From positions 6,014,001-6,078,000 of the forward strand of contig NZ_CP145732.1 of assembly GCF_036884845.1 (NCBI RefSeq): 64,000 bases of DNA. The letters run 5' to 3'. Made by a program: the position numbers and the translations under genes. Shown here one piece after another: positions 1 through 64,000 of the stretch (the stretch's first letter is position 1; every line of letters begins with the position of its first letter). The notes below the pieces were generated by a model. The model made no database searches. It saw nothing but the letters and a program-made list of their open reading frames with translations, and had not been told where the DNA came from. Origin of the DNA: Pseudomonas sp. MAG733B. GTDB taxonomy: Bacteria; Pseudomonadota; Gammaproteobacteria; Pseudomonadales; Pseudomonadaceae.

Positions 1-3
1 ATT

Positions 4-735
4 TTACTTCGCGCCCAGCGCCAGTTTGGCGACTTGTGGCGCAGGCTGGTAGCCCGGAATGACCTGACCGTCGGCCAAAACGATGGCCGGTGTGCCGTTC
101 ACGCCGATCGACTGACCGAGGGCGAACTGCTTGGAAACCGGGTTATCGCACTTGGCGGCCTTGATTTCCTTGCCGTCGACCATTTTATCCATGGCCGCTT
201 TCTTGTCTTTCGAGCACCACACCGCTTGCAGTTGTTCATCACCCGGCGAGCCCAGGCCCTGACGCGGGAACGCCACATAACGCACTTCGATGCCGCGCTT
301 GTTCAGCTCCGGGATCTCGGCGTGGAGTTTGTGGCAGTACGGACAGGTGGTGTCGGTGAATACGGTGATGTGCGACTTTGTTTCGCCGATGGCCGGGTAC
401 ACCACGGTTTCGGCAACCGGGATGTCGTTGACCAGTTTGGAGATGCCCAGGCGTTCAGTCTTCTCGGTCAGGTTGACCGGTTTGCCGTCCTTGAGCTGGA
501 ACATGTAGCCCTGAACGACATATTGGCCGTCGGCGCTGGCGTACAGCACGCGGCTGCCCTTGAGTTTGACTTCGTACAGGCCTGGCAGCGGACTGGCGGT
601 GATGGTCTCTACCGGCACTTCGAGCTGGAGGTTTTCCAGGCTTTTACGAATGGCTTTGTCGGCCGCGTCATCGGCGACGGCAAAGGTGCTGACCAACGCA
701 ATGGCTGCGGCGGCGAAAATCTGGGTCAGACGCAT
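4..735 (-). CDS. dsbC: Thiol:disulfide interchange protein DsbC
   Basis: Periplasmic disulfide isomerase that reshuffles wrong disulfides and is kept reduced by DsbD. The 243-residue protein has a signal peptide (residues 1-21, ending AVA), an N-terminal dimerisation region, and a thioredoxin fold with the active site CPYC at residues 131-134. A cis-proline GTP motif and a second cysteine pair lie in the C-terminal half, as in the family. An in-frame extension reaches 822, but the ATG at 735 has an AGGAG just upstream and begins directly at the signal peptide, so I chose it. It lies downstream of xerD on the same strand, the usual Pseudomonas order. The stop codon is three bases from the window edge. 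Confidence 0.95.
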   Translation of the reverse strand: MRLTQIFAAAAIALVSTFAVADDAADKAIRKSLENLQLEVPVETITASPLPGLYEVKLKGSRVLYASADGQYVVQGYMFQLKDGKPVNLTEKTERLGISKLVNDIPVAETVVYPAIGETKSHITVFTDTTCPYCHKLHAEIPELNKRGIEVRYVAFPRQGLGSPGDEQLQAVWCSKDKKAAMDKMVDGKEIKAAKCDNPVSKQFALGQSIGVNGTPAIVLADGQVIPGYQPAPQVAKLALGAK

Positions 736-877
736 GAGAACTCCTGAAGGCGGACAAATGGGACGACCAGAACGCCGGTACCAAAACACCGGGTCATAAC
801 CGCCCATCGTGCAAACCGGCAAAGCCTATCACATAAGGCCGGCGTGGCCGAATGCGGCTGACGCAAGACATTAACGG

Positions 878-1774
878 TCAACCGCGCGGGTGGTGTTTGG
901 CATGCAAATCCTGCAATCGCGCCCGGGCGACATGGGTATAGATCTGAGTTGTGGACAGGTCACTGTGGCCCAACAGCATCTGCACCACCCGCAAATCCGC
1001 ACCGTGGTTGAGCAAGTGCGTAGCGAACGCATGACGCAACGTGTGCGGCGACAGCGACTTGCCGATCCCCGCGACCTTGGCCTGATGCTTGATGCGGTGC
1101 CAGAACGTCTGCCGGGTCATCTGCTCGCCGCGCAGGCTGGGGAACATCACATCGCTTGGGCGTCCGCCGAGGAGTTCGCTGCGGGCATCGCGCATGTAGC
1201 GCTCGACCCAGACAATCGCCTCCTCGCCCATCGGCACCAGCCGCTCCTTGCTGCCCTTGCCCATCACTCGCAGCACACCTTGACGTAAATTGACCTGCTC
1301 CAGCGTCAGGCTGATCAACTCGGTTACCCGCAGGCCACAGGCGTAAAGCACTTCGAGCATGGCGCGATCACGCTGGCCGATCGCCTCGCTCAGGTCCGGC
1401 GCCTTGAGCAGTGCTTCCACGTCAGCTTCCGACAACGATTTAGGCAACGGCCTACCGAGCTGTGGCATGTCGACGCGAAGGGTCGGATCGACGGCGATCA
1501 GCTTTTCCCGCAGTAAATAGCGATAAAAGCCTCGTACACCGGAGAGAAATCGCGCAGTGGAACGGGGTTTGTAGTTTTGCTCCAGGCGCCAAGCCAGGTG
1601 ATCAAGAATCAACTCCCGGCCCGCGTTCACCAGTTCCAGTCCCTTCTCCTGCAACCAGCCGTTGAACAGGGCCAGGTCGCTGCGATAGGCATCACGGGTG
1701 TTGTCGGAAAGTCCTTTCTCCAGCCAGAGGGCGTCGAGGAATTGGTCTATCAGTGGATGATCGATGGCAGGCAT
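878..1774 (-). CDS. xerD: Site-specific tyrosine recombinase XerD
   Basis: Resolves chromosome dimers at dif together with XerC under FtsK control. From the ATG at 1774 the protein is 298 residues, the same length as E. coli XerD. A GTG two codons upstream (1780) is in frame but less likely. The N-terminal SAM-like core-binding domain covers about residues 5-90 and the catalytic domain follows. Catalytic residues are visible: Arg in ACGLRVTEL, Lys in GKGSKERLVP, His and Arg in PHTLRHAFATH, His in LLGHSDLSTT, and the nucleophile Tyr in QIYTH, 19 residues from the C-terminus. It is followed on the same strand by dsbC. Confidence 0.95.
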   Translation of the reverse strand: MPAIDHPLIDQFLDALWLEKGLSDNTRDAYRSDLALFNGWLQEKGLELVNAGRELILDHLAWRLEQNYKPRSTARFLSGVRGFYRYLLREKLIAVDPTLRVDMPQLGRPLPKSLSEADVEALLKAPDLSEAIGQRDRAMLEVLYACGLRVTELISLTLEQVNLRQGVLRVMGKGSKERLVPMGEEAIVWVERYMRDARSELLGGRPSDVMFPSLRGEQMTRQTFWHRIKHQAKVAGIGKSLSPHTLRHAFATHLLNHGADLRVVQMLLGHSDLSTTQIYTHVARARLQDLHAKHHPRG

Positions 1775-1883
1775 GGGCACTCAAACGCGCAGCCTTGGGA
1801 CTGCCGCAAAAAAAATCAACGTGAACGGTAGATACGACCGCTAGTCTTTCATAGCCTGCAAATTCAAGGAACAGGGAGCAGCA

Positions 1884-3686
1884 ATGAGCGAACAGCAGAT
1901 TTTGTTGGCATTTGGCGGAATTGGCGCGGCGGCACTGGGGTGCCAATGGCTGGCGTGGCGCCTGAAGCTACCGGCGATTCTGTTTCTGTTGTTGACCGGG
2001 GTTTTGTTCGGCCCGGTGTTGCATCTGCTTGATCCACAGGAAATGTTCGGCCCATTGCTGATGCCGCTGGTGTCGCTGGCGGTGGCGCTGATTCTGTTCG
2101 AAGGCAGCCTGACGCTGCACTTGTCGGAGTGGCGCGAGATTGGCAGCGTCGTTCACCGACTGGTCACCATTGGTGCGCTCTCGACCTGGGTAGTCATCGC
2201 TCTCGCCACTCACTGGCTGCTGGGATTCGACTGGATGCTGGCCATTCTCTTCGGCAGCCTGACGCTGGTCACCGGGCCGACCGTGATCGTGCCGATGCTG
2301 CGCGTCGTGCGCCCGAAAGCCTCGATTGCCAACATTCTGCGCTGGGAAGGCATCGTCATCGACCCGATCGGCGCGTTGCTGGCGGTGGTCGTCTACAGCT
2401 TCATCATCGCCAGTGCCGAGGGCCACGGGCTCAAGGAAAGTTTGCTGACCTTTAGTGGCGTGATTCTGTGCGGCAGTCTGTTCGGCATTTTTGGTGGCTG
2501 GTTGCTCGGCACTCTGATTCGCCGCCAGTGGCTGCCGGAATACCTGCACAACCTGGCAGCGCTCGCGGCTGTGCTGGGGATATTCATCATCGCCAACGAG
2601 GTGATGCACGAATCCGGCTTGCTGGCCGTGACGCTGATGGGCATGTGGCTGGCCAACATGAAAGGCGTGGATGTGCGGCACATCCTGCACTTCAAGGAAA
2701 ACCTAACTGTCCTGCTGATTTCCGGGTTGTTCATTCTGCTGGCAGCTCGACTGGACCTGAACGCCATGATCGGTCTCGGGCCTTTGGTGCTGATTCTGCT
2801 ACTGGTGATTCAACTGATTGCCCGCCCCTTGAATGTGCTGATTTCTACCGCGGGCTCAAGCCTGAGCTGGCGCGAACGGGCGCTGCTGGGATGGATCGCG
2901 CCTCGCGGTATCGTCGCGGCAGCGGTGTCGGCGATATTTGCGATTCGCTTGCACGAGGCCGGTCACGAAGGCGCGCTGCTGCTGGTGCCGCTGACCTTCG
3001 CCGTCATCATCGGCACCGTGGTACTGCAAAGTGCGACGGCGCGGCCATTGGCGCGCTTGCTGAAGGTGGCTGAGCCGGCGCCGAGCGGCTTCCTCATCAT
3101 CGGCGCCAATGGGCCGGCTCGCACGCTGGGCAAGGCGCTGCAACAGCTGGGCAGCCGCGTACTGCTGACCGACTCGAGCTGGGAGAACATTCGAGCGGCA
3201 CGTATGGAAGGCCTACCGACTTATTTCGGCAACCCGGCCTCTCAACATGCCGATGCGCATCTGGATCTGGTGGGGCTCGGACATTTGTTGGCGCTGTCAC
3301 CGTCAGGCGAAATGAACACACTGGCGCTGATGCGTTTCCGTCACGACTTTGGCCATCAGCGGATGTTCGGCCTGGCCAGCGGCCAGGAAAGCCGTCGCAC
3401 CGACAAACATCGGACAAGCCTGGAACATCGTGGCAATCAACTGGGCAGTGAGGCGCTGACCTACGGCAAATTCGCCAGTCAGCTCAGTCAGAGTGCCGAG
3501 CTGTACAGCACGACGTTGACGGATGGTTTCGGCTGGGAGGATTACCGGATGCTGCATGGCGATCGCGCGACCTTGCTGTTCCTGCGCGATGACAGTGGCT
3601 GGGTGCATGTGGTGACGCCGGATAGCTCGCTCAAGCCTGCGGCGGGGTGGACGTTGCTGGCGTTGATTCAGCCCGAGACGGAGTGA
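1884..3686 (+). CDS. CPA1-family cation:proton antiporter with C-terminal nucleotide-binding-like domain
   Basis: Inner-membrane Na+(K+)/H+ antiporter of 600 residues. About twelve hydrophobic helices fill residues 5-390. They include the family core GPTVIVPML and an acidic ion-binding segment EGIVIDPIGA, where the more common ND is ID. After the membrane part, SGFLIIGANGPARTLGKAL at about residue 405 looks like a Rossmann TrkA-N/RCK domain, but the first glycine motif is atypical, so nucleotide binding is uncertain. The ATG at 1884 has GGGAG eight bases upstream. The gene stands alone, divergent from xerD, and is followed by a REPIN. Substrate ion preference cannot be read from the sequence. 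Confidence 0.85.
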   Translation: MSEQQILLAFGGIGAAALGCQWLAWRLKLPAILFLLLTGVLFGPVLHLLDPQEMFGPLLMPLVSLAVALILFEGSLTLHLSEWREIGSVVHRLVTIGALSTWVVIALATHWLLGFDWMLAILFGSLTLVTGPTVIVPMLRVVRPKASIANILRWEGIVIDPIGALLAVVVYSFIIASAEGHGLKESLLTFSGVILCGSLFGIFGGWLLGTLIRRQWLPEYLHNLAALAAVLGIFIIANEVMHESGLLAVTLMGMWLANMKGVDVRHILHFKENLTVLLISGLFILLAARLDLNAMIGLGPLVLILLLVIQLIARPLNVLISTAGSSLSWRERALLGWIAPRGIVAAAVSAIFAIRLHEAGHEGALLLVPLTFAVIIGTVVLQSATARPLARLLKVAEPAPSGFLIIGANGPARTLGKALQQLGSRVLLTDSSWENIRAARMEGLPTYFGNPASQHADAHLDLVGLGHLLALSPSGEMNTLALMRFRHDFGHQRMFGLASGQESRRTDKHRTSLEHRGNQLGSEALTYGKFASQLSQSAELYSTTLTDGFGWEDYRMLHGDRATLLFLRDDSGWVHVVTPDSSLKPAAGWTLLALIQPETE

Positions 3687-3691
3687 TCCCA

Positions 3692-3767
3692 AAAGATCGC
3701 AGCCTTCGGCAGCTCCTACACGGACTCTGCATTCATCCTGTAGGAGCTGCCGAAGGCTGTGATCTTT
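3692..3767. repeat. REPIN-type inverted repeat (AGGAGCTGCCGAAGG class)
   Basis: Arms of 29 bp at 3692-3720 and 3739-3767 are inverted copies with one mismatch around an 18-bp spacer. The same class recurs at 62671-62736. It sits between convergent genes. Confidence 0.85.
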
Positions 3768-3793
3768 TTCAGCATTACTAAATCGCAGGCAAC

Positions 3794-3821
3794 AAAAAAG
3801 CAGCCCGCAGGCTGCTTTTTT
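3794..3821. terminator. Bidirectional rho-independent terminator after rplS
   Basis: Six A residues, stem GCAGCC, loop CGCA, stem GGCTGC, six T residues. The symmetry lets it stop the rplS operon on the minus strand and any read-through from the antiporter on the plus strand. Confidence 0.85.
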
Positions 3822-3839
3822 CTGCATCGGAAGCTGGAC

Positions 3840-4190
3840 TTAAGCCAGTTTTTCCTTGATGCGAGCTGCTTTACCCGACAGGTCGCGCAGGTAGTACAGC
3901 TTGGCTTTACGTACGTCACCGCGACGTTTAACAGCCATGCTGTCGATCTGCGGGGAGTAGGTCTGGAAAGTACGCTCTACGCCAACACCGTTGGAGATTT
4001 TACGAACGGTGAATGCACTGTTTACGCCGCGGTTACGCTTGGCGATAACAACACCTTCGAACGCTTGCAGACGCGAACGGTCGCCTTCCTTTACTTTTAC
4101 CTGAACGACAATGGTGTCGCCCGGTGCAAAGGTAGGGATCTCTTTGGTCATCTGCTCTGCTTCGAGTGCAAGGATGATTTTGTTAGTCAT
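3840..4190 (-). CDS. rplS: 50S ribosomal protein L19
   Basis: Large-subunit ribosomal protein at the 30S-50S interface. It has 116 residues, normal for the family. Recognisable stretches are [20 protein letters not shown] and the signature [15 protein letters not shown]. The ATG at 4190 is preceded by GGAGCACAGC. It is the last gene of the rpsP-rimM-trmD-rplS operon, 45 bases after trmD, and is followed by a strong terminator. Confidence 0.98.
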
Positions 4191-4235
4191 GCTGTGCTCC
4201 TAAGGTAAATCGTCGGATTTACCATCGATACGTTG

Positions 4236-4988
4236 TTAACTATCGTCCCGCTCGCGGATGTATTCCTCGAGCAGCTTCTTCTCTTCTCCAGAAAGCGAGC
4301 GGCTTTCCAGAAGATCGGCGCGTCGTTCATAGGTCCGACCAAGGGACTGCTGTAAACGCCAACGCCGGATGTGCGCGTGATTGCCACTTAGCAATACGTC
4401 GGGAACACGCTGATCCGCATACACCTCCGGTCGGGTGTAGTGCGGGCAATCCAGCAAACCATCCGTAAAGGAATCTTCCTCGGCGGAGTCCGCATGCCCT
4501 AAAGCTCCAGGCAGCAGTCGTGTAACCGCATCGATCAGGACCATCGCCGGCAGCTCGCCGCCAGACAGTACATAGTCGCCAATCGACCACTCTTCATCGA
4601 CATGAGCATCAATAAAACGCTCGTCAATGCCTTCATAGCGGCCGGCAATCAGGATCAATGCATCCAGATTCGCCAACTCGCGTACCGCCGACTGAGTCAG
4701 TTGACGGCCTTGGGGGGACAGGTAAATTACCTTCGCTCCCTCCCCGGCTGCTGCCTTGGCCTGAACCAGAGCATCTTCCAGGGGCTTGATCTTCATCACC
4801 ATGCCCGGACCACCGCCAAATGGGCGATCATCCACAGTGTGATGTCGATCCGTCGTGTAGTCTCGCGGGTTCCAACAGGTGAGCTGCAAGAGCCCCTGTT
4901 TCACCGCCCGACTGGTGATGCCGTACTCGCTGATGGCGGAGAACATCTCGGGAAACAAACTGATCACTTCTACGCGCAAGTTAGCCAC
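4236..4988 (-). CDS. trmD: tRNA (guanine(37)-N1)-methyltransferase TrmD
   Basis: SPOUT-class methyltransferase that makes m1G37 in tRNAs reading CNN and GGG codons, preventing +1 frameshifting. The GTG at 4988 gives 250 residues beginning [16 protein letters not shown], the normal family start. No ATG exists there, and longer readings run into rimM. The trefoil-knot SAM site is visible as [16 protein letters not shown] and [18 protein letters not shown]. The start codon lies two bases after the rimM stop, so translation is probably coupled. It is in the rpsP operon. Confidence 0.97.
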
Positions 4989-4990
4989 GC

Positions 4991-5527
4991 TTAGAAGTCC
5001 GCGTCCCAATCCACCTTCATCTCGCCTGCTGCCAGGTCGATGGCCAACACGCATTGCTCGGTATACGGCAACAGGCGTTCGCGATCATCCAGGCTGCCAG
5101 CGCAAGGCTTGACCACCATTACATCATTCGAGCCGGTCTCCAGCAGGTGATCGATCTTCCCGAACAGTTGTCCGAGGGTGTCGATGACCTTGAGACCTTC
5201 CAGCTGGTACCAGTAGTACTCGCCGTCGGTCAGTTCAGGGAACAGGTTGCGCGGCACGCAGATCTCATAACCGGCCAGAAGACGAGCTTCTTCACGATCA
5301 TCGAGACCCTTGAGCTTTGCGACCAGGAACTTGTCGTTCCCGCGTCCGCTGACCAGCTCTACCTGCTTTACATTGCCGTCACGCTTGAGCGTCCAGGTTT
5401 TGTAATCCAGCAGGTTCTTAATCGGATCAGTAAAGGAGTACACCTTCACTTCGCCGCGAACGCCGTGAACCGAGTAAATCTTGCCGATAACGATCAAATC
5501 ATCAGCAACAGCTGGCGTCGCGTTCAT
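4991..5527 (-). CDS. rimM: 16S rRNA processing protein RimM
   Basis: Ribosome assembly factor that binds S19 and helps mature the 3' domain of 16S rRNA. It has 178 residues. The N-terminal RimM domain begins about residue 10 with [20 protein letters not shown], and a C-terminal PRC-barrel contains [14 protein letters not shown]. It is the second gene of the operon, starting five bases after the rpsP stop and ending two bases before the trmD GTG. Confidence 0.97.
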
Positions 5528-5532
5528 ATTGC

Positions 5533-5784
5533 TCAGGCCGCAGCCTTAGCAGATTCCTTCAACAACTGAGCAACGCGCTCAGAAGGTTGTGCACCAACGC
5601 TCAGCCAGTAGGCTACGCGCTCTTGGTTCACGGACAGACGGACTTCTTGACCACGAGCAACAGGGTTGAAGAAACCAACCTGTTCCTTGTGCGAACCGTC
5701 GCGCGGGTTGCGGCTGTCGGTTACGGTCAAGTGGTAAAACGGGCGCTTTTTGGAGCCGCCAAGGGCAAGACGGATTGTTAGCAT
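5533..5784 (-). CDS. rpsP: 30S ribosomal protein S16
   Basis: Small-subunit ribosomal protein of 83 residues. The start [20 protein letters not shown] is diagnostic of S16. It is the first gene of the rpsP-rimM-trmD-rplS operon, so its promoter must lie in the 250-bp gap towards ffh. I could not pick a convincing -35/-10 pair there. Confidence 0.98.
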
Positions 5785-6034
5785 GTGAACATCGTTCCTG
5801 TAGTCGGTGCTGCAAATCTAAAGGCACAGCGGGCATAGGTGCCCGAAAGGCCGCATATTCTAAGGAATATCCGGACTTTTGCAAATGACTTTTTCCGGCG
5901 GCCTATCGGTCGCCATGCAGATTTGCTATAGAGCCGTCGTTGAAAACGGCCGGTCAGCTCCCGCCAAGTGCGGGTTTGCTGTGTATCCCACGTCCGTGCG
6001 GGGCAGCGCCGACCTGATGGCCGGCGCGGATTCT

Positions 6035-7411
6035 TTACATTTTCGGCATGCCGCCGCCGGGTAGCATGCCACCCATGCCGCGCATCATCTTGGCCATTCC
6101 GCCTTTCGCGGAGAACTTCTTCATCATCTTCTGCATCTGCTTGTGCTGCTTGATCAAGCGACCGATGTCCTGCACCTGCGTGCCGGAACCCATGGCGATG
6201 CGGCGTTTGCGCGAACCGCTGATCAGCTCAGGGTCGCGGCGCTCGGCCGGGGTCATGGAGTTGATGATGGCTTCCATCTGCTTGAACTGCTTCTCTGCCG
6301 CAGTCTGGGCATTGCCCATTTGCGCCAGGTTCACGCCGCCCATGTTCGGCAGCTTGTCCATGAGGCCGCCGAGGCCGCCCATGTTCTTCATCTGTTGCAG
6401 CTGATCGCGGAAGTCTTCGAGGTCGAAGCCTTTGCCCTTCTTCAGCTTCTTGGCCAGTTTGTCGGCCTTGTCCTTGTCAAGGGTCGCTTCCGCCTGCTCG
6501 ATCAGGCTGAGCACGTCGCCCATGCCGAGGATGCGCGAAGCAATACGCTCAGGGTGGAACGGGTCGAGCGCTTCGCTCTTCTCGCCCATACCGATGAACT
6601 TGATCGGCTTGCCGGTGATGGCACGCACCGACAGCGCGGCACCGCCACGGGCGTCGCCGTCGACCTTGGTCAGGATCACACCGGTCAGTGGCAGCGCATC
6701 GCCAAAGGCCTTGGCCGTGTTGGCGGCGTCTTGGCCGGTCATGGCGTCGACCACGAACAGGGTTTCGACCGGATTGATCGCGGCATGCAGCGCCTTGATC
6801 TCGCCCATCATCTCTTCATCGATGTGCAGGCGGCCGGCGGTATCGACGATGACCACGTCGATGAATTTGAGTTTTGCTTCCTTAATAGCCGCTTGCGCGA
6901 TCTCGACCGGCTTCTGGCTCAGGTCGGATGGGAAGAAGGTAACGCCAACTTCACCAGCCAGCATTTCCAGCTGCTTGATCGCCGCCGGACGGTAAACGTC
7001 CGCGGACACGACCATGACCGACTTCTTCTTGCGCTCTTTAAGGAAGCGCGCGAGCTTGCCGGCGGTGGTGGTTTTACCCGCACCTTGCAAACCGGCCATC
7101 AGAATGACCGCTGGCGGCACGGCGCTCAGGTTCAAATCTTCGTTGGCCGCGCCCATCAGGCTTTCGAGTTCGGCCTGGACGATCTTCACGAAGGCCTGGC
7201 CCGGTGTCAGGCTGCGCGACACTTCGGTGCCGACGGCACGTTCCTTGACCGAATTGACGAAGTCCTTGACCACCGGCAGGGCGACGTCGGCTTCGAGCAA
7301 CGCCATGCGCACTTCGCGCAGGGTGTCTTTGATGTTGTCCTCGGTCAGCTTCGCCTTGCCGGTGACATGGCGCAGCGTCTGCGAGAGACGGTCGGTTAAG
7401 TTTTCAAACAT
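6035..7411 (-). CDS. ffh: Signal recognition particle GTPase Ffh
   Basis: Binds 4.5S RNA and signal sequences of inner-membrane proteins and hands ribosomes to FtsY. It has 458 residues. The N domain starts MFENLTDRLSQTLR. The G domain contains GLQGAGKTTTAGK, the DTAGR switch and a TKVDGDARGGAAL guanine-specificity loop. The methionine-rich M domain ends in the Met/Gly-rich tail GGMLPGGGMPKM. It is transcribed away from the CcsA-like gene. The ATTATA at 7509-7514, read on the minus strand, is a possible -10 element with a poor -35. Confidence 0.98.
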   Translation of the reverse strand: MFENLTDRLSQTLRHVTGKAKLTEDNIKDTLREVRMALLEADVALPVVKDFVNSVKERAVGTEVSRSLTPGQAFVKIVQAELESLMGAANEDLNLSAVPPAVILMAGLQGAGKTTTAGKLARFLKERKKKSVMVVSADVYRPAAIKQLEMLAGEVGVTFFPSDLSQKPVEIAQAAIKEAKLKFIDVVIVDTAGRLHIDEEMMGEIKALHAAINPVETLFVVDAMTGQDAANTAKAFGDALPLTGVILTKVDGDARGGAALSVRAITGKPIKFIGMGEKSEALDPFHPERIASRILGMGDVLSLIEQAEATLDKDKADKLAKKLKKGKGFDLEDFRDQLQQMKNMGGLGGLMDKLPNMGGVNLAQMGNAQTAAEKQFKQMEAIINSMTPAERRDPELISGSRKRRIAMGSGTQVQDIGRLIKQHKQMQKMMKKFSAKGGMAKMMRGMGGMLPGGGMPKM

Positions 7412-7621
7412 TGCGCGATCCTTTCAGGCCCTGTGTAGACCGGGATAATGGCGGCCCGGACCGGACTAAACATGTGCTCGGCGAGCCTGCGGCGTGGGCA
7501 GGTCGCGGATTATAGCGAAGACTGCGTCCGGCGGACACCTCGTCGTCAGCTTGCGTGGTCTTTCGTGCTGCGTGGGTTCTATGCCAAACTCAGCGCCTTT
7601 CGGGCTTGCCTAACAGGACTT

Positions 7622-8434
7622 ATGCTCCCCTTGTCACCCAGTTCGCTTACCACCCTCGCCGCCGCTTGTTTATATGCCGCTGCGACTTTCTATCAAGGCA
7701 CTCGCCTGGCCAACTGCGCCAAGGCGAACAAACGCCTGCTGGTCACGCTCGGTGTGCTTGCCGTGCTGGCCCACAGCGCCAGCCTGTTCGCCCACCTGTT
7801 GACACCGATCGGCCTGGGCCTGGATTTCTTCAGCGCCGCCAGCCTGATTGCCGCAGCGGTCATCGCCCTGACCCTGATCGCGTGTTCACGCATTCCGGTG
7901 GAAAACCTGCTGGTCTTGCTGTTCCCGCTCGGGGCCGCGACCGTGCTGCTGGCGCAGTTCGCCCCTGCCGGCACGGTGCAGATCATCGACGAGGCGCCGG
8001 GCATCCTGGCCCACATACTATTGTCGATCCTCGCCTACGGCATGTTCACCATTGCGGTATTCCAGTCGCTGCTCCTGCTCCTTCAGGACCATCAGCTAAA
8101 GCACAAGCACCCGTCCGGGCTGATCAAGAACTTCCCGCCGCTGCAAACCATGGAAAGCCTGCTGTTCGGTTTCCTGTGGGCCGGCTGGACGCTGTTGTCG
8201 ATGTCGCTGATCTCCGGATGGCTGTTCGTCGACAACCTGTTCGCGCAACATCTGGTGCACAAAACCTTGCTGGCCTGCCTGGCCTGGATCGTCTTCAGCG
8301 TGTTGCTCTGGGGCCGTAACCGCCTCGGCTGGCGCGGACACAAGGCCATTCGCTGGACCCTCGCCGGATTCTGCCTGCTGATGCTGGCGTATTTCGGCAG
8401 CAAGCTGGTTCGTGAATACATCCTGCACATCTGA
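7622..8434 (+). CDS. CcsA-like cytochrome c assembly family inner-membrane protein
   Basis: Polytopic membrane protein of 270 residues from the ATG at 7622. An in-frame extension to 7448 is less likely because it adds a charged, unconserved leader. Eight or so hydrophobic helices are visible, including the Cytochrom_C_asm-like segment GILAHILLSILAYGMFTIAV. This is the YpjD-type protein that commonly sits beside ffh in gammaproteobacteria. It belongs to the haem-handling superfamily, but its role is not firmly established, so I assign only the family. The next gene begins 12 bases downstream, suggesting co-transcription. Confidence 0.8.
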   Translation: MLPLSPSSLTTLAAACLYAAATFYQGTRLANCAKANKRLLVTLGVLAVLAHSASLFAHLLTPIGLGLDFFSAASLIAAAVIALTLIACSRIPVENLLVLLFPLGAATVLLAQFAPAGTVQIIDEAPGILAHILLSILAYGMFTIAVFQSLLLLLQDHQLKHKHPSGLIKNFPPLQTMESLLFGFLWAGWTLLSMSLISGWLFVDNLFAQHLVHKTLLACLAWIVFSVLLWGRNRLGWRGHKAIRWTLAGFCLLMLAYFGSKLVREYILHI

Positions 8435-8446
8435 CGGGCGGCATTA

Positions 8447-9691
8447 ATGGACGAATTGCCCTTAGGGCCGATGATCGCCGTAGTGGTCCTGCTGACTTTA
8501 TGGTCGGGGCTGTTTTCCGCCATTGAAGCCGCGCATCAACACTTGCTGGCCAAGCGCAACGCTTCCCGTTCTAGCGACAAGCCGCTGGCCAGACTGAGCT
8601 TCCCGCTCGACAGCCTGATCTTCTGCAATACCCTCTGTCGCGCATTGGTGGTAGTTATCTGCACCCTGCTGGCGATTTTCACCTGGGCCGAAAACGGTCC
8701 ATGGGCAGCCTGCCTCGGCGCGACCGCCATCCTGTTGGTGTTTGCCGATTATTTGCCGCGCGCCCTCGCCGTCCGCCATCCGGATGCAATCCTCGCCTTT
8801 GGCAACAACCTGCTGCGCATACCGCTGAAAATCGTTTACCCGGCAGCCTGGTTGCTCAACAACTTCAGCCAACTGCTGATGCGCCCGTTTGCCCGCAAGG
8901 CCAAAGTCGTCCAGCAGAGCGAAGACGAGCCGCCGAACGACCAGCATGACGATCGCGAGCCTGCAGTCCATCGCCAGCATCCATTGCCAGGCATCCATGC
9001 GCTGGACAACATCACGGTCAACGACATTCTGGTACCGCGCAGTGAAGTCGACGGGATCAACCTCGACGACCCGATCGAGGACATCATCGAGCAATTGCGC
9101 AAAAACACCCGCACTCGCCTGCCGGTGTTCCACAGCGATATCAACCAGGTCGAAGCGGTGCTCAACACCCGGCAAATCGGCCACTTGCTCCCCGATGGCA
9201 GCCTGACCCTGGAAGCGCTGATGGCGGCCAGCCGCGAACCTTACTTCGTACCGGAAAGCACCCCGTTGCAACTGCAACTGCTGAACTTCCACAAGCAGCA
9301 GCGTCGCCTGGGCATGGTGGTGGACGAGTACGGCGAAGTGCTCGGCATCGTGACCCTGGAAGATATTCTCGAAGAAATCGTCGGCGAGTTCGAAAGCCAG
9401 CAAAGCCTCAATAATCCGCACATTCATCCACAGGCCGATGGCCGCCTGGTGATCGATGGTGCTGCGTCAATCCGCGAGCTGAACAAGAGCCTCGGCTGGC
9501 ATCTGCCAAGCGACGGCCCGAAAACCCTCAACGGTCTGGTGACTGAAGCGCTGGAAACCATTCCAGAGAGCGCGGTATGCCTGAAAATCGGTCGTTATCG
9601 CCTGGAAATCCTTGAGACCGAAGACAATCGTGTCACCCGGGTATTGATCTGGCACACCGGCCCAGCCCCCGTCGCGGCCGCCGTCAATTAA
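8447..9691 (+). CDS. CNNM/CorC-HlyC family transporter (DUF21 and CBS domains)
   Basis: Inner-membrane protein of 414 residues, of the family implicated in Mg2+/Co2+ homeostasis. The N-terminal DUF21 membrane region covers about residues 5-150 with three to four helices. A CBS pair follows at about 190-310, including NDILVPRSEVDGINLDDPIE and EYGEVLGIVTLEDILEEIVG. A CorC_HlyC C-terminal domain covers about 330-410. It starts 12 bases after the CcsA-like gene and probably shares its transcript. The family assignment is firm. Transport direction and substrate are not visible. Confidence 0.88.
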   Translation: MDELPLGPMIAVVVLLTLWSGLFSAIEAAHQHLLAKRNASRSSDKPLARLSFPLDSLIFCNTLCRALVVVICTLLAIFTWAENGPWAACLGATAILLVFADYLPRALAVRHPDAILAFGNNLLRIPLKIVYPAAWLLNNFSQLLMRPFARKAKVVQQSEDEPPNDQHDDREPAVHRQHPLPGIHALDNITVNDILVPRSEVDGINLDDPIEDIIEQLRKNTRTRLPVFHSDINQVEAVLNTRQIGHLLPDGSLTLEALMAASREPYFVPESTPLQLQLLNFHKQQRRLGMVVDEYGEVLGIVTLEDILEEIVGEFESQQSLNNPHIHPQADGRLVIDGAASIRELNKSLGWHLPSDGPKTLNGLVTEALETIPESAVCLKIGRYRLEILETEDNRVTRVLIWHTGPAPVAAAVN

Positions 9692-9706
9692 GCGCGTTTT
9701 CGCCTC

Positions 9707-9736
9707 TTGTTGAATCGTTAGCCACCTTCCTATAAT
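9707..9736 (+). promoter_or_regulatory. Candidate sigma-70 promoter for the MFS gene
   Basis: TTGTTG at 9707-9712 and a perfect TATAAT at 9731-9736, separated by 18 bp, about 200 bp upstream of the MFS start. This is a pattern match only. Confidence 0.4.
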
Positions 9737-9932
9737 CAAGGCGCTTACCCAAGCCTCGCCGGCCCAGTGCTTACCCCGCACACCGCAAGTTCCGGCCCGA
9801 CCATCGGCAAACTCCGCAGCAAACCGACGACTGTTCCTACCTGGAACAGCGACCGTGCCTTCACCCACATCCCTGGGTTCTCGACCATAATAATTCGCTC
9901 CACTGGGGCACATGACTGTCAGGGATAACCGC

Positions 9933-11246
9933 ATGACAACCAGCACGACTTACGACGACGCACCTGCGCAACCGACGAACTCCGCCACCCGCGTGGCCAC
10001 CGCGAGCTTCATCGGCACTGCCATCGAGTTCTACGACTTCTACGTTTACGCCACCGCAGCAGCGCTGGTGATCGGTCCGGTGTTCTTTCCGCAGACGTCC
10101 GGCACGGCCCAGATGCTTTCGGCCTTTCTCACATTCGGCATCGCATTCCTTGCGCGCCCCTTGGGGTCGGCATTGTTCGGTCACTTCGGCGATCGCATCG
10201 GCCGCAAATCGACCCTGGTCGCCTCTCTCCTGCTGATGGGCGTGTGTACCACGCTGATCGGCGTGCTGCCGGGTTACGACAGCATTGGCGCTTGGGCGCC
10301 GATCCTGCTCTGCGTGCTGCGGTTCGGCCAAGGCCTGGGATTGGGCGGCGAATGGGGCGGCGCAGCTTTGCTCGCCACGGAGAACGCCCCCAAAGGCAAA
10401 CGCGCCTGGTTCGGCATGTTTCCACAGCTCGGGCCTTCGATTGGCTTTCTTGCGGCGAACGGTTTGTTCCTGACCCTGGCCATGACGCTGAATGATGAAC
10501 AGTTCCGCTCGTGGGGCTGGCGGATTCCGTTCCTGCTCAGCGCCGCGCTGGTGATGGTGGGTCTGTACGTACGCCTCAAGCTGCATGAGACCCCGGTATT
10601 CGCCAATGCCATGGCCCGCCAGGAAAGAGTGAAAATCCCGTTGGTCGAGCTGTTCAGCCAATACTGGGTTCCCGTTCTGCTGGGTGCTGGTGCCATGGTG
10701 GTGTGTTACGCGCTGTTTTACATCTCGACGGTGTTTTCGCTGAGCTACGGCGTGGCGACACTCGGCTACAGCCGTGAAACCTTCCTTGGACTGCTGTGCT
10801 TCGCCGTGCTGTTCATGGCCGCCGCTACCCCGCTGTCGGCGTGGGCCAGTGATCGCTACGGACGCAAACCGGTGCTGATCATCGGCGGCGTACTGGCGAT
10901 TCTGTCCGGTTTCCTGATGGAGCCATTGCTGACACAGGGCTCGACCTGGGGCGTGGCACTGTTCCTGTGCATCGAACTGTTCCTGATGGGCGTGACGTTT
11001 GCACCCATGGGTGCCCTGCTGCCGGAACTGTTTCCAACCCACGTGCGCTATACCGGCGCGTCGGCGGCCTACAACCTGGGCGGCATTGTCGGGGCCTCGG
11101 CGGCGCCGTTCTTCGCGCAGAAGCTGGTGGCGATGGGTGGTTTGAGTTATGTCGGCGGGTATGTGTCCGGGGCGGCGGTGCTGAGTTTGATTGCCGTGCT
11201 GTGCCTGAAGGAAACACGGCATAACGATTTGAATCAGATCACCTGA
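9933..11246 (+). CDS. MHS-family MFS transporter (metabolite:H+ symporter)
   Basis: Twelve-helix inner-membrane symporter of the KgtP/ProP/ShiA group. From the ATG at 9933 it has 437 residues. This start has AGGGATAACCGC before it, and a second ATG at 9912 is possible. Family marks are ASFIGTAIEFYDFYVYATAA at the first helix and GHFGDRIGRKSTLVASLLLM, the MFS loop 2-3 motif. A second copy of the loop motif, SDRYGRKPVLI, lies between helices 8 and 9. Substrates in this family are usually carboxylates, shikimate or betaines, and the actual one cannot be inferred. The gene is monocistronic, followed by a REPIN. Confidence 0.87.
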   Translation: MTTSTTYDDAPAQPTNSATRVATASFIGTAIEFYDFYVYATAAALVIGPVFFPQTSGTAQMLSAFLTFGIAFLARPLGSALFGHFGDRIGRKSTLVASLLLMGVCTTLIGVLPGYDSIGAWAPILLCVLRFGQGLGLGGEWGGAALLATENAPKGKRAWFGMFPQLGPSIGFLAANGLFLTLAMTLNDEQFRSWGWRIPFLLSAALVMVGLYVRLKLHETPVFANAMARQERVKIPLVELFSQYWVPVLLGAGAMVVCYALFYISTVFSLSYGVATLGYSRETFLGLLCFAVLFMAAATPLSAWASDRYGRKPVLIIGGVLAILSGFLMEPLLTQGSTWGVALFLCIELFLMGVTFAPMGALLPELFPTHVRYTGASAAYNLGGIVGASAAPFFAQKLVAMGGLSYVGGYVSGAAVLSLIAVLCLKETRHNDLNQIT

Positions 11247-11255
11247 CAGATCGCT

Positions 11256-11345
11256 ATCGCGGGCAAGCCCGCTCCCACAGGGTTTGGTGTCGTTCACAAA
11301 ATAGCAATACGACACATAACCTGTGGGAGCTGGCTTGCCAGCGAT
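11256..11345. repeat. REPIN-type inverted repeat
   Basis: Arms of 26 bp at 11256-11281 and 11320-11345, inverted with two mismatches. A second stem, GTGTCGT and ACGACAC, lies inside the loop. It is located in the gap between the MFS gene and valS. Confidence 0.85.
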
Positions 11346-11475
11346 GGGGCCCTCACTGACAAAACACAACTCAACTTTTCCCCCACCCATTGTCACCTCG
11401 CTCTACGCGCATCCGCTCATCCCCGCTATACTTCCCGGCTTTTCCTGAATAAATGCCAATAGGGTCCCGCCGCGC

Positions 11476-14322
11476 ATGGATAAGACCTACCAGCCGCACG
11501 CCATTGAAACTTCCTGGTACAACACCTGGGAGTCAGAGAATTACTTCGCCCCGCAAGGCGCGGGCGAGTCCTACACCATCATGATCCCGCCGCCGAACGT
11601 CACCGGCAGCCTGCACATGGGTCACGGTTTCAACAACGCGATCATGGACGCCCTGATCCGTTTCCGTCGCATGCAGGGTCGCAACACCCTGTGGCAGCCG
11701 GGCACCGACCACGCCGGTATCGCCACGCAGATGCTGGTGGAGCGTCAGCTCGAAGCCAAAGGCCAGAATCGCCACGACCTGGGCCGTGAAAAATTCCTCG
11801 AGAAAGTCTGGGAATGGAAGGATGAATCCGGCGGCAACATCAGCCGTCAGATCCGTCGCCTCGGATCGTCCGTGGACTGGAGCCGCGAGCGCTTCACCAT
11901 GGACGATGGCCTCTCGGAAGCCGTTAAAGAAGCCTTCGTACGCCTGCACGAAGACGGTTTGATCTATCGCGGCAAGCGCCTGGTCAACTGGGACACCAAG
12001 CTGCACACGGCGATTTCCGACCTCGAAGTGGAAAACCACGACGAGAAAGGCTTCCTGTGGAACCTGAAGTACCCGCTGGCCGATGGCGCCAAGACTGCTG
12101 AAGGCAATGACTACCTGATCGTCGCGACCACTCGCCCGGAAACCATGCTCGGCGACTCCGCCGTCGCGGTTAACCCGAACGATGAACGCTACAAAGCCCT
12201 GATCGGCAAATTTGTCGAGTTGCCGCTGGTTGGCCGCCGCATCCCGATCATCGCCGACGATTACTGCGACCCTGAATTCGGCACCGGCTGCGTGAAAATT
12301 ACCCCGGCCCACGATTTCAACGACTACGAAGTCGGCAAGCGCCACAATCTGCCGCTGCTGAACATCTTCGACAAGAACGCAGCGGTGCTGCCGGCCTGCC
12401 AGGTGTTCAACCTCGACGGCACGCTGAACGAAACCATCGATGGCAAGATTCCGGCTGAATATGCCGGTCTCGACCGCTTCGAAGCGCGCAAGCAGATCGT
12501 TGCTGCGTTCGAAGCCGCAGGCCTGTTGGTCAGCGTCGACGACCACGGCCTGAAAGTGCCGAAAGGCGACCGCTCCGGCACCATCATCGAGCCTTGGCTG
12601 ACCGACCAGTGGTACGTGTCCACCAAGCCTCTGGCCGAGCCTGCGATTGCCGCCGTTGAAGACGGCCGCATCCAGTTCGTACCCAAGCAATACGAAAACA
12701 TGTACTTCTCGTGGATGCGCGACATCCAGGACTGGTGCATCAGCCGTCAGCTGTGGTGGGGCCACCGCATTCCGGCCTGGTACGACGAGTCGGGCAAGGT
12801 CTTTGTCGGTCGCGACGAAGCCGAAGTACGTGCCAAGCACAACCTCGGTCCGGACGTGTCACTGCAACAGGACAACGACGTTCTCGACACCTGGTTCAGC
12901 TCGGGCCTGTGGACGTTCTCCACCCTCGGCTGGCCGGAACAGACCGAATTCCTGAAGAAATTCCATTCCACCGACGTGCTGGTCACCGGCTTCGACATCA
13001 TTTTCTTCTGGGTTGCCCGGATGATCATGCTCACCATGCATTTGGTGAAAAACGAAGACGGCACGCCGCAAGTTCCGTTCAAGACTGTGTATGTGCACGG
13101 CCTGGTGCGTGATGGCCAGGGCCAGAAAATGTCCAAGTCCAAGGGCAACGTCCTGGACCCGCTGGACATCATCGACGGTATCGAGCTGGAACAGCTGGTG
13201 CAGAAACGCACCTCCGGCCTGATGCAGCCGAAACTGGCGAAGAAGATCGAGAAGCAGACCCGCGACGAGTTCGCCGAAGGCATCGCCAGCTACGGCACCG
13301 ACGCCCTGCGCTTCACCTTCTGCTCGCTGGCGTCCACCGGTCGTGACATCAAGTTCGACATGGGCCGCGTCGAAGGCTATCGCAACTTCTGCAACAAGAT
13401 CTGGAACGCCGCGCGCTACGTGCTGGACAAGGGCGAAGACTGCGGCCAGAACGGCGAAGCCTACGAGCTCTCGCTGGCTGATCGCTGGATCATTTCTCAG
13501 CTGCAACGCACAGAAGCCGAAGTGACCCGTCAGCTCGACCAGTTCCGTTTCGACCTGGCCGCACAAGCCTTGTACGAGTTCATCTGGAACCAGTATTGCG
13601 ACTGGTATTTGGAACTGTCGAAGCCTGTGCTGTGGGACGAAAACGCGCCGGTAGAGCGCCAGCGCGGCACCCGTCGCACCCTGGTTCGCGTGCTGGAAGT
13701 GGCTCTGCGTCTGGCGCACCCGTTCATGCCGTTCATCACCGAAGAAATCTGGCAGCGTATCGCGCCGCTGGCGGGCATCGAAGGCAAGACGATCATGCTG
13801 CAACCTTGGCCAGTGGCCAACGAAACGCGCATCGATCCGGCCGCCGAAGACGACATCGAATGGCTCAAGGGCTTGATGCTCGGCACTCGCAACATCCGTG
13901 GCGAGATGAATATCGGCCCGGGCAAACCGCTGCCGCTGTTCCTTAAGAACGTCAGCGCCGAAGATCAGCGTCGTCTGACCGAGAACGAAGCGCTGCTGAA
14001 GAAACTGGCACGCCTCGAATCGATCACCGTACTGGCGGCCGGCGAAGAAGCACCGCTGTCCGCTACCGCTCTGGTCGGAGAGATGGAAGTGCTGGTGCCA
14101 ATGGCCGGCCTGATCGACAAAGGCGCAGAGCTCGCGCGTCTGGACAAGGAAATCCAGCGTCTGCAAGGCGAAGTGCAACGTGTCGGCGGCAAACTGTCCA
14201 ACGCCGGTTTCGTTGATAAGGCGCCAGCTGAAGTCATCGAGAAAGAACGCGCCAAACTGGCCGAAGCCGAACAGGCTCTGGGCAAGTTGGCCGAGCAGCA
14301 TGCGCGGATTGCCAGCCTGTAA
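11476..14322 (+). CDS. valS: Valine--tRNA ligase
   Basis: Class I aminoacyl-tRNA synthetase, 948 residues. The HIGH-type motif is HMGH at residues 47-50 within [15 protein letters not shown]. The KMSKS loop is at 551-555. An editing (CP1) domain lies between them, with [10 protein letters not shown], and the C-terminal coiled coil (about 880-945) is typical of ValRS. The start [20 protein letters not shown] is the conserved family start. It is followed by a terminator at 14336-14369. Confidence 0.98.
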
Positions 14323-14335
14323 CGGCAGATCGCAA

Positions 14336-14369
14336 TGAAAAAGGGAGGCCCATGTGGTCTCCCTTTTTT
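14336..14369 (+). terminator. Rho-independent terminator of valS
   Basis: Stem GGGAGGCC and GGTCTCCC with one G-T pair, loop CATGT, then six T residues, starting 14 bases after the valS stop. Confidence 0.85.
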
Positions 14370-14384
14370 ATTCAGCCCGTTTTT

Positions 14385-14454
14385 CTGTAGGAGCAAGGTT
14401 TGCCCGCGATGGCGCCTTCGGAATCGTCATCGCGGGCAAGCCTTGCTCCTACAG
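14385..14454. repeat. REPIN-type inverted repeat (GTAGGAGCAAGG class)
   Basis: Arms of 26 bp at 14385-14410 and 14429-14454, inverted with one mismatch. It sits between valS and rlmF. A copy of the same class is at 36878-36966. Confidence 0.85.
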
Positions 14455-14523
14455 GTCCCCGCCTACCCATCGACTGTGGGACAATGCCCGCCACTTTCAG
14501 CCATACCCGAATCGACCACTGCC

Positions 14524-15543
14524 ATGACCAGCCCCCGCACACCCAAACCTGCGCGCAAGAAGCCTGACTCCGCGACCCCGGCCAAAGCCGTGGAGCCCCG
14601 CGAAAAGGCCAGCCTGCATCCGCGCAACCGCCACCAGGGTCGTTACGACTTCCCGGCGCTGATCAAAAGCACGCCGGAATTGAAGAAGTTCGTGATCATC
14701 AATCCGTATGGCAAGGAAAGTATCGACTTCGCCAGCCCGGACGCGGTGCGCGTGTTCAACCGGGCGCTGCTCAAGGCGTTCTATGGCATTGCTCATTGGG
14801 ACATTCCGGCGGACTACCTTTGTCCACCGGTTCCGGGCCGTGCCGATTATGTGCATTTCCTGGCTGACCTCCTGGCCAGCGTCAACGACGGCAAGATCCC
14901 TCGCGGTGCGTCGGTCAATGTTCTGGATATCGGTATGGGCGCCAACTGCGTTTATCCGCTGATTGGTCACAGCGACTACCGCTGGCACTTCCTTGGCTCG
15001 GAAATCGATCCAACGGCCGTTGCTTCTGCCAAAGCCATCGTCCAGTCCAACGGGTTGAACAAGGCCATCCAGTTGCGTCAACAGACCAATCCCAAGCACA
15101 TCCTGCTGGGCTTGCTGGAACCTGGCGAACGCTTTGACCTGACCATGTGTAACCCGCCGTTCCATGCCTCGATGGCCGAAGCGACCAAGGGCAGCGAGCG
15201 TAAATGGCGCGCATTGGGCCGCGCCGATCCGAAACGCAAACTGCCGGTGCTGAACTTCGGTGGGCAGTCAGCTGAATTGTGGTGTGAAGGGGGCGAGGCA
15301 CGTTTCGTGACGCAATTGATCGCCGAGAGCGCGAATTTCCAGCATAAAGTGCTGTGGTTCAGCACCCTGGTGTCGAAAGCCTCGAACCTGCCAGCCATCG
15401 AGACGGCACTGCACAAGGCCGGCGTACTGGAAAGTCAGGTGGTGGAGATGTCTCAAGGGCAGAAACAAAGCCGCTTCGTCGCCTGGACCTTCCAGACCAA
15501 ATCCGAGCAGCAGATCTGGCGCCAAGAGCGCTGGACACGCTAA
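14524..15543 (+). CDS. rlmF: 23S rRNA (adenine(1618)-N6)-methyltransferase RlmF
   Basis: SAM-dependent methyltransferase that makes m6A1618 in 23S rRNA. It has 339 residues from the ATG at 14524. An extension to 14335 would run through the valS terminator and the REPIN, so I rejected it. After a basic Lys/Pro/Ala-rich tail (residues 1-40), family marks are [16 protein letters not shown], the SAM glycine loop [16 protein letters not shown], and the catalytic NPPF in [12 protein letters not shown]. The C-terminal part has SRFVAWTF. Pseudomonads keep it between valS and an HU gene, as here. Confidence 0.93.
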
Positions 15544-15585
15544 AGCAGAGTCACTGCGCGGCGTCTGTGCAGGAGCGGCGGAACG

Positions 15586-15623
15586 CTGCGATCTTTTGAT
15601 GTTGATTTGAAACAGGATCGCAG
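15586..15623. repeat. Degenerate REP-like inverted repeat
   Basis: CTGCGATC at 15586-15593 and GATCGCAG at 15616-15623, with further imperfect pairing outside. It looks like an eroded copy of the GCTGCGATC-type REP class. Confidence 0.35.
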
Positions 15624-15660
15624 CCTCGTTTCACTCGCCAGCGCCTAAAATCGCAGGCAC

Positions 15661-15702
15661 AAAAAAACCGTGCCCGGATTGCTCCGGCGCACGGTTTTTT
15701 TT
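15661..15702 (-). terminator. Rho-independent terminator of the HU gene
   Basis: A long A run, CCGTGC stem, GCACGG stem and T run. It is positioned just after the HU stop codon on the minus strand and can also act for rlmF on the plus strand. Confidence 0.85.
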
Positions 15703-15713
15703 ATCGCTGCGTC

Positions 15714-15995
15714 TTACTTGTTCACAGCGTCGGTCAGGCCTTTGGCCACAACCAGCTTGATCACTTTCTTTGCAGGGATTTCGATGGCAGCGCCAGTCGA
15801 AGGGTTACGGCCGGTACGGGCAGGACGCTCAGTCACTTTCAGTTTGCCGATACCTGGCAGAGTGATTTCGCCGCCGTTTTCCAGCTGATCAGCAACGATT
15901 TGGCCCAGTTGGTCCAGAGCGTTACGCGCGGTGGTTTTTGGCGCGTCGATAGCTTCAGCGATGTCGGCGATCAGTTGGTCTTTAGTAAGAGCCAT
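15714..15995 (-). CDS. hupN: HU-family DNA-binding protein (HupN type)
   Basis: Small histone-like nucleoid protein of 93 residues. The ATG at 15995 begins MALTKDQLIADIAEAIDAPK, which fits the HU N-terminus, and the in-frame upstream extension does not. The DNA-embracing arm contains RTGRNPSTGAAIEIPAKKV, with the intercalating proline. The divergent neighbour is yejK, also a nucleoid protein. The valS-rlmF-HU-yejK arrangement matches the hupN locus of P. putida, which is why I use that symbol. The HU identity is certain; the paralogue name is inferred from context. Confidence 0.9.
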   Translation of the reverse strand: MALTKDQLIADIAEAIDAPKTTARNALDQLGQIVADQLENGGEITLPGIGKLKVTERPARTGRNPSTGAAIEIPAKKVIKLVVAKGLTDAVNK

Positions 15996-16402
15996 GTAGT
16001 GTTCCTTCCCTATCAAATTCATATGGATTGCAGAGTGCAGTGTCAGCCATCGAGCCCGATCTTCTGGATCTGGCACCCTCGGCGATAACCGCGACGAGTC
16101 GGGTTATAGATACCGAAATCAGGGTTTGGTTCGACCTGACAATTGCTGACTGCACGCTTAACGCAGTGACTTCGCGTAAGACCGGGCAAAACTAGCACAG
16201 AGACGGGGAAATATCCGCCTCTAGCTACCCATTTGGTCAGCTTTATTGCTCTAAATCGGGAAAAAAATGCATAAGCGCCGCCGGTCGCCCGGGATTTGAC
16301 CTTCGCAACGCGCCAAAACCAGTGGTTGCGGTACACTTGGCGCTTTTTCGGGGAGCTCGCCCTGCTCTCTCCAACCAGCCGCCCCCATCAGCCGAGAAGC
16401 CC
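15996..16402. promoter_or_regulatory. Divergent intergenic region between the HU gene and yejK
   Basis: 407 bp without a plausible gene. It must carry the promoters of both nucleoid-protein genes. It is more AT-rich around 16190-16270. I could not assign a firm -35/-10 pair for either side. Confidence 0.5.
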
Positions 16403-17407
16403 ATGCCGATCCGTCATTGCATCGTCCACCTGATCGACAAAAAACCCGACGGCACGCCCGCAGTTCTTCACGCTCGCGACTCTGAACTGGCCGAGTCCGC
16501 CGCCATCGAGAACATGCTCGCCGACCTCAACGAGAGCTACAACGCCAAGCAAGGCAAAGCCTGGGGGCTGTTCCATCCGGAGTCCGGTGCCTTTCCATTC
16601 AGCGGCTGGCTGAAGGAATATCTCGAGGGTGGCCAGGACTTCACAGCCTTCAGCCGTGTGGCGGTGGAACACCTGCAAAAGCTGATGGAAGAATCCAACC
16701 TTTCGGTCGGCGGCCACGTGTTGTTCGCTCATTATCAGCAAGGCATGACCGATTACCTGGCCATCGCCCTGCTGCACCACAGCGAAGGCGTGGCAGTGAC
16801 CGACCAACTCGACGTAACTCCGTCCCGCCACCTGGACCTGGGCCAGTTGCACCTGGCGGCGCGCATCAACGTTTCCGAGTGGCAGAACAACAAACAGTCC
16901 AAGCAGTACATTTCGTTCATCAAAGGCAAGAACGGCAAAAAGGTTTCGGAATACTTCCGTGACTTCATTGGCTGCCAGGAAGGCGTCGACGGCCCGGGTG
17001 AAACCCGTACCTTGCTCAAGGCGTTCAGCGACTTCGTCGAAAGCGAAGACCTGCCGGAAGACGACGCCCGCGAGAAGACCAAAACCCTGGTCGACTATGC
17101 CAGCAGCCAGGCCAAACTCGGCGAGCCCATGGGCCTGGAAGAACTGTCCGGTTTGATCGACGAAGAACGCCCGAAAGCCTTCTACGATCACATCCGCAAC
17201 AAGGATTACGGCCTGTCGCCAGAGATCCCGGCCGATAAGCGCACCCTGAACCAGTTCCGCCGTTTCACCGGTCGCGCCGAGGGCCTGTCGATCAGCTTCG
17301 AAGCGCACCTGCTGGGCTCGAAGATCGAGTACGACGAAGAAGCCGGCACGCTGATCATCAAAGGTCTGCCGACCTCGCTCACCGACCAGCTCAAGCGACG
17401 CAACTGA
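16403..17407 (+). CDS. yejK: Nucleoid-associated protein YejK (NdpA)
   Basis: Conserved gammaproteobacterial nucleoid-associated protein, NA37 family, 334 residues from the ATG at 16403. The start [20 protein letters not shown] and internal [20 protein letters not shown] are characteristic. The C-terminus is acidic then basic ([20 protein letters not shown]). Its molecular activity is poorly defined in the literature. The stop codon overlaps the start of the next gene by one base, so the two are co-transcribed. Confidence 0.93.
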
Positions 17408-17757
17408 TGCTCGGCAACGTGCTGAAAAAATTCCTGCTGATCCTGCTGGTGGTTGTGGTCTATCAGAACTGGGGCAAGATCGAGCGGGTGTTCAACCCTT
17501 CGCAAGTGGTGTCCGAGCAGACTCAGGCCAAAGCCAACGTCGTGCTCTATGCCACCGAATGGTGTGGCTACTGCAAACTGACCCGACGCTTTCTCGATCA
17601 GAAAGGCATTCCGTACAAGGAATTCGATATCGAGAAGGATGCGGTGGCGCGCAAGGACTATGAAGCCCTGGGTGGTGGCGGCATTCCAATTATCGATGTG
17701 AACGGAACGCTGATTCGCGGGTATGACCCGGACGCGATTCTGGCGGCACTGAAATAA
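17407..17757 (+). CDS. Membrane-anchored glutaredoxin-like protein
   Basis: 116 residues. An N-terminal hydrophobic segment (about residues 3-20, KKFLLILLVVVVYQNW) looks like a signal anchor. It is followed by a glutaredoxin domain with the dithiol motif CGYC in YATEWCGYCKLTRRFLDQKG and the cis-proline loop GGGIPIIDVNG. The anchor suggests the domain is exported or membrane-tethered, unlike cytosolic Grx. The start overlaps the yejK stop by one base. The partner protein is unknown. Confidence 0.85.
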   Translation: MLGNVLKKFLLILLVVVVYQNWGKIERVFNPSQVVSEQTQAKANVVLYATEWCGYCKLTRRFLDQKGIPYKEFDIEKDAVARKDYEALGGGGIPIIDVNGTLIRGYDPDAILAALK

Positions 17758-17758
17758 T

Positions 17759-17796
17759 CATGCGGGAGCGAGCACGCTCGCTCCCGCATGTTTTTT
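17759..17796 (+). terminator. Rho-independent terminator after yejK-glutaredoxin
   Basis: Fifteen-base arms at 17759-17773 and 17776-17790, with a loop of about four bases after end pairing, followed by six T residues. It lies between convergent genes. Confidence 0.85.
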
Positions 17797-17797
17797 G

Positions 17798-18733
17798 TCA
17801 GCAGGCTTCGATGCGGAAACCAAACCGCGGAAAGTGCACATGCACCACGCCGCCACGTTCATCTTCACGACGCACGATCAATTCTTCGCGACCGGCAAAC
17901 AACAACTCGCCCTTCACCGGATCAACGCCATAGTCCGTAGCGGCGATCAGCACCTGCTGACCCGCCTCGAACCCATTGGGATCAACGAACTGCTCATCCG
18001 GCAATGCCGCTGGCGTGGCATTGCGCGCAACGTCCAGCGCTTCCTCGGATGTCATCTCGCTGGATGCGCCATGACCAAAGCCCAGCACCCGCGCGTGCCA
18101 CGCAGTGACTGCCGGGTATGCGTCGACCAATGGCGCAGTGACCGGCGTAGCCTTGAGAAACCACAAGGAATGCGCCAGGGCAAAGTCGGCAATCGACGGC
18201 TCGCCAAACAGGAAGTCGCCGTGCTCGCGCTGCAATTGCTGTTCCAGGCGCGACATGATGGTGGGCCACTGATGCTTGGCCAGCTCGGCGGACAGTTTTG
18301 TCGCACTGCCACCGCTGAACAATCCGGCGCGGTCGGCGAGAAACGCCTTGATCGCTTCCGGCGGCAAACTACCGAAGCGCGCAGCGACCGATTCCGGCTG
18401 AAACACCAGGCTGACCGCATGCTGGAACACCACCGAATCGGCCCATGTGGCGAACGAAGCGGCGATCATTTCCTGCCCTTCCGGGAAGAACGCCGGCAGG
18501 GCTTTTTCCTGTTCCAGTCGACGGGCAATCAACGCTGTATCGCAATAAATATCCGCACCGATCTGCAACACCGGGGTCTTGCGGTAACCGCCAGTCAGCG
18601 CCGTGAGATCAGGTTTTGGCATCACCGGGGAAATCTTCACCGAGCGCCAGGACAGTCCCTTGAAACCCAGCAGCAAGCGGGCTTTTTCGGCAAAAGGGGA
18701 CGTCGGGTAATGATGAAGAATCAACTCGGACAT
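17798..18733 (-). CDS. Glutathione S-transferase family protein with extended C-terminus
   Basis: 311 residues from the ATG at 18733. The N-terminal thioredoxin-like GST_N domain is residues 3-80 (ILHHYPTSPFAEKARLLLGF, with TPVLQIGADIYCDTALIARR as the glutathione-binding part). An all-helical C-terminal domain follows to about residue 215. The last 90 or so residues form a separate beta-rich stretch ending HVHFPRFGFRIEAC, which makes the protein longer than a typical 200-230-residue GST. The substrate is unknown. The gene stands alone, convergent to the glutaredoxin. Confidence 0.85.
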   Translation of the reverse strand: MSELILHHYPTSPFAEKARLLLGFKGLSWRSVKISPVMPKPDLTALTGGYRKTPVLQIGADIYCDTALIARRLEQEKALPAFFPEGQEMIAASFATWADSVVFQHAVSLVFQPESVAARFGSLPPEAIKAFLADRAGLFSGGSATKLSAELAKHQWPTIMSRLEQQLQREHGDFLFGEPSIADFALAHSLWFLKATPVTAPLVDAYPAVTAWHARVLGFGHGASSEMTSEEALDVARNATPAALPDEQFVDPNGFEAGQQVLIAATDYGVDPVKGELLFAGREELIVRREDERGGVVHVHFPRFGFRIEAC

Positions 18734-18821
18734 GCTCGGCTCCGCCGCAAAGATCAGGAATCCGCAGCTTAGCGCGCAATCACTTGGCAGCCTACAGATC
18801 TGCCTGATGGGAACCAATCAG

Positions 18822-19133
18822 TCAGATTGATAAGCCGGTAGCGGCGCTCGCCACCAGGCATTCCTTGGCGCTTTTCCTGAGTTTTTTGATCAGCCGTTCC
18901 TGGCGCAACGCTTCGCTTTTGTCGCGACAGGCTTCGGTGTAAACCAGCGCCATGGCCGGGCTGGAAAGAAAGAAGCGTGCGCCCTTGCCACTTTGGTGCT
19001 TGGCGAAGCGACGCACGGGATCGTCACTGATCCCGCAATAGAGCGAACCATTGGCCGCGCGCACGAGGTAGACGAACCAGGGTTTGCTCGCGGGTGTTTC
19101 GACGTCGGCAGGGTTTTCGCTGAGGGAGGTCAC
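18822..19133 (-). CDS. GIY-YIG nuclease superfamily protein (YhbQ/UPF0213 type)
   Basis: 103 residues. [20 protein letters not shown] carries the GIY-YIG equivalent (VYL and LYCG), followed by the conserved Arg in [17 protein letters not shown] and a glutamate in [16 protein letters not shown]. Small single-domain members are widespread in bacteria and poorly characterised; a DNA-repair role has been suggested for YhbQ-like proteins. The start codon is GTG at 19133, and no better ATG exists before the domain. Confidence 0.85.
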
Positions 19134-19173
19134 GTGACGATCAGTGCTTGAAAGGAAACAAGCCGCGATCTTA

Positions 19174-19644
19174 TCAGCGACTGGCCTGAAATGCCTTCAG
19201 CCCCTTCAGGGCCTGAGCGCGGACGGCGTTGCGCACCAACGGTGTCCAGCCCAGCAGCAAACCCTTGAAACCCAGGGCCTGACGCGCCCATGTCCACATA
19301 CTGAAGCTGTCGTGATGCTCGCAGATCTTGCCGTCGCGGAAGACGAAACGTGCCTGAATGTCGTTGACCACGATATTACCGGTCTGGCTGAACAGATAGG
19401 TCGCGACCCAATGAGCGCCGCCAGTGCGCTCGTCAGCAGAAACGTTGTCGAAGGTCAGGGAAAAATCCTTGGCCCGGGTGGTGAGCATGCGCCACATATC
19501 GCCAGCCTCACGACCGCGAAGCTCGCCGAACGCCGGATCGCTGAACACCACGTCATCGGTGTAACAGGCCGCCATGGCCTCGGCATCCAGACGCTGGAAG
19601 GCTTGGTAAAAGCGGGTGATCAATGCGCTGTGGGCTTCACTCAT
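19174..19644 (-). CDS. NTF2-like (SnoaL-type) protein
   Basis: 156 residues from the ATG at 19644. [20 protein letters not shown] and [19 protein letters not shown] are the typical first helix and strand of the NTF2/SnoaL cone fold. [17 protein letters not shown] follows near the C-terminus. This fold is used by isomerases, hydrolases and non-enzymatic binding proteins, so no reaction is assigned. The gene is on its own between the GIY-YIG gene and a response regulator. Confidence 0.75.
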
Positions 19645-19763
19645 GTGCAGGCTCCCTGGGTTGCAAAATGGCTTCGTGAGATTGCCTGCACGATAGTCTG
19701 CAACCGCACCGAACACTATCGGCATTCATGAAGAAAATAACGCAATTGCTTGCTCAGCCATTG

Positions 19764-20390
19764 CTAGCAGGCCATTCCGCTGTCACGGGCGTAGGAAAAA
19801 AGATCGACATCCGTGGAAACGCCGAGCCTGTGCATGGCCATGTTTTTCTGTTTGCTGATGGTCGACACACTGCGCTTGAAATGACCGGCGATCTCGCTGA
19901 CGGTCATACCGCTGGCCAGCATGCGCACCACTTCATACTCCTTGGCCGACAACGGCGACTCGTGCAACTGACTGCTGGAATTGGCCAGCAGCGTACGCAG
20001 TGACTCACTGAGATAGTGACGCCCCTCCTCCACGGCGTTGATTGCAAGAGGCAAATCGGTCGCCGATGCTGTTTTGGCAACAATGGCCATGACCCCTTGG
20101 GCCAGTGCGGCCCTTGCCGTCGCCACACTGTTAAACATGGTCACCAGGATGATGGGCAGATCGGGGTAGTGGCGTCGAATGGCACTCAACATTTTCAAGC
20201 CATCGGCCTGCTGCCCACCCGGCATGGAGAAGTCAGTGATCAGCAGATCGCAAGGCGTGTTTGAAAGCATATCCATCAGGCTGTCGGCTCCATCAGCCTC
20301 ACCGACAATCACGCATCGCCTACTGGCATTGATGAGTATGCGCAGTCCGACAAGAACGACGGAATGGTCGTCAGCAATAACGACTCGCAT
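19764..20390 (-). CDS. RcsB-like LuxR/NarL-type response regulator
   Basis: 208 residues from the ATG at 20390. The receiver domain (1-120) has the acidic pair Asp7-Asp8, the phosphoacceptor Asp53 in LLITDFSMPGG, Thr84 and Lys106. The C-terminal LuxR-type HTH is at about 145-205 (LSAKEYEVVRMLASGMTVSE, then STISKQKNMAMHRLGV). The DFSMPGG sequence and the HTH resemble RcsB closely. No histidine kinase is next to it, so it is an orphan here. It is divergent from the chaperone-usher cluster, which suggests, but does not prove, that it controls those genes. The Roc regulators of P. aeruginosa control cup fimbriae in a similar way. Confidence 0.85.
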   Translation of the reverse strand: MRVVIADDHSVVLVGLRILINASRRCVIVGEADGADSLMDMLSNTPCDLLITDFSMPGGQQADGLKMLSAIRRHYPDLPIILVTMFNSVATARAALAQGVMAIVAKTASATDLPLAINAVEEGRHYLSESLRTLLANSSSQLHESPLSAKEYEVVRMLASGMTVSEIAGHFKRSVSTISKQKNMAMHRLGVSTDVDLFSYARDSGMAC

Positions 20391-20773
20391 TGTGGGATAC
20401 CTCCTGCAAATGACGGAAAGGCGCGGAAAATAGCGCCGTTCTTTGCTTTCCCACAACGCCCCGGAAAAACGTCCTACCTCGCGTCATCAATGTAATCAAG
20501 GGTCTGGCTTTTTACCGCGCAAACAAACAGAAAACTCCTACGCCGATCCGCGCATGCGGCTACAGAAAAGAGTGCAAAACCCTTAGTCCACGTCGAAAGA
20601 AATCGCCCGCGATCCCGCAACACCTGTTCATACACCCTGCCGCGCTTTTCGTATTTGTTGCATTCCAGCCGCTGCTCCCACCGGATTTAATTGCGCCTCC
20701 TCATTCTCGATCAGTCATCCGAGTGATGCCGACGGATCTTTGTTCGAAACAATCAACGGGACGCCTCATAACG
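20391..20773. promoter_or_regulatory. Divergent control region of response regulator and pilus operon
   Basis: 383 bp with no convincing gene. It separates the regulator from the chaperone gene and must carry both promoters. I saw no clear long palindrome or RcsB-box match. Confidence 0.45.
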
Positions 20774-21484
20774 ATGTCTTTTTCCTTTTCGCGTTATCTG
20801 CTCAGTACCGGTATCGGCGCTATTGCACTGCTGCTGGCAGCCCAGGCCCAGTCCGACGGCATGGTCCCCAGCACCTCCGTAGTGATCGTCAATGAGGCCG
20901 ACGGCGAGGCGTCAGTGACGGTGACCAACACCGATGCCAGCCTGGCGTTGCTGCACGTCACCCTTGAACACATTCCGGAGGACAACGAGCCCCTGGTATT
21001 CGTGACCCCGCCGCTGTCACGCGTCGAGGCGTCCAAAACCCAACTCGTGCGCTTCATTCTGCAATCGGAAAAGCCCTTGCTCACTCAACGTTTGAAGCGA
21101 GTGATTTTCGAAGGCATTCCTCAAGGTCAATCAGCCCCAGAAGCCGGACATGCCAAGGTCGGCGTGACAGTGCGGCAAAACCTGCCGTTGATTCTTCATC
21201 CCAAGGGCCTGGCGACCAATCGCACCCCGTGGACTGACTTGCAATGGTCACTGAAGGACAGCCAACTGACGGTGCACAACGACACCCCGTATGTCGTACG
21301 ACTGGCTCAGGAGCTGCAGTTGCTACCGTCCGCTGGCGGCGCGATGTTGCCAAAAACATACGTGTTGCCCGGAGAACGGATCAGCGTTGCCGTGCCGGCA
21401 GGCGAGGTTAATCAGGTGCGTTTTCAGCCGGCCACTGTCTACGGCTTTGCGGTGTCGCACTACGAGGCACCGGTCAAGCCATGA
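20774..21484 (+). CDS. Periplasmic pilus chaperone (PapD family)
   Basis: 236 residues from the ATG at 20774. The signal peptide is residues 1-25 (ALLLAAQAQS). The PapD-type N-domain includes the beta-strand region TPPLSRVEASKTQLVRFIL, corresponding to the donor G1 strand approach. The C-domain ends with the family sequence QVRFQPATVYGFAVSHYEAP. It would stabilise the DUF1120 subunits by donor-strand complementation and deliver them to the usher 45 bases downstream. First gene of the four-gene pilus operon. Confidence 0.88.
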   Translation: MSFSFSRYLLSTGIGAIALLLAAQAQSDGMVPSTSVVIVNEADGEASVTVTNTDASLALLHVTLEHIPEDNEPLVFVTPPLSRVEASKTQLVRFILQSEKPLLTQRLKRVIFEGIPQGQSAPEAGHAKVGVTVRQNLPLILHPKGLATNRTPWTDLQWSLKDSQLTVHNDTPYVVRLAQELQLLPSAGGAMLPKTYVLPGERISVAVPAGEVNQVRFQPATVYGFAVSHYEAPVKP

Positions 21485-21529
21485 AGCGAACCTGAAGCCG
21501 CCAACGCACCAGCATCCCCAAGTGAGCCC

Positions 21530-24010
21530 ATGAACACAGTAACGATTTGCCGTGACAGCGAAGCCGTGCCCGCCATTCGGGTTAGTCGCCCGCCTCTGTT
21601 CCGCCCTTGGGCCAAGGTAGCGCTTGGGCTGGCCAATTCTTTGGTACTTCTCGAGGCCTGGGCCGGTGCCATCGCCGAAAAGCCGTTGCTGACGTCGTTC
21701 GACAAAAAAACCCTGCAGCAACGTGGCATTGATCCGGCCCTGGCCGCACTGTTGCTGGTTGCTCCGCGCTTCACCGTCGGCCAACACCCCGTCACCCTTA
21801 CAGTCAACGGTCAGCGTCGTGGACGGGCGGACGTGACGATCAATGCTGACGGCGATGTGTGTTTTGATCGCGCCCTGCTTGATGCCGCAAACCTGAGCGT
21901 GCCCGCCGCCCCCCAGGTAAACGACAAGCGCTGTTTCGATGTGCTTGGCACCTGGCCGCAAACGCTGATTGAACATGATCCGGCAAACCTTGGCCTTACT
22001 CTGATCGTTCCCACCGACGCGATCCGTCCGGCTTCCCGGGACTTTTCCGGCTATCAAACCGGCGGTGTTGCCGGTTTGCTCAACTACGACGTCAACAGTC
22101 TGTACAGCCTCAATGGCGACCAGTCGAGCCGCTACATGTCGGCCAACACCGAAGTTGGTTTCAACGCCGGAGACTGGATCGTGCGCAGTCGTCAGGTGCA
22201 GACCTGGCAGGAGGATGTGACCCGCACGAGCCATCTGGCAGCGTACGCCCAACGCACGTTCGCCAGTCATGAGACGGTATTGCAGGCCGGTCAGATCAAC
22301 CTTTATAACCCGGTCCTCGCCGGTGCGCAGATCACTGGCTTGCAGGTCATGACCGAGCAGGCTCTGCAAGTCGAAGGACAAACGGCGGTCATCGAAGGGA
22401 TTGCGCACAGTCAGGCGCAGATCGAGGTTCGGCAGAACGGTTCGCTGATTCACTCGACAGTGGTGCCCGCCGGCCCATTCTCTCTGAACGACGTGCGCCG
22501 CCTTAACAATCGCTCCGATGTTGAGGTGACGGTAAAAGAAGACGACGGCAGTGAACGGCGTTTCACGGTGCCCGCCGCCATGCTCGGTATCGGCCTGCCT
22601 ACGCCTGGCTATTCGCTGGCTGCCGGTCAGATGCGCAGCACCGGTGATGCACGGGACAAAGCTCCATGGGTTATCAGTGCCGGGTGGAGCGGCGCACTGG
22701 ATCCACAGCTACTGCTCAGCGCAGGCCTGACCGGTGCTGCCGACTACCGTGCGGCAGGCGTCAGCCTGGGTTTTCTGCCATCGACCGAAACGCAGATCCA
22801 GACCTCTCTGCTGAGCGCGCAGGCCGCAGGTAACCAGCCTGCAAAGGGACTTCAGGCTGACCTGAGTGTTTCCCATCGCTTCAACGATCAGTGGTCGCTC
22901 AACGCGGGAAGTTCCTACCGGACCTTCGGCTATCGCGCGCTCGAAGACACTGTGCTCGACAACAAGTCCGACGGCAGCAAGTCTCGCTACCGCGACCAAC
23001 AGAGCGCCGCATTCACCTGGTCACACCCAAACTTCGGCGCATTCAGCAGTGGCATCAGCCGCTCCAGTTCATTCGACGGCCAAAGCAGCAACCGCGCCCT
23101 GACGTCCTGGGGCACCAATATTGCCGGGGTGTCTGTTTCGGCGACCGCCGAATGGCAAGTCAGCGGCTCAGAGCGACGTGATGACAGCGTGTACCTGAGC
23201 CTGAGCATTCCCTTGGGCGAGAGCCGTCGAGCCCGAACGTGGGTACGCAATGCCGGTGGCGAATACCGCAGCGGCGCTGGCCTGAACGAGCGGGTCAATG
23301 ACCAATTCAGTTACCGCGTCGGCGTCGAACACGACACCCGAGACAAGCAAGTGCAGACCTCTGCCGGGGTCTCGTTATTACCGCGCTACAGCCAGCTGGA
23401 CCTGAGTTACACGCGCTCTGATACCGAACGCTCCAGCTACATGGCCGGAGCCCGCGGCGCTGCCGTGCTGCACGGCGGTGGCTTGACCCTGTCGCCCTAT
23501 CCGGTGCGTGACACCTTCGCGCTGCTCACGGTGGGTGACCTGGATTCGATCAAGGTCACGACACCCAGCGGACCGGTATGGACCGACTGGCAAGGTCAAG
23601 CGGTGATCTCCCAGGTCGCGGCTTACGGTCGCAGTGCGGTGGAAGTCGATACCCGTTCGCTGGCGCGCAACGTCGATATCAACAACGGGCTGGCGGTGAT
23701 TTCAGCCGGGCGCGGTGCCGTCGACAAAATCGAGTTCGGGGTCACGCTGACCCGCAGAGCCTTGCTCAAGGTCACCACAAGTGACGGCGCGCCCTTGCCA
23801 CGCGGCGCCATGGTGAACACCGCGGACGGCGAGTTCGTCACGCTGGTTCAGGACGGCGGCCTGGTGTTTCTACCCAACGTCTTCGCTACCGGCACGCTGT
23901 GGATAACTACCCCCGGAATGGATCGCTGCCAACTCGAATTCGAGCTGCCGGCCAAGACCGACACCCTGGCGTACTACGAGACCGCCGCCGCTCAGTGCCG
24001 AGCCCATTGA
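21530..24010 (+). CDS. Outer-membrane fimbrial usher
   Basis: FimD/PapC-type usher of 826 residues, the normal length. After a signal or hydrophobic N-terminus (about residues 25-47) come the periplasmic N-domain, the 24-strand barrel with the plug (LNYDVNSLYSLNGD and GAQITGLQVMTEQ regions), and a C-terminal domain with repeated beta strands. It is the assembly platform for the pilus fibre. A Cys pair near the C-terminus (RCQLEFELPA and AAAQCRA) is conserved in ushers. The DUF1120 subunit gene follows 10 bases later. Confidence 0.92.
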   Translation: MNTVTICRDSEAVPAIRVSRPPLFRPWAKVALGLANSLVLLEAWAGAIAEKPLLTSFDKKTLQQRGIDPALAALLLVAPRFTVGQHPVTLTVNGQRRGRADVTINADGDVCFDRALLDAANLSVPAAPQVNDKRCFDVLGTWPQTLIEHDPANLGLTLIVPTDAIRPASRDFSGYQTGGVAGLLNYDVNSLYSLNGDQSSRYMSANTEVGFNAGDWIVRSRQVQTWQEDVTRTSHLAAYAQRTFASHETVLQAGQINLYNPVLAGAQITGLQVMTEQALQVEGQTAVIEGIAHSQAQIEVRQNGSLIHSTVVPAGPFSLNDVRRLNNRSDVEVTVKEDDGSERRFTVPAAMLGIGLPTPGYSLAAGQMRSTGDARDKAPWVISAGWSGALDPQLLLSAGLTGAADYRAAGVSLGFLPSTETQIQTSLLSAQAAGNQPAKGLQADLSVSHRFNDQWSLNAGSSYRTFGYRALEDTVLDNKSDGSKSRYRDQQSAAFTWSHPNFGAFSSGISRSSSFDGQSSNRALTSWGTNIAGVSVSATAEWQVSGSERRDDSVYLSLSIPLGESRRARTWVRNAGGEYRSGAGLNERVNDQFSYRVGVEHDTRDKQVQTSAGVSLLPRYSQLDLSYTRSDTERSSYMAGARGAAVLHGGGLTLSPYPVRDTFALLTVGDLDSIKVTTPSGPVWTDWQGQAVISQVAAYGRSAVEVDTRSLARNVDINNGLAVISAGRGAVDKIEFGVTLTRRALLKVTTSDGAPLPRGAMVNTADGEFVTLVQDGGLVFLPNVFATGTLWITTPGMDRCQLEFELPAKTDTLAYYETAAAQCRAH

Positions 24011-24020
24011 GGATGACTTC

Positions 24021-25163
24021 ATGAACCTGTCCCGCCATTTATTTCCGGTCCTCGTCCCCCTGACGCTGTTCGGCTTTACACCACAGGCTTGGTCGCTGCC
24101 CGACGACTGTCGGCTCGATATAAGCCAGCCGGTACTCGACTTCGGTCTGATGAACCGGGCGATACGTCTCGACACTACACCTGTGCGCAACCTGGGTGAA
24201 CGTCGCTTGAGCCTGAGCCTGAGCTGTGCACAACCTGCCGACATGAGCCTGTTCTATCGAGCCATGGCCGCGACCGCCGATCGTTACCACTTCGCAGAAC
24301 GCGGCACCTATGAAATTCGGGTTCGCGACGGTGTTCTCGATGGCCGGTCGGTAGACCTGGGGCTGATTTCTGCTGCCGGTCAATCCCTTGAGCTAATGGC
24401 ATCGAGTGTTGTCTGGCGTCCCCGGCACGGGGTCGTGCCGACAAGCGCTGGCGTGCCAGTACAGGGCCGCCACTTTTCGGCCCAATTGGAAGTCACTGCC
24501 TGGGTCCAGGAACAAGCAATGCAGGTGCGTGATGTACTCACGTGGGAAACCACCGGTATTTTCGATGCGGTCGCTGCTGGAGTTTCCCGAGAGACCAGCC
24601 TGCGCGCCAGCTTTGCGCCTGGGGCCTGCGAACCCGCGCTGTCCAATGCCGGCCAGGTCAACTTCGGCACCTTGTCCAGGAGCGATTTGAATGCCGACAA
24701 GAGCACCCAGTTGCCCCCCAAAACCTTGATGTTAAAAGTCGGCTGCGACGCGCCAACCCATTATGCCCTGGTGATGCATGACAACCGCGCCGGCTCGGCG
24801 ACGGTCAACAGCGAGATTTACTACGGCCTGAGTATTGATAACCGTCACAACAAAATCGGTCTGTATTCGCTGAATGTCGACCCGGCCGATGTCACCGGCG
24901 ACACCTTCCCCCGCCTGTATCGAACCGACTCCACAACCGCCGGGGCCGCCTGGAGCCCGGCCAACTCGAACCCGATTCCCATCGGCCAGAAAAGCTACCT
25001 CGGCTTTACCGATGTCGCAGGCAGCACTGCCGGCCCGATTGCGATCCAGAACCTCACCACCACGGTGACAGTGAACGCGGTCATTGCCCCCACCACGAAC
25101 CTCGACCTGAGCACAGCCGTTCAGCTGGACGGATCGGGGACGATTGAAGTTTTTTACCTGTAG
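24021..25163 (+). CDS. Two-domain DUF1120-type pilus subunit, probable tip adhesin
   Basis: 380 residues with a signal peptide (about 1-25, ending AWS). The C-terminal half, from about residue 200, is a DUF1120 pilin-like domain (EPALSNAGQVNFGTLSRSDL onward) clearly similar to the downstream 205-residue protein. The N-terminal half is a separate cysteine-containing domain of about 170 residues with no recognised function. A receptor-binding domain in front of a pilin domain is the FimH-like tip layout, so an adhesin role is inferred. The C-terminus ends VFYL, with the penultimate tyrosine usual in chaperone-usher subunits. Confidence 0.7.
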   Translation: MNLSRHLFPVLVPLTLFGFTPQAWSLPDDCRLDISQPVLDFGLMNRAIRLDTTPVRNLGERRLSLSLSCAQPADMSLFYRAMAATADRYHFAERGTYEIRVRDGVLDGRSVDLGLISAAGQSLELMASSVVWRPRHGVVPTSAGVPVQGRHFSAQLEVTAWVQEQAMQVRDVLTWETTGIFDAVAAGVSRETSLRASFAPGACEPALSNAGQVNFGTLSRSDLNADKSTQLPPKTLMLKVGCDAPTHYALVMHDNRAGSATVNSEIYYGLSIDNRHNKIGLYSLNVDPADVTGDTFPRLYRTDSTTAGAAWSPANSNPIPIGQKSYLGFTDVAGSTAGPIAIQNLTTTVTVNAVIAPTTNLDLSTAVQLDGSGTIEVFYL

Positions 25164-25248
25164 CACCCAACCTACCTTGCTGGTCCTGGGGCGCACTCCC
25201 GTGCTCTGGGCCAGGCAAGGACGACAACAATAGAAAGGAAGATCCAAA

Positions 25249-25866
25249 ATGAAAAAATACATCGCCGCACTTTCGACGACTGCCCTGATCAGCGTCGCGC
25301 CTCATGCCCTTGCTTCGTCAACTGACCTGACCGTCACCGGCACTATCACCCCGGTCGCGTGCACACCGAGCCTGTCCAACGGAGGTATCGTGGACAATGG
25401 CAAAATTTCGGCGAAGGACCTCAAGCCAACCCTGCACACTCTGGTTGGCAAGCATCCGCTGCAATTGACCGTAACCTGTGATGCACCGGCTCAGTTCGCG
25501 CTCAACCCAATTGACAACCAGGCCGGTACCGGATCGACAAGGACCTGGTTCGGTCTCGGGCTAACTGATGCTGGCGAAAAACTGGGGTGGTTCTCGGTTG
25601 AGATCAAAAACACCATTGCAGATGGAGTAGTGGCACATGCAATCGATTCCGACGATGACGGTAAAACCTGGAAGCGCACCTGGGTTTCCAGCCCTGGGTA
25701 TCTCCTGTCGACCGGCTCTGCCACCGACCCAAGCACTCCGATTGCAGTGCAGGCCCTGACGATGGACTTCGAGGTCGCGACCCGTATTGCTCGCGCCGAC
25801 AGTCTGACCCTGACCGACGAGGTCACGATGAACGGCTCCGCCACGTTTGAAATGAAGTACCTGTAA
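25249..25866 (+). CDS. DUF1120-domain protein, probable major pilus subunit
   Basis: 205 residues. Signal peptide about residues 1-23 (ending ALA). The DUF1120 domain fills the rest, with an early Cys in ITPVACTPSLSNGG and a partner in TVTCDAPAQFAL, forming the likely intradomain disulfide. The last strand, GSATFEMKYL, has alternating hydrophobics and a penultimate Tyr as in chaperone-usher pilins. AAAGGAAG precedes the ATG. Last gene of the pilus locus. No classical FimA or PapA pilin is present, so this protein is the best candidate for the shaft. Confidence 0.72.
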   Translation: MKKYIAALSTTALISVAPHALASSTDLTVTGTITPVACTPSLSNGGIVDNGKISAKDLKPTLHTLVGKHPLQLTVTCDAPAQFALNPIDNQAGTGSTRTWFGLGLTDAGEKLGWFSVEIKNTIADGVVAHAIDSDDDGKTWKRTWVSSPGYLLSTGSATDPSTPIAVQALTMDFEVATRIARADSLTLTDEVTMNGSATFEMKYL

Positions 25867-25875
25867 GGCAAACTC

Positions 25876-25911
25876 GCCGGGCCACTCACAGCATTTTGCG
25901 AGTGGCTCGGC
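25876..25911. terminator. Possible hairpin terminator after the pilus genes
   Basis: Twelve-base arms at 25876-25887 and 25900-25911 with one G-T mismatch. There is no T run after it, so terminator function is uncertain. Confidence 0.4.
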
Positions 25912-25932
25912 ATCTACCTACAGACGCATCGA

Positions 25933-27240
25933 TCAAACTTTTTCGCTGACAACCTGAACATATAACGCACGCCCGGCGCCGAGACCGGCAATGATCGCGC
26001 CGGTGCCGATGACCGCGAAAATCCAGCCGACGGCTGACCACCCGCCGGTCCAGTCATGCACGATACCCACCGCGAACGGTCCCATGGACGCCAGGGTATA
26101 GCCGAACCCTTGGGCCATGCTCGACAGGTTTGCCGCCACATGGGAATCGCGCGAGCGCAGCACGATCAGGGTCAATGCCAGACTGAACGTGGCGCCCTGT
26201 CCCAGACCGAGCACAATCGCCCAACCCCACAAACCTTCGATCGGCGCATACAGGCAACCGAACAAGCCGCCGAGGGTCAGTGCCATTACGATCACAATCG
26301 CCAGGCGCTGGTCCTTGCCGCGAGTCGCCAGCCATGGTGCGGCGAGGGAACTGATCAGTTGAACAATCACTGAACCCGAGAGCACCAGACCCGCCTGAGT
26401 CGGAGTAAGACCACGACCGATCAGGATCGACGGCAGCCAGCCGAACACGATGTAAGCCAGTGACGATTGCAGGCCCATATACAAAGTCACTTGCCAGGCC
26501 AACGGGTCGCGCAGCAAACCTCGAACGCGATAGGCGACATTGTGTGCGCCGTGTTTCGGCCCCACTTGCGGCAACCAGAACAGCGCGGCGGCCAGAGCAG
26601 GAATCACCCAGAAACCCAGGCCCATGGCCCAGCTTTTTTCGAAGTGTTCACTCAGTGGCACGGTCGCCCCTGCCGCCATCGCCGCCCCCAGGCACAGGGC
26701 CATGGTGTAGACGCCCGTCATGGTGCCGGCCTGTTTCGGAAAGTCGCGTTTGACGATACCCGGCAGCAATACACCGATTACGCCGATGCTGGCACCGGCC
26801 AGCACGCTGCCGGCGAACAGACCGATTTCACCAAAAGAACTGCGCAGAATGATGCCGCCCGCAAGTGTCAGCAGAATGCCCAGCACCACCCGCTCGGCGC
26901 CAAAACGTCGCGCCAGCAGCGGCGCCAATGGCGCGAACAGACCGAGGCAAAGCACCGGCAGTGTTGTCAGCAAACCAGCCTGGGACGCCGACAGCCCGAG
27001 GGACTTCGACACTTCGCTGAGCATCGGCGCCATGCTCGACAATGCCGGACGCAGGTTCAGCGCCACCAGAATCAACCCCAGCAGCAACAGCCATGGCCGA
27101 CGCAAGACCGGATGGGTTTGCTGGACCTGCTCATCATCGGCTTCCGCATCGATCAGCAGCTCTTCAAGCTCTGCGGTGCGCTTTGATTGAGCATTCATAC
27201 CGGGATTGCTGGACATGGTGTTCTCAGGTTCAAGGTTCAT
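25933..27240 (-). CDS. CynX/NimT-family MFS transporter
   Basis: Twelve-helix major facilitator of 435 residues, in the group that includes the cyanate carrier CynX and the 2-nitroimidazole exporter NimT. The charged N-terminal tail (1-50) precedes the first helix, LLLLGLILVALNLRPALSSM, typical of this family. The ATG at 27240 overlaps the stop of the FCD regulator by 11 bases. An in-frame ATG at 27216 with GAGAA upstream is an alternative start. The tight coupling with a GntR-type regulator suggests substrate-responsive expression, but the substrate is unknown. Confidence 0.85.
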   Translation of the reverse strand: MNLEPENTMSSNPGMNAQSKRTAELEELLIDAEADDEQVQQTHPVLRRPWLLLLGLILVALNLRPALSSMAPMLSEVSKSLGLSASQAGLLTTLPVLCLGLFAPLAPLLARRFGAERVVLGILLTLAGGIILRSSFGEIGLFAGSVLAGASIGVIGVLLPGIVKRDFPKQAGTMTGVYTMALCLGAAMAAGATVPLSEHFEKSWAMGLGFWVIPALAAALFWLPQVGPKHGAHNVAYRVRGLLRDPLAWQVTLYMGLQSSLAYIVFGWLPSILIGRGLTPTQAGLVLSGSVIVQLISSLAAPWLATRGKDQRLAIVIVMALTLGGLFGCLYAPIEGLWGWAIVLGLGQGATFSLALTLIVLRSRDSHVAANLSSMAQGFGYTLASMGPFAVGIVHDWTGGWSAVGWIFAVIGTGAIIAGLGAGRALYVQVVSEKV

Positions 27241-27889
27241 TGATCAACTGCCTCGTCAGGGCTTTTGCCCGTTCCGGATCGCGTTGCTCGACGGCATCGA
27301 GCAGTTCGATGTGCAGGTCGAACACTTCCTGACGGCGGGGCGTGATGTTCAGGCAGTGGCGCAATTGCGCACCGACCACGCTGGAAAAATAGCGATACAA
27401 CTCGCTGAGCGTCGGGTTGTGCGCGGCGTCCACCAAGCGGCGGTGGAACACCAGATCGCAGGCGGTGTAGGTGTCCAGATCACCGTGATAGTGGCTGCCG
27501 CTGATGCCCAGCGCTTCGCGCAAAGCCACCAGATCCTCATCGGTGCGGCGCAACGCCGCCAGGCCAATGGCCTCGACTTCGAGGATGTGCCGGGTCTCGC
27601 GCGCCTGTTCCCGTGAGCAACTGGACAGCGCCTTCAAGGTGTCCAGCGGATCGACCACCGCACGCAGATAACTACCGTCGCCCTGGCGGATTTCAATCAA
27701 CCCGGAAAACGCCAATACGCGCATGGCTTCGCGAACAGTGTTGCGGCTGATGCCCAGGTCCGCCGACAACTCGGGCTCGGTAGGCAGGCGCTGGCCGACC
27801 GTCCAGACGCCTTGGGTGATGCGCAGGCGCAACTGGTCCAGAGCCTGATCGACCAGGGATCGTTTAACTAATGGAGAAATTTCAGACAT
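27230..27889 (-). CDS. GntR-family transcriptional regulator, FCD subfamily
   Basis: 219 residues from the ATG at 27889 (GGGCGAG upstream). The N-terminal winged HTH is at about residues 10-75, with the signature ELSADLGISRNTVREAMRVL. The C-terminal FCD effector domain (about 90-215) has the metal or ligand-binding Asp/His pattern HILEVEAIG and DLVFHRRLVDAAHN. It overlaps the transporter gene by 11 bases. The palindrome 27902-27922, immediately upstream, is a likely autoregulatory operator. Most FCD regulators repress and respond to small carboxylates. Confidence 0.9.
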   Translation of the reverse strand: MSEISPLVKRSLVDQALDQLRLRITQGVWTVGQRLPTEPELSADLGISRNTVREAMRVLAFSGLIEIRQGDGSYLRAVVDPLDTLKALSSCSREQARETRHILEVEAIGLAALRRTDEDLVALREALGISGSHYHGDLDTYTACDLVFHRRLVDAAHNPTLSELYRYFSSVVGAQLRHCLNITPRRQEVFDLHIELLDAVEQRDPERAKALTRQLINEP

Positions 27890-27901
27890 AAGACTCGCCC
27901 T

Positions 27902-27922
27902 TTCATCCAATCATAGGATGAA
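27902..27922. promoter_or_regulatory. Putative operator of the FCD regulator
   Basis: Perfect inverted repeat TTCATCC and GGATGAA with a 7-bp spacer, 13 bp upstream of the regulator start codon. A second smaller one, CTGAC and GTCAG with a 6-bp spacer, lies at 27927-27942. Confidence 0.5.
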
Positions 27923-28007
27923 TTTTCTGACATGTTAGTCAGCTCCGTGTAGGACGGCAACCGCCTACGGTCATAGGGCAGGAAAGAAGCAGGATTTTCG
28001 ACTGGTA

Positions 28008-28032
28008 AAAATTACCCTTTGAGGGTAATTTT
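28008..28032. promoter_or_regulatory. Palindromic operator in front of mqsRA
   Basis: Perfect 10-bp inverted repeat AAAATTACCC and GGGTAATTTT around TTTGA, 21 bp upstream of the mqsR start. E. coli MqsA binds AACCT/AGGTT-type palindromes with a short T-rich spacer, and this has the same layout with ACCC and GGGT cores. Probable autoregulation site. Confidence 0.65.
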
Positions 28033-28053
28033 AAGAGAAGGTTAATTAACGCT

Positions 28054-28365
28054 ATGGAAAAGCACACACCCCATTACGACTTGGCGGTGATCAGGGAAGA
28101 AGTGCGCAGACTCGGCAGCGATGCATTTTCAATGACCGCTCGAGAGGGCGGCCGAAGAATGGGGCTGAGTCTGCCGCAGATGCTACGAACCGTTTATTTG
28201 CTTGAATTCCGGATGCTGCATAAATCGATGACGACCTATGCCGATCATCGAATCTGGCAAGACGTCTATCACACAACATTTCAGGATCGGGAGATTTACA
28301 TCAAGGTGACTTATCGCCCGGGCGGTAGGCATCCAGTAATCTCCTTCAAGGAGAAAAACCAATGA
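28054..28365 (+). CDS. mqsR: MqsR-type mRNA interferase toxin
   Basis: Toxin of a type II system, a RelE-fold ribonuclease that in E. coli cuts mRNA at GCU. It has 103 residues. The start MEKHTPHYDL and the core KSMTTYADHRIWQDVY are close to E. coli MqsR, and the C-terminus has PVISFKEK. The Lys, Gln, Tyr and C-terminal Lys implicated in catalysis are kept. As in E. coli, the toxin gene comes first, and it overlaps mqsA by four bases (ATGA). The reading frame is intact, so it is likely functional. Confidence 0.9.
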   Translation: MEKHTPHYDLAVIREEVRRLGSDAFSMTAREGGRRMGLSLPQMLRTVYLLEFRMLHKSMTTYADHRIWQDVYHTTFQDREIYIKVTYRPGGRHPVISFKEKNQ

Positions 28366-28850
28366 AAACACAGCAATGCGTCAGCTGCGGCACTCTCGAC
28401 GGAATGCGGCACTTTGATGGACGCAGTTTCACTGTTGACTACAAACAGGCAGCACGACGGCTACACGACATTGCAGGCTGGGAATGCCAGGTCTGTGGCG
28501 AGATCGAATTCGATCATGACACCGACAGCGCCGAACGTTACTCCAATGCGAGCGATCGCCTGCTTGAAGACTACTTCCAGGTCATTGCCAGCGAGATGAA
28601 ACGCATCCGCCGCAAACTTCACCTCACGCAGAAGGAAGCAGTGAAGCAACTCTCTGGCGGCGGGCACAATGCCTTTTCCCGCTATGAGCGCGGCGAGCTA
28701 GCCCCACCACAACCCCTGCTCACATTGATGCGCCTGCTGGATCGTCACCCTCACCTGCTCGCCGAAGTACAAGCGATGAACGAAGGCACCGAATTGCGGG
28801 AGTTACTGGCCGAGCGCTTTCCTGAGCACGAAACGGCACAGATATCCTGA
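28362..28850 (+). CDS. mqsA: MqsA-type antitoxin
   Basis: Antitoxin and DNA-binding repressor partner of MqsR. An N-terminal zinc domain has two CxxC motifs, CVSCG at residues 6-10 and CQVCG at about 44-48. A C-terminal XRE-type HTH carries LTQKEAVKQLSGGGHNAFSR, the segment whose Asn and Arg contact DNA in E. coli MqsA. At 162 residues it is about 30 longer than the E. coli protein, with an extended linker and a longer C-terminal tail after the HTH. The gene overlaps mqsR by four bases. Confidence 0.9.
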   Translation: MKTQQCVSCGTLDGMRHFDGRSFTVDYKQAARRLHDIAGWECQVCGEIEFDHDTDSAERYSNASDRLLEDYFQVIASEMKRIRRKLHLTQKEAVKQLSGGGHNAFSRYERGELAPPQPLLTLMRLLDRHPHLLAEVQAMNEGTELRELLAERFPEHETAQIS

Positions 28851-28863
28851 ACCAGACTCCAGG

Positions 28864-28898
28864 CAAAAATAAACCCGGAACTCAGTCCGGGTTCATTT
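28864..28898 (-). terminator. Rho-independent terminator of the aap operon
   Basis: Stem AACCCGGA and TCCGGGTT with a 6-base loop. On the minus strand the stem is followed by a T-rich run. It also separates the convergent mqsRA genes. Confidence 0.75.
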
Positions 28899-28914
28899 CA
28901 CTGCCAAGTGCCAA

Positions 28915-29679
28915 TCAATGCAAAATCTGACTCAAGAACAGCTTGGTCCGATCATTCTGCGGATTGTCGAAGAAGTCGTTCGGCGCAGCCTGTTCGACGA
29001 TTTCGCCCTTGTCCATGAAGATCACGCGGTTGGCCACGGTGCGGGCGAAGCCCATTTCGTGGGTCACGCAGAGCATGGTCATGCCGTCTTCGGCCAGGCC
29101 GATCATGGTGTCGAGCACTTCCTTCACCATCTCCGGGTCAAGTGCTGAAGTCGGTTCGTCGAACAACATGATTTTCGGTTTCATGCACAGTGCACGGGCG
29201 ATCGCCACACGCTGTTGCTGACCGCCGGACAGTTGCCCCGGATACTTGTGCGCCTGCTCCGGAATGCGTACGCGTTCCAGGTAGTGCATGGCGATTTCCT
29301 CGGCCTTGCGCTTGGGCATCTTGCGTACCCACATCGGCGCCAGGGTGCAGTTCTGCAAAATGGTCAGGTGTGGGAACAGGTTGAAGTGCTGGAACACCAT
29401 GCCGACTTCACGACGGATCGCTTCGATCTGCTTGAGGTCGTTGGTCAGCTCTACGCCATCGACCACGATGCGGCCTTGCTGGTGTTCTTCCAGACGGTTG
29501 AGGCAGCGGATGGTGGTGGACTTGCCGGAACCCGAAGGCCCGCACAGGACAATACGCTCGCCTTGCTTGACGTTGAGGTTGATGTCCTTCAGTACGTGAA
29601 ACTGGCCGTACCACTTGTTCACGCCCTGCATCTGAATAATGCCTTCAGGGCTCACAGGCTGTTTGATTGCTTCGCTCAT
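28915..29679 (-). CDS. aapP: Amino-acid ABC transporter ATP-binding protein AapP
   Basis: ATPase of the general L-amino-acid importer. It has 254 residues from the ATG at 29679. The upstream extension to 29751 falls inside aapM and was rejected. Walker A is [15 protein letters not shown], the ABC signature is [15 protein letters not shown], and Walker B is [15 protein letters not shown], with the switch His in CVTHEMGFA. Last gene of aapJQMP, 10 bases after aapM. Confidence 0.95.
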
Positions 29680-29689
29680 AAAAGAACTC

Positions 29690-30787
29690 CTAACGCTTGT
29701 GGCCAGTGTCGAGCTTACGTTCCAAATGCATGGAGTAGCGCGACATACCAAAACAGAAAATCCAGAACACCAGGGCTGCGAACACGTAGCCTTCAGTGGC
29801 CATGCCCAGCCATTTCGGGTCGGCGGCGGCTTGCTTGACGCTGTTGAGCAGGTCGAACAGGCCGATGATGATCACCAGGCTCGTGTCCTTGAACAGCGCA
29901 ATGAAGGTGTTGACGATGCCGGGGATCACCAGCTTGAGGGCTTGCGGCAGAATCACCAGGCCCATGCTGCGCCAGTAACCCAGGCCCATCGCCGCGGCCG
30001 CTTCGTACTGACCTTTCGGGATCGCTTGCAGACCGCCACGCACCACCTCGGCCACGTAGGCCGACTGGAACAGGATCACGCCGATCAGCGCCCGCAGCAG
30101 CTTGTCGAAGTTCATGCCTTCAGGCAGGAACAACGGCAGCATCACCGAAGACATGAACAGCACCGTGATCAACGGCACGCCGCGCCAGAATTCGATGAAG
30201 GTCACGCAGACCACACGAATCGCCGGCATGTTAGAACGACGGCCCAGCGCCAGGACAATCCCCAGCGGCAACGCGCCGGCGATACCGACGGTGGCGATCA
30301 CCAGGGTCAGCATCAGGCCGCCCCACTGGCTGGTCGCCACGGCAGGCAAGCCCAATACGCCGCCGTGCAGCAGGCACCAGGAAATGATCGGGTACAGCAC
30401 CAGGAAACTCAGGCCGTATACCGCTTTACGCGGGAAGCGCGAGATGAACAACGGTGCCACGCCAATGACCGCCAACCACACGGTCAGGTCTACGCGCCAG
30501 CGCAGTTCCGGTGGGTAGTAGCCGTACATGAACTGGCCGAAACGCTGCTGGATGAACACCCAGCAGGCGCCGTCCTTGGTGCAGTCGGCGCGGGTGGTGC
30601 CGACCCAGTTGGCATCGATGATCGCCCACTGCAGGATCGGTGGAACCACCAGGTAGATCAGGTAGAACGCGAACAGGGTCAGCAGGGTGTTGAGCCAGCT
30701 GGAGAACATGTTCGCGCGCATCCACGCCACCACACCGATGCTGCTGCTCGGTGGGGGCATGTCAGGTTTGAAAGTATGAGTACTCAT
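29690..30787 (-). CDS. aapM: Amino-acid ABC transporter permease AapM
   Basis: Inner-membrane permease of 365 residues, longer than HisM-type permeases because of a large N-terminal region with extra helices, as is typical of AapM. The coupling-helix signature is [20 protein letters not shown] in the C-terminal half, followed by [20 protein letters not shown]. It forms a heterodimer with AapQ. The gene starts 10 bases after aapQ. Confidence 0.93.
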
Positions 30788-30797
30788 GCGCTTTTCC

Positions 30798-31979
30798 TTA
30801 CCGCTCGATCAGCGCAATGCGCTTGTTGTACCAGTTCATCAGCAGGGAAATGCTGATACTGATCGCCAGGTACACGCTCATGGTGATGGCAATCACCTCG
30901 ATCGCCTGCCCGGTCTGGTTCAGCACCGTACCGGCAAACAAAGACACCATTTCCGGATAACCGATACCGGCCGCCAGCGAGGAGTTTTTCGCCAGGTTCA
31001 GGTATTGGCTGGTCAGCGGCGGGATGATCACGCGCAGGGCTTGCGGGATGATCACCTTGCGCAGGGTCGGACCGTTGCGCAGGCCGAGCGAGTGCGCCGC
31101 TTCGGTCTGGCCATGGCTGACCGACTTGATGCCCGACCGCACGATTTCGGCGATGAACGCCGCGGTGTAAACGGTCAAGGCCAGGGTCAGTGCCAGCAGC
31201 TCCGGGATCAGTACCCAGCCACCGACAAAGTTGAAGCCTTGCAGCTTCGGCATTTCCCAATGCACCGGCGCGCCGAAAATCAATGCGCACAAGGCCGGGA
31301 TCACCAGGAACAACGCCAGGCCGACCCAGAACTTGTGGAACGGTACGCCAGTGGCTTCGAAGCGCTTGGTGGCCCAGCGGTTCATCAGCACGATGGCGAC
31401 AATGGCGACCACGACGCTGATCACGAACGCCCAGAACCCGTCGGCCATCAGCGCGGCCGGCATGTTCAGGCCACGGCTGCTGACGAAGAAGGTGTCACCG
31501 AAGTTGTGGCTGTTGCGTGGTCCCGGCATGGTCAGGAACACGGCGAAGTACCAGAACAGGATCTGCAGCAGCGGCGGAATGTTACGGAAAACTTCCACAT
31601 ACACTGTCGCCACTTTGGCGATGATCCAGTTCTTCGACAGCCGTGCCACACCGACGATGAAACCGAGAATCGTCGCCAGGATCACGCCAATGAAGGTCAC
31701 GAGCAGGGTGTTGAGCAGACCGATGACAAACACCCGGGCATAGCTGTCCGATTCGGTGTAGTCGATCAGGTGTTGAGCGATGCCGAAACCGGCACTGCGC
31801 TCCAGAAAGTCGAAACCGGAGGTAATGCCCCGGTGCTGAAGGTTGGTTTGCGTGTTGTCGAACAGAAACCAGCCTAACGAGACCACCCCGATAATCGTGA
31901 TGATCTGGAATACCCACGCACGCACTCGTGGATCGCTGAGGCTGAGCCTCTGCTTTGGTGCGCCGATTGAATTTTGCAT
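30798..31979 (-). CDS. aapQ: Amino-acid ABC transporter permease AapQ
   Basis: 393-residue inner-membrane permease. An insert-rich central region sits between the first helices and the conserved permease core. The coupling-helix motif EIVRSGIKSVSHGQTEAAHS is followed by IIPQALRVIIPPLTSQYLNL. Partner of AapM. Second gene of the operon, 65 bases after aapJ. Confidence 0.93.
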   Translation of the reverse strand: MQNSIGAPKQRLSLSDPRVRAWVFQIITIIGVVSLGWFLFDNTQTNLQHRGITSGFDFLERSAGFGIAQHLIDYTESDSYARVFVIGLLNTLLVTFIGVILATILGFIVGVARLSKNWIIAKVATVYVEVFRNIPPLLQILFWYFAVFLTMPGPRNSHNFGDTFFVSSRGLNMPAALMADGFWAFVISVVVAIVAIVLMNRWATKRFEATGVPFHKFWVGLALFLVIPALCALIFGAPVHWEMPKLQGFNFVGGWVLIPELLALTLALTVYTAAFIAEIVRSGIKSVSHGQTEAAHSLGLRNGPTLRKVIIPQALRVIIPPLTSQYLNLAKNSSLAAGIGYPEMVSLFAGTVLNQTGQAIEVIAITMSVYLAISISISLLMNWYNKRIALIER

Positions 31980-32044
31980 GAAGTGCCCCGGAAATAATGG
32001 AACAGAACATCACCCGGCGGTTGGCCCACCGGGTGATAGAACCA

Positions 32045-33076
32045 TCAGCGCACTGGTGGTGCGTATTGGATGCCGCCAGCGTTCCACAAGGCGTTCAGCC
32101 CGCGGTCGATTTCCAGCGGAGTGTTCTTGCCGAGGTTTTTCTCGAACACTTCACCGTAGTTGCCGACTTGCTTGACGATCTGTACGACCCAGTCTTTCTT
32201 CACTTTCAGGTCTTTGCCGTATTCACCGTCGGTGCCCAGCAGACGGGCTACGTCCGGGTTCTTGGTGGCCTTGGCTTCAGCTTCGACGTTCTTCGAAGTG
32301 ATGCCGGCTTCTTCAGCGTTGAGCATGGCGTAGCCAGTCCAGCGCACGATGGCCAGCCACTCGTCGTCGCCATTACGCACGACCGGGCCCAGAGGTTCTT
32401 TGGAAATGGTTTCCGGCAGAACCACGTAGTCCTTCGGCGAAGCCAGCTTGCTGCGCTGGGCGAACAGTTGGGACTTGTCGGAGGTCAGCACGTCGCAACG
32501 ACCGGATTCCAGCGACTTGGCGCTTTCGTCGGAGGTGTCGAAAGTGATCGGGGTGTATTTCAGACCGTTGCCGCGGAAGTAGTCGGAAACGTTCAGCTCG
32601 GTGGTGGTACCGGCCTGGATGCAGATGGTCGCGCCATCCAGCTCTTTAGCGCTTTTCACACCCAGCTTGTTGTTTACCAGGAAGCCGATGCCGTCGTAGT
32701 AAGTGATGAAGCCCGGGAATTTCAGGCCCATGCCCGCGTCACGGGAGCTGGTCATGGTGGTGTTGCGCGACAGAATGTCGATTTCGCCGGACTGCAGCGC
32801 GGTGAAGCGCTCCTTGGCGTTCAACTGGCTGAACTTGACCTTGGTCGCGTCGCCGAAGACGGCAGCGGCGACAGCGCGGCAGTAGTCAGCATCGATACCA
32901 ACGATCTTGCCGGTGGAGTCTGGAACCGAGAAGCCAGGCAGGCCATCGCTGACGCCGCACTGTACGAAACCTTTCTTCTGCACTGCATCCAGGGTCGCGC
33001 CCGCCTGAGCGAACCCACTGACGCCGAGTACTGCGGCTGCAGTCACGACTGCCAGGGTGGATTTCAACATCTTCAT
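32045..33076 (-). CDS. aapJ: General amino-acid ABC transporter substrate-binding protein AapJ
   Basis: Periplasmic binding protein of 343 residues with a signal peptide (residues 1-25, VLGVSGFAQA). The SBP_bac_3 fold starts with KGFVQCGVSDGLPGFSVPD, then GIDADYCRAVAAAVFGD. A conserved SRDAGMGLKFPGFITYYDG follows. First gene of aapJQMP. AapJ systems accept a broad range of L-amino acids. It is preceded by a 466-bp region. Confidence 0.94.
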   Translation of the reverse strand: MKMLKSTLAVVTAAAVLGVSGFAQAGATLDAVQKKGFVQCGVSDGLPGFSVPDSTGKIVGIDADYCRAVAAAVFGDATKVKFSQLNAKERFTALQSGEIDILSRNTTMTSSRDAGMGLKFPGFITYYDGIGFLVNNKLGVKSAKELDGATICIQAGTTTELNVSDYFRGNGLKYTPITFDTSDESAKSLESGRCDVLTSDKSQLFAQRSKLASPKDYVVLPETISKEPLGPVVRNGDDEWLAIVRWTGYAMLNAEEAGITSKNVEAEAKATKNPDVARLLGTDGEYGKDLKVKKDWVVQIVKQVGNYGEVFEKNLGKNTPLEIDRGLNALWNAGGIQYAPPVR

Positions 33077-34196
<1,120 letters not shown>

Positions 34197-34307
34197 GCCT
34201 TTTATGTTGATTTTTTTGCTTAAAAGCGCCCTTTGATCCATCCCACTACGCCGCGCCCGATTCTTGCATTACACTGGCCGGCGTACATTCCTTAACCAAT
34301 TGATGAG

Positions 34308-35783
34308 ATGACCGTGCTCAAAGCACTCAAGAAAATGTTCGGTAAAAGCGAGACTGAGCAACTCGCGCCAGTCCCCAGCGCTCCGTCTCACACCCCCAGC
34401 CACCGCACCGACGGTAATCAGCCTGGCCGGACCGCCCCCGTAGCGGCACCGAAACACGAGCCGGCCATCGAGCCAGCGGCGCAAACCGTGGCCGAACAAC
34501 CGCGCAGCGAAACGCCCAAGCCAGCCAAGCCGCGCCGCGAACCGAAGCCAAAAGCTCCGGTCATCCCATGGAAACTCGAAGACTTCGTCGTCGAACCCCA
34601 GGAAGGCAAAACCCGCTTCCACGATTTCAAACTCGCTCCTGAATTGATGCACGCGATCCAGGACCTGGGCTTCCCGTATTGCACGCCGATCCAGGCGCAG
34701 GTGCTGGGTTTCACCCTCGCCGGCAAAGACGCCATCGGCCGCGCCCAGACCGGTACTGGCAAAACCGCTGCGTTCCTGATCTCGATCATCACCCAGTTGC
34801 TGCAAACCCCGCCGCCAAAAGAGCGCTACATGGGTGAGCCACGGGCGCTGATCATCGCGCCGACCCGCGAACTGGTGGTGCAGATCGCCAAGGACGCCGC
34901 TGACCTGACCAAATACACCGGCCTGAACGTCATGACGTTCGTGGGCGGCATGGACTTCGACAAGCAGCTCAAGCACCTCGAAGCCCGCCACTGCGACATC
35001 CTCGTGGCCACGCCCGGCCGCCTGCTGGACTTCAACCAGCGCGGCGACGTGCATCTGGACATGGTCGAAGTGATGGTGCTGGACGAAGCCGACCGCATGC
35101 TCGACATGGGTTTCATCCCGCAAGTGCGCCAGATCATTCGCCAGACTCCGCCAAAGAATGAACGTCAGACGCTGCTGTTCTCCGCGACCTTCACCGAAGA
35201 CGTGATGAACCTGGCCAAGCAATGGACCACCGACCCGTCGATCGTCGAGATCGAATCGCAGAACGTGGCCAACGAAAACGTCGAACAGCACATCTACGCG
35301 GTGGCTGGTGCCGACAAATACAAACTGCTCTACAACCTGGTCAACGACAACGGTTGGGAGCGGGTGATCGTGTTTGCCAATCGCAAGGATGAAGTGCGAC
35401 GCATCGAAGAACGCCTGGTGCGCGATGGCATCAACGCCGCGCAACTGTCCGGCGACGTGCCGCAGCACAAACGCATCAAGACTTTGGAAGGCTTCCGCGA
35501 AGGCAAGATCCGCGTGCTGGTGGCGACTGATGTTGCCGGCCGTGGCATCCACATCGACGGCATCAGCCACGTGATCAACTTCACCCTGCCGGAAGTGCCG
35601 GACGACTACGTCCACCGCATCGGTCGTACCGGTCGCGCCGGTGCCGACGGCGTGTCCATCAGCTTTGCCGGTGAAGACGACTCCTACCAGCTACCGTCCA
35701 TCGAGGCGTTGCTGGGCAAGAAAATCAGCTGTGAGACACCACCGACGCATCTATTGCGGGCGGTTGAGCGCAAACGCCCGTAA
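34308..35783 (+). CDS. rhlB: ATP-dependent RNA helicase RhlB
   Basis: DEAD-box helicase of 491 residues. An N-terminal Pro/Ala/Lys-rich low-complexity tail (about 1-95) precedes the core, longer than the E. coli protein, as is usual in pseudomonads. Motifs in order: the Q motif in [19 protein letters not shown] at about 145-152, DEAD near residue 260, SAT, and the C-terminal [10 protein letters not shown]. RhlB works with RNase E in the RNA degradosome. Alone on its transcript, ended by a terminator at 35803. Confidence 0.93.
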
Positions 35784-35802
35784 CGGACGACTTGCAGAAA
35801 AG

Positions 35803-35833
35803 GCGCAGCCGGAAACGGACTGCGCTTTTTTTT
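35803..35833 (+). terminator. Rho-independent terminator of rhlB
   Basis: GCGCAG and CTGCGC stem with extra pairing inside, followed by eight T residues, 20 bp after the rhlB stop. Confidence 0.85.
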
Positions 35834-35920
35834 CGTCTGGTTTTTCAACAGGAGCTTGCTCGCGATAACTAAAAGTCCATAATAGACAAATTAGTTTACA
35901 CCCCATCCCCGGAGCCGACC

Positions 35921-36865
35921 ATGTCCAGTACGCCTCATGTGATCAATCAAGCCCAGGCTCGCGAATTGCTGGCGCAAGTCGACGTGCCGCAGATCCTGCG
36001 CAAAATGTTCCGTGACCTGGCGACCGGGCAAGCCGTGCAACCGGCGCAGCAACTGGTGGAATTTCCGCAAGGCGCCGGCGACTTCATCAACTACCTGGGC
36101 GTGCTGGCCGAAGACGGCGTTTACGGGATCAAGACTTCGCCGTACATCGTCCACGAGCAAGGCCCGCTGGTGACGGCGTGGACGCTGCTGATGTCGGCAC
36201 AGACCGGCCAGCCGCTGCTGCTCTGCGATGCCGGCGAACTGACCACGGCCCGAACCGCCGCGACTACCGCTGTAGCGGTCGATGCACTCGCGCCGCTCAC
36301 CGCGACTCACTTGGCGATCATCGGTAGCGGCAAGGTGGCCCAGGCGCATCTGCACTACGTGAAGCATCTGCGCGACTGGCAGAGCATCAGCCTGTACGCG
36401 CCGAACCTGAGCGATGATGTTGAAACTGCGACCCTGCTGAAAAGCATCGAGCCGCGCCTGAACATCGTCGACAGTCGCGAAGCCGCCGTTCAGGACGCCG
36501 ACGTGATCATGCTCTGCACCTCGTCTGCCGGCCCGGTAATCGATCCTTCGAGCCTGAGCAAACCGGCGCTGATCACCTCGATCAGTACCAACGCCCCACG
36601 CGCCCACGAAGTGCCGCCGCAGAGCCTCAATGACATGCAAGTGTTCTGTGACTATCGTCTGACCACCCCGGGCTCGGCCGGCGAAATGCTGATTGCCGGT
36701 GAACAGCATGGTTGGGACAAGAGCGCGATTGCCGGCGACTTGCCTGATCTGATCAGCGAGAAGGTCCAGCGTCCCGACTACGACCGTCATGTGTTCTTCC
36801 GCTCGATTGGTTTGGGTCTGGAAGACATAGCGCTGGCGAATGCGATCTACCGCCTGAACAACTAA
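35921..36865 (+). CDS. dauB: DauB-type L-arginine dehydrogenase (ornithine cyclodeaminase / mu-crystallin family)
   Basis: 314 residues. The OCD/mu-crystallin family is recognised from TTARTAATTAVAVDALAP and the NAD(P)-binding IIGSGKVAQAHLHYV at about residue 130. In P. aeruginosa DauB reduces 2-ketoarginine with ammonia and NAD(P)H to L-arginine. The next two genes are dauA- and dauR-like in the same order as dauBAR, and this is the main reason for the name. Family membership alone would also allow a pyrroline-2-carboxylate reductase. Confidence 0.82.
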   Translation: MSSTPHVINQAQARELLAQVDVPQILRKMFRDLATGQAVQPAQQLVEFPQGAGDFINYLGVLAEDGVYGIKTSPYIVHEQGPLVTAWTLLMSAQTGQPLLLCDAGELTTARTAATTAVAVDALAPLTATHLAIIGSGKVAQAHLHYVKHLRDWQSISLYAPNLSDDVETATLLKSIEPRLNIVDSREAAVQDADVIMLCTSSAGPVIDPSSLSKPALITSISTNAPRAHEVPPQSLNDMQVFCDYRLTTPGSAGEMLIAGEQHGWDKSAIAGDLPDLISEKVQRPDYDRHVFFRSIGLGLEDIALANAIYRLNN

Positions 36866-36877
36866 CAGCACAGTTCC

Positions 36878-36966
36878 TGTAGGAGCAAGGCTTGCCCGCG
36901 ATGCAGGCGCCGCGGTCAGTCAGTTAAATCGCGGTGATGCCATCGCGGGCAAGCCTTGCTCTTACA
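36878..36966. repeat. REPIN-type inverted repeat between dauB and dauA
   Basis: Arms of 26 bp at 36878-36903 and 36941-36966 with one mismatch. Same class as 14385-14454. Confidence 0.85.
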
Positions 36967-36980
36967 AAAGATCACCCTAA

Positions 36981-38138
<1,158 letters not shown>

Positions 38139-38246
38139 GCCTTATCCTCAGGTGACGTGCCGACTCGATTGCGGCACACTTTCAGTGCCCCGTTTTGCGG
38201 GGCACTGAAGCTGCCCGGAGTTCCACTGTATGAAGAGCCGAACCGC

Positions 38247-38888
38247 ATGAACGCCCCCGAAAAAGACCCGGCCCTGAACGACACATCCCTGGATAACTTC
38301 CGGGCAATCGCCGATGCCATCGCCACGTTGTTCTTTCCTCACGCCGAGGTAGTGCTGCACGACTTGCGCACGCAAAAGGTCGATTACATCGCTAACAACC
38401 TCTCGAAACGGGTCATCGGCGACGACTCGGCACTGGAAGACATGCTCAGTGACGATGTCAGCGAACGAAACATCGGACCGTACGAAAAGCTCAACTGGGA
38501 TGGTCAGAAGATTCGCAGCCTCAGCACGGTGCTGCGTGATCGCGACGGCCATGCGGTGGCCGTGTTGTGCATCAACCTGAATATTTCGCTGTTCGAGAAT
38601 GCCAAGGCTGCGCTGGACCTGTTCCTGTCGCCGACAAAACTGATCCCGCAACCGGACTCACTGTTTCGCGATGACTGGCAGGAGCGCATCAACACCTTCC
38701 TCCACGCCTGGTTGCGCGAGCGCCAGCTGAGCCTGAACCTGCTGACCCGCGATCACAAACGCGAACTGGTGCTGGCCCTGCACGCCGAGGGCGCCTTCAA
38801 GGGCAAGAGCGCGTCAAACTATGTGGCCAATGTGCTGAACATGGGACGGGCGACGGTGTACAAGCATTTGAAGGAATTGAAGGGCTAG
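38247..38888 (+). CDS. dauR: DauR-like transcriptional regulator (YheO-type PAS and HTH)
   Basis: 213 residues from the ATG at 38247. The N-terminal PAS-like YheO domain (about 10-125) contains FFPHAEVVLHDLRTQKVDYI and AVLCINLNISLFENAKAALD. The C-terminal HTH region (about 155-213) contains FKGKSASNYVANVLNMGRAT. This is the DauR architecture, and the dauB-dauA-dauR order matches the arginine-induced dauBAR operon, where DauR represses. The identity of the ligand here is inferred, not visible. Confidence 0.82.
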   Translation: MNAPEKDPALNDTSLDNFRAIADAIATLFFPHAEVVLHDLRTQKVDYIANNLSKRVIGDDSALEDMLSDDVSERNIGPYEKLNWDGQKIRSLSTVLRDRDGHAVAVLCINLNISLFENAKAALDLFLSPTKLIPQPDSLFRDDWQERINTFLHAWLRERQLSLNLLTRDHKRELVLALHAEGAFKGKSASNYVANVLNMGRATVYKHLKELKG

Positions 38889-38920
38889 GCCCTGAGATTT
38901 GTATTGCTTGATCTGGCCTC

Positions 38921-38995
38921 TTCGCGAGCAAGCCCGCTCCCACACTGGATCTTCGTCTTATGGAGATCAAATGTGGGAGCGGGCTTGCTCGCGAA
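38921..38995. repeat. REPIN-type inverted repeat (GTGGGAGCGGGC class)
   Basis: Perfect 24-bp arms at 38921-38944 and 38972-38995. Tails of the two REPs point inward. Located between the convergent dauR and binding-protein genes. Confidence 0.88.
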
Positions 38996-39004
38996 AGCGG
39001 ACTA

Positions 39005-39781
39005 TCAGTCGCCGTAAATGTCCGACTTGAAATACTTCTCCGAAATCTTCTGGTACTCACCACTGCTACGAATGCCATCAATGGCCGTGTTCAGCTCGCT
39101 GACCAGTTCGGTATTGCCCTTGCGCACCGCAATCCCGGCACCCTCGCCCACGTATTTCGGGTCTTTCAGCTCCGGCCCGACAAAGGCGTAACCCTTGCCC
39201 CGCGGCATCGACAGGAAGTCATTCAGCGGAATGGTGTCGGCAAAAATCGCATCGAGACGACCGGCTGCCAGGTCCATGTAGATCTCTTCGTTGTTGCCGT
39301 AACGCTTGACGGTGATGCCCTTGGGCTCGAACACCTCGGTGGCGTAACGGTCGGTGGTGGTCGCGCGCTGTACGCCGATGGTCTTGCCCTTGAGGCTGGC
39401 GTACTGGTCATCCACCACCGCGCCTTCCTTCATCACCAGACGCGAGGAAGTGAAATAGTACTTGTGGGTGAAATCCACCGACTTCTTGCGGTCTTCGTTG
39501 ATGGTCATGGACGACAGCGCCATGTCGATTTTCTTCACTTTCAGGGAAGGAATCAGACCGTCGAATTCACCTTCGACCCACACACACTTGACCTGCATCT
39601 GCGCGCACAAGGCATTGCCGATGTCGTAGTCGAAACCAACGATCTCGCCTTTGTCGGTTTTCGAGGCAAACGGTGGATACGCCGCTTCGATGCCGATGCG
39701 CAGGGTTTTCTCGGCGGCAAACACAGAGCTGCACGCCAACAGGCTCAGGGCCAGACCGGTGATGAGGGGGAATTTCTTCAT
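39005..39781 (-). CDS. Amino-acid ABC transporter substrate-binding protein (ArgT/HisJ type)
   Basis: 258 residues with a signal peptide (1-22, ACSSVFA). SBP_bac_3 marks are [20 protein letters not shown] and [15 protein letters not shown], and the C-terminus has [20 protein letters not shown]. This sub-group binds basic amino acids such as arginine, ornithine, lysine and histidine. It sits next to dauBAR without permease or ATPase genes, so it probably feeds a transporter encoded elsewhere. Confidence 0.88.
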
Positions 39782-39970
39782 GTTCGTTCTCTCGCGGGTT
39801 GTTGTTGGTTTGGCAAGACAGAAGAAGAGCAGAAACGGGGGGAAAACCTTTTTTGTACTTATAATTCCATACTGGACTTTTATGTATTATCCGTCAATCA
39901 GGCAAATGCAGCCCGTGCCGGCCGGTGGTCGGGTGGTGGTTCTGTAAGGTATTGGGTGAGTCAGATGGTC

Positions 39971-40066
39971 CCTTCGCGAGCAAGCCCGCTCCCACAATGG
40001 GTCTGTGTCGTACACAAAATTTGTGTTCAACCAGACCCATTGTGGGAGCGGGCTTGCTCGCGAAGG
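39971..40066. repeat. REPIN with perfect 35-bp arms
   Basis: Arms at 39971-40005 and 40032-40066 are exact reverse complements around a 26-bp spacer. Longest uninterrupted inverted repeat in the window. Located between moaE and the binding-protein gene in a 308-bp gap (39782-40089). The rest of that gap shows nothing else I can support. Confidence 0.9.
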
Positions 40067-40089
40067 CTGACTAAAGGACGCCGCAGGAA

Positions 40090-40542
40090 TTACTGCTTCC
40101 AGCGATCCGCCGCCGCATGATCACTGTCACGTCCCTCAACCCAACGCGGGCCATTGCTGGTGTTTTCTTTCTTCCAGAACGGTGCGCGGGTTTTCAGGTA
40201 ATCCATGACAAAGGCGCAGGCATCGAACGCCGCCTCGCGGTGGGCGCTGGCGGCGCCGACGAAGACGATCGGCTCCCCCGGTTCCAGGGCACCGATGCGA
40301 TGCAACACTTCCAGCTTGAGCAACGGCCAGCGCTGCTCCGCCTCGACGGCGATTTTGCCAAGGGCTTTTTCGGTCATGCCCGGATAATGTTCGAGGAACA
40401 TCCCGGCGACGTCGAGACCGTCATTGAAGTCGCGCACGTAGCCGACAAAACTCACCACCGCGCCGACGCCGACATTGGCATCGTGCATGGCGTTGACCTC
40501 AGCGCCGGGATCGAACGCTGTGGATTGCACACGAATGGCCAT
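40090..40542 (-). CDS. moaE: Molybdopterin synthase catalytic subunit MoaE
   Basis: 150 residues. Converts cyclic pyranopterin monophosphate to molybdopterin with MoaD as sulfur donor. Conserved parts are VVSFVGYVRDFNDG, LEHYPGMTEKAL and the active-site SAHREAAFDACAFVMDYLKT with catalytic Lys residues. Third gene of moaC-moaD-moaE, starting three bases after the moaD stop. Confidence 0.95.
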   Translation of the reverse strand: MAIRVQSTAFDPGAEVNAMHDANVGVGAVVSFVGYVRDFNDGLDVAGMFLEHYPGMTEKALGKIAVEAEQRWPLLKLEVLHRIGALEPGEPIVFVGAASAHREAAFDACAFVMDYLKTRAPFWKKENTSNGPRWVEGRDSDHAAADRWKQ

Positions 40543-40545
40543 GAA

Positions 40546-40788
40546 TCAGCCCCCGGTCACGGTTGGAAAAAACGCCACTTCGTCGCCGTCGCTGACCGGC
40601 TCGTCGAGCTGGCACAGGTCTTCATTGCGCGCGCACATCAGGTTTTGTTCACTCAAGACCTCGGCGCCGTCACGCTGGGCCAACAGCGCCCGCACGTCGT
40701 CAACGGTAGCGAAGTGACCTTCGACCTTTACCGAATCCACACCCAGCGCCTCGCGATAACGGGCGAAAAACTTCACGGTAACGTTCAT
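40546..40788 (-). CDS. moaD: Molybdopterin synthase sulfur carrier subunit MoaD
   Basis: 80 residues with a ubiquitin-like fold. The essential C-terminal Gly-Gly, which is thiocarboxylated, ends the protein (FFPTVTGG). The ATG at 40788 begins [15 protein letters not shown], and the longer reading would overlap moaC fully. It overlaps the moaC stop by three bases, so translation is coupled. Confidence 0.95.
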
Positions 40789-41258
40789 GGCTGATCCGCC
40801 TGGAAATGCCCGCTCTTGCCGCCAACCTTTTCCAGCAAACGAACGCTTTCGATGGTCATGCCGCGGTCCACGGCCTTGCACATGTCATAGATGGTCAATG
40901 CGGCGACGCTGGCAGCGGTCAGGGCTTCCATTTCAACGCCGGTCTGCCCGGACAGCTTGCAGCGTGCTTCGATGCGCACGGTATCGTCGCCTTCGGCACT
41001 GAGTTCGACTTTCACACCCGTCAGCATCAACGGATGGCACAGCGGAATCAGGTCACTGGTTTTCTTCGCCGCCTGAATGCCGGCAATGCGCGCCACGGCG
41101 AAAACATCCCCTTTGGGATGACCGCCGCTGACGATCATCTGCAGTGTTTCGGGGAGCATGCGCACCAGCGCTTGGGCCGTCGCTTCACGGAACGTCACGG
41201 CTTTTTCGGTGACGTCGACCATGTTGGCGCGACCTTGGGAATCGAGATGAGTCAGCAC
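40785..41258 (-). CDS. moaC: Cyclic pyranopterin monophosphate synthase MoaC
   Basis: 157 residues from a GTG start at 41258, which has a strong AAGGAGG seven bases upstream and gives the conserved start [19 protein letters not shown]. The in-frame extension to 41369 runs into a repeat and was rejected. The active-site region [17 protein letters not shown] and [20 protein letters not shown] are typical. It converts the MoaA product to cPMP. First gene of moaCDE; moaA and moaB are not in the window. Confidence 0.95.
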
Positions 41259-41354
41259 TTGGCCTCCTTGAGGCAGCTGCAAGCGGCAAGCTACAAGCGG
41301 CAAGTTAAAAGCGCAGCAGCTGCGGGTATGGAAGAAAGCATTTAAGCAGCCAAA

Positions 41355-41411
41355 AGCCGCAAGCTTCAAGCGCTAAGTGAGGTTCACTCGGTTCGCTTGA
41401 AACTTGCGGCT
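41355..41411. repeat. AGCTTG-rich inverted repeat
   Basis: Arms of 18 bp at 41355-41372 and 41394-41411 with one mismatch, part of a wider AAGCTTGCGGCTT-type tract (41271-41446) between moaC and the PhoH gene. A related copy is at 47356-47428. Confidence 0.7.
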
Positions 41412-41438
41412 TGCAGCTTGAAGCTTGAAGCTCGCAGC

Positions 41439-42833
41439 TTAGAGATGCGTTTCGGCGTATTCGGCCAGGATCGAACGTGGCACCCCTTGCAGGGTGATGT
41501 GCACCCCGTTCGGGAAGTCCTTGAAGCGTTCAGTGAGGTAGGTCAGCCCGGAGCTGGTCGCGGACAGGTAAGGGGTGTCGATCTGTGCCAGGTTGCCCAG
41601 GCACACCACTTTGGAACCGGCGCCGGCACGGGTGATGATGGTTTTCATCTGGTGCGGCGTGAGGTTCTGACATTCATCGATCAGGATCAGGCTCTGCTGG
41701 AAGCTGCGGCCCCGGATGTAGTTGAGGGATTTGAACTGTAACGGCACTTTGCTGAGGATGTAGTCGACGCTGCCATGGGTGCTTTCGTCATCCATGTGCA
41801 AGGCTTCGAGGTTGTCGGTAATGGCGCCCAGCCACGGCTCCATTTTTTCCGCTTCGGTGCCGGGCAGGAAACCGATCTCCTGGTCCAGGCCCTGCACGCT
41901 GCGGGTGGCGATGATCCGGCGATAGCGCTTGCTGACCATCGTCTGCTCGATCGCAGCGGCCAGGGCCAGGATGGTTTTACCGGAACCGGCCGCACCGGAC
42001 AGGTTGACCAGGTGAATGTCCGGATCGAGCAAGGCGTACAGCGCCAGGCTCTGATAGATGTCACGCGGTTTCAGGCCCCAGGCTTCCTGATGCAGCAATG
42101 GCTCCTGATGCAGGTCGAGGATCAGCAGCTTGTCTTCCTCGATTTCCTTGATCCAGCCGACAAACCCCTGCTCATCGATGATGAACTCGTTGATGTGCAC
42201 CGCCGGCAGGTTGTCGATCAATTGCACCTGATGCCAGGTGCGGCCGTGGTCCTGACGGGTTTCGACCTTGCTCACACGGTCCCAGAAGGAGCCGGTCATG
42301 TTGTGGTAGCCGTTGGGCAGCAACGATACGTCGTCGACCAATTGGTCGGTGCTGTAGTCCTCAGACGCGATCCCGCAGGCGCGGGCCTTGAGGCGCATGT
42401 TGATGTCTTTGGTGACCAGCACCACGGGCTTCTTCGGATCGCGTGCGTGCAGGTCGATCAACTGGTTGATGATTTTGTTGTCGTTCAGGTGCTCGGGCAG
42501 AATCAGGTTCGATTCAGCCTGCTTGCTCATCAGAATTGACAGTAAGCCTTTCGGTCCGCTCTTGCCACGCTGGATCGGCACGCCCTGCTCGACGTCCTCG
42601 GGTGAGGCATCGCCCAAGGTCTTGTCGATCAGGCGAATGGCCTGGCGGCATTCGGCGGCAACGCTGTGGTGCCCGCTCTTGAGCTTGTCCAGCTCTTCAA
42701 GCACGGTCATCGGGATGGCGACGTGGTGTTCTTCGAAGTTGAGCAGCGCGTTTGGATCGTGAATCAATACGTTGGTATCGAGTACATAAAGGATTGGCTG
42801 GTTGGAAGAAGAGCTACGTCCGTGATCATCCAT
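41439..42833 (-). CDS. PhoH-family ATPase with N-terminal PIN domain
   Basis: 464 residues. The N-terminal PIN nuclease-like domain (about 12-150) has conserved acids starting at YVLDTNVLIHDPNALL. The C-terminal PhoH ATPase (about 250-460) has Walker A GAAGSGKTILALA and Walker B LILIDECQN. PIN-PhoH proteins (PhoH2 type) act as RNA helicase/nuclease in some bacteria. The function in Pseudomonas is not established. Monocistronic. Confidence 0.88.
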   Translation of the reverse strand: MDDHGRSSSSNQPILYVLDTNVLIHDPNALLNFEEHHVAIPMTVLEELDKLKSGHHSVAAECRQAIRLIDKTLGDASPEDVEQGVPIQRGKSGPKGLLSILMSKQAESNLILPEHLNDNKIINQLIDLHARDPKKPVVLVTKDINMRLKARACGIASEDYSTDQLVDDVSLLPNGYHNMTGSFWDRVSKVETRQDHGRTWHQVQLIDNLPAVHINEFIIDEQGFVGWIKEIEEDKLLILDLHQEPLLHQEAWGLKPRDIYQSLALYALLDPDIHLVNLSGAAGSGKTILALAAAIEQTMVSKRYRRIIATRSVQGLDQEIGFLPGTEAEKMEPWLGAITDNLEALHMDDESTHGSVDYILSKVPLQFKSLNYIRGRSFQQSLILIDECQNLTPHQMKTIITRAGAGSKVVCLGNLAQIDTPYLSATSSGLTYLTERFKDFPNGVHITLQGVPRSILAEYAETHL

Positions 42834-43167
42834 ACTCGGTCACCTTTGTGGGAGCCATTCGACGCAATACCTTGGCGGTGCTGCGCCTCGAAGTGACTGC
42901 CGAATTCACCTGCGGGGACTCAAGTGACTGCATACAGAGCTGGGTCTTGGGAGACGCCACCTGTGTTGCAGGTTTCGGCGGTCTGTCTTCGTAATACTCC
43001 AAAACACATGACAGAAAAAAGTACTTTGACGTTTTTTTGAAGTTTATTTTTCAGATTGACCAATAGCACTTGGCGGACTGCCATCATCCGTTTACAGTCG
43101 GAAGTCAACCTGCTTCAAAATCCCCCAGAAAATCGCCAGAAACCCAATGTTTCCGGGCTTTTTCCGT
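42834..43167. other. Intergenic region between PhoH and deacetylase-like genes
   Basis: 334 bp, with an AT-rich tract near 43010-43060. It should hold the promoter of the PhoH gene. A weak minus-strand hairpin near 43138-43162 may end the deacetylase-like gene. No gene supported. Confidence 0.4.
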
Positions 43168-44292
43168 TTATCGAAACCCGTCCTGACAATCCTCCCAACC
43201 GATCCCGCTCTGCGCCGTTTGCGTCATCAGCCACGGCAGCGTCGTTTTCACCCCGTCCTGTTTCACATTGAAGTTGATCACGCCATGACGCCACAGCAGC
43301 ATCAGGGTCAATACCCGTTGCCCGCTCTGGCTGGGCTTTAGCTTGCCTGCGCCGTCCTGGGCATCGATGTCCCACAGCGCCACCTGCAAACCCTGGGACT
43401 TGTAGAAGCCCTCGGCATCGGAGCGGCGCTGGCCATCGGGCGGACGGAACAGCGGCACGTAGTTTTCCGGCAGTTTGCCTTTGACCAGTTCGACGCTGCG
43501 TCGCACTGAATCCTGCCAGTCCTGCCAGTGACTGTGCGAGCGGAACTCCCAGCCTTGCACGCCGACGCATTGGGTTGAATAGGTCGATTGCAGGCTGCTG
43601 ACCGAACGGTCGGCCAGTCGCGCCTGAATGTCCTTGCCGAGAACGAAGAACGTACCGCTCATGTTCGCCTTGCGCAGGTACTCGCTGACCCAGTCCGTGT
43701 TGTCCGGCACGGCATTCGCGGCACTGTCGAATGTCAGCAGGAACAGGCGGTCGTGCATCGCTTCGCCGTCGCGCTCATAGTCGCCAAAATGATCGACTTC
43801 ACTACTGGTTTGCGGGAACAGCGCCGCCTTGCGCAGTTGCTCGTCCAGGTACTGGGCATGGAACAACCGGCTCGGCTCGGCCCACTTGATGTAGTAGCTG
43901 TCTTCGCTGATCTGGAATTTGCCGGCCTGTTCACGCAGGGTCGGCATGTCCTCGACCAGAAAACAGAAGGACGCATCCTGATCGCAACTTTGCTGGGCGA
44001 AATTGAAGTTGCTCAGCAAACGCTGCCACATGCGCTCGCGCACACGGTTGACCGACTCCATGTTGACCGTGCGCAGGCCCAGGCGCTGGGCCAGACCCGC
44101 TTCATCCAGCGACTCGCTGGCCAGCAGTACACGGGCGAACATGAGGATTTCAGCGCGTGAGGCCACGTCGAACAGCGTCGGGTTGTTGAGTTTTTCCGGC
44201 CAGGTGCCGCGATCAAGCGTCGCCACGTCACCCGGCGCCGCCAGGGCGCCGAAGCTCAGAAGCCACGCTGTGAATAGAAGAACGATACGCAA
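43168..44292 (-). CDS. Polysaccharide deacetylase-like protein with altered metal motif
   Basis: 374 residues from a TTG at 44292 (GGAG eight bases before), which starts the signal peptide [21 protein letters not shown] at 44325 is an alternative. A family-specific N-terminal half precedes a NodB-like half. Motif 1 reads TFDSA rather than TFDDG, losing one metal-ligand Asp. Motif 2 reads HSHWQD, without the second His at +4. Motif 3 FRPPDG is kept, as is a DIDAQDG. Secreted or periplasmic. It may be catalytically altered or inactive. Confidence 0.75.
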
Positions 44293-44442
44293 TGGGATGT
44301 CTCCATAACAAAACCCGCGCGGCACTATATCGCGGGAAGATCAAAAGATCGCATGACACCACCGATCACCTATTACCCCTATAGCTGGAGTCAACACGAA
44401 CAACCCCCTAGAATCGCCGCCACGATTAAAGGAGACGACTTC

Positions 44443-45222
44443 ATGCTGATGGTGATTTCCCCCGCCAAGACCCTCGACTACGAAACACCGCCGGCGACCC
44501 AGCGCTTTACCCAGCCGCAGTACCTCGATCACTCGCAAGAACTGATCATGCAGTTGCGCGACCTGACGCCAGCGCAGATCAGCGAGTTGATGCACGTCTC
44601 CGACAAGATCGGCGGGCTCAATGCCGCGCGTTTCGGCAGCTGGACTCCGGCCTTCACCCCGGAAAACGCCAAGCAGGCGCTGCTGGCATTCAAGGGTGAC
44701 GTGTACACCGGCCTGAATGCGCAAACCTTCAGCGAAGCCGATTTCGATTACGCCCAGCAACACTTGCGCATGCTCTCCGGCCTGTACGGCCTGTTGCGCC
44801 CGCTGGATCTGATGCAGCCTTACCGTCTGGAAATGGGCACCAAACTGGCCAATGCCCGCGGCAAGGACCTGTATGCCTTCTGGGGCACGCGCATCAGTGA
44901 GTGGTTGAACGAAGCCTTGGCTGATCAAGGCGATGACGTTTTGCTCAACCTGGCTTCCAACGAGTACTTCTCGGCGGTCAAACGCAACGCCCTGAACGCA
45001 CGGATCATCAACACCGAGTTCAAGGACCTGAAGAACGGTCAATACAAGATCATCAGCTTCTACGCGAAAAAGGCCCGGGGCATGATGAGCCGCTTCGTCA
45101 TCGAAGAACGCATCAACGACCCGGCAGCCCTCAAGCAATTCGACGTCCAGGGCTATCGCTACAGCGCCGAGCAGTCTAAACCGGACAGTCTGGTGTTTCT
45201 GCGCGACCACGCACCAGAGTGA
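44443..45222 (+). CDS. yaaA: Peroxide stress protein YaaA
   Basis: 259 residues from the ATG at 44443 (AAAGGAGA upstream). The start [17 protein letters not shown] is diagnostic of YaaA (DUF328). [19 protein letters not shown] and SNEYFSAVK are further conserved regions, and [14 protein letters not shown] follows. In E. coli the protein is induced by OxyR and limits free iron during peroxide stress. Regulation here is not visible. Confidence 0.93.
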
Positions 45223-45533
45223 TGCAAGAGGTCGGCGCACGACGTTCAGAACGCTCGCGCGCCGATCATTGATCGACCCGATATTTCCCGCCTTATTCGC
45301 CATTTTTATGGCGCCAAAAATACATCATTCGTTTTTCTAACTTTAGTTTCACTCGACTTCGATATTTTTTTTCAGTAGTGGCACTGAAAATTTATATCGG
45401 TAGTGGCAAAAAACTATCCCCTCGAATAATCCGCCTATATATAAAGGGCGAAACGGCAAGTGCTATCAATTTGAGAGCAGTGCCATCTTTCTCAATATTT
45501 CAAAAAATTTCAGATTTCACGATAGGCGGATCG

Positions 45534-45560
45534 GAACTATGTCCGAATGCACCGCTCATA
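45534..45560 (+). promoter_or_regulatory. Candidate AlgU (sigma-22) promoter of algD
   Basis: GAACTA at 45534-45539 and TCATA at 45556-45560 with a 16-bp spacer, followed by CCACCG. This resembles the P. aeruginosa algD promoter (GAACTT, TCCTA, then TCACCG). The -10 is an imperfect fit to TCTGA. Confidence 0.5.
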
Positions 45561-45694
45561 CCACCGGTAACGATTCTCACAGAGCTTGTAGGAGATAACT
45601 TACGCAGAACAGAGATCCATGTAGCGAAGTTGTCATATTAACTTTCGCGGACTAATCCCTGATTTGGACAACACAGAAGGACAGGAGATAACGC

Positions 45695-45736
45695 ATGTTG
45701 GCTATCCCCTATAAGGCCATGGCAGCGCCCCTATAA
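45695..45736 (+). CDS. Possible 13-codon leader ORF before algD
   Basis: ATG at 45695 preceded by AGGAG at a 7-base spacing, then 13 codons (MLAIPYKAMAAPL) and TAA. It lies in the algD leader, about 300 nt before algD. Its Shine-Dalgarno is better than that of many genes here, but the ORF is so short that chance is a real possibility. Confidence 0.3.
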   Translation: MLAIPYKAMAAPL

Positions 45737-45815
45737 ACGTGCTCACCTGGGCACCCAACCGCTTGATCTACGGGCTTTCAGCCTGACATCGAGCGCGCAC
45801 GACCGTTGCACGAAC

Positions 45816-45833
45816 ATCCTCAGATTAGAGGAT
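45816..45833. promoter_or_regulatory. Perfect inverted repeat in algD leader
   Basis: ATCCTC and GAGGAT around AGATTA. Could be a regulator site or a small RNA hairpin. No known consensus recognised. Confidence 0.4.
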
Positions 45834-46031
45834 CGGCTGCAAAACAGGGCAAGTCATAACAATAAGGCCTGGTTTCGCACACCTTGAGTGCACTTATTTA
45901 GACACTCGTAACTTACATGCCAACTCACGGCAGTGTTGCGCCTGTTAGCCGCACTTGCGAGTGCACTATGACCGCTGAACACCATTAACTCCGGCCATCT
46001 AATGGCTCGATAAAACACAGAGGTAATTGCG

Positions 46032-47348
46032 ATGCGCATCAGCATATTTGGTTTGGGTTACGTTGGCGCAGTCTGTGCCGGTTGCCTGTCTGCACGGGGC
46101 CATGACGTCGTTGGCGTCGACGTTGCCAAAGACAAGATCGATATGATCAATGCCGGTAAATCACCGATTGTTGAACCGGGCCTGGGCGAACTTCTGGCCC
46201 AGGGTATCCAGACCGGTCGTCTGCGCGGTACTACCAACTTCGCCGAGGCGATTCGCGACACCGACCTGTCGATGATCTGCGTCGGCACGCCGAGCAAGAA
46301 GAACGGCGACCTGGAACTGAACTACATCGAAGCCGTGTGCCGCGAGATCGGTTTTGTCCTGCGTGACAAGACCACCCGCCACACCATCGTGGTGCGCAGC
46401 ACCGTGTTGCCGGGCACCGTGGCCAACGTGGTCATCCCGATTCTCGAAGACTGTTCCGGCAAGAAGGCCGGTGTCGACTTCGGCGTTGCCGTGAACCCTG
46501 AGTTCCTGCGCGAAAGCACCGCCATCGCCGACTACGACCTTCCGCCAATGACCGTCATCGGCGAGTTCGACAAAGCCTCGGGGGACGTTCTGCAATCGCT
46601 TTACGAAGAGCTCGACGCGCCGATCATCCGTAAGGACATCGCCGTCGCCGAGATGATCAAGTACACCTGCAACGTGTGGCACGCCACCAAAGTGACCTTC
46701 GCCAACGAGATCGGCAACATCGCCAAGGCTGTTGGTGTCGACGGTCGCGAAGTGATGGACGTGGTTTGCCAGGACAAGACCCTGAACCTGTCCCAGTACT
46801 ACATGCGTCCAGGCTTCGCCTTCGGCGGTTCCTGCCTGCCGAAGGACGTGCGTGCCCTGACCTACCGCGCCGGTTCGCTGGACGTGGAAGCACCGCTCCT
46901 CAACTCGCTGATGCGCAGTAACGAGTCCCAGGTGCAGAACGCCTTCGACATCGTTTCCAGCCACGACAAACGCAAAGTCGCCCTGCTGGGCCTGAGCTTC
47001 AAGGCCGGCACCGACGACCTGCGCGAAAGCCCGCTGGTTGACCTGGCGGAAATGCTGATCGGCAAGGGCTACGACCTGAGCATCTACGACAGCAACGTCG
47101 AGTACGCCCGTGTTCACGGCGCGAACAAGGACTACATCGAGTCGAAGATCCCGCACGTCTCGTCCTTGCTCAACTCCGACTTCGACGCGGTGATCAACAA
47201 CTCCGACGTGATCATCCTCGGCAACCGTGACGAGAAATTCCGCGCCCTGGTCAAGGACGTCCCGCACGGCAAGCAAGTGATCGACCTGGTCGGCTTCATG
47301 TCCAAGGCCACCAGCGTGGCTGGCCGCACCGAAGGTATCTGCTGGTAA
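46032..47348 (+). CDS. algD: GDP-mannose 6-dehydrogenase AlgD
   Basis: 438 residues. Oxidises GDP-mannose to GDP-mannuronic acid, the committed step of alginate synthesis. The NAD-binding loop is ISIFGLGYVGAVCAGCLSA at the N-terminus. The catalytic Cys268 is in FGGSCLPKDVRAL, and the C-terminal UDPG_MGDP_dh domain follows. First gene of the alginate operon, under a long leader and a probable AlgU promoter. Confidence 0.98.
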   Translation: MRISIFGLGYVGAVCAGCLSARGHDVVGVDVAKDKIDMINAGKSPIVEPGLGELLAQGIQTGRLRGTTNFAEAIRDTDLSMICVGTPSKKNGDLELNYIEAVCREIGFVLRDKTTRHTIVVRSTVLPGTVANVVIPILEDCSGKKAGVDFGVAVNPEFLRESTAIADYDLPPMTVIGEFDKASGDVLQSLYEELDAPIIRKDIAVAEMIKYTCNVWHATKVTFANEIGNIAKAVGVDGREVMDVVCQDKTLNLSQYYMRPGFAFGGSCLPKDVRALTYRAGSLDVEAPLLNSLMRSNESQVQNAFDIVSSHDKRKVALLGLSFKAGTDDLRESPLVDLAEMLIGKGYDLSIYDSNVEYARVHGANKDYIESKIPHVSSLLNSDFDAVINNSDVIILGNRDEKFRALVKDVPHGKQVIDLVGFMSKATSVAGRTEGICW

Positions 47349-47355
47349 AGCAGCC

Positions 47356-47428
47356 GCAAGCTTCAAGCTCCAAGCCGCAAGTTCAAAGCGCCTCGCTCCA
47401 GGCTTGTCGCTTGGAGCTTGGGGCTTGC
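47356..47428. repeat. AGCTTG-rich inverted repeat between algD and alg8
   Basis: Arms of 26 bp at 47356-47381 and 47403-47428 match at 22 positions. Same family as 41355-41411. It separates algD from alg8. Confidence 0.75.
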
Positions 47429-47450
47429 AACTGACTTTAGGATTCCGATT

Positions 47451-48932
47451 ATGCACAGGCTAAAACACGGCCTACTCCAGGCCGCCGGTTGGCTGTTTTA
47501 TCTCAGTTTACTGATGGGCATCGCCATGGCGTTGCCTGTGTCCACGTTCGACTCCGAGTCGAAGGACTTCATTTTCCTGATCGGTATCGTCGGTATCTGG
47601 CGCTACTCGATGGGTGCCACGCACTTTCTGCGCGGCATGCTGTTTCTGTACGTGGTCTACCCGCACCTGCGGCGCAAAGTGCGCAAGCTGGGCAAGGCGG
47701 CGGACCCGTCCCATGTATTTTTGATGGTCACCAGTTTTCGTATCGACGCGCTGACCACCGCGCAGGTCTATAGCTCGGTGATCCGCGAAGCGATCGACTG
47801 CGGCCTGCCGACCACCGTGGTCTGCTCCATCGTCGAAATGTCCGATGAGCTGCTGGTGAAAAGCCTGTGGAAGCGGATGAACCCGCCATCGCATGTGAAG
47901 CTCGACTTCGTGCGCATTCCCGGCACCGGCAAACGCGATGGCCTGGCCTACGGTTTCCGCGCCATCTCCCGTCACCTGCCGGATGACCGCGCCGTGGTCG
48001 CCGTGATCGATGGCGACACCGTGCTGGGCGAAGGTACGGTGCGCAAGACCGTGCCGTGGTTCCAGCTGTTCGGCAACGTTGGCGGCCTGACCACCAACGA
48101 GTTCTGCGAAGTGCGCGGCGGCTACATCATGAGCGAATGGCACAAGCTGCGTTTCGCCCAGCGTCACATCAACATGTGCTCGATGGCTTTGTCCAAGCGC
48201 GTGCTGACCATGACCGGGCGCATGTCGGTGTTCCGTGCCACCGTGGTCACCAACCCGGAATTCATCGCCGACGTGGAAAGCGACTCGCTGCAACACTGGC
48301 GCCTGGGTCGTTTCAAGTTCCTGACCGGCGACGACAAGTCGAGCTGGTTCAGCCTGATGCGCCTTGGCTACGACACCTTCTACGTGCCTGATGCCGCGAT
48401 CAACACCGTTGAACACCCGCCGGAAAAGAGCTTCATCAAGGCCAGTCGCAAGCTGATGTTCCGCTGGTACGGCAACAACCTGCGGCAGAACTCCCGGGCC
48501 TTGGGCCTGGGCGTCAAACGCCTCGGTGCGTTCACTTCGGTGGTGCTGTTCGATCAGCGCGTGTCGATGTGGACCTCGCTGCTGGGCCTGACCGTAGCGA
48601 TCATCGCCAGCTTCAAGTACGGCACCGCGTTCATCCTGGTGTACCTGCTGTGGATCGGCATCACCCGCCTGATCCTGACCCTGCTGCTGTCCTGCTCCGG
48701 TCACCGGATCGGCCCGGCCTATCCGGCGATTCTCTATTACAACCAGATCGTCGGCGCGCTGGTGAAGATCTACGTGTTCTTCCGCCTCGACCAACAGTCC
48801 TGGACTCGCCAACCCACTTCCCTGACCCGTGATCTCGCCAGCTTTCAACGTTGGTTCAACACCTGGTCGTCTCGGACCATGACCTTCTCCGCCGGCAGCA
48901 TTTTTGTCGCCGTGCTGCTGATGATGGTCTGA
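47451..48932 (+). CDS. alg8: Alginate polymerase glycosyltransferase Alg8
   Basis: 493 residues. Inner-membrane GT2 enzyme polymerising mannuronate from GDP-ManA. Two N-terminal helices lead into the cytosolic GT domain with AVIDGDTVL (Asp187 and Asp189, matching the DGD motif of the P. aeruginosa enzyme). Several C-terminal helices follow. The ATG at 47451 gives the normal length; a longer ORF starts in the repeat. Partner: Alg44. Confidence 0.96.
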
Positions 48933-48967
48933 CCGCCCCTTATTGAATTAACAAGGAAATCGCCCCT

Positions 48968-50137
48968 ATGAATACCGCCGTCAACGCCAACGTAGTGCAT
49001 GAATCCGAAGCCCAGCGCCAACACGCCCGCGTGAAAATCCCGGCCAAACTGCGCTTCTTCGGTCCTGACCGTACGCCGGTCGAAGCCCGGGTCATCGACC
49101 TGTCCGCCGGTGGCCTGGCGTTCAACGCCGGTCAACTGCCGCTGAAGGTCGGCGAGGTGTACAAGGCCCGCCTGCAGTTCGTCATCGACAACCTCGGCCT
49201 GGCCATGGACGTCGAGTTGCAGATCCGCTCGTTCGATCGCCAGACCGGTCGCACCGGTTGCCAGTTCCAGAACCTGGAACCGCAAGACATCTCGACCCTG
49301 CGCCACCTGATCACCTCTCACCTGGCGGGCGACATCGTCAGCATTGGTGAAGTGCTGGCGACCCTGCAGCGCGACAACTTCACCAAGGCGCGCAAGATCA
49401 AGGACGGCGGCCACGGCATGAGCGCGTTCGGTCGCATGAAAGCCGTGACCTTCAGCCTCGGCGTTTTCGTCATCGGCCTGGCGGCATTCGGGTTCATCTT
49501 CAAATCGGTGTACGGCATGTACTTCGTCAGCCACGCCCAGGCCGGTCTGGTCAGCGTGCCGGGCGTGAACATCACCATGCCTCGCGACGGCACCGTGCAG
49601 AGCCTGGTGAAAGCCGACGGCGTCGCCGCCAAAGGCGCACCGCTGGCGACGTTCAGCACCAGCATGCTCGACGTACTCAAAGGTCACCTGGAAGACGATC
49701 AACTGTCCCCGGCCAAGGTTGAAGAACTGTTCGGCAAGCAAATGACCGGCACCCTGACTTCACCGTGCGATTGCACCGTGGCCCAACAAATGGTCGCCAA
49801 CGGTCAGTACGCCAGCAAAGGCGACGTGATTTTCCAACTGGTGCCACGCAATACCGAAGCCAACGTTGAAGCGCGCTTCTCCTATCGCCAATTCGGCGAC
49901 GTCCTGCCAGGCACCGCCGTGCGCTTCCAGATCGCCGGCGAAGACAAGACCCGCACCGGCAAGATTGTCAGCAGCACCAGCCTGAAAAGCGCCGACCTGT
50001 CTTCCGACATCCGCGTCTTGATCCAGCCTGACGAAGCGCTGGACAGCACCCTCGCCGGCCGCCCGGTAGAAGTGAACAGCGACCGTGGCCCGAACCTGAA
50101 CTGGCTGATCGACAAAGCCATGGCTGCTGGTCTGTAA
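48968..50137 (+). CDS. alg44: Alginate co-polymerase and c-di-GMP receptor Alg44
   Basis: 389 residues. The N-terminal PilZ domain (about 14-110) binds c-di-GMP through QRQHARVKIPAKLRF and DLSAGGLAF. A single membrane helix at about residues 160-182 leads to a periplasmic HlyD-like domain (PRDGTVQSLVKADGVAAKGA). It activates Alg8 when c-di-GMP is bound and links to AlgK in the periplasm. Starts 36 bases after alg8. Confidence 0.96.
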   Translation: MNTAVNANVVHESEAQRQHARVKIPAKLRFFGPDRTPVEARVIDLSAGGLAFNAGQLPLKVGEVYKARLQFVIDNLGLAMDVELQIRSFDRQTGRTGCQFQNLEPQDISTLRHLITSHLAGDIVSIGEVLATLQRDNFTKARKIKDGGHGMSAFGRMKAVTFSLGVFVIGLAAFGFIFKSVYGMYFVSHAQAGLVSVPGVNITMPRDGTVQSLVKADGVAAKGAPLATFSTSMLDVLKGHLEDDQLSPAKVEELFGKQMTGTLTSPCDCTVAQQMVANGQYASKGDVIFQLVPRNTEANVEARFSYRQFGDVLPGTAVRFQIAGEDKTRTGKIVSSTSLKSADLSSDIRVLIQPDEALDSTLAGRPVEVNSDRGPNLNWLIDKAMAAGL

Positions 50138-50146
50138 CCGGAGGAC

Positions 50147-51658
50147 ATGCCCGTGACGACTCCAGATCTTGTGAACACACCACATCCCCTGTGGGAGCGG
50201 GCTTGCTCGCGAATGCGGTTCAACATTCAAAATCAATGCCGGCTGACACACAGCTTTCGCGAGCAAGCCCGCTCCCACATGGGGTCTCTGTGTGCAGTTG
50301 CATTGGCAGTCAGCCTCGCCGGCTGTGCCGGCCTGCCCGACCAACGCCTGGCCAACGAAGCGCTCAAGCGTGGCGACACCGCCACCGCAGCGGCGAACTA
50401 TCAGCAACTGGCAGACCTGGGCTACAGCGAAGCCCAAGTCGGTCTGGCTGACATTCAAGTCGACAGCCGCGACCCGGCGCAGATGAAGCAGGCCGAGGCG
50501 ACTTACCGCGCCGCCGCCAGCGTTTCACCTCGTGCCCAGGCGCGCCTCGGTCGCCTGCTGGTCGCCAAGCCCGGCTCCACCGAAGCCGAGCAGCACGAAG
50601 CCGAAACCCTGTTGAAGAAAGCCTCCGCCGCTGGCGAAGGCAACACCCTGATCCCGTTGGCGATGCTGTACCTGCAATACCCGCACAGCTTCCCCAACGT
50701 CGACGCACAGAAACAGATCAGCCAATGGCGCGCCGAAGGCAAGCCGGAAGCAGGTCTGGCGCAAGTGCTGCTTTATCGCACCCAAGGCACCTACGACCAG
50801 CACCTGGACGATGTGGAAAAGATCTGCAAAGCCGCGATCAACACCACCGATATCTGCTACGTCGAACTGGCCACGGTTTATCAGAAAAAAGCCCAGCCTG
50901 AACAACAGGCCGAGCTGATCAAACAGATGCAGGCCGGTCACGCTCGCGGCACTGTTTCCGCCCAACGCGTGGACAGCGTCGCCCGTGTGCTCGCCGATTC
51001 GACCCTCGGCACGCCCGACGAAAAAACCGCGCAATCGCTGCTCGAACCGATCGCTCCGGGCTACCCGGCGTCGTGGGTGACCCTCGCGCAACTGCTCTAC
51101 GACTTCCCCGAACTGGGCGACGTCGACCAGATGATGAAGTACCTCGACAACGGCCGCGCCGCCGACCAGCCGCGCGCCGAGCTGTTGCTGGGCAAGCTCT
51201 ACTACGAAGGCAAAATGGTCCCGGCCGACGCCAAGGTCGCCGAGGAACATTTCCAGAAAGCCGTCGGCCGCGAAGTCGCCGCCGATTACTACCTCGGCCA
51301 GATCTATCGCCGTGGTTACCTGGGCAAGGTCTATCCACAGAAGGCTCTGGATCATCTGCTGACCGCTGCGCGCAACGGTCAGAACAGCGCCGACTTCGCC
51401 ATCGCCCAACTGTTCTCCCAAGGCAAAGGCACCAAGCCTGACCCGCTCAACGCTTACGTCTTCAGCCAACTGGCCAAGGCCCAGAACACCCCGCAAGCCA
51501 CCGAGCTTGCGCAAACACTCGAAGCCCAACTGCCGCCTGCGCAGCTTGCCGAGGCCCAGCGCCTGTTGAAACAGGAACAGGCCGTTCGCGGCAACTTGAG
51601 CCAGAACGCGTTGCCATTGCACGCGCTGCAAGAAGAAGACGGTGAGGAAACCCTATGA
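50147..51658 (+). CDS. algK: Alginate secretion scaffold lipoprotein AlgK, with REPIN-derived N-terminal extension
   Basis: Outer-membrane lipoprotein with Sel1/TPR-like repeats, needed to localise AlgE and join the export complex. The best start is the ATG at 50147, with CGGAGGA in front. It gives 503 residues, and the lipobox LAGC puts the acylated Cys at residue 60. Residues 15-45 are coded by a 90-bp REPIN (50190-50279) that stays in frame, so the signal-peptide N-region is about 45 residues long. Internal ATGs at 50213 and 50279 have poor or no Shine-Dalgarno. From residue 46 onward the protein reads as normal AlgK, with repeats such as [20 protein letters not shown]. The last four bases overlap algE. 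Confidence 0.9.
50190..50279. repeat. REPIN inside the 5' end of algK
   Basis: Perfect 24-bp arms at 50190-50213 and 50256-50279 of the GTGGGAGCGGGC class, tails pointing outward. Flanking bases 50160-50189 resemble the spacer of other REPINs here. Its total length of 90 bp is a multiple of three. Confidence 0.92.
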
Positions 51659-53139
51659 AGTTGAATCCATTCATGAAGGCCGGCATCGGCCTGACGTTCG
51701 CGCTGATCTGGTCTTGCCCGACGCTCGCTGCGATGACTGAAGAAACCAAGAACTACGGCCTGGACGTGAAAATCACCGGCCAGTCCGAAGACGACCGCGA
51801 CCTCGGCACCCAGGGCGGCGGCGACGTCAACGGCCTCGGTCTTGACCTGCGTCCTTGGGTCTACGGCGAAAGCGGCGCGTGGAGCGCCTACGCCATGGGT
51901 CAGGCGGTGACGTCCACCGACATCATCGAGACCGACACCCTGCAACAATCCGATGGTGCCGAAAACACCGATAACAATGATCGCGAAACCAAGAAAAACT
52001 ACCTGGCGATGCGAGAGTTCTGGGTCGGCTACAGCGGCTTCACGCCTTACCCGGGCGAGGTCCTCAAGTTCGGTCGCCAACGCCTGCGCAACGACGACGG
52101 TCAATGGCGCGACACCAACATCGAAGCCTTGAACTGGACCTTCGACACCACCCTGCTGCGCGCCAACGTCGGTATCGCCGAACGCTTCAGCGAGTACCGC
52201 ACCGACCTCAAGGAACTCGCGCCAGAGGATAAGGATCGCCTGCACGCCTACGCCGATGCGGCGTACCAGTGGACACCGGGCAACTGGGTCGGCATTCGCG
52301 GCCACCACACCCACGACGACGGCAAACTCGACTACGCAGAACCGGGCGTCGCGAGTGATTCGCTGGACAAGAAACAGAACGGCGACATCAGCTGGCTCGG
52401 CCTCACCGCCGACAGCGATGCCTACAACTGGCGCAACACCAATACCGTCAATTACTGGGGCAGCATCACCGGCATGAGCGGCGACCGCGACACGGTCAAC
52501 CCGCTGAACGCCGATGGCACCGCACCCGCGCAAGCCAAACGCAGCGGCGATGTCGATGGCTGGGCCACCGACCTGGGTGTGCGCCTGCGCCTCGATCCGC
52601 AATGGCAGGTCGGTGCGGCCTACGCTCGCGCCAGCGAAGACTATGAACAGAACGGTCTGGAAAGTAACCGCTCGAACTACACCGGTACTCGCTCGCGGGT
52701 ACACCGTTTCGGCGAAGCGTTCCGTGGCGAAATGAACAACATGCAATCGGCCACGCTGTTCGGTTCGTGGATGCTCAACGACGAGTACGACGCCAGCCTG
52801 ATCTACCACAAGTTCTGGCGTGTCGACGGCAACAAGCCGGTCGGCAGCAACGGCATCGACGCGGTACAGAACAACACCGACGACGTCACCGGCGCGATCC
52901 TCTCCAGCACCTCCCTGCCGCTGAACGATGGCGAGAAAGACCTCGGTCAGGAAATGGACCTGGTGGTCACCAAGTACTTCAAGCAAGGCCTGTTGCCGGC
53001 ATCGATGAGCCAGGCGATCGATGAGCCTTCGGCCCTGGTGCGCTTGCGTGGCGGCGTGTTCAAGCCGGGTGATGCGTACGGCAAGGAAGTCGATTCGTAC
53101 ATGCACCGCGCGTTCATCGACGTGATCTGGCGCTTCTGA
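51655..53139 (+). CDS. algE: Alginate outer-membrane porin AlgE
   Basis: 494 residues. The signal peptide is about 1-26 (ending TLA). The mature protein is an amphipathic beta-barrel (18 strands in P. aeruginosa AlgE) with an arginine-rich, anion-selective pore. It ends in the aromatic residue Phe (VIWRF), usual for outer-membrane barrels. [20 protein letters not shown] is the conserved region of the family. Overlaps algK by four bases. Confidence 0.96.
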
Positions 53140-53165
53140 TGCACATTGCGAAGGGAGTCTCCCAG

Positions 53166-54743
53166 ATGAATCATCAAGCCCGAAAAGGCTCGATCAGCCT
53201 GTTGGCCGGCGCGATGTTGCTGGCCAGTGCGACGGCCTTCGCCAATGTGGAGCCGGTTGCAAAACCGGCGACCGTGGCCAAGGAACTGCAACAGGCCAAG
53301 ACCTACACCGTCAGCAGCGCACCGACCGCGCCGCTGGAGCTGGCCACGCCGAAATTGCCGGACATTTCCGGCTACACCGCCGAGGCCATCGCCGCGAAAA
53401 TCGTGCGCAGCAAGGCCGGTAAGATCAGCGTGCGCCGGATGATGCAGGAAGACGCCCTGAAGGACTTCATCGGCGGCGACAACAAGATGGCCGAGTGGGT
53501 GGTGCGTCAGCACGGAATCCCGCAGGCGATCTTCGTCGACGACGGCTACATGAACCTCAAGGACCTGGCGAAGAAGCTGCCCAAGCAGTACTTCAGCGAA
53601 ACCTCGCCGGGTGTGTTCCTGGCGAAATTGCCGATCGTGGTCGGCCGCCACGGCATCCTCGAAATCGACAAGCAGACTCAGGAGCTGCGCCTGTCCCAAG
53701 AGGCCGGTTCGTTCCTGGTCAACGACGGCCAGCTGTTTGTGCGTGACACGAAAATCACCGGCTGGCGCGAGAAGGACAACGGTCCGGCGACGTTCAAATC
53801 GCCCAAGGAGTTCCGTCCGTTCCTGCTGGCCTGGGGTGGCACCGAGACCTACATCGCCAACAGCAAGATGGCCAGTTTCGGCTACGCCAACAGTAAGTCC
53901 TACGGCGTGAGTATTTCCCAATACACGCCGAACATGGCCAAGGTGCTCAAGCGTCCTGAACCGACCGGCTGGATTGTCGGCTCCGAGTTCTCGGACATGT
54001 GGTACGGGTTCTACTGCTACGAAACCAGCAACTTCGTGGTCAAGGGCAACACCTACAAAGACAACATCGTCTACGGCATTGACCCGCATGACCGTTCCCA
54101 CGGTCTGATCATCGCCGACAACACGGTGTTTGGTACCAAGAAGAAGCACGGGATCATTATTTCCCGTGAGGTCAACGACAGCTTCATCTTCAACAACCGC
54201 AGCTACGACAACAAGTTGTCGGGCCTGGTGATCGACCGTAACAGCGTGAACAACCTGATCGCTCACAACGAGATCTACCAGAACCACACCGACGGCATCA
54301 CCCTCTACGAGAGTGCCGACAACCTGCTGTGGGGCAACAAAGTCGTCAGCAACCGCCGCCACGGCATTCGCATTCGTAACAGCGTGAACATTCGCCTCTA
54401 CGAAAACATCGCCATGGCCAATGGCTTGACCGGTGTCTACGGCCACATCAAGGACCTGAGCGACACCGACCGCGACATCAAGCTCGATCCGTTCGACGCC
54501 CAGGTGTCGCTGATCGTGGTCGGCGGTGAACTGGCGGCCAACGGCAGCGGCCCGCTGTCCATCGACTCGCCGCTGAGCGTCGAGCTGTATCGCGTGTCCA
54601 TGCTCGCCCCGACCAAATCCAGTGGCATCAGCTTCTCGGGGATTCTCGGCGAGCGCCAGGATGAAATTCTCGACCTGCTGGTGCGCCAGCAGAAAGCCGT
54701 GCTGATCGACCCTGTCGAACGCCAGACCGAAATGCGGGACTGA
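53166..54743 (+). CDS. algG: Mannuronan C5-epimerase AlgG
   Basis: 525 residues from the ATG at 53166 (GGGAG upstream). An in-frame ATG at 53139 overlaps the algE stop and is possible. Signal peptide ends ATAFA. The right-handed parallel beta-helix has the catalytic DPHDR at residues 306-310, then repeated HNEIYQNHTDGI-type turns. It converts mannuronate to guluronate in the polymer in the periplasm. In the complex it also protects the chain from AlgL. Confidence 0.96.
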   Translation: MNHQARKGSISLLAGAMLLASATAFANVEPVAKPATVAKELQQAKTYTVSSAPTAPLELATPKLPDISGYTAEAIAAKIVRSKAGKISVRRMMQEDALKDFIGGDNKMAEWVVRQHGIPQAIFVDDGYMNLKDLAKKLPKQYFSETSPGVFLAKLPIVVGRHGILEIDKQTQELRLSQEAGSFLVNDGQLFVRDTKITGWREKDNGPATFKSPKEFRPFLLAWGGTETYIANSKMASFGYANSKSYGVSISQYTPNMAKVLKRPEPTGWIVGSEFSDMWYGFYCYETSNFVVKGNTYKDNIVYGIDPHDRSHGLIIADNTVFGTKKKHGIIISREVNDSFIFNNRSYDNKLSGLVIDRNSVNNLIAHNEIYQNHTDGITLYESADNLLWGNKVVSNRRHGIRIRNSVNIRLYENIAMANGLTGVYGHIKDLSDTDRDIKLDPFDAQVSLIVVGGELAANGSGPLSIDSPLSVELYRVSMLAPTKSSGISFSGILGERQDEILDLLVRQQKAVLIDPVERQTEMRD

Positions 54744-54753
54744 GGATAATTTT

Positions 54754-56205
54754 ATGCACCCACACTTGATCAAATTACTCAGCCTGTCGGCCCTGACCGC
54801 CGGCATTCTCGCGGCCAGTACCGGCGCGCGTGCCGATGAAGTTCAAGCACCGAAGTTCAGCGCCGAACCGTGCTGCAGCCTGTGCCCCGCCGCCCACGAC
54901 GCGAAGAATTACACCACGCGTTATCAGCAGAATTTCACCACGCTGGTGCAGGCTCAGGGCGACTGGTTGTTCCGTACGCAGGAAGACTTGCGCACCGAAT
55001 TCGACACCACCCCGGCCGGCTACAAACGCATGAAGCAACTGCACGATGCGTTCAAGAGCAAAGGCGTGGAACTGGTTGTTGTTTACCAGCCAACGCGTGG
55101 CCTGGTGAACCGCAACAAGCTCAACCCGGCCGAGAAAGCCAGCTTCGATTTCGACAAGGCGCTGAAGAACTACAAGACCATGCTCGGCCGTTTCGCGCAG
55201 ATGGGCTACGTGGTTCCGGACCTGTCGCCGCTGACCAACGAGCAACTGCCCGACACCCTGCCGGCCCACGATTTCTACTTCCGTGGCGACCAGCACTGGA
55301 CGCCATATGGCGCCCAGCGCACGGCAAAAATCGTCGCCGAAAAGGTCAAGCAGATCCCGGCCTTCGCCGACATTCCCAAGCGTGAATTCGAGACCCATAA
55401 GTCGGGTCGCATGGGCAAGACCGGAACATTGCACAACATGGCCGGTCAACTCTGTGGCACCAGCTACGCGATCCAGTACATGGATCAATTCACCACAGAG
55501 CCGAAAGGCGAAGCAGGCGATGGCGATCTGTTCGGCGATTCCGGCAATCCGGAAATCACCCTGGTCGGCACCAGTCACAGTGGCAAGAACTACAACTTCG
55601 CCGGTTTCCTCGAAGAGGCCATCGGCGCCGACATTCTCAACGTGGCGTTCCCCGGCGGTGGCCTGGAAGGTTCGATGCTGCAGTACCTGGGCAGCGACGA
55701 GTTCCAGAAGAACCCGCCGAAGATTCTCATCTGGGAATTCTCGCCGCTGTATCGCCTCGACCAGGAAACCATCTACCGCCAGATGATGGCGCTGCTGGAC
55801 AACGGCTGCGAAGGCAAGGATGCACAGATGTCCGGGAGCACCACCCTGAAGCCGGGCAAAAACGAATTGATGGTCAACAGCAAAAACCTGAACCTGCAAA
55901 ACAGCAGTCACCAGGTCGACATCCGCTTCGCCGACACCTCGGTGAAAACCCTGCAAGCCACCCTCTGGTACATGAACGGTCGCCACGAGGACATCAAGAT
56001 CGACAAACCGGAAACCTCCGACACTGACGGGCGTTTCGCCTTCGAGTTGCGCACGGACGAAGACTGGGCCTCGCAGAATCTGCTGGCCGTCGAAATCCAG
56101 GGTCCTGAAAAAACGGATGCCGCGCCACAGAAAGTCGAAGCGAAAATCTGCAAACGCAACGTATTCCCGAGCGCTGAGCAACGTACCGCTTCGGCCGGGC
56201 AATGA
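54754..56205 (+). CDS. algX: Alginate O-acetyltransferase AlgX
   Basis: 483 residues with a signal peptide. SGNH-like domain: the Asp179-x-His181 pair in FRGDQHW, and nucleophile Ser274 in [15 protein letters not shown]-terminal carbohydrate-binding module (about residue 360 onward) follows. It transfers acetyl groups to mannuronate in the periplasm and interacts with AlgK. All key residues are offset by five from those of P. aeruginosa AlgX. Confidence 0.95.
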
Positions 56206-57335
56206 GGTCTGCTATGCGAAATCCGAAACTGAAAAACCTGTTGGCACCGACGCTTTTGAGCCTGGCGATGTTCGCCGGAGCGACACAAGCGGCTGCGCCA
56301 CTGCGTCCACCACAAGGCTATTTCGCGCCGATCGAGAAAGTCAAAACCGGCGACAAGAACGAAGGCTGTGATGCGATGCCGACGCCGTACACCGGCTCGC
56401 TGCAATTTCGCAGCAAGTACGAAGGCTCGGACAAGGCCCGTTCGACCCTGAATGTGCAATCGGAAAAAGCCTTCCGCGACAGCACCGCCGACATCACCAA
56501 AATCGAGCGCGGTACCAGCAAGCGCGTGATGCAGTTCATGCGCGACGGTCGCCCGGAACAACTGGAATGCACGCTCAACTGGTTGACCGCGTGGGCCAAG
56601 GCCGATGCGTTGATGTCCAAGGACTTCAACCACACCGGCAAGTCGATGCGCAAATGGGCGTTGGGCAGCATGGCGTCTTCGTACATTCGCCTGAAGTTTT
56701 CCGACTCCCATCCGCTGGCCAACCATCAGCAAGAGTCGCAGCTGATCGAAGCCTGGTTCAGCAAGATGGCCGACCAAGTGGTCAGCGATTGGGACAACCT
56801 GCCGCTGGAAAAAACCAACAACCACTCGTACTGGGCTGCCTGGTCGGTGATGGCAACCTCCGTCGCCACCAACCGCCGCGACCTGTTCGACTGGGCCGTG
56901 AAGGAATACAAGGTCGGCGCCAATCAGGTGGACGCCCAGGGCTTTTTGCCCAACGAACTCAAGCGTCAACAACGGGCGCTGGCCTACCACAACTACGCCC
57001 TGCCGCCGCTGGCGATGATCGCCAGTTTCGCTCAGGTCAACGGTGTGGATCTGCGTCAGGAAAACAACGGTGCATTGAAGCGCCTGGGTGATCGCGTGCT
57101 GTCCGGGGTGAAAGACCCGGATGAGTTCGAAGAAAAGAATGGCAAGGAACAGGACATGACCGACCTGAAGGTCGACTCGAAATTCGCCTGGCTCGAACCG
57201 TTCTGCTCGCTCTACACCTGCGCGCCGGATGTGCTGGAGAAGAAGCATGAGATGCAACCGTTCAAGACCTTCCGTCTCGGCGGCGACCTGACCAAGGTCT
57301 ACGACCCGGCGAATGAAAAGGGCAAGGGTTCTTAG
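56202..57335 (+). CDS. algL: Alginate lyase AlgL
   Basis: 377 residues. The ATG at 56202 overlaps the algX stop by four bases; an ATG at 56214 is also possible. Signal peptide about 1-31. The polysaccharide-lyase family 5 motif NNHSYW is at residues 206-211, with catalytic His208. It degrades stray alginate in the periplasm and is part of the export complex. Confidence 0.95.
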
Positions 57336-57348
57336 CGCCAAACACCAA

Positions 57349-57448
57349 ACCCTGTAGGAGCCGAGCTTGCTCGCGATGACTGAGTGTCAGTCGACATCTG
57401 TGTTGAATGTCAGACCGCAATCGCGAGCAAGCTCGGCTCCTACAGGGT
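57349..57448. repeat. REPIN-type inverted repeat between algL and algI
   Basis: Perfect 29-bp arms at 57349-57377 and 57420-57448. A GC-rich hairpin (CCCCC and GGGGG) follows at 57477-57497. The gap between algL and algI is 215 bp. Confidence 0.88.
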
Positions 57449-57550
57449 CAGTGCAAGACTTGAGTTGAGTGATATGCCCCCTGGTTTTTCGTGGGGGGTT
57501 TGGGGGGGCCGTTGGCCCTTGACTGTTGGTTCAAACAAGGAGAGATCGGG

Positions 57551-59116
57551 ATGGTTTTTTCGTCCAACGTGTTCCTGTTTTTGTTCTTGCCGATCTTTCT
57601 CGGCTTGTACTACCTGAGCGGGCAACGCTATCGCAATTTGCTGCTGCTGATTGCCAGCTACGTGTTCTACGCCTGGTGGCGTGTGGACTTCCTCGCACTG
57701 TTCGCAGCGGTCACGCTGTGGAACTACTGGATCGGCCTGAAAGTCGGCGCCGCGGGCGTGCGGACCAAACCGGCGCAGCGTTGGCTGCTGCTCGGCGTGG
57801 CCGTCGACCTGTGCATCCTCGGCTACTTCAAGTACGCCAACTTCGGTGTCGACAGCATCAACGCGATGATGACGTCGGTCGGTCTGGAACCGTTCATCCT
57901 GACCCACGTGCTGTTGCCGATCGGGATCTCGTTCTACATCTTCGAGTCGATCAGCTACATCATCGACGTCTACCGTGGTGACACCCCGGCGACCCGCAAC
58001 CTGATCGACTTCGCGGCGTTCGTGGCGATCTTCCCGCACCTGATCGCCGGCCCCGTGCTGCGTTTCCGCGACCTGGCCGATCAGTTCAACAACCGCACTC
58101 ACACCCTCGATAAATTCTCCGAGGGCTGCACGCGGTTCATGCAGGGTTTCATCAAGAAGGTCTTCATCGCCGACACCCTCGCGGTGGTGGCCGACCATTG
58201 CTTCGCCCTGCAAAACCCGACCACGGGTGATGCCTGGCTCGGCGCCCTCGCCTACACCGCGCAGTTGTATTTCGACTTCTCCGGTTACAGCGACATGGCC
58301 ATCGGCTTGGGCTTGATGATGGGATTCCGCTTCATGGAAAACTTCAAGCAGCCGTACATCAGCCAGTCGATCACCGAGTTCTGGCGTCGCTGGCACATCA
58401 GCCTGTCGACCTGGTTGCGTGACTACCTGTACATCACGCTGGGCGGCAATCGAAAAGGCACGCTGACGACCTATCGCAACCTGTTCCTGACCATGCTGCT
58501 CGGTGGTCTGTGGCACGGCGCGAACATCACCTACATCGTCTGGGGTGCGTGGCACGGTATGTGGCTGGCGATTGAAAAAGCCCTCGGTCTGAACACCTCG
58601 CCGCGCAGCTTCAACCCGATCCGCTGGGCGCTGACCTTCCTGTTGGTCGTGATGGGCTGGGTGATCTTCCGCGCAGAAAACCTGCACGTCGCCGGTCGCA
58701 TGTACGGCGCGATGTTCAGCTTCGGCGACTGGTCGCTGTCGGAACTCAACCAGGCCAGCCTCACCGGCCTGCAAGTGGCGACCCTGATCGTGGCTTACGT
58801 GACCCTGGCGTTCTTCGGTCTGCGCGACTTCTACAGCAATCAGCCGCCAGCCAAGACCAAGCCTGCGGTGAACGTCGACAGCGACGGCCCGGCTGCCAGC
58901 GAACCCGGCCTGATCAAAGCCGCGCCTGGGGATAACCCGGCGAGCATCCACCAGCCTGGCTACACCGTCGGCGTCGATGCCCAGGTGCAACCGGCCTACT
59001 GGACCGCTGACTGGTCGCGTTACGCAATGCGTGCGCTGGTGCTGCTGCTGTTCATCGCCTCGATTCTCAAACTCTCGGCGCAAAGCTTCTCGCCGTTCCT
59101 TTACTTCCAGTTCTGA
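57551..59116 (+). CDS. algI: Alginate O-acetylation MBOAT protein AlgI
   Basis: 521 residues from the ATG at 57551, with AAGGAGAG upstream. Longer in-frame readings cross the GC-rich hairpin. Multi-spanning MBOAT fold with the invariant His322 in GGLWHGANITY and the ITEFWRRWHISLSTWLRDYL signature. It passes acetyl groups across the inner membrane to AlgJ and AlgX. First gene of the acetylation block algIJF, separated from algL by a REPIN. Confidence 0.96.
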   Translation: MVFSSNVFLFLFLPIFLGLYYLSGQRYRNLLLLIASYVFYAWWRVDFLALFAAVTLWNYWIGLKVGAAGVRTKPAQRWLLLGVAVDLCILGYFKYANFGVDSINAMMTSVGLEPFILTHVLLPIGISFYIFESISYIIDVYRGDTPATRNLIDFAAFVAIFPHLIAGPVLRFRDLADQFNNRTHTLDKFSEGCTRFMQGFIKKVFIADTLAVVADHCFALQNPTTGDAWLGALAYTAQLYFDFSGYSDMAIGLGLMMGFRFMENFKQPYISQSITEFWRRWHISLSTWLRDYLYITLGGNRKGTLTTYRNLFLTMLLGGLWHGANITYIVWGAWHGMWLAIEKALGLNTSPRSFNPIRWALTFLLVVMGWVIFRAENLHVAGRMYGAMFSFGDWSLSELNQASLTGLQVATLIVAYVTLAFFGLRDFYSNQPPAKTKPAVNVDSDGPAASEPGLIKAAPGDNPASIHQPGYTVGVDAQVQPAYWTADWSRYAMRALVLLLFIASILKLSAQSFSPFLYFQF

Positions 59117-59127
59117 GGGATCTGACC

Positions 59128-60303
59128 ATGACCCGCTCATTACGCATCTTCTACATCGCCCTGTTCCTGGTGACGCTGCTCGCCCTGGGCGTGTGGTCGG
59201 TTCGCAGCTTCATGGGCTTCAGTACCAACGCCGACGCGACGGTGCTCAACGGCCGCTGGACCAAGGCTGTGGAGACCCACTACGACGACGAGTTTCCGAT
59301 CAAACGCCTGGGCACCAACCTTTGGGCTGCGCTGGATTTCAAACTGTTCAACGAAGGTCGTCCGGGCGTGGTGCTCGGTCGCGACCAGTGGCTGTACAGC
59401 GACGAAGAATTCCACCCGATCGTCAACGAAGAGCTGAACCTGCAAGGCAACTACGCGCTGGTCGAAGGCGTGCGCCAAACCTTGAAAGCCAAAGGTGTGC
59501 AACTGGTGATGGCGGTGGTGCCGGCCAAGGTGCGCCTGTACCCGGAACACCTCGGCGAGGTGAAACCGGCGAGCATCCACGCCAACCTCTACCAGGATTT
59601 CCATCAGCGCCTGGCCGCCGACCGGATTCCAGCGCCTGACCTGCTCGGCCCGCTGCAACAGGCCAAGCAGAACGGCAAGCAAGTGTTCCTGCGCACCGAC
59701 ACCCACTGGACTCCGGAAGGTGCCGAGATCGCGGCGAACAAGTTGGCCAAGACCATTGCCGACAGATTCCCGCTCAGCGGCGACCCGCAAAACTTCGTAA
59801 CCGAACCTGCGGAAACCGTCACGCACAAGGGCGACCTGCGTCTGTTCCTGCCGCTGGACCCGCTGTTCGAAAACCTGATGCCGGCGCAAGAACCCTTGCA
59901 GAAGCGCAACACCGTTGCAGCCGAAGACCAACCGGCCGGTGACGACGCTTTGTTCGCCAACACCGAAGTACCGGTGGCCCTGATTGGCACCAGCTACAGC
60001 GCCAACCCTAACTGGAACTTCGTCGGTGCACTGAAACAAGCCCTGCGCAGCGACGTGGTCAATTACGCCGAAGACGGCCATGGCCCGATTCTGCCGATGC
60101 TCAGCTACCTGAAAAGTGATGCCTTCAAGAACAGCCCTCCACAAGTGCTGATCTGGGAGTTTCCTGAACGATATCTGCCTGTGAACAACGAAATCGGCGA
60201 CGCCGACCCGCAGTGGGTCGCAGAGCTTAAACAAGCCGGCGCGCGCCAACAAAACGTAGCAATCAACACTAAATCCGAGACGCCCGACCGGGCGCAAAAC
60301 TGA
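59128..60303 (+). CDS. algJ: Alginate O-acetyltransferase AlgJ
   Basis: 391 residues with an N-terminal signal anchor (about 8-25). SGNH-like site with Asp191-x-His193 in LRTDTHWTPEG and Ser289 in IGTSYSANPNWNF. It is a relative of AlgX that acts in the periplasm and takes acetyl from AlgI. Starts 11 bases after the algI stop. Confidence 0.95.
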   Translation: MTRSLRIFYIALFLVTLLALGVWSVRSFMGFSTNADATVLNGRWTKAVETHYDDEFPIKRLGTNLWAALDFKLFNEGRPGVVLGRDQWLYSDEEFHPIVNEELNLQGNYALVEGVRQTLKAKGVQLVMAVVPAKVRLYPEHLGEVKPASIHANLYQDFHQRLAADRIPAPDLLGPLQQAKQNGKQVFLRTDTHWTPEGAEIAANKLAKTIADRFPLSGDPQNFVTEPAETVTHKGDLRLFLPLDPLFENLMPAQEPLQKRNTVAAEDQPAGDDALFANTEVPVALIGTSYSANPNWNFVGALKQALRSDVVNYAEDGHGPILPMLSYLKSDAFKNSPPQVLIWEFPERYLPVNNEIGDADPQWVAELKQAGARQQNVAINTKSETPDRAQN

Positions 60304-60320
60304 AAGAGAGAGGTACTTCC

Positions 60321-60977
60321 ATGACTTTCAAGACTACTCCTCGTCGTCTCGCCAAGACCTTTGCACTGGTTGCTGGTATGAGTGTGCTCTCGATGCAGGC
60401 TTTCGCCGCCGGCGACGCCGCGCTGTATGGCCCGACCGCGCCGAAAGGCTCGAGCTTCGTGCGTATCTACAACGCCAGTAACGCCGAAGTCAGCGCCACC
60501 GTCGGCAGCACCAACCTGAGTGATGTCGCGCCGCTGTCGAGCAGTGACTTCAGCTTCATGCCGGGCGGTGACTACAGCGCCAAGGTCGGCAGCCAGAGCC
60601 TGCCGGTGAAACTGGCCGGCGATCACTATTACACCCTGGTCAACAACGCCAGCGGCGCGCCGCAACTGATCGAGGAGCCGCCGTTCAAGAACAAGCAGAA
60701 ATCCCTGGTGCGCGTGCAGAACCTCAGCGACAAGACGCTGACCCTGAAAACCGCCGACGGCAAGACCGACGTGGTACCGAACGTGGCCGCCAAGGGCCGT
60801 GGCGAACGTGAAATCAACCCGGTGAAAGTCAGCCTGGCGCTATACGATGGTGCAACGAAAGTCGGCGACGTGAAACCGGTCGCCCTGGAACGCGGTGAAG
60901 CGGCGGTGCTGTACGTCACCGGTAACGGCAGCAGCCTGTCGCCGGTCTGGGTGAAACGCCCGGTATCTACGCGCTAA
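60321..60977 (+). CDS. algF: Alginate O-acetylation adaptor AlgF
   Basis: 218 residues with a signal peptide (about 1-29, QAFAA). Small two-domain beta-sandwich protein, periplasmic, with no catalytic residues known. It is needed for acetylation together with AlgI, AlgJ and AlgX. Starts 17 bases after algJ. Confidence 0.94.
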   Translation: MTFKTTPRRLAKTFALVAGMSVLSMQAFAAGDAALYGPTAPKGSSFVRIYNASNAEVSATVGSTNLSDVAPLSSSDFSFMPGGDYSAKVGSQSLPVKLAGDHYYTLVNNASGAPQLIEEPPFKNKQKSLVRVQNLSDKTLTLKTADGKTDVVPNVAAKGRGEREINPVKVSLALYDGATKVGDVKPVALERGEAAVLYVTGNGSSLSPVWVKRPVSTR

Positions 60978-61004
60978 AGAATTATCCGAATTGACCCGGC
61001 TCTC

Positions 61005-61091
61005 TGTGGGAGCCGGCCTGCCGGCGATGCAGGCCACTCGGTTTTACCGATGTACCGAGTTGATGCCATCGCTAGCAGGCTAGCTCCCACA
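61005..61091. repeat. REPIN-type inverted repeat between algF and algA
   Basis: Arms of 25 bp at 61005-61029 and 61067-61091 with four mismatches, plus an inner stem ACTCGGT and ACCGAGT. The 149-bp gap otherwise holds only the algA ribosome binding site. Confidence 0.8.
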
Positions 61092-61126
61092 AAGGCCTAA
61101 CCAAACGATTTTCAAGGAGTAACAAC

Positions 61127-62578
61127 ATGATTCCGGTGATCTTGTCAGGTGGTAGCGGTTCACGTCTCTGGCCGCTTTCGCGTAAGCAATTCCCGAAACA
61201 GTTCCTGGCCCTGACCGGTGAACACACGCTGTTCCAGCAAACCCTGGAACGCCTGGTGTTCGAAGGCATGGACACGCCGATCGTGGTCTGCAACAAGGAC
61301 CACCGCTTCATCGTCAACGAGCAGTTGGCAGCGCGTAAGCTGGAAACCCAGCGCATCCTGATGGAGCCGTTTGGTCGCAACACCGCGCCGGCCGTGGCCC
61401 TGACCGCGATGATGCTGGTCAATGAAGGTCGCGACGAGTTGATGCTGGTGCTGCCGGCCGACCACGTGCTGGAAGACCAGAAAGCCCTGCAACGCGCCTT
61501 GGCCCTGGCCACCGTCGCCGCTGAAAACGGCGAAATGGTGCTGTTCGGCGTACCGGCCACCAAACCGGAAACCGGCTACGGCTACATCAAGTCGACCAAC
61601 GATTCGCTGCTGCCCGAAGGCGTCAGCCGTGTGTCGCACTTCGTCGAAAAACCGGATGTGAAACGCGCTACCGAATACGTCCAGTCCGGCGGCTACTTCT
61701 GGAACAGCGGCATGTTCCTGTTCCGCGCCAGCCGCTTCCTCGAAGAACTGAAAAAGCACGATCCGGACATCTACGACACCTGCCTGCTGACCCTGGAACG
61801 CAGCGCCCAGGACGCCGACACCGTGAGCATCGACGAAGCCACCTTCGCCTGCTGCCCGGACAATTCCATCGACTACTCGGTGATGGAAAAAACCCAGCGC
61901 GCCTGCGTGGTGCCGCTGACCGCGGGCTGGAGCGACGTCGGCTGCTGGTCGTCGCTGTGGGAAGTCAATGCAAAAGACGCCAACGGCAACGTCACCAAGG
62001 GCGACGTGGTGATCCAGGACAGCAAGAACTGCATGATCCACGGCAACGGCAAACTGGTGTCGGTGATCGGCCTGGAAAACATCGTCGTGGTGGAAACCAA
62101 GGACGCCATGATGATTGCGCACAAGGACAAGGTCCAAGGCGTGAAACAGATGGTCAACACCCTCAACGAACAGGGTCGCAGCGAAACCCAGAACCACTGC
62201 GAAGTCTATCGTCCGTGGGGCTCCTACGACTCGGTGGACATGGGCGGCCGTTTCCAGGTCAAGCACATCTCGGTCAAGCCGGGCGCGTGCCTGTCGCTGC
62301 AAATGCACCACCACCGCGCCGAACACTGGATCGTGGTCAGCGGCACCGCCGAAGTGACCTGCGATGAAAACGTGTTCCTGCTCACCGAGAACCAGTCGAC
62401 CTACATCCCGATCGCTTCGGTCCACCGCTTGCGCAACCCGGGCAAGATTCCGCTGGAGATCATCGAAGTGCAATCGGGCAGCTATCTGGGTGAAGACGAT
62501 ATCGAGCGGTTTGAAGATATCTACGGTCGCTCGACCCCGATCGAGCGTGGCGTGTCGGTGAAAACCATCGCGCAGTAA
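61127..62578 (+). CDS. algA: Bifunctional phosphomannose isomerase / GDP-mannose pyrophosphorylase AlgA
   Basis: 483 residues. N-terminal nucleotidyltransferase with GGSGSRLWPLSRKQFPKQFL (pyrophosphorylase activity), then the C-terminal cupin with QMHHHRAEHWIVVSGTAEV (isomerase metal site). It makes mannose 6-phosphate and GDP-mannose, feeding AlgD. AAGGAG precedes the ATG. Last gene of the operon, followed by a long terminator. Confidence 0.97.
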   Translation: MIPVILSGGSGSRLWPLSRKQFPKQFLALTGEHTLFQQTLERLVFEGMDTPIVVCNKDHRFIVNEQLAARKLETQRILMEPFGRNTAPAVALTAMMLVNEGRDELMLVLPADHVLEDQKALQRALALATVAAENGEMVLFGVPATKPETGYGYIKSTNDSLLPEGVSRVSHFVEKPDVKRATEYVQSGGYFWNSGMFLFRASRFLEELKKHDPDIYDTCLLTLERSAQDADTVSIDEATFACCPDNSIDYSVMEKTQRACVVPLTAGWSDVGCWSSLWEVNAKDANGNVTKGDVVIQDSKNCMIHGNGKLVSVIGLENIVVVETKDAMMIAHKDKVQGVKQMVNTLNEQGRSETQNHCEVYRPWGSYDSVDMGGRFQVKHISVKPGACLSLQMHHHRAEHWIVVSGTAEVTCDENVFLLTENQSTYIPIASVHRLRNPGKIPLEIIEVQSGSYLGEDDIERFEDIYGRSTPIERGVSVKTIAQ

Positions 62579-62594
62579 CGTTCAGTAAGACTTG

Positions 62595-62654
62595 AGCCCC
62601 CGCCCCACCGGCTGCGTTCCCTGTCCGCAGCGGGTGGGTCGGGGGCTTTTTTTT
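62595..62654 (+). terminator. Strong rho-independent terminator of the alginate operon
   Basis: Long GC-rich stem (GCCCCCG and CGGGGGC at the base, with inner GCTGCG and CGCAGC) and a run of eight T residues, 17 bp after the algA stop. Confidence 0.9.
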
Positions 62655-62670
62655 CATGCAAGAGCAAAAG

Positions 62671-62736
62671 ATCGCAGCCTTCGGCAGCTCCTACAGGAAA
62701 CCGAATTCCCCTGTAGGAGCTGCCGAAGGCTGCGAT
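62671..62736. repeat. REPIN-type inverted repeat (AGGAGCTGCCGAAGG class)
   Basis: Perfect 27-bp arms at 62671-62697 and 62710-62736, same class as 3692-3767. Located after the alginate terminator. Confidence 0.88.
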
Positions 62737-62817
62737 CCTTTGACTTTGCTCTTCCCATCGCCAACCCCACCCGCGCTTAGGTAGGATGGTCCTCTCTATT
62801 CCCGAGGTTGGCGCGAC

Positions 62818-63282
62818 ATGTTCATCGGCATCCTGCTGGTCATTACCTGGCTGATCCTGTTGCTGCGCTATCCGGCAAAGGCCTTGCCTGTGTCCGTCGC
62901 CGCCGCCGTGGGCCTGGGCATCGTCGCCACCTGGGTCATCTGGATGGACCACCGCGAGCTCAAGCAACTGCAACGCCTGGAGCTGCGCATCAGCTACGCG
63001 CCGCAGCACTGCCCCGCCGATCGCCCGTTGCAACTGACCATGAACAACGGCAACGACGTACCGTTGACCGAACTGCGCTGGCGTGTTGCTGCCTATGCGC
63101 CCGGTGACACGGTCAACCTCGCCGACAATCAATACACTGCCCCACGCTACCGTGGCCCCGGCGAATTGCAGGCTGGTGGCAACTGGGAAGACTGTTTGCC
63201 GCTGCCGCCACTGCGCCCCGGCTACCGCCCGGAAACCCTGGAGTTTCGCGCCGAGCGATTGCAGGGTAGTTTCTCCGACTGA
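62818..63282 (+). CDS. Conserved small membrane-anchored protein of unknown function
   Basis: 154 residues. Two hydrophobic segments at the N-terminus (about 2-17 and 26-41), then a soluble part with a Cys pair (QHCPADRPLQ and EDCLPLPPL) that looks like a periplasmic beta domain. No catalytic motif seen. I do not recognise the family. It is likely in the same transcription unit as the following SDR (47-bp gap). Confidence 0.7.
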   Translation: MFIGILLVITWLILLLRYPAKALPVSVAAAVGLGIVATWVIWMDHRELKQLQRLELRISYAPQHCPADRPLQLTMNNGNDVPLTELRWRVAAYAPGDTVNLADNQYTAPRYRGPGELQAGGNWEDCLPLPPLRPGYRPETLEFRAERLQGSFSD

Positions 63283-63329
63283 GCTTTCCCCACAGAGCCT
63301 CTCCCCACTGTTTGCACAAGGACCGCGCC

Positions 63330-64000
63330 ATGCCCGTTGCGTTGATTACCGGTTGTTCCAGCGGCATCGGCCGCGCCCTCGCCGATGTGTTCAAGGCTGC
63401 CGGCTATGAAGTCTGGGCCAGCGCCCGCAAGGCTGACGATGTCGCGCTGTTGAGCGCGGCAGGTTTCACGGCAGTGCAACTGGACGTCAACGACGGCGTC
63501 GCCCTTGAACAGCTCAGCGAACAGATCAATCAAACACACGGCGGCCTCGACGTGTTGATCAACAACGCCGGTTACGGCGCCATGGGGCCATTGCTCGATG
63601 GCGGCGTTCAGGCGATGCAACGCCAGTTCGAAACCAATGTCTTCGCCATCGTCGGTGTAACTCGGGCGATGTTCCCGGTACTGCGCCGGGCCAAAGGGAT
63701 CGTGGTCAATATCGGCAGCGTGTCCGGTGTTCTGGTCACTCCGTTCGCTGGCGCCTACTGCGCTTCGAAAGCCGCCGTGCACGCCTTGAGCGATGCCCTG
63801 CGCATGGAACTGGCGCCGTTCGGCGTGCGGGTCATGGAAGTCCAGCCCGGCGCCATCGCCTCCAGTTTCGCCAAGAATGCCGGCCACGAAGCCGAGCAAT
63901 TGATCAGCGAACAATCACCGTGGTTTCCGCTGCGCGAAGGCATTCGCGCCCGGGCCAAGGCTTCCCAGGACAACCCGACTCCGGCCAATGAGTTTGCAGC
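63330..64000 (+). CDS. Short-chain dehydrogenase/reductase (truncated by window end)
   Basis: The first 223 residues are visible and the frame is still open at 64000. NAD(P) loop TGCSSGIG at residues 7-14, Asp52, NNAG at 78-81, Ser132, then the catalytic Tyr143 and Lys147 in YCASK. This is a classical SDR. Substrate unknown. Confidence 0.88.
   Translation, partial: MPVALITGCSSGIGRALADVFKAAGYEVWASARKADDVALLSAAGFTAVQLDVNDGVALEQLSEQINQTHGGLDVLINNAGYGAMGPLLDGGVQAMQRQFETNVFAIVGVTRAMFPVLRRAKGIVVNIGSVSGVLVTPFAGAYCASKAAVHALSDALRMELAPFGVRVMEVQPGAIASSFAKNAGHEAEQLISEQSPWFPLREGIRARAKASQDNPTPANEFA

Follow-up and report, generated by a model that had tools for sequence, protein, structure and literature searches.

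A probably translated REPIN in the signal-peptide region of algK recurs across Pseudomonas

Introduction

How does a repeat that is regarded as an extragenic element come to lie in frame inside the gene of a secreted lipoprotein, and is it read as protein there? In the available portions of the respective reports, REPINs are randomly distributed through extragenic space (PMC3116915), REP elements of the Pseudomonas fluorescens group accumulate in non-coding regions (PMC3390384), and a survey of P. fluorescens repeats takes intragenic repeats as protein domains (PMC2718517). A 64,000-nucleotide stretch of the genome of Pseudomonas sp. MAG733B, hereafter the window, raises this question, given that a sequence-only reading placed a REPIN within the signal-peptide region of its algK gene and regarded it as an odd, singly tolerated copy. 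Here we describe this locus in the window, in the host genome and in its relatives.

Results

In the window, algK follows an open frame at 48968..50137 (+ strand), which we take to be alg44 and whose stop lies 9 nt before the algK ATG. The Shine-Dalgarno sequence GGAGG is read directly at 50140..50144 (+), which bears out the strong ribosome binding site noted earlier. The open frame of this alginate export lipoprotein (503 aa; 50147..51658, +) starts with the ATG at 50147 and runs through both REP arms without a stop, bringing the lipobox cysteine to residue 60, exactly as the sequence-only reading had it. Its first 14 residues (50147..50190, +) are followed by an 88-bp REPIN of two inverted REP arms (50191..50278, +), which begins 44 nt into the frame and would code for AlgK residues 16–44 (WERACSR ... 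REQARSH). The left arm (50191..50210, +) is of type GTGGGAGCGGGCTTGCTCGC (A1), the right arm (50259..50278, − strand) is of the same type, both 20-nt cores are exact, and a spacer (50211..50258, +) separates them. Downstream of the REPIN lie the 15 residues of the hydrophobic core and lipobox (50279..50323, +), and the codon of Cys60 (50324..50326, +), which by eye is the presumed lipoprotein cleavage site. In the search for related loci, the window protein was closest to Pseudomonas AlgK loci, and its identity as AlgK is borne out by matches to solved structures: residues 61–503 match 3e4b (3.5e-250) and residues 60–500 match 7ula (3.4e-198). The likeness to solved AlgK thus starts at residue 60–61, i.e. 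at the lipobox Cys, indicating that the mature part is AlgK-like.

The perfect 24-bp inverted repeat claimed for this region is indeed present, with TGTGGGAGCGGGCTTGCTCGCGAA starting at 50190, its exact reverse complement ending at 50279, and 42 bp in between; it can be extended to 34-nt arms with 91% complementarity. Both arms start with GTGG, in agreement with the GT(A/G)G rule for REP arms given in the available part of PMC3686654, and the 20-nt REP core (at most 3 mismatches) occurs nine times in the window, where shuffled sequence would give 0.03. Two more REP doublets, in head-to-head order, are located at window positions 38924–38992 and 39976–40061. The 23-nt arm occurs in 201 plus 198 exact copies (399 in all) in the 6.65-Mb single-contig host genome, a high copy number as in other REPINs; the reversed control pattern has none. 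The same genome holds 208 matches of the general REPIN pattern, each strand counted, and A1 is the commonest of the six arm types counted in it (400 of 711 arms). The host genome also has two matches to the Y1 transposase domain (Y1_Tnp) above the Pfam cut-off, which are candidates for a REP-associated tyrosine transposase.

As far as the available portions of PMC3116915 and PMC3390384 describe them, REPINs and REPs of the P. fluorescens group share with the algK repeat the inverted doublet, the conserved ends, the variable spacer and the hundreds of copies. Among relatives, the SBW25 group I 16-mer given in the part of PMC3116915 at hand forms the start of the right arms of loci L220 and L262. 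Those REPINs are described there as extragenic, whereas the algK doublet lies in frame within a gene. Since an extragenic site is a usual rather than a structural property of REPINs, we call the algK repeat a coding REPIN.

We scanned 61 REPIN doublets in 40 stretches (800 kb) of the host genome, chosen mostly at listed REPINs, plus the window. Open frames extend over 19 of the 61, of which the algK protein was checked against solved structures, the L348 protein against Pfam and some of the others by eye. In L348 (17739–17825; about C1:2037739–2037825 of the host genome), a REPIN lies in frame in urea carboxylase, between the Pfam domains CT_A_B (367–639) and CT_C_D (705–924); thus algK is not the sole gene with a coding REPIN. 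At L350:8056–8143, the REPIN frame runs into a protein that by eye is thioesterase-like, probably as an upstream extension.

The algK repeat is by no means a single tolerated oddity, as the sequence-only reading had supposed. A REPIN occupies the equivalent place in 72 of the 80 nearest AlgK loci (the best 80 of 208 loci, from named Pseudomonas genomes), and is absent from the remaining eight (L046, L082, L090, L091, L092, L097, L104 and L105). The proposed comparison of algK 5′ ends therefore did yield repeat-free alleles (L046, L104 and others), and relatives do not all share the repeat-bearing form. L186, whose N-terminus equals that of L104, lacks the repeat, and its junction is compatible with a deletion between the CTGTG repeats found at both ends. 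In the repeat-free algK of L092 and L153, the conserved ATG is out of frame with the lipobox. Including the window, 73 REPINs have lengths of 85 bp (59), 88 bp (8), 100 bp (4) and 118 bp (2), every one of which is 1 mod 3, and the flanks compensate exactly, with 38, 41 or 44 nt before and 48 or 51 nt after the repeat. At L047 (identical in sequence to L123) and L060, a REPIN is nested in the remnants of another one; the inner repeat has a different reading frame, after which the original one is regained, suggesting that re-insertion happens too.

A wider survey extended these observations over the genus. AlgK was present in 356 of 398 genomes, of which 200 were sampled by AlgK similarity and by hand among weaker matches, and 199 loci were scored, leaving out L300; this set overlaps with the named one, 34 survey N-termini being identical to named ones. 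Based on peptide motifs, 109 of the 199 loci read the repeat, or what is left of it, as the window does (LWER...REQARSH and variants; class LW), a count that includes remnants and L250, which is without a recognised arm. In another 26 loci, REP elements are read in another frame (17; VGAGLARD...IAGKPAPT) or are otherwise arranged (nine). No REP motif was matched in the remaining 64, yet at least L293 and L294 among them have REP arms. The 17 loci, L210, L252 and 15 more, read the algK REP as VGAGLARD...IAGKPAPTQS, perhaps from an independent insertion. In L206, L208, L231, L271, L272, L302 and L303, REP arms stand head-to-head inside the algK N-terminal frame. The four class labels require 31 changes on the tree of the AlgK body against 77.3 when shuffled, on a FastTree phylogeny of AlgK alone in which support is good for 90 of the 196 inner branches and weak for 54.

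We then compared the arms at algK with the REP pool of their own genomes, counting exact 20-nt arms of six types across 80 of the 109 genomes of class LW (60,323 arms, algK arms included). Where the algK left arm belongs to one of these six types, it is the commonest of them in its genome in 53 of 72 cases (shuffled mean 18.9), and the right arm in 35 of 55 (shuffled 10.6); for neither arm did any of 10,000 shuffles reach as high a match. On the AlgK tree, the left arm must have switched label at least 35 times. To remove shared descent, 26 non-overlapping closest pairs that differ in the left arm were examined, 25 of which are concordant with the pool and one discordant (sign test, 4e-7). On average, the type of the algK arm makes up 0.525 of the pool on the left and 0.479 on the right, close to the 0.478 and 0.466 for a random draw from the own pool. 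Some arms depart from their pool: type C right arms rank second to sixth in the pools of their eight genomes, and in G372, G167 and G002 the B1 arms are fourth.

The spacer is comparatively private to the locus. A 24-nt spacer pattern (at most 2 mismatches) is present in 39 of 80 algK copies and at just 168 other places in those 80 genomes, compared with their 60,323 REP arms, and in 12 genomes algK is its sole match. For 96 REPINs with ends set by pattern (85 bp, 71; 88 bp, 12; 100 bp, 9; 102 bp, 2; 103 bp, 2), spacer distance correlates with left-arm distance at 0.35 and with AlgK-body distance at 0.08, and no pair among them combines a near-identical spacer (at most 3 differences) with a clearly different left arm. 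Given these correlations and the lack of such a pair, arm-only conversion is not directly seen; conversion of arms alone around a frozen spacer is supported in part only, and replacement of whole REPINs may contribute to the turnover of arms. Two array-like loci lie elsewhere in the genomes: nine spacer-pattern matches with an exact 56-bp period at G252:C1:2573890–2574361, which look like a REP-derived tandem array, and five same-strand REP arms about 116 bp apart at G372:C1:1122008–1122490, which look like a tandem REPIN array.

These data bear on whether a single ancestral insertion, with arm types changed solely by exchange of algK alleles between species, could account for the locus. Most carriers share the insertion point and the skeleton of the 85-bp spacer, as such a history would predict, and the repeat-free alleles TSP(L/I)RILPVPLTLAMAIALAGC are found in two separate parts of the tree. 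However, allele exchange alone would not make the arm follow its own pool in 25 of 26 sister pairs, and other lineages have REP elements in another frame or arm order. We thus consider a single insertion with allele exchange rather improbable.

The arms might also pair in the mRNA just past the start codon, as the sequence-only reading had anticipated, and the fold predicted for 50120–50340 is very stable (−109.6 kcal/mol, z −5.88). REP elements affect mRNA stability, and the distance from ATG to REPIN is nearly constant (38–44 nt), both of which would suit a hairpin about 44 nt into algK that tunes translation or mRNA stability and is kept by selection. Against it, the close relatives L186, L185 and L122 are without the repeat, and L244, L259, L222 and L215 retain parts alone, so that a hairpin function is not needed; the survey loci without a REP motif match (L293 and L294 having arms nevertheless) point in the same direction. 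Moreover, arm identity tracks the genome pool, a pattern for which homogenisation alone would suffice. A selected hairpin is accordingly improbable in our judgement.

Whether the repeat is translated depends on the start codon. If the annotated start were wrong and translation began past the repeat, the REPIN would be an untranslated leader between alg44 and algK. The window does have an ATG at 50280, 15 codons ahead of the Cys, and the available part of PMC3733652 argues, for P. putida, that N-terminal REPs are mostly non-coding. No Shine-Dalgarno sequence is visible at this internal ATG, which is preceded by the C-rich right arm, and the short form of the window protein would lack any positive charge ahead of its hydrophobic core. 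We examined 143 distinct REPIN-bearing N-termini in which the right arm was found, its end being set by a loose pattern. An internal ATG is present in 84 of them, with an SD-like sequence ahead of it in six. The other 59 have no ATG between right arm and core; GTG or TTG occurs in 41 of these, leaving 18 N-termini with neither ATG, GTG nor TTG after the repeat.

At the upstream start of the 199 survey loci, the SD-ATG motif is in frame with the Cys in 146, out of frame in one and without a motif match in 52. Within the LW class it was recognised in 105 of 109 loci, and in all 105 it is in frame and stop-free to the Cys over 13 distinct lengths, whereas stops occur in the +1 frame of 105 of 105 and in the +2 frame of 84 of 105. 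In the host genome, 63 of 86 listed REPINs have a length of 1 mod 3 anyway, so that by itself the frame of the 88-bp class is a weak argument; because of this bias, the coding argument rests on the variety of lengths, including the partial deletions in L222 (40 residues), L244 (42) and L215 (53). Of the two start options offered by the sequence-only reading, the long n-region is thus favoured by the comparison of frames, while an internal start is rejected as a general answer on the 59 of 143 N-termini without ATG and the six SD-like sequences among 84. A mis-annotated start therefore appears quite unlikely to us.

A codon-position test was also applied to the repeat. Pairwise differences in the spacer of the 59 85-bp REPINs are 0.276, 0.280 and 0.243 at the three positions, against 0.189, 0.047 and 0.416 for the last 36 nt up to and including the Cys, which support constraint on the hydrophobic core and lipobox. 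For the codons ahead of the REPIN (last 23 nt), the third-position difference is 0.38 versus 0.222 and 0.209; the arms give 0.068, 0.141 and 0.144 on the left and 0.239, 0.105 and 0.148 on the right. Since the spacer has no third-position excess, this test was rejected as proof that the repeat is translated, and the coding case relies on frame and stops. With the spacer unconstrained by codon position and the core constrained, the frame is preserved while the residues are free. Among 146 N-termini, n-region length and charge vary, while hydropathy averaged over the 15 residues ahead of the Cys remains at 1.79–1.84 in all four classes.

Frames in GC-rich DNA are often open, but given the nine core matches, the constant frame in relatives and the recurrence in 72 of 80 named-set loci, which excludes it, the chance that the repeat is an accident or annotation artefact is practically nil.

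Discussion

We consider it likely, on genomic comparison, that the algK REPIN is translated within an expendable n-region that is cleaved off, and that such repeats settle there, are filtered by reading frame and become homogenised with the REP family resident in the genome. A lipoprotein n-region needs little beyond some positive charge and is discarded upon cleavage. In the window, the REPIN would code for about 29 of the 44 residues ahead of the hydrophobic core of the AlgK signal peptide. Being within the n-region, the repeat-coded part should be removed by signal peptidase II, leaving mature AlgK without any repeat. Since nearly any sequence of nearly any length would be tolerated in an n-region, REP-associated transposases could bring in REPINs that settle there, and in-frame insertions into so undemanding and disposable a segment should be nearly free. 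Insertions that are out of frame or add a stop would destroy algK and be removed by selection; REPINs, which are stop-free in more than one frame, would suit this space. Once resident, the arms would be repeatedly replaced or converted by the prevailing REP type of the genome, with the spacer mostly retained at the locus or swapped between species. More tentatively, and with somewhat less than even confidence, we propose that the algK n-region is a standing docking site in which the resident REP family rewrites the arms in place, arm by arm, while the reading frame filters the variants that settle.

Repeats in coding sequence have precedents, here compared on the available portions of the reports. 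Rickettsia palindromic elements (PMC10969869, PMC3733652) are likewise palindromes in frame in real genes; we liken them by description and claim no kinship. Unlike them, algK is one site with REPs over much of a genus, in a part expected to be cleaved, and its insert keeps evolving in concert with other copies. The intragenic GTAG/CGTC REPs of PMC3733652 resemble the algK case in lying within open frames, some of them N-terminal. That report takes most N-terminal REPs, of P. putida and others, as non-coding, whereas the frame, stop and start tests at algK favour coding. In enterobacteria, one predicted signal peptide, that of YPO1552, is partly built from the RU-2 repeat (PMC2759123). This is a single predicted case; comparative frame or pool tests belong to algK, and the part of that report available to us contains none for RU-2. 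No literature on a REP or REPIN in algK was found, judged by titles and abstract openings. Coding REPs are thus already known, while a genus-wide, concertedly evolving REPIN that codes for part of a signal peptide did not appear in the literature searched, mostly by title and abstract opening.

In summary, REPINs are usually called extragenic, and algK offers one orthologous coding site that can be read over some hundred species, where the turnover of the repeat can be placed on a tree and tied to the REP pool of each genome. Two questions become testable at this site: does conversion or transposition keep REP sequences alike, and are N-terminal REPs translated? Gene starts that hold repeats may be wrongly trimmed in annotation. 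The findings suggest that the n-regions of lipoproteins offer mobile DNA an expendable coding space; if the docking-site proposal is true, a stretch of the coding sequence of a secreted protein would evolve in concert with selfish repeats rather than with its own gene.
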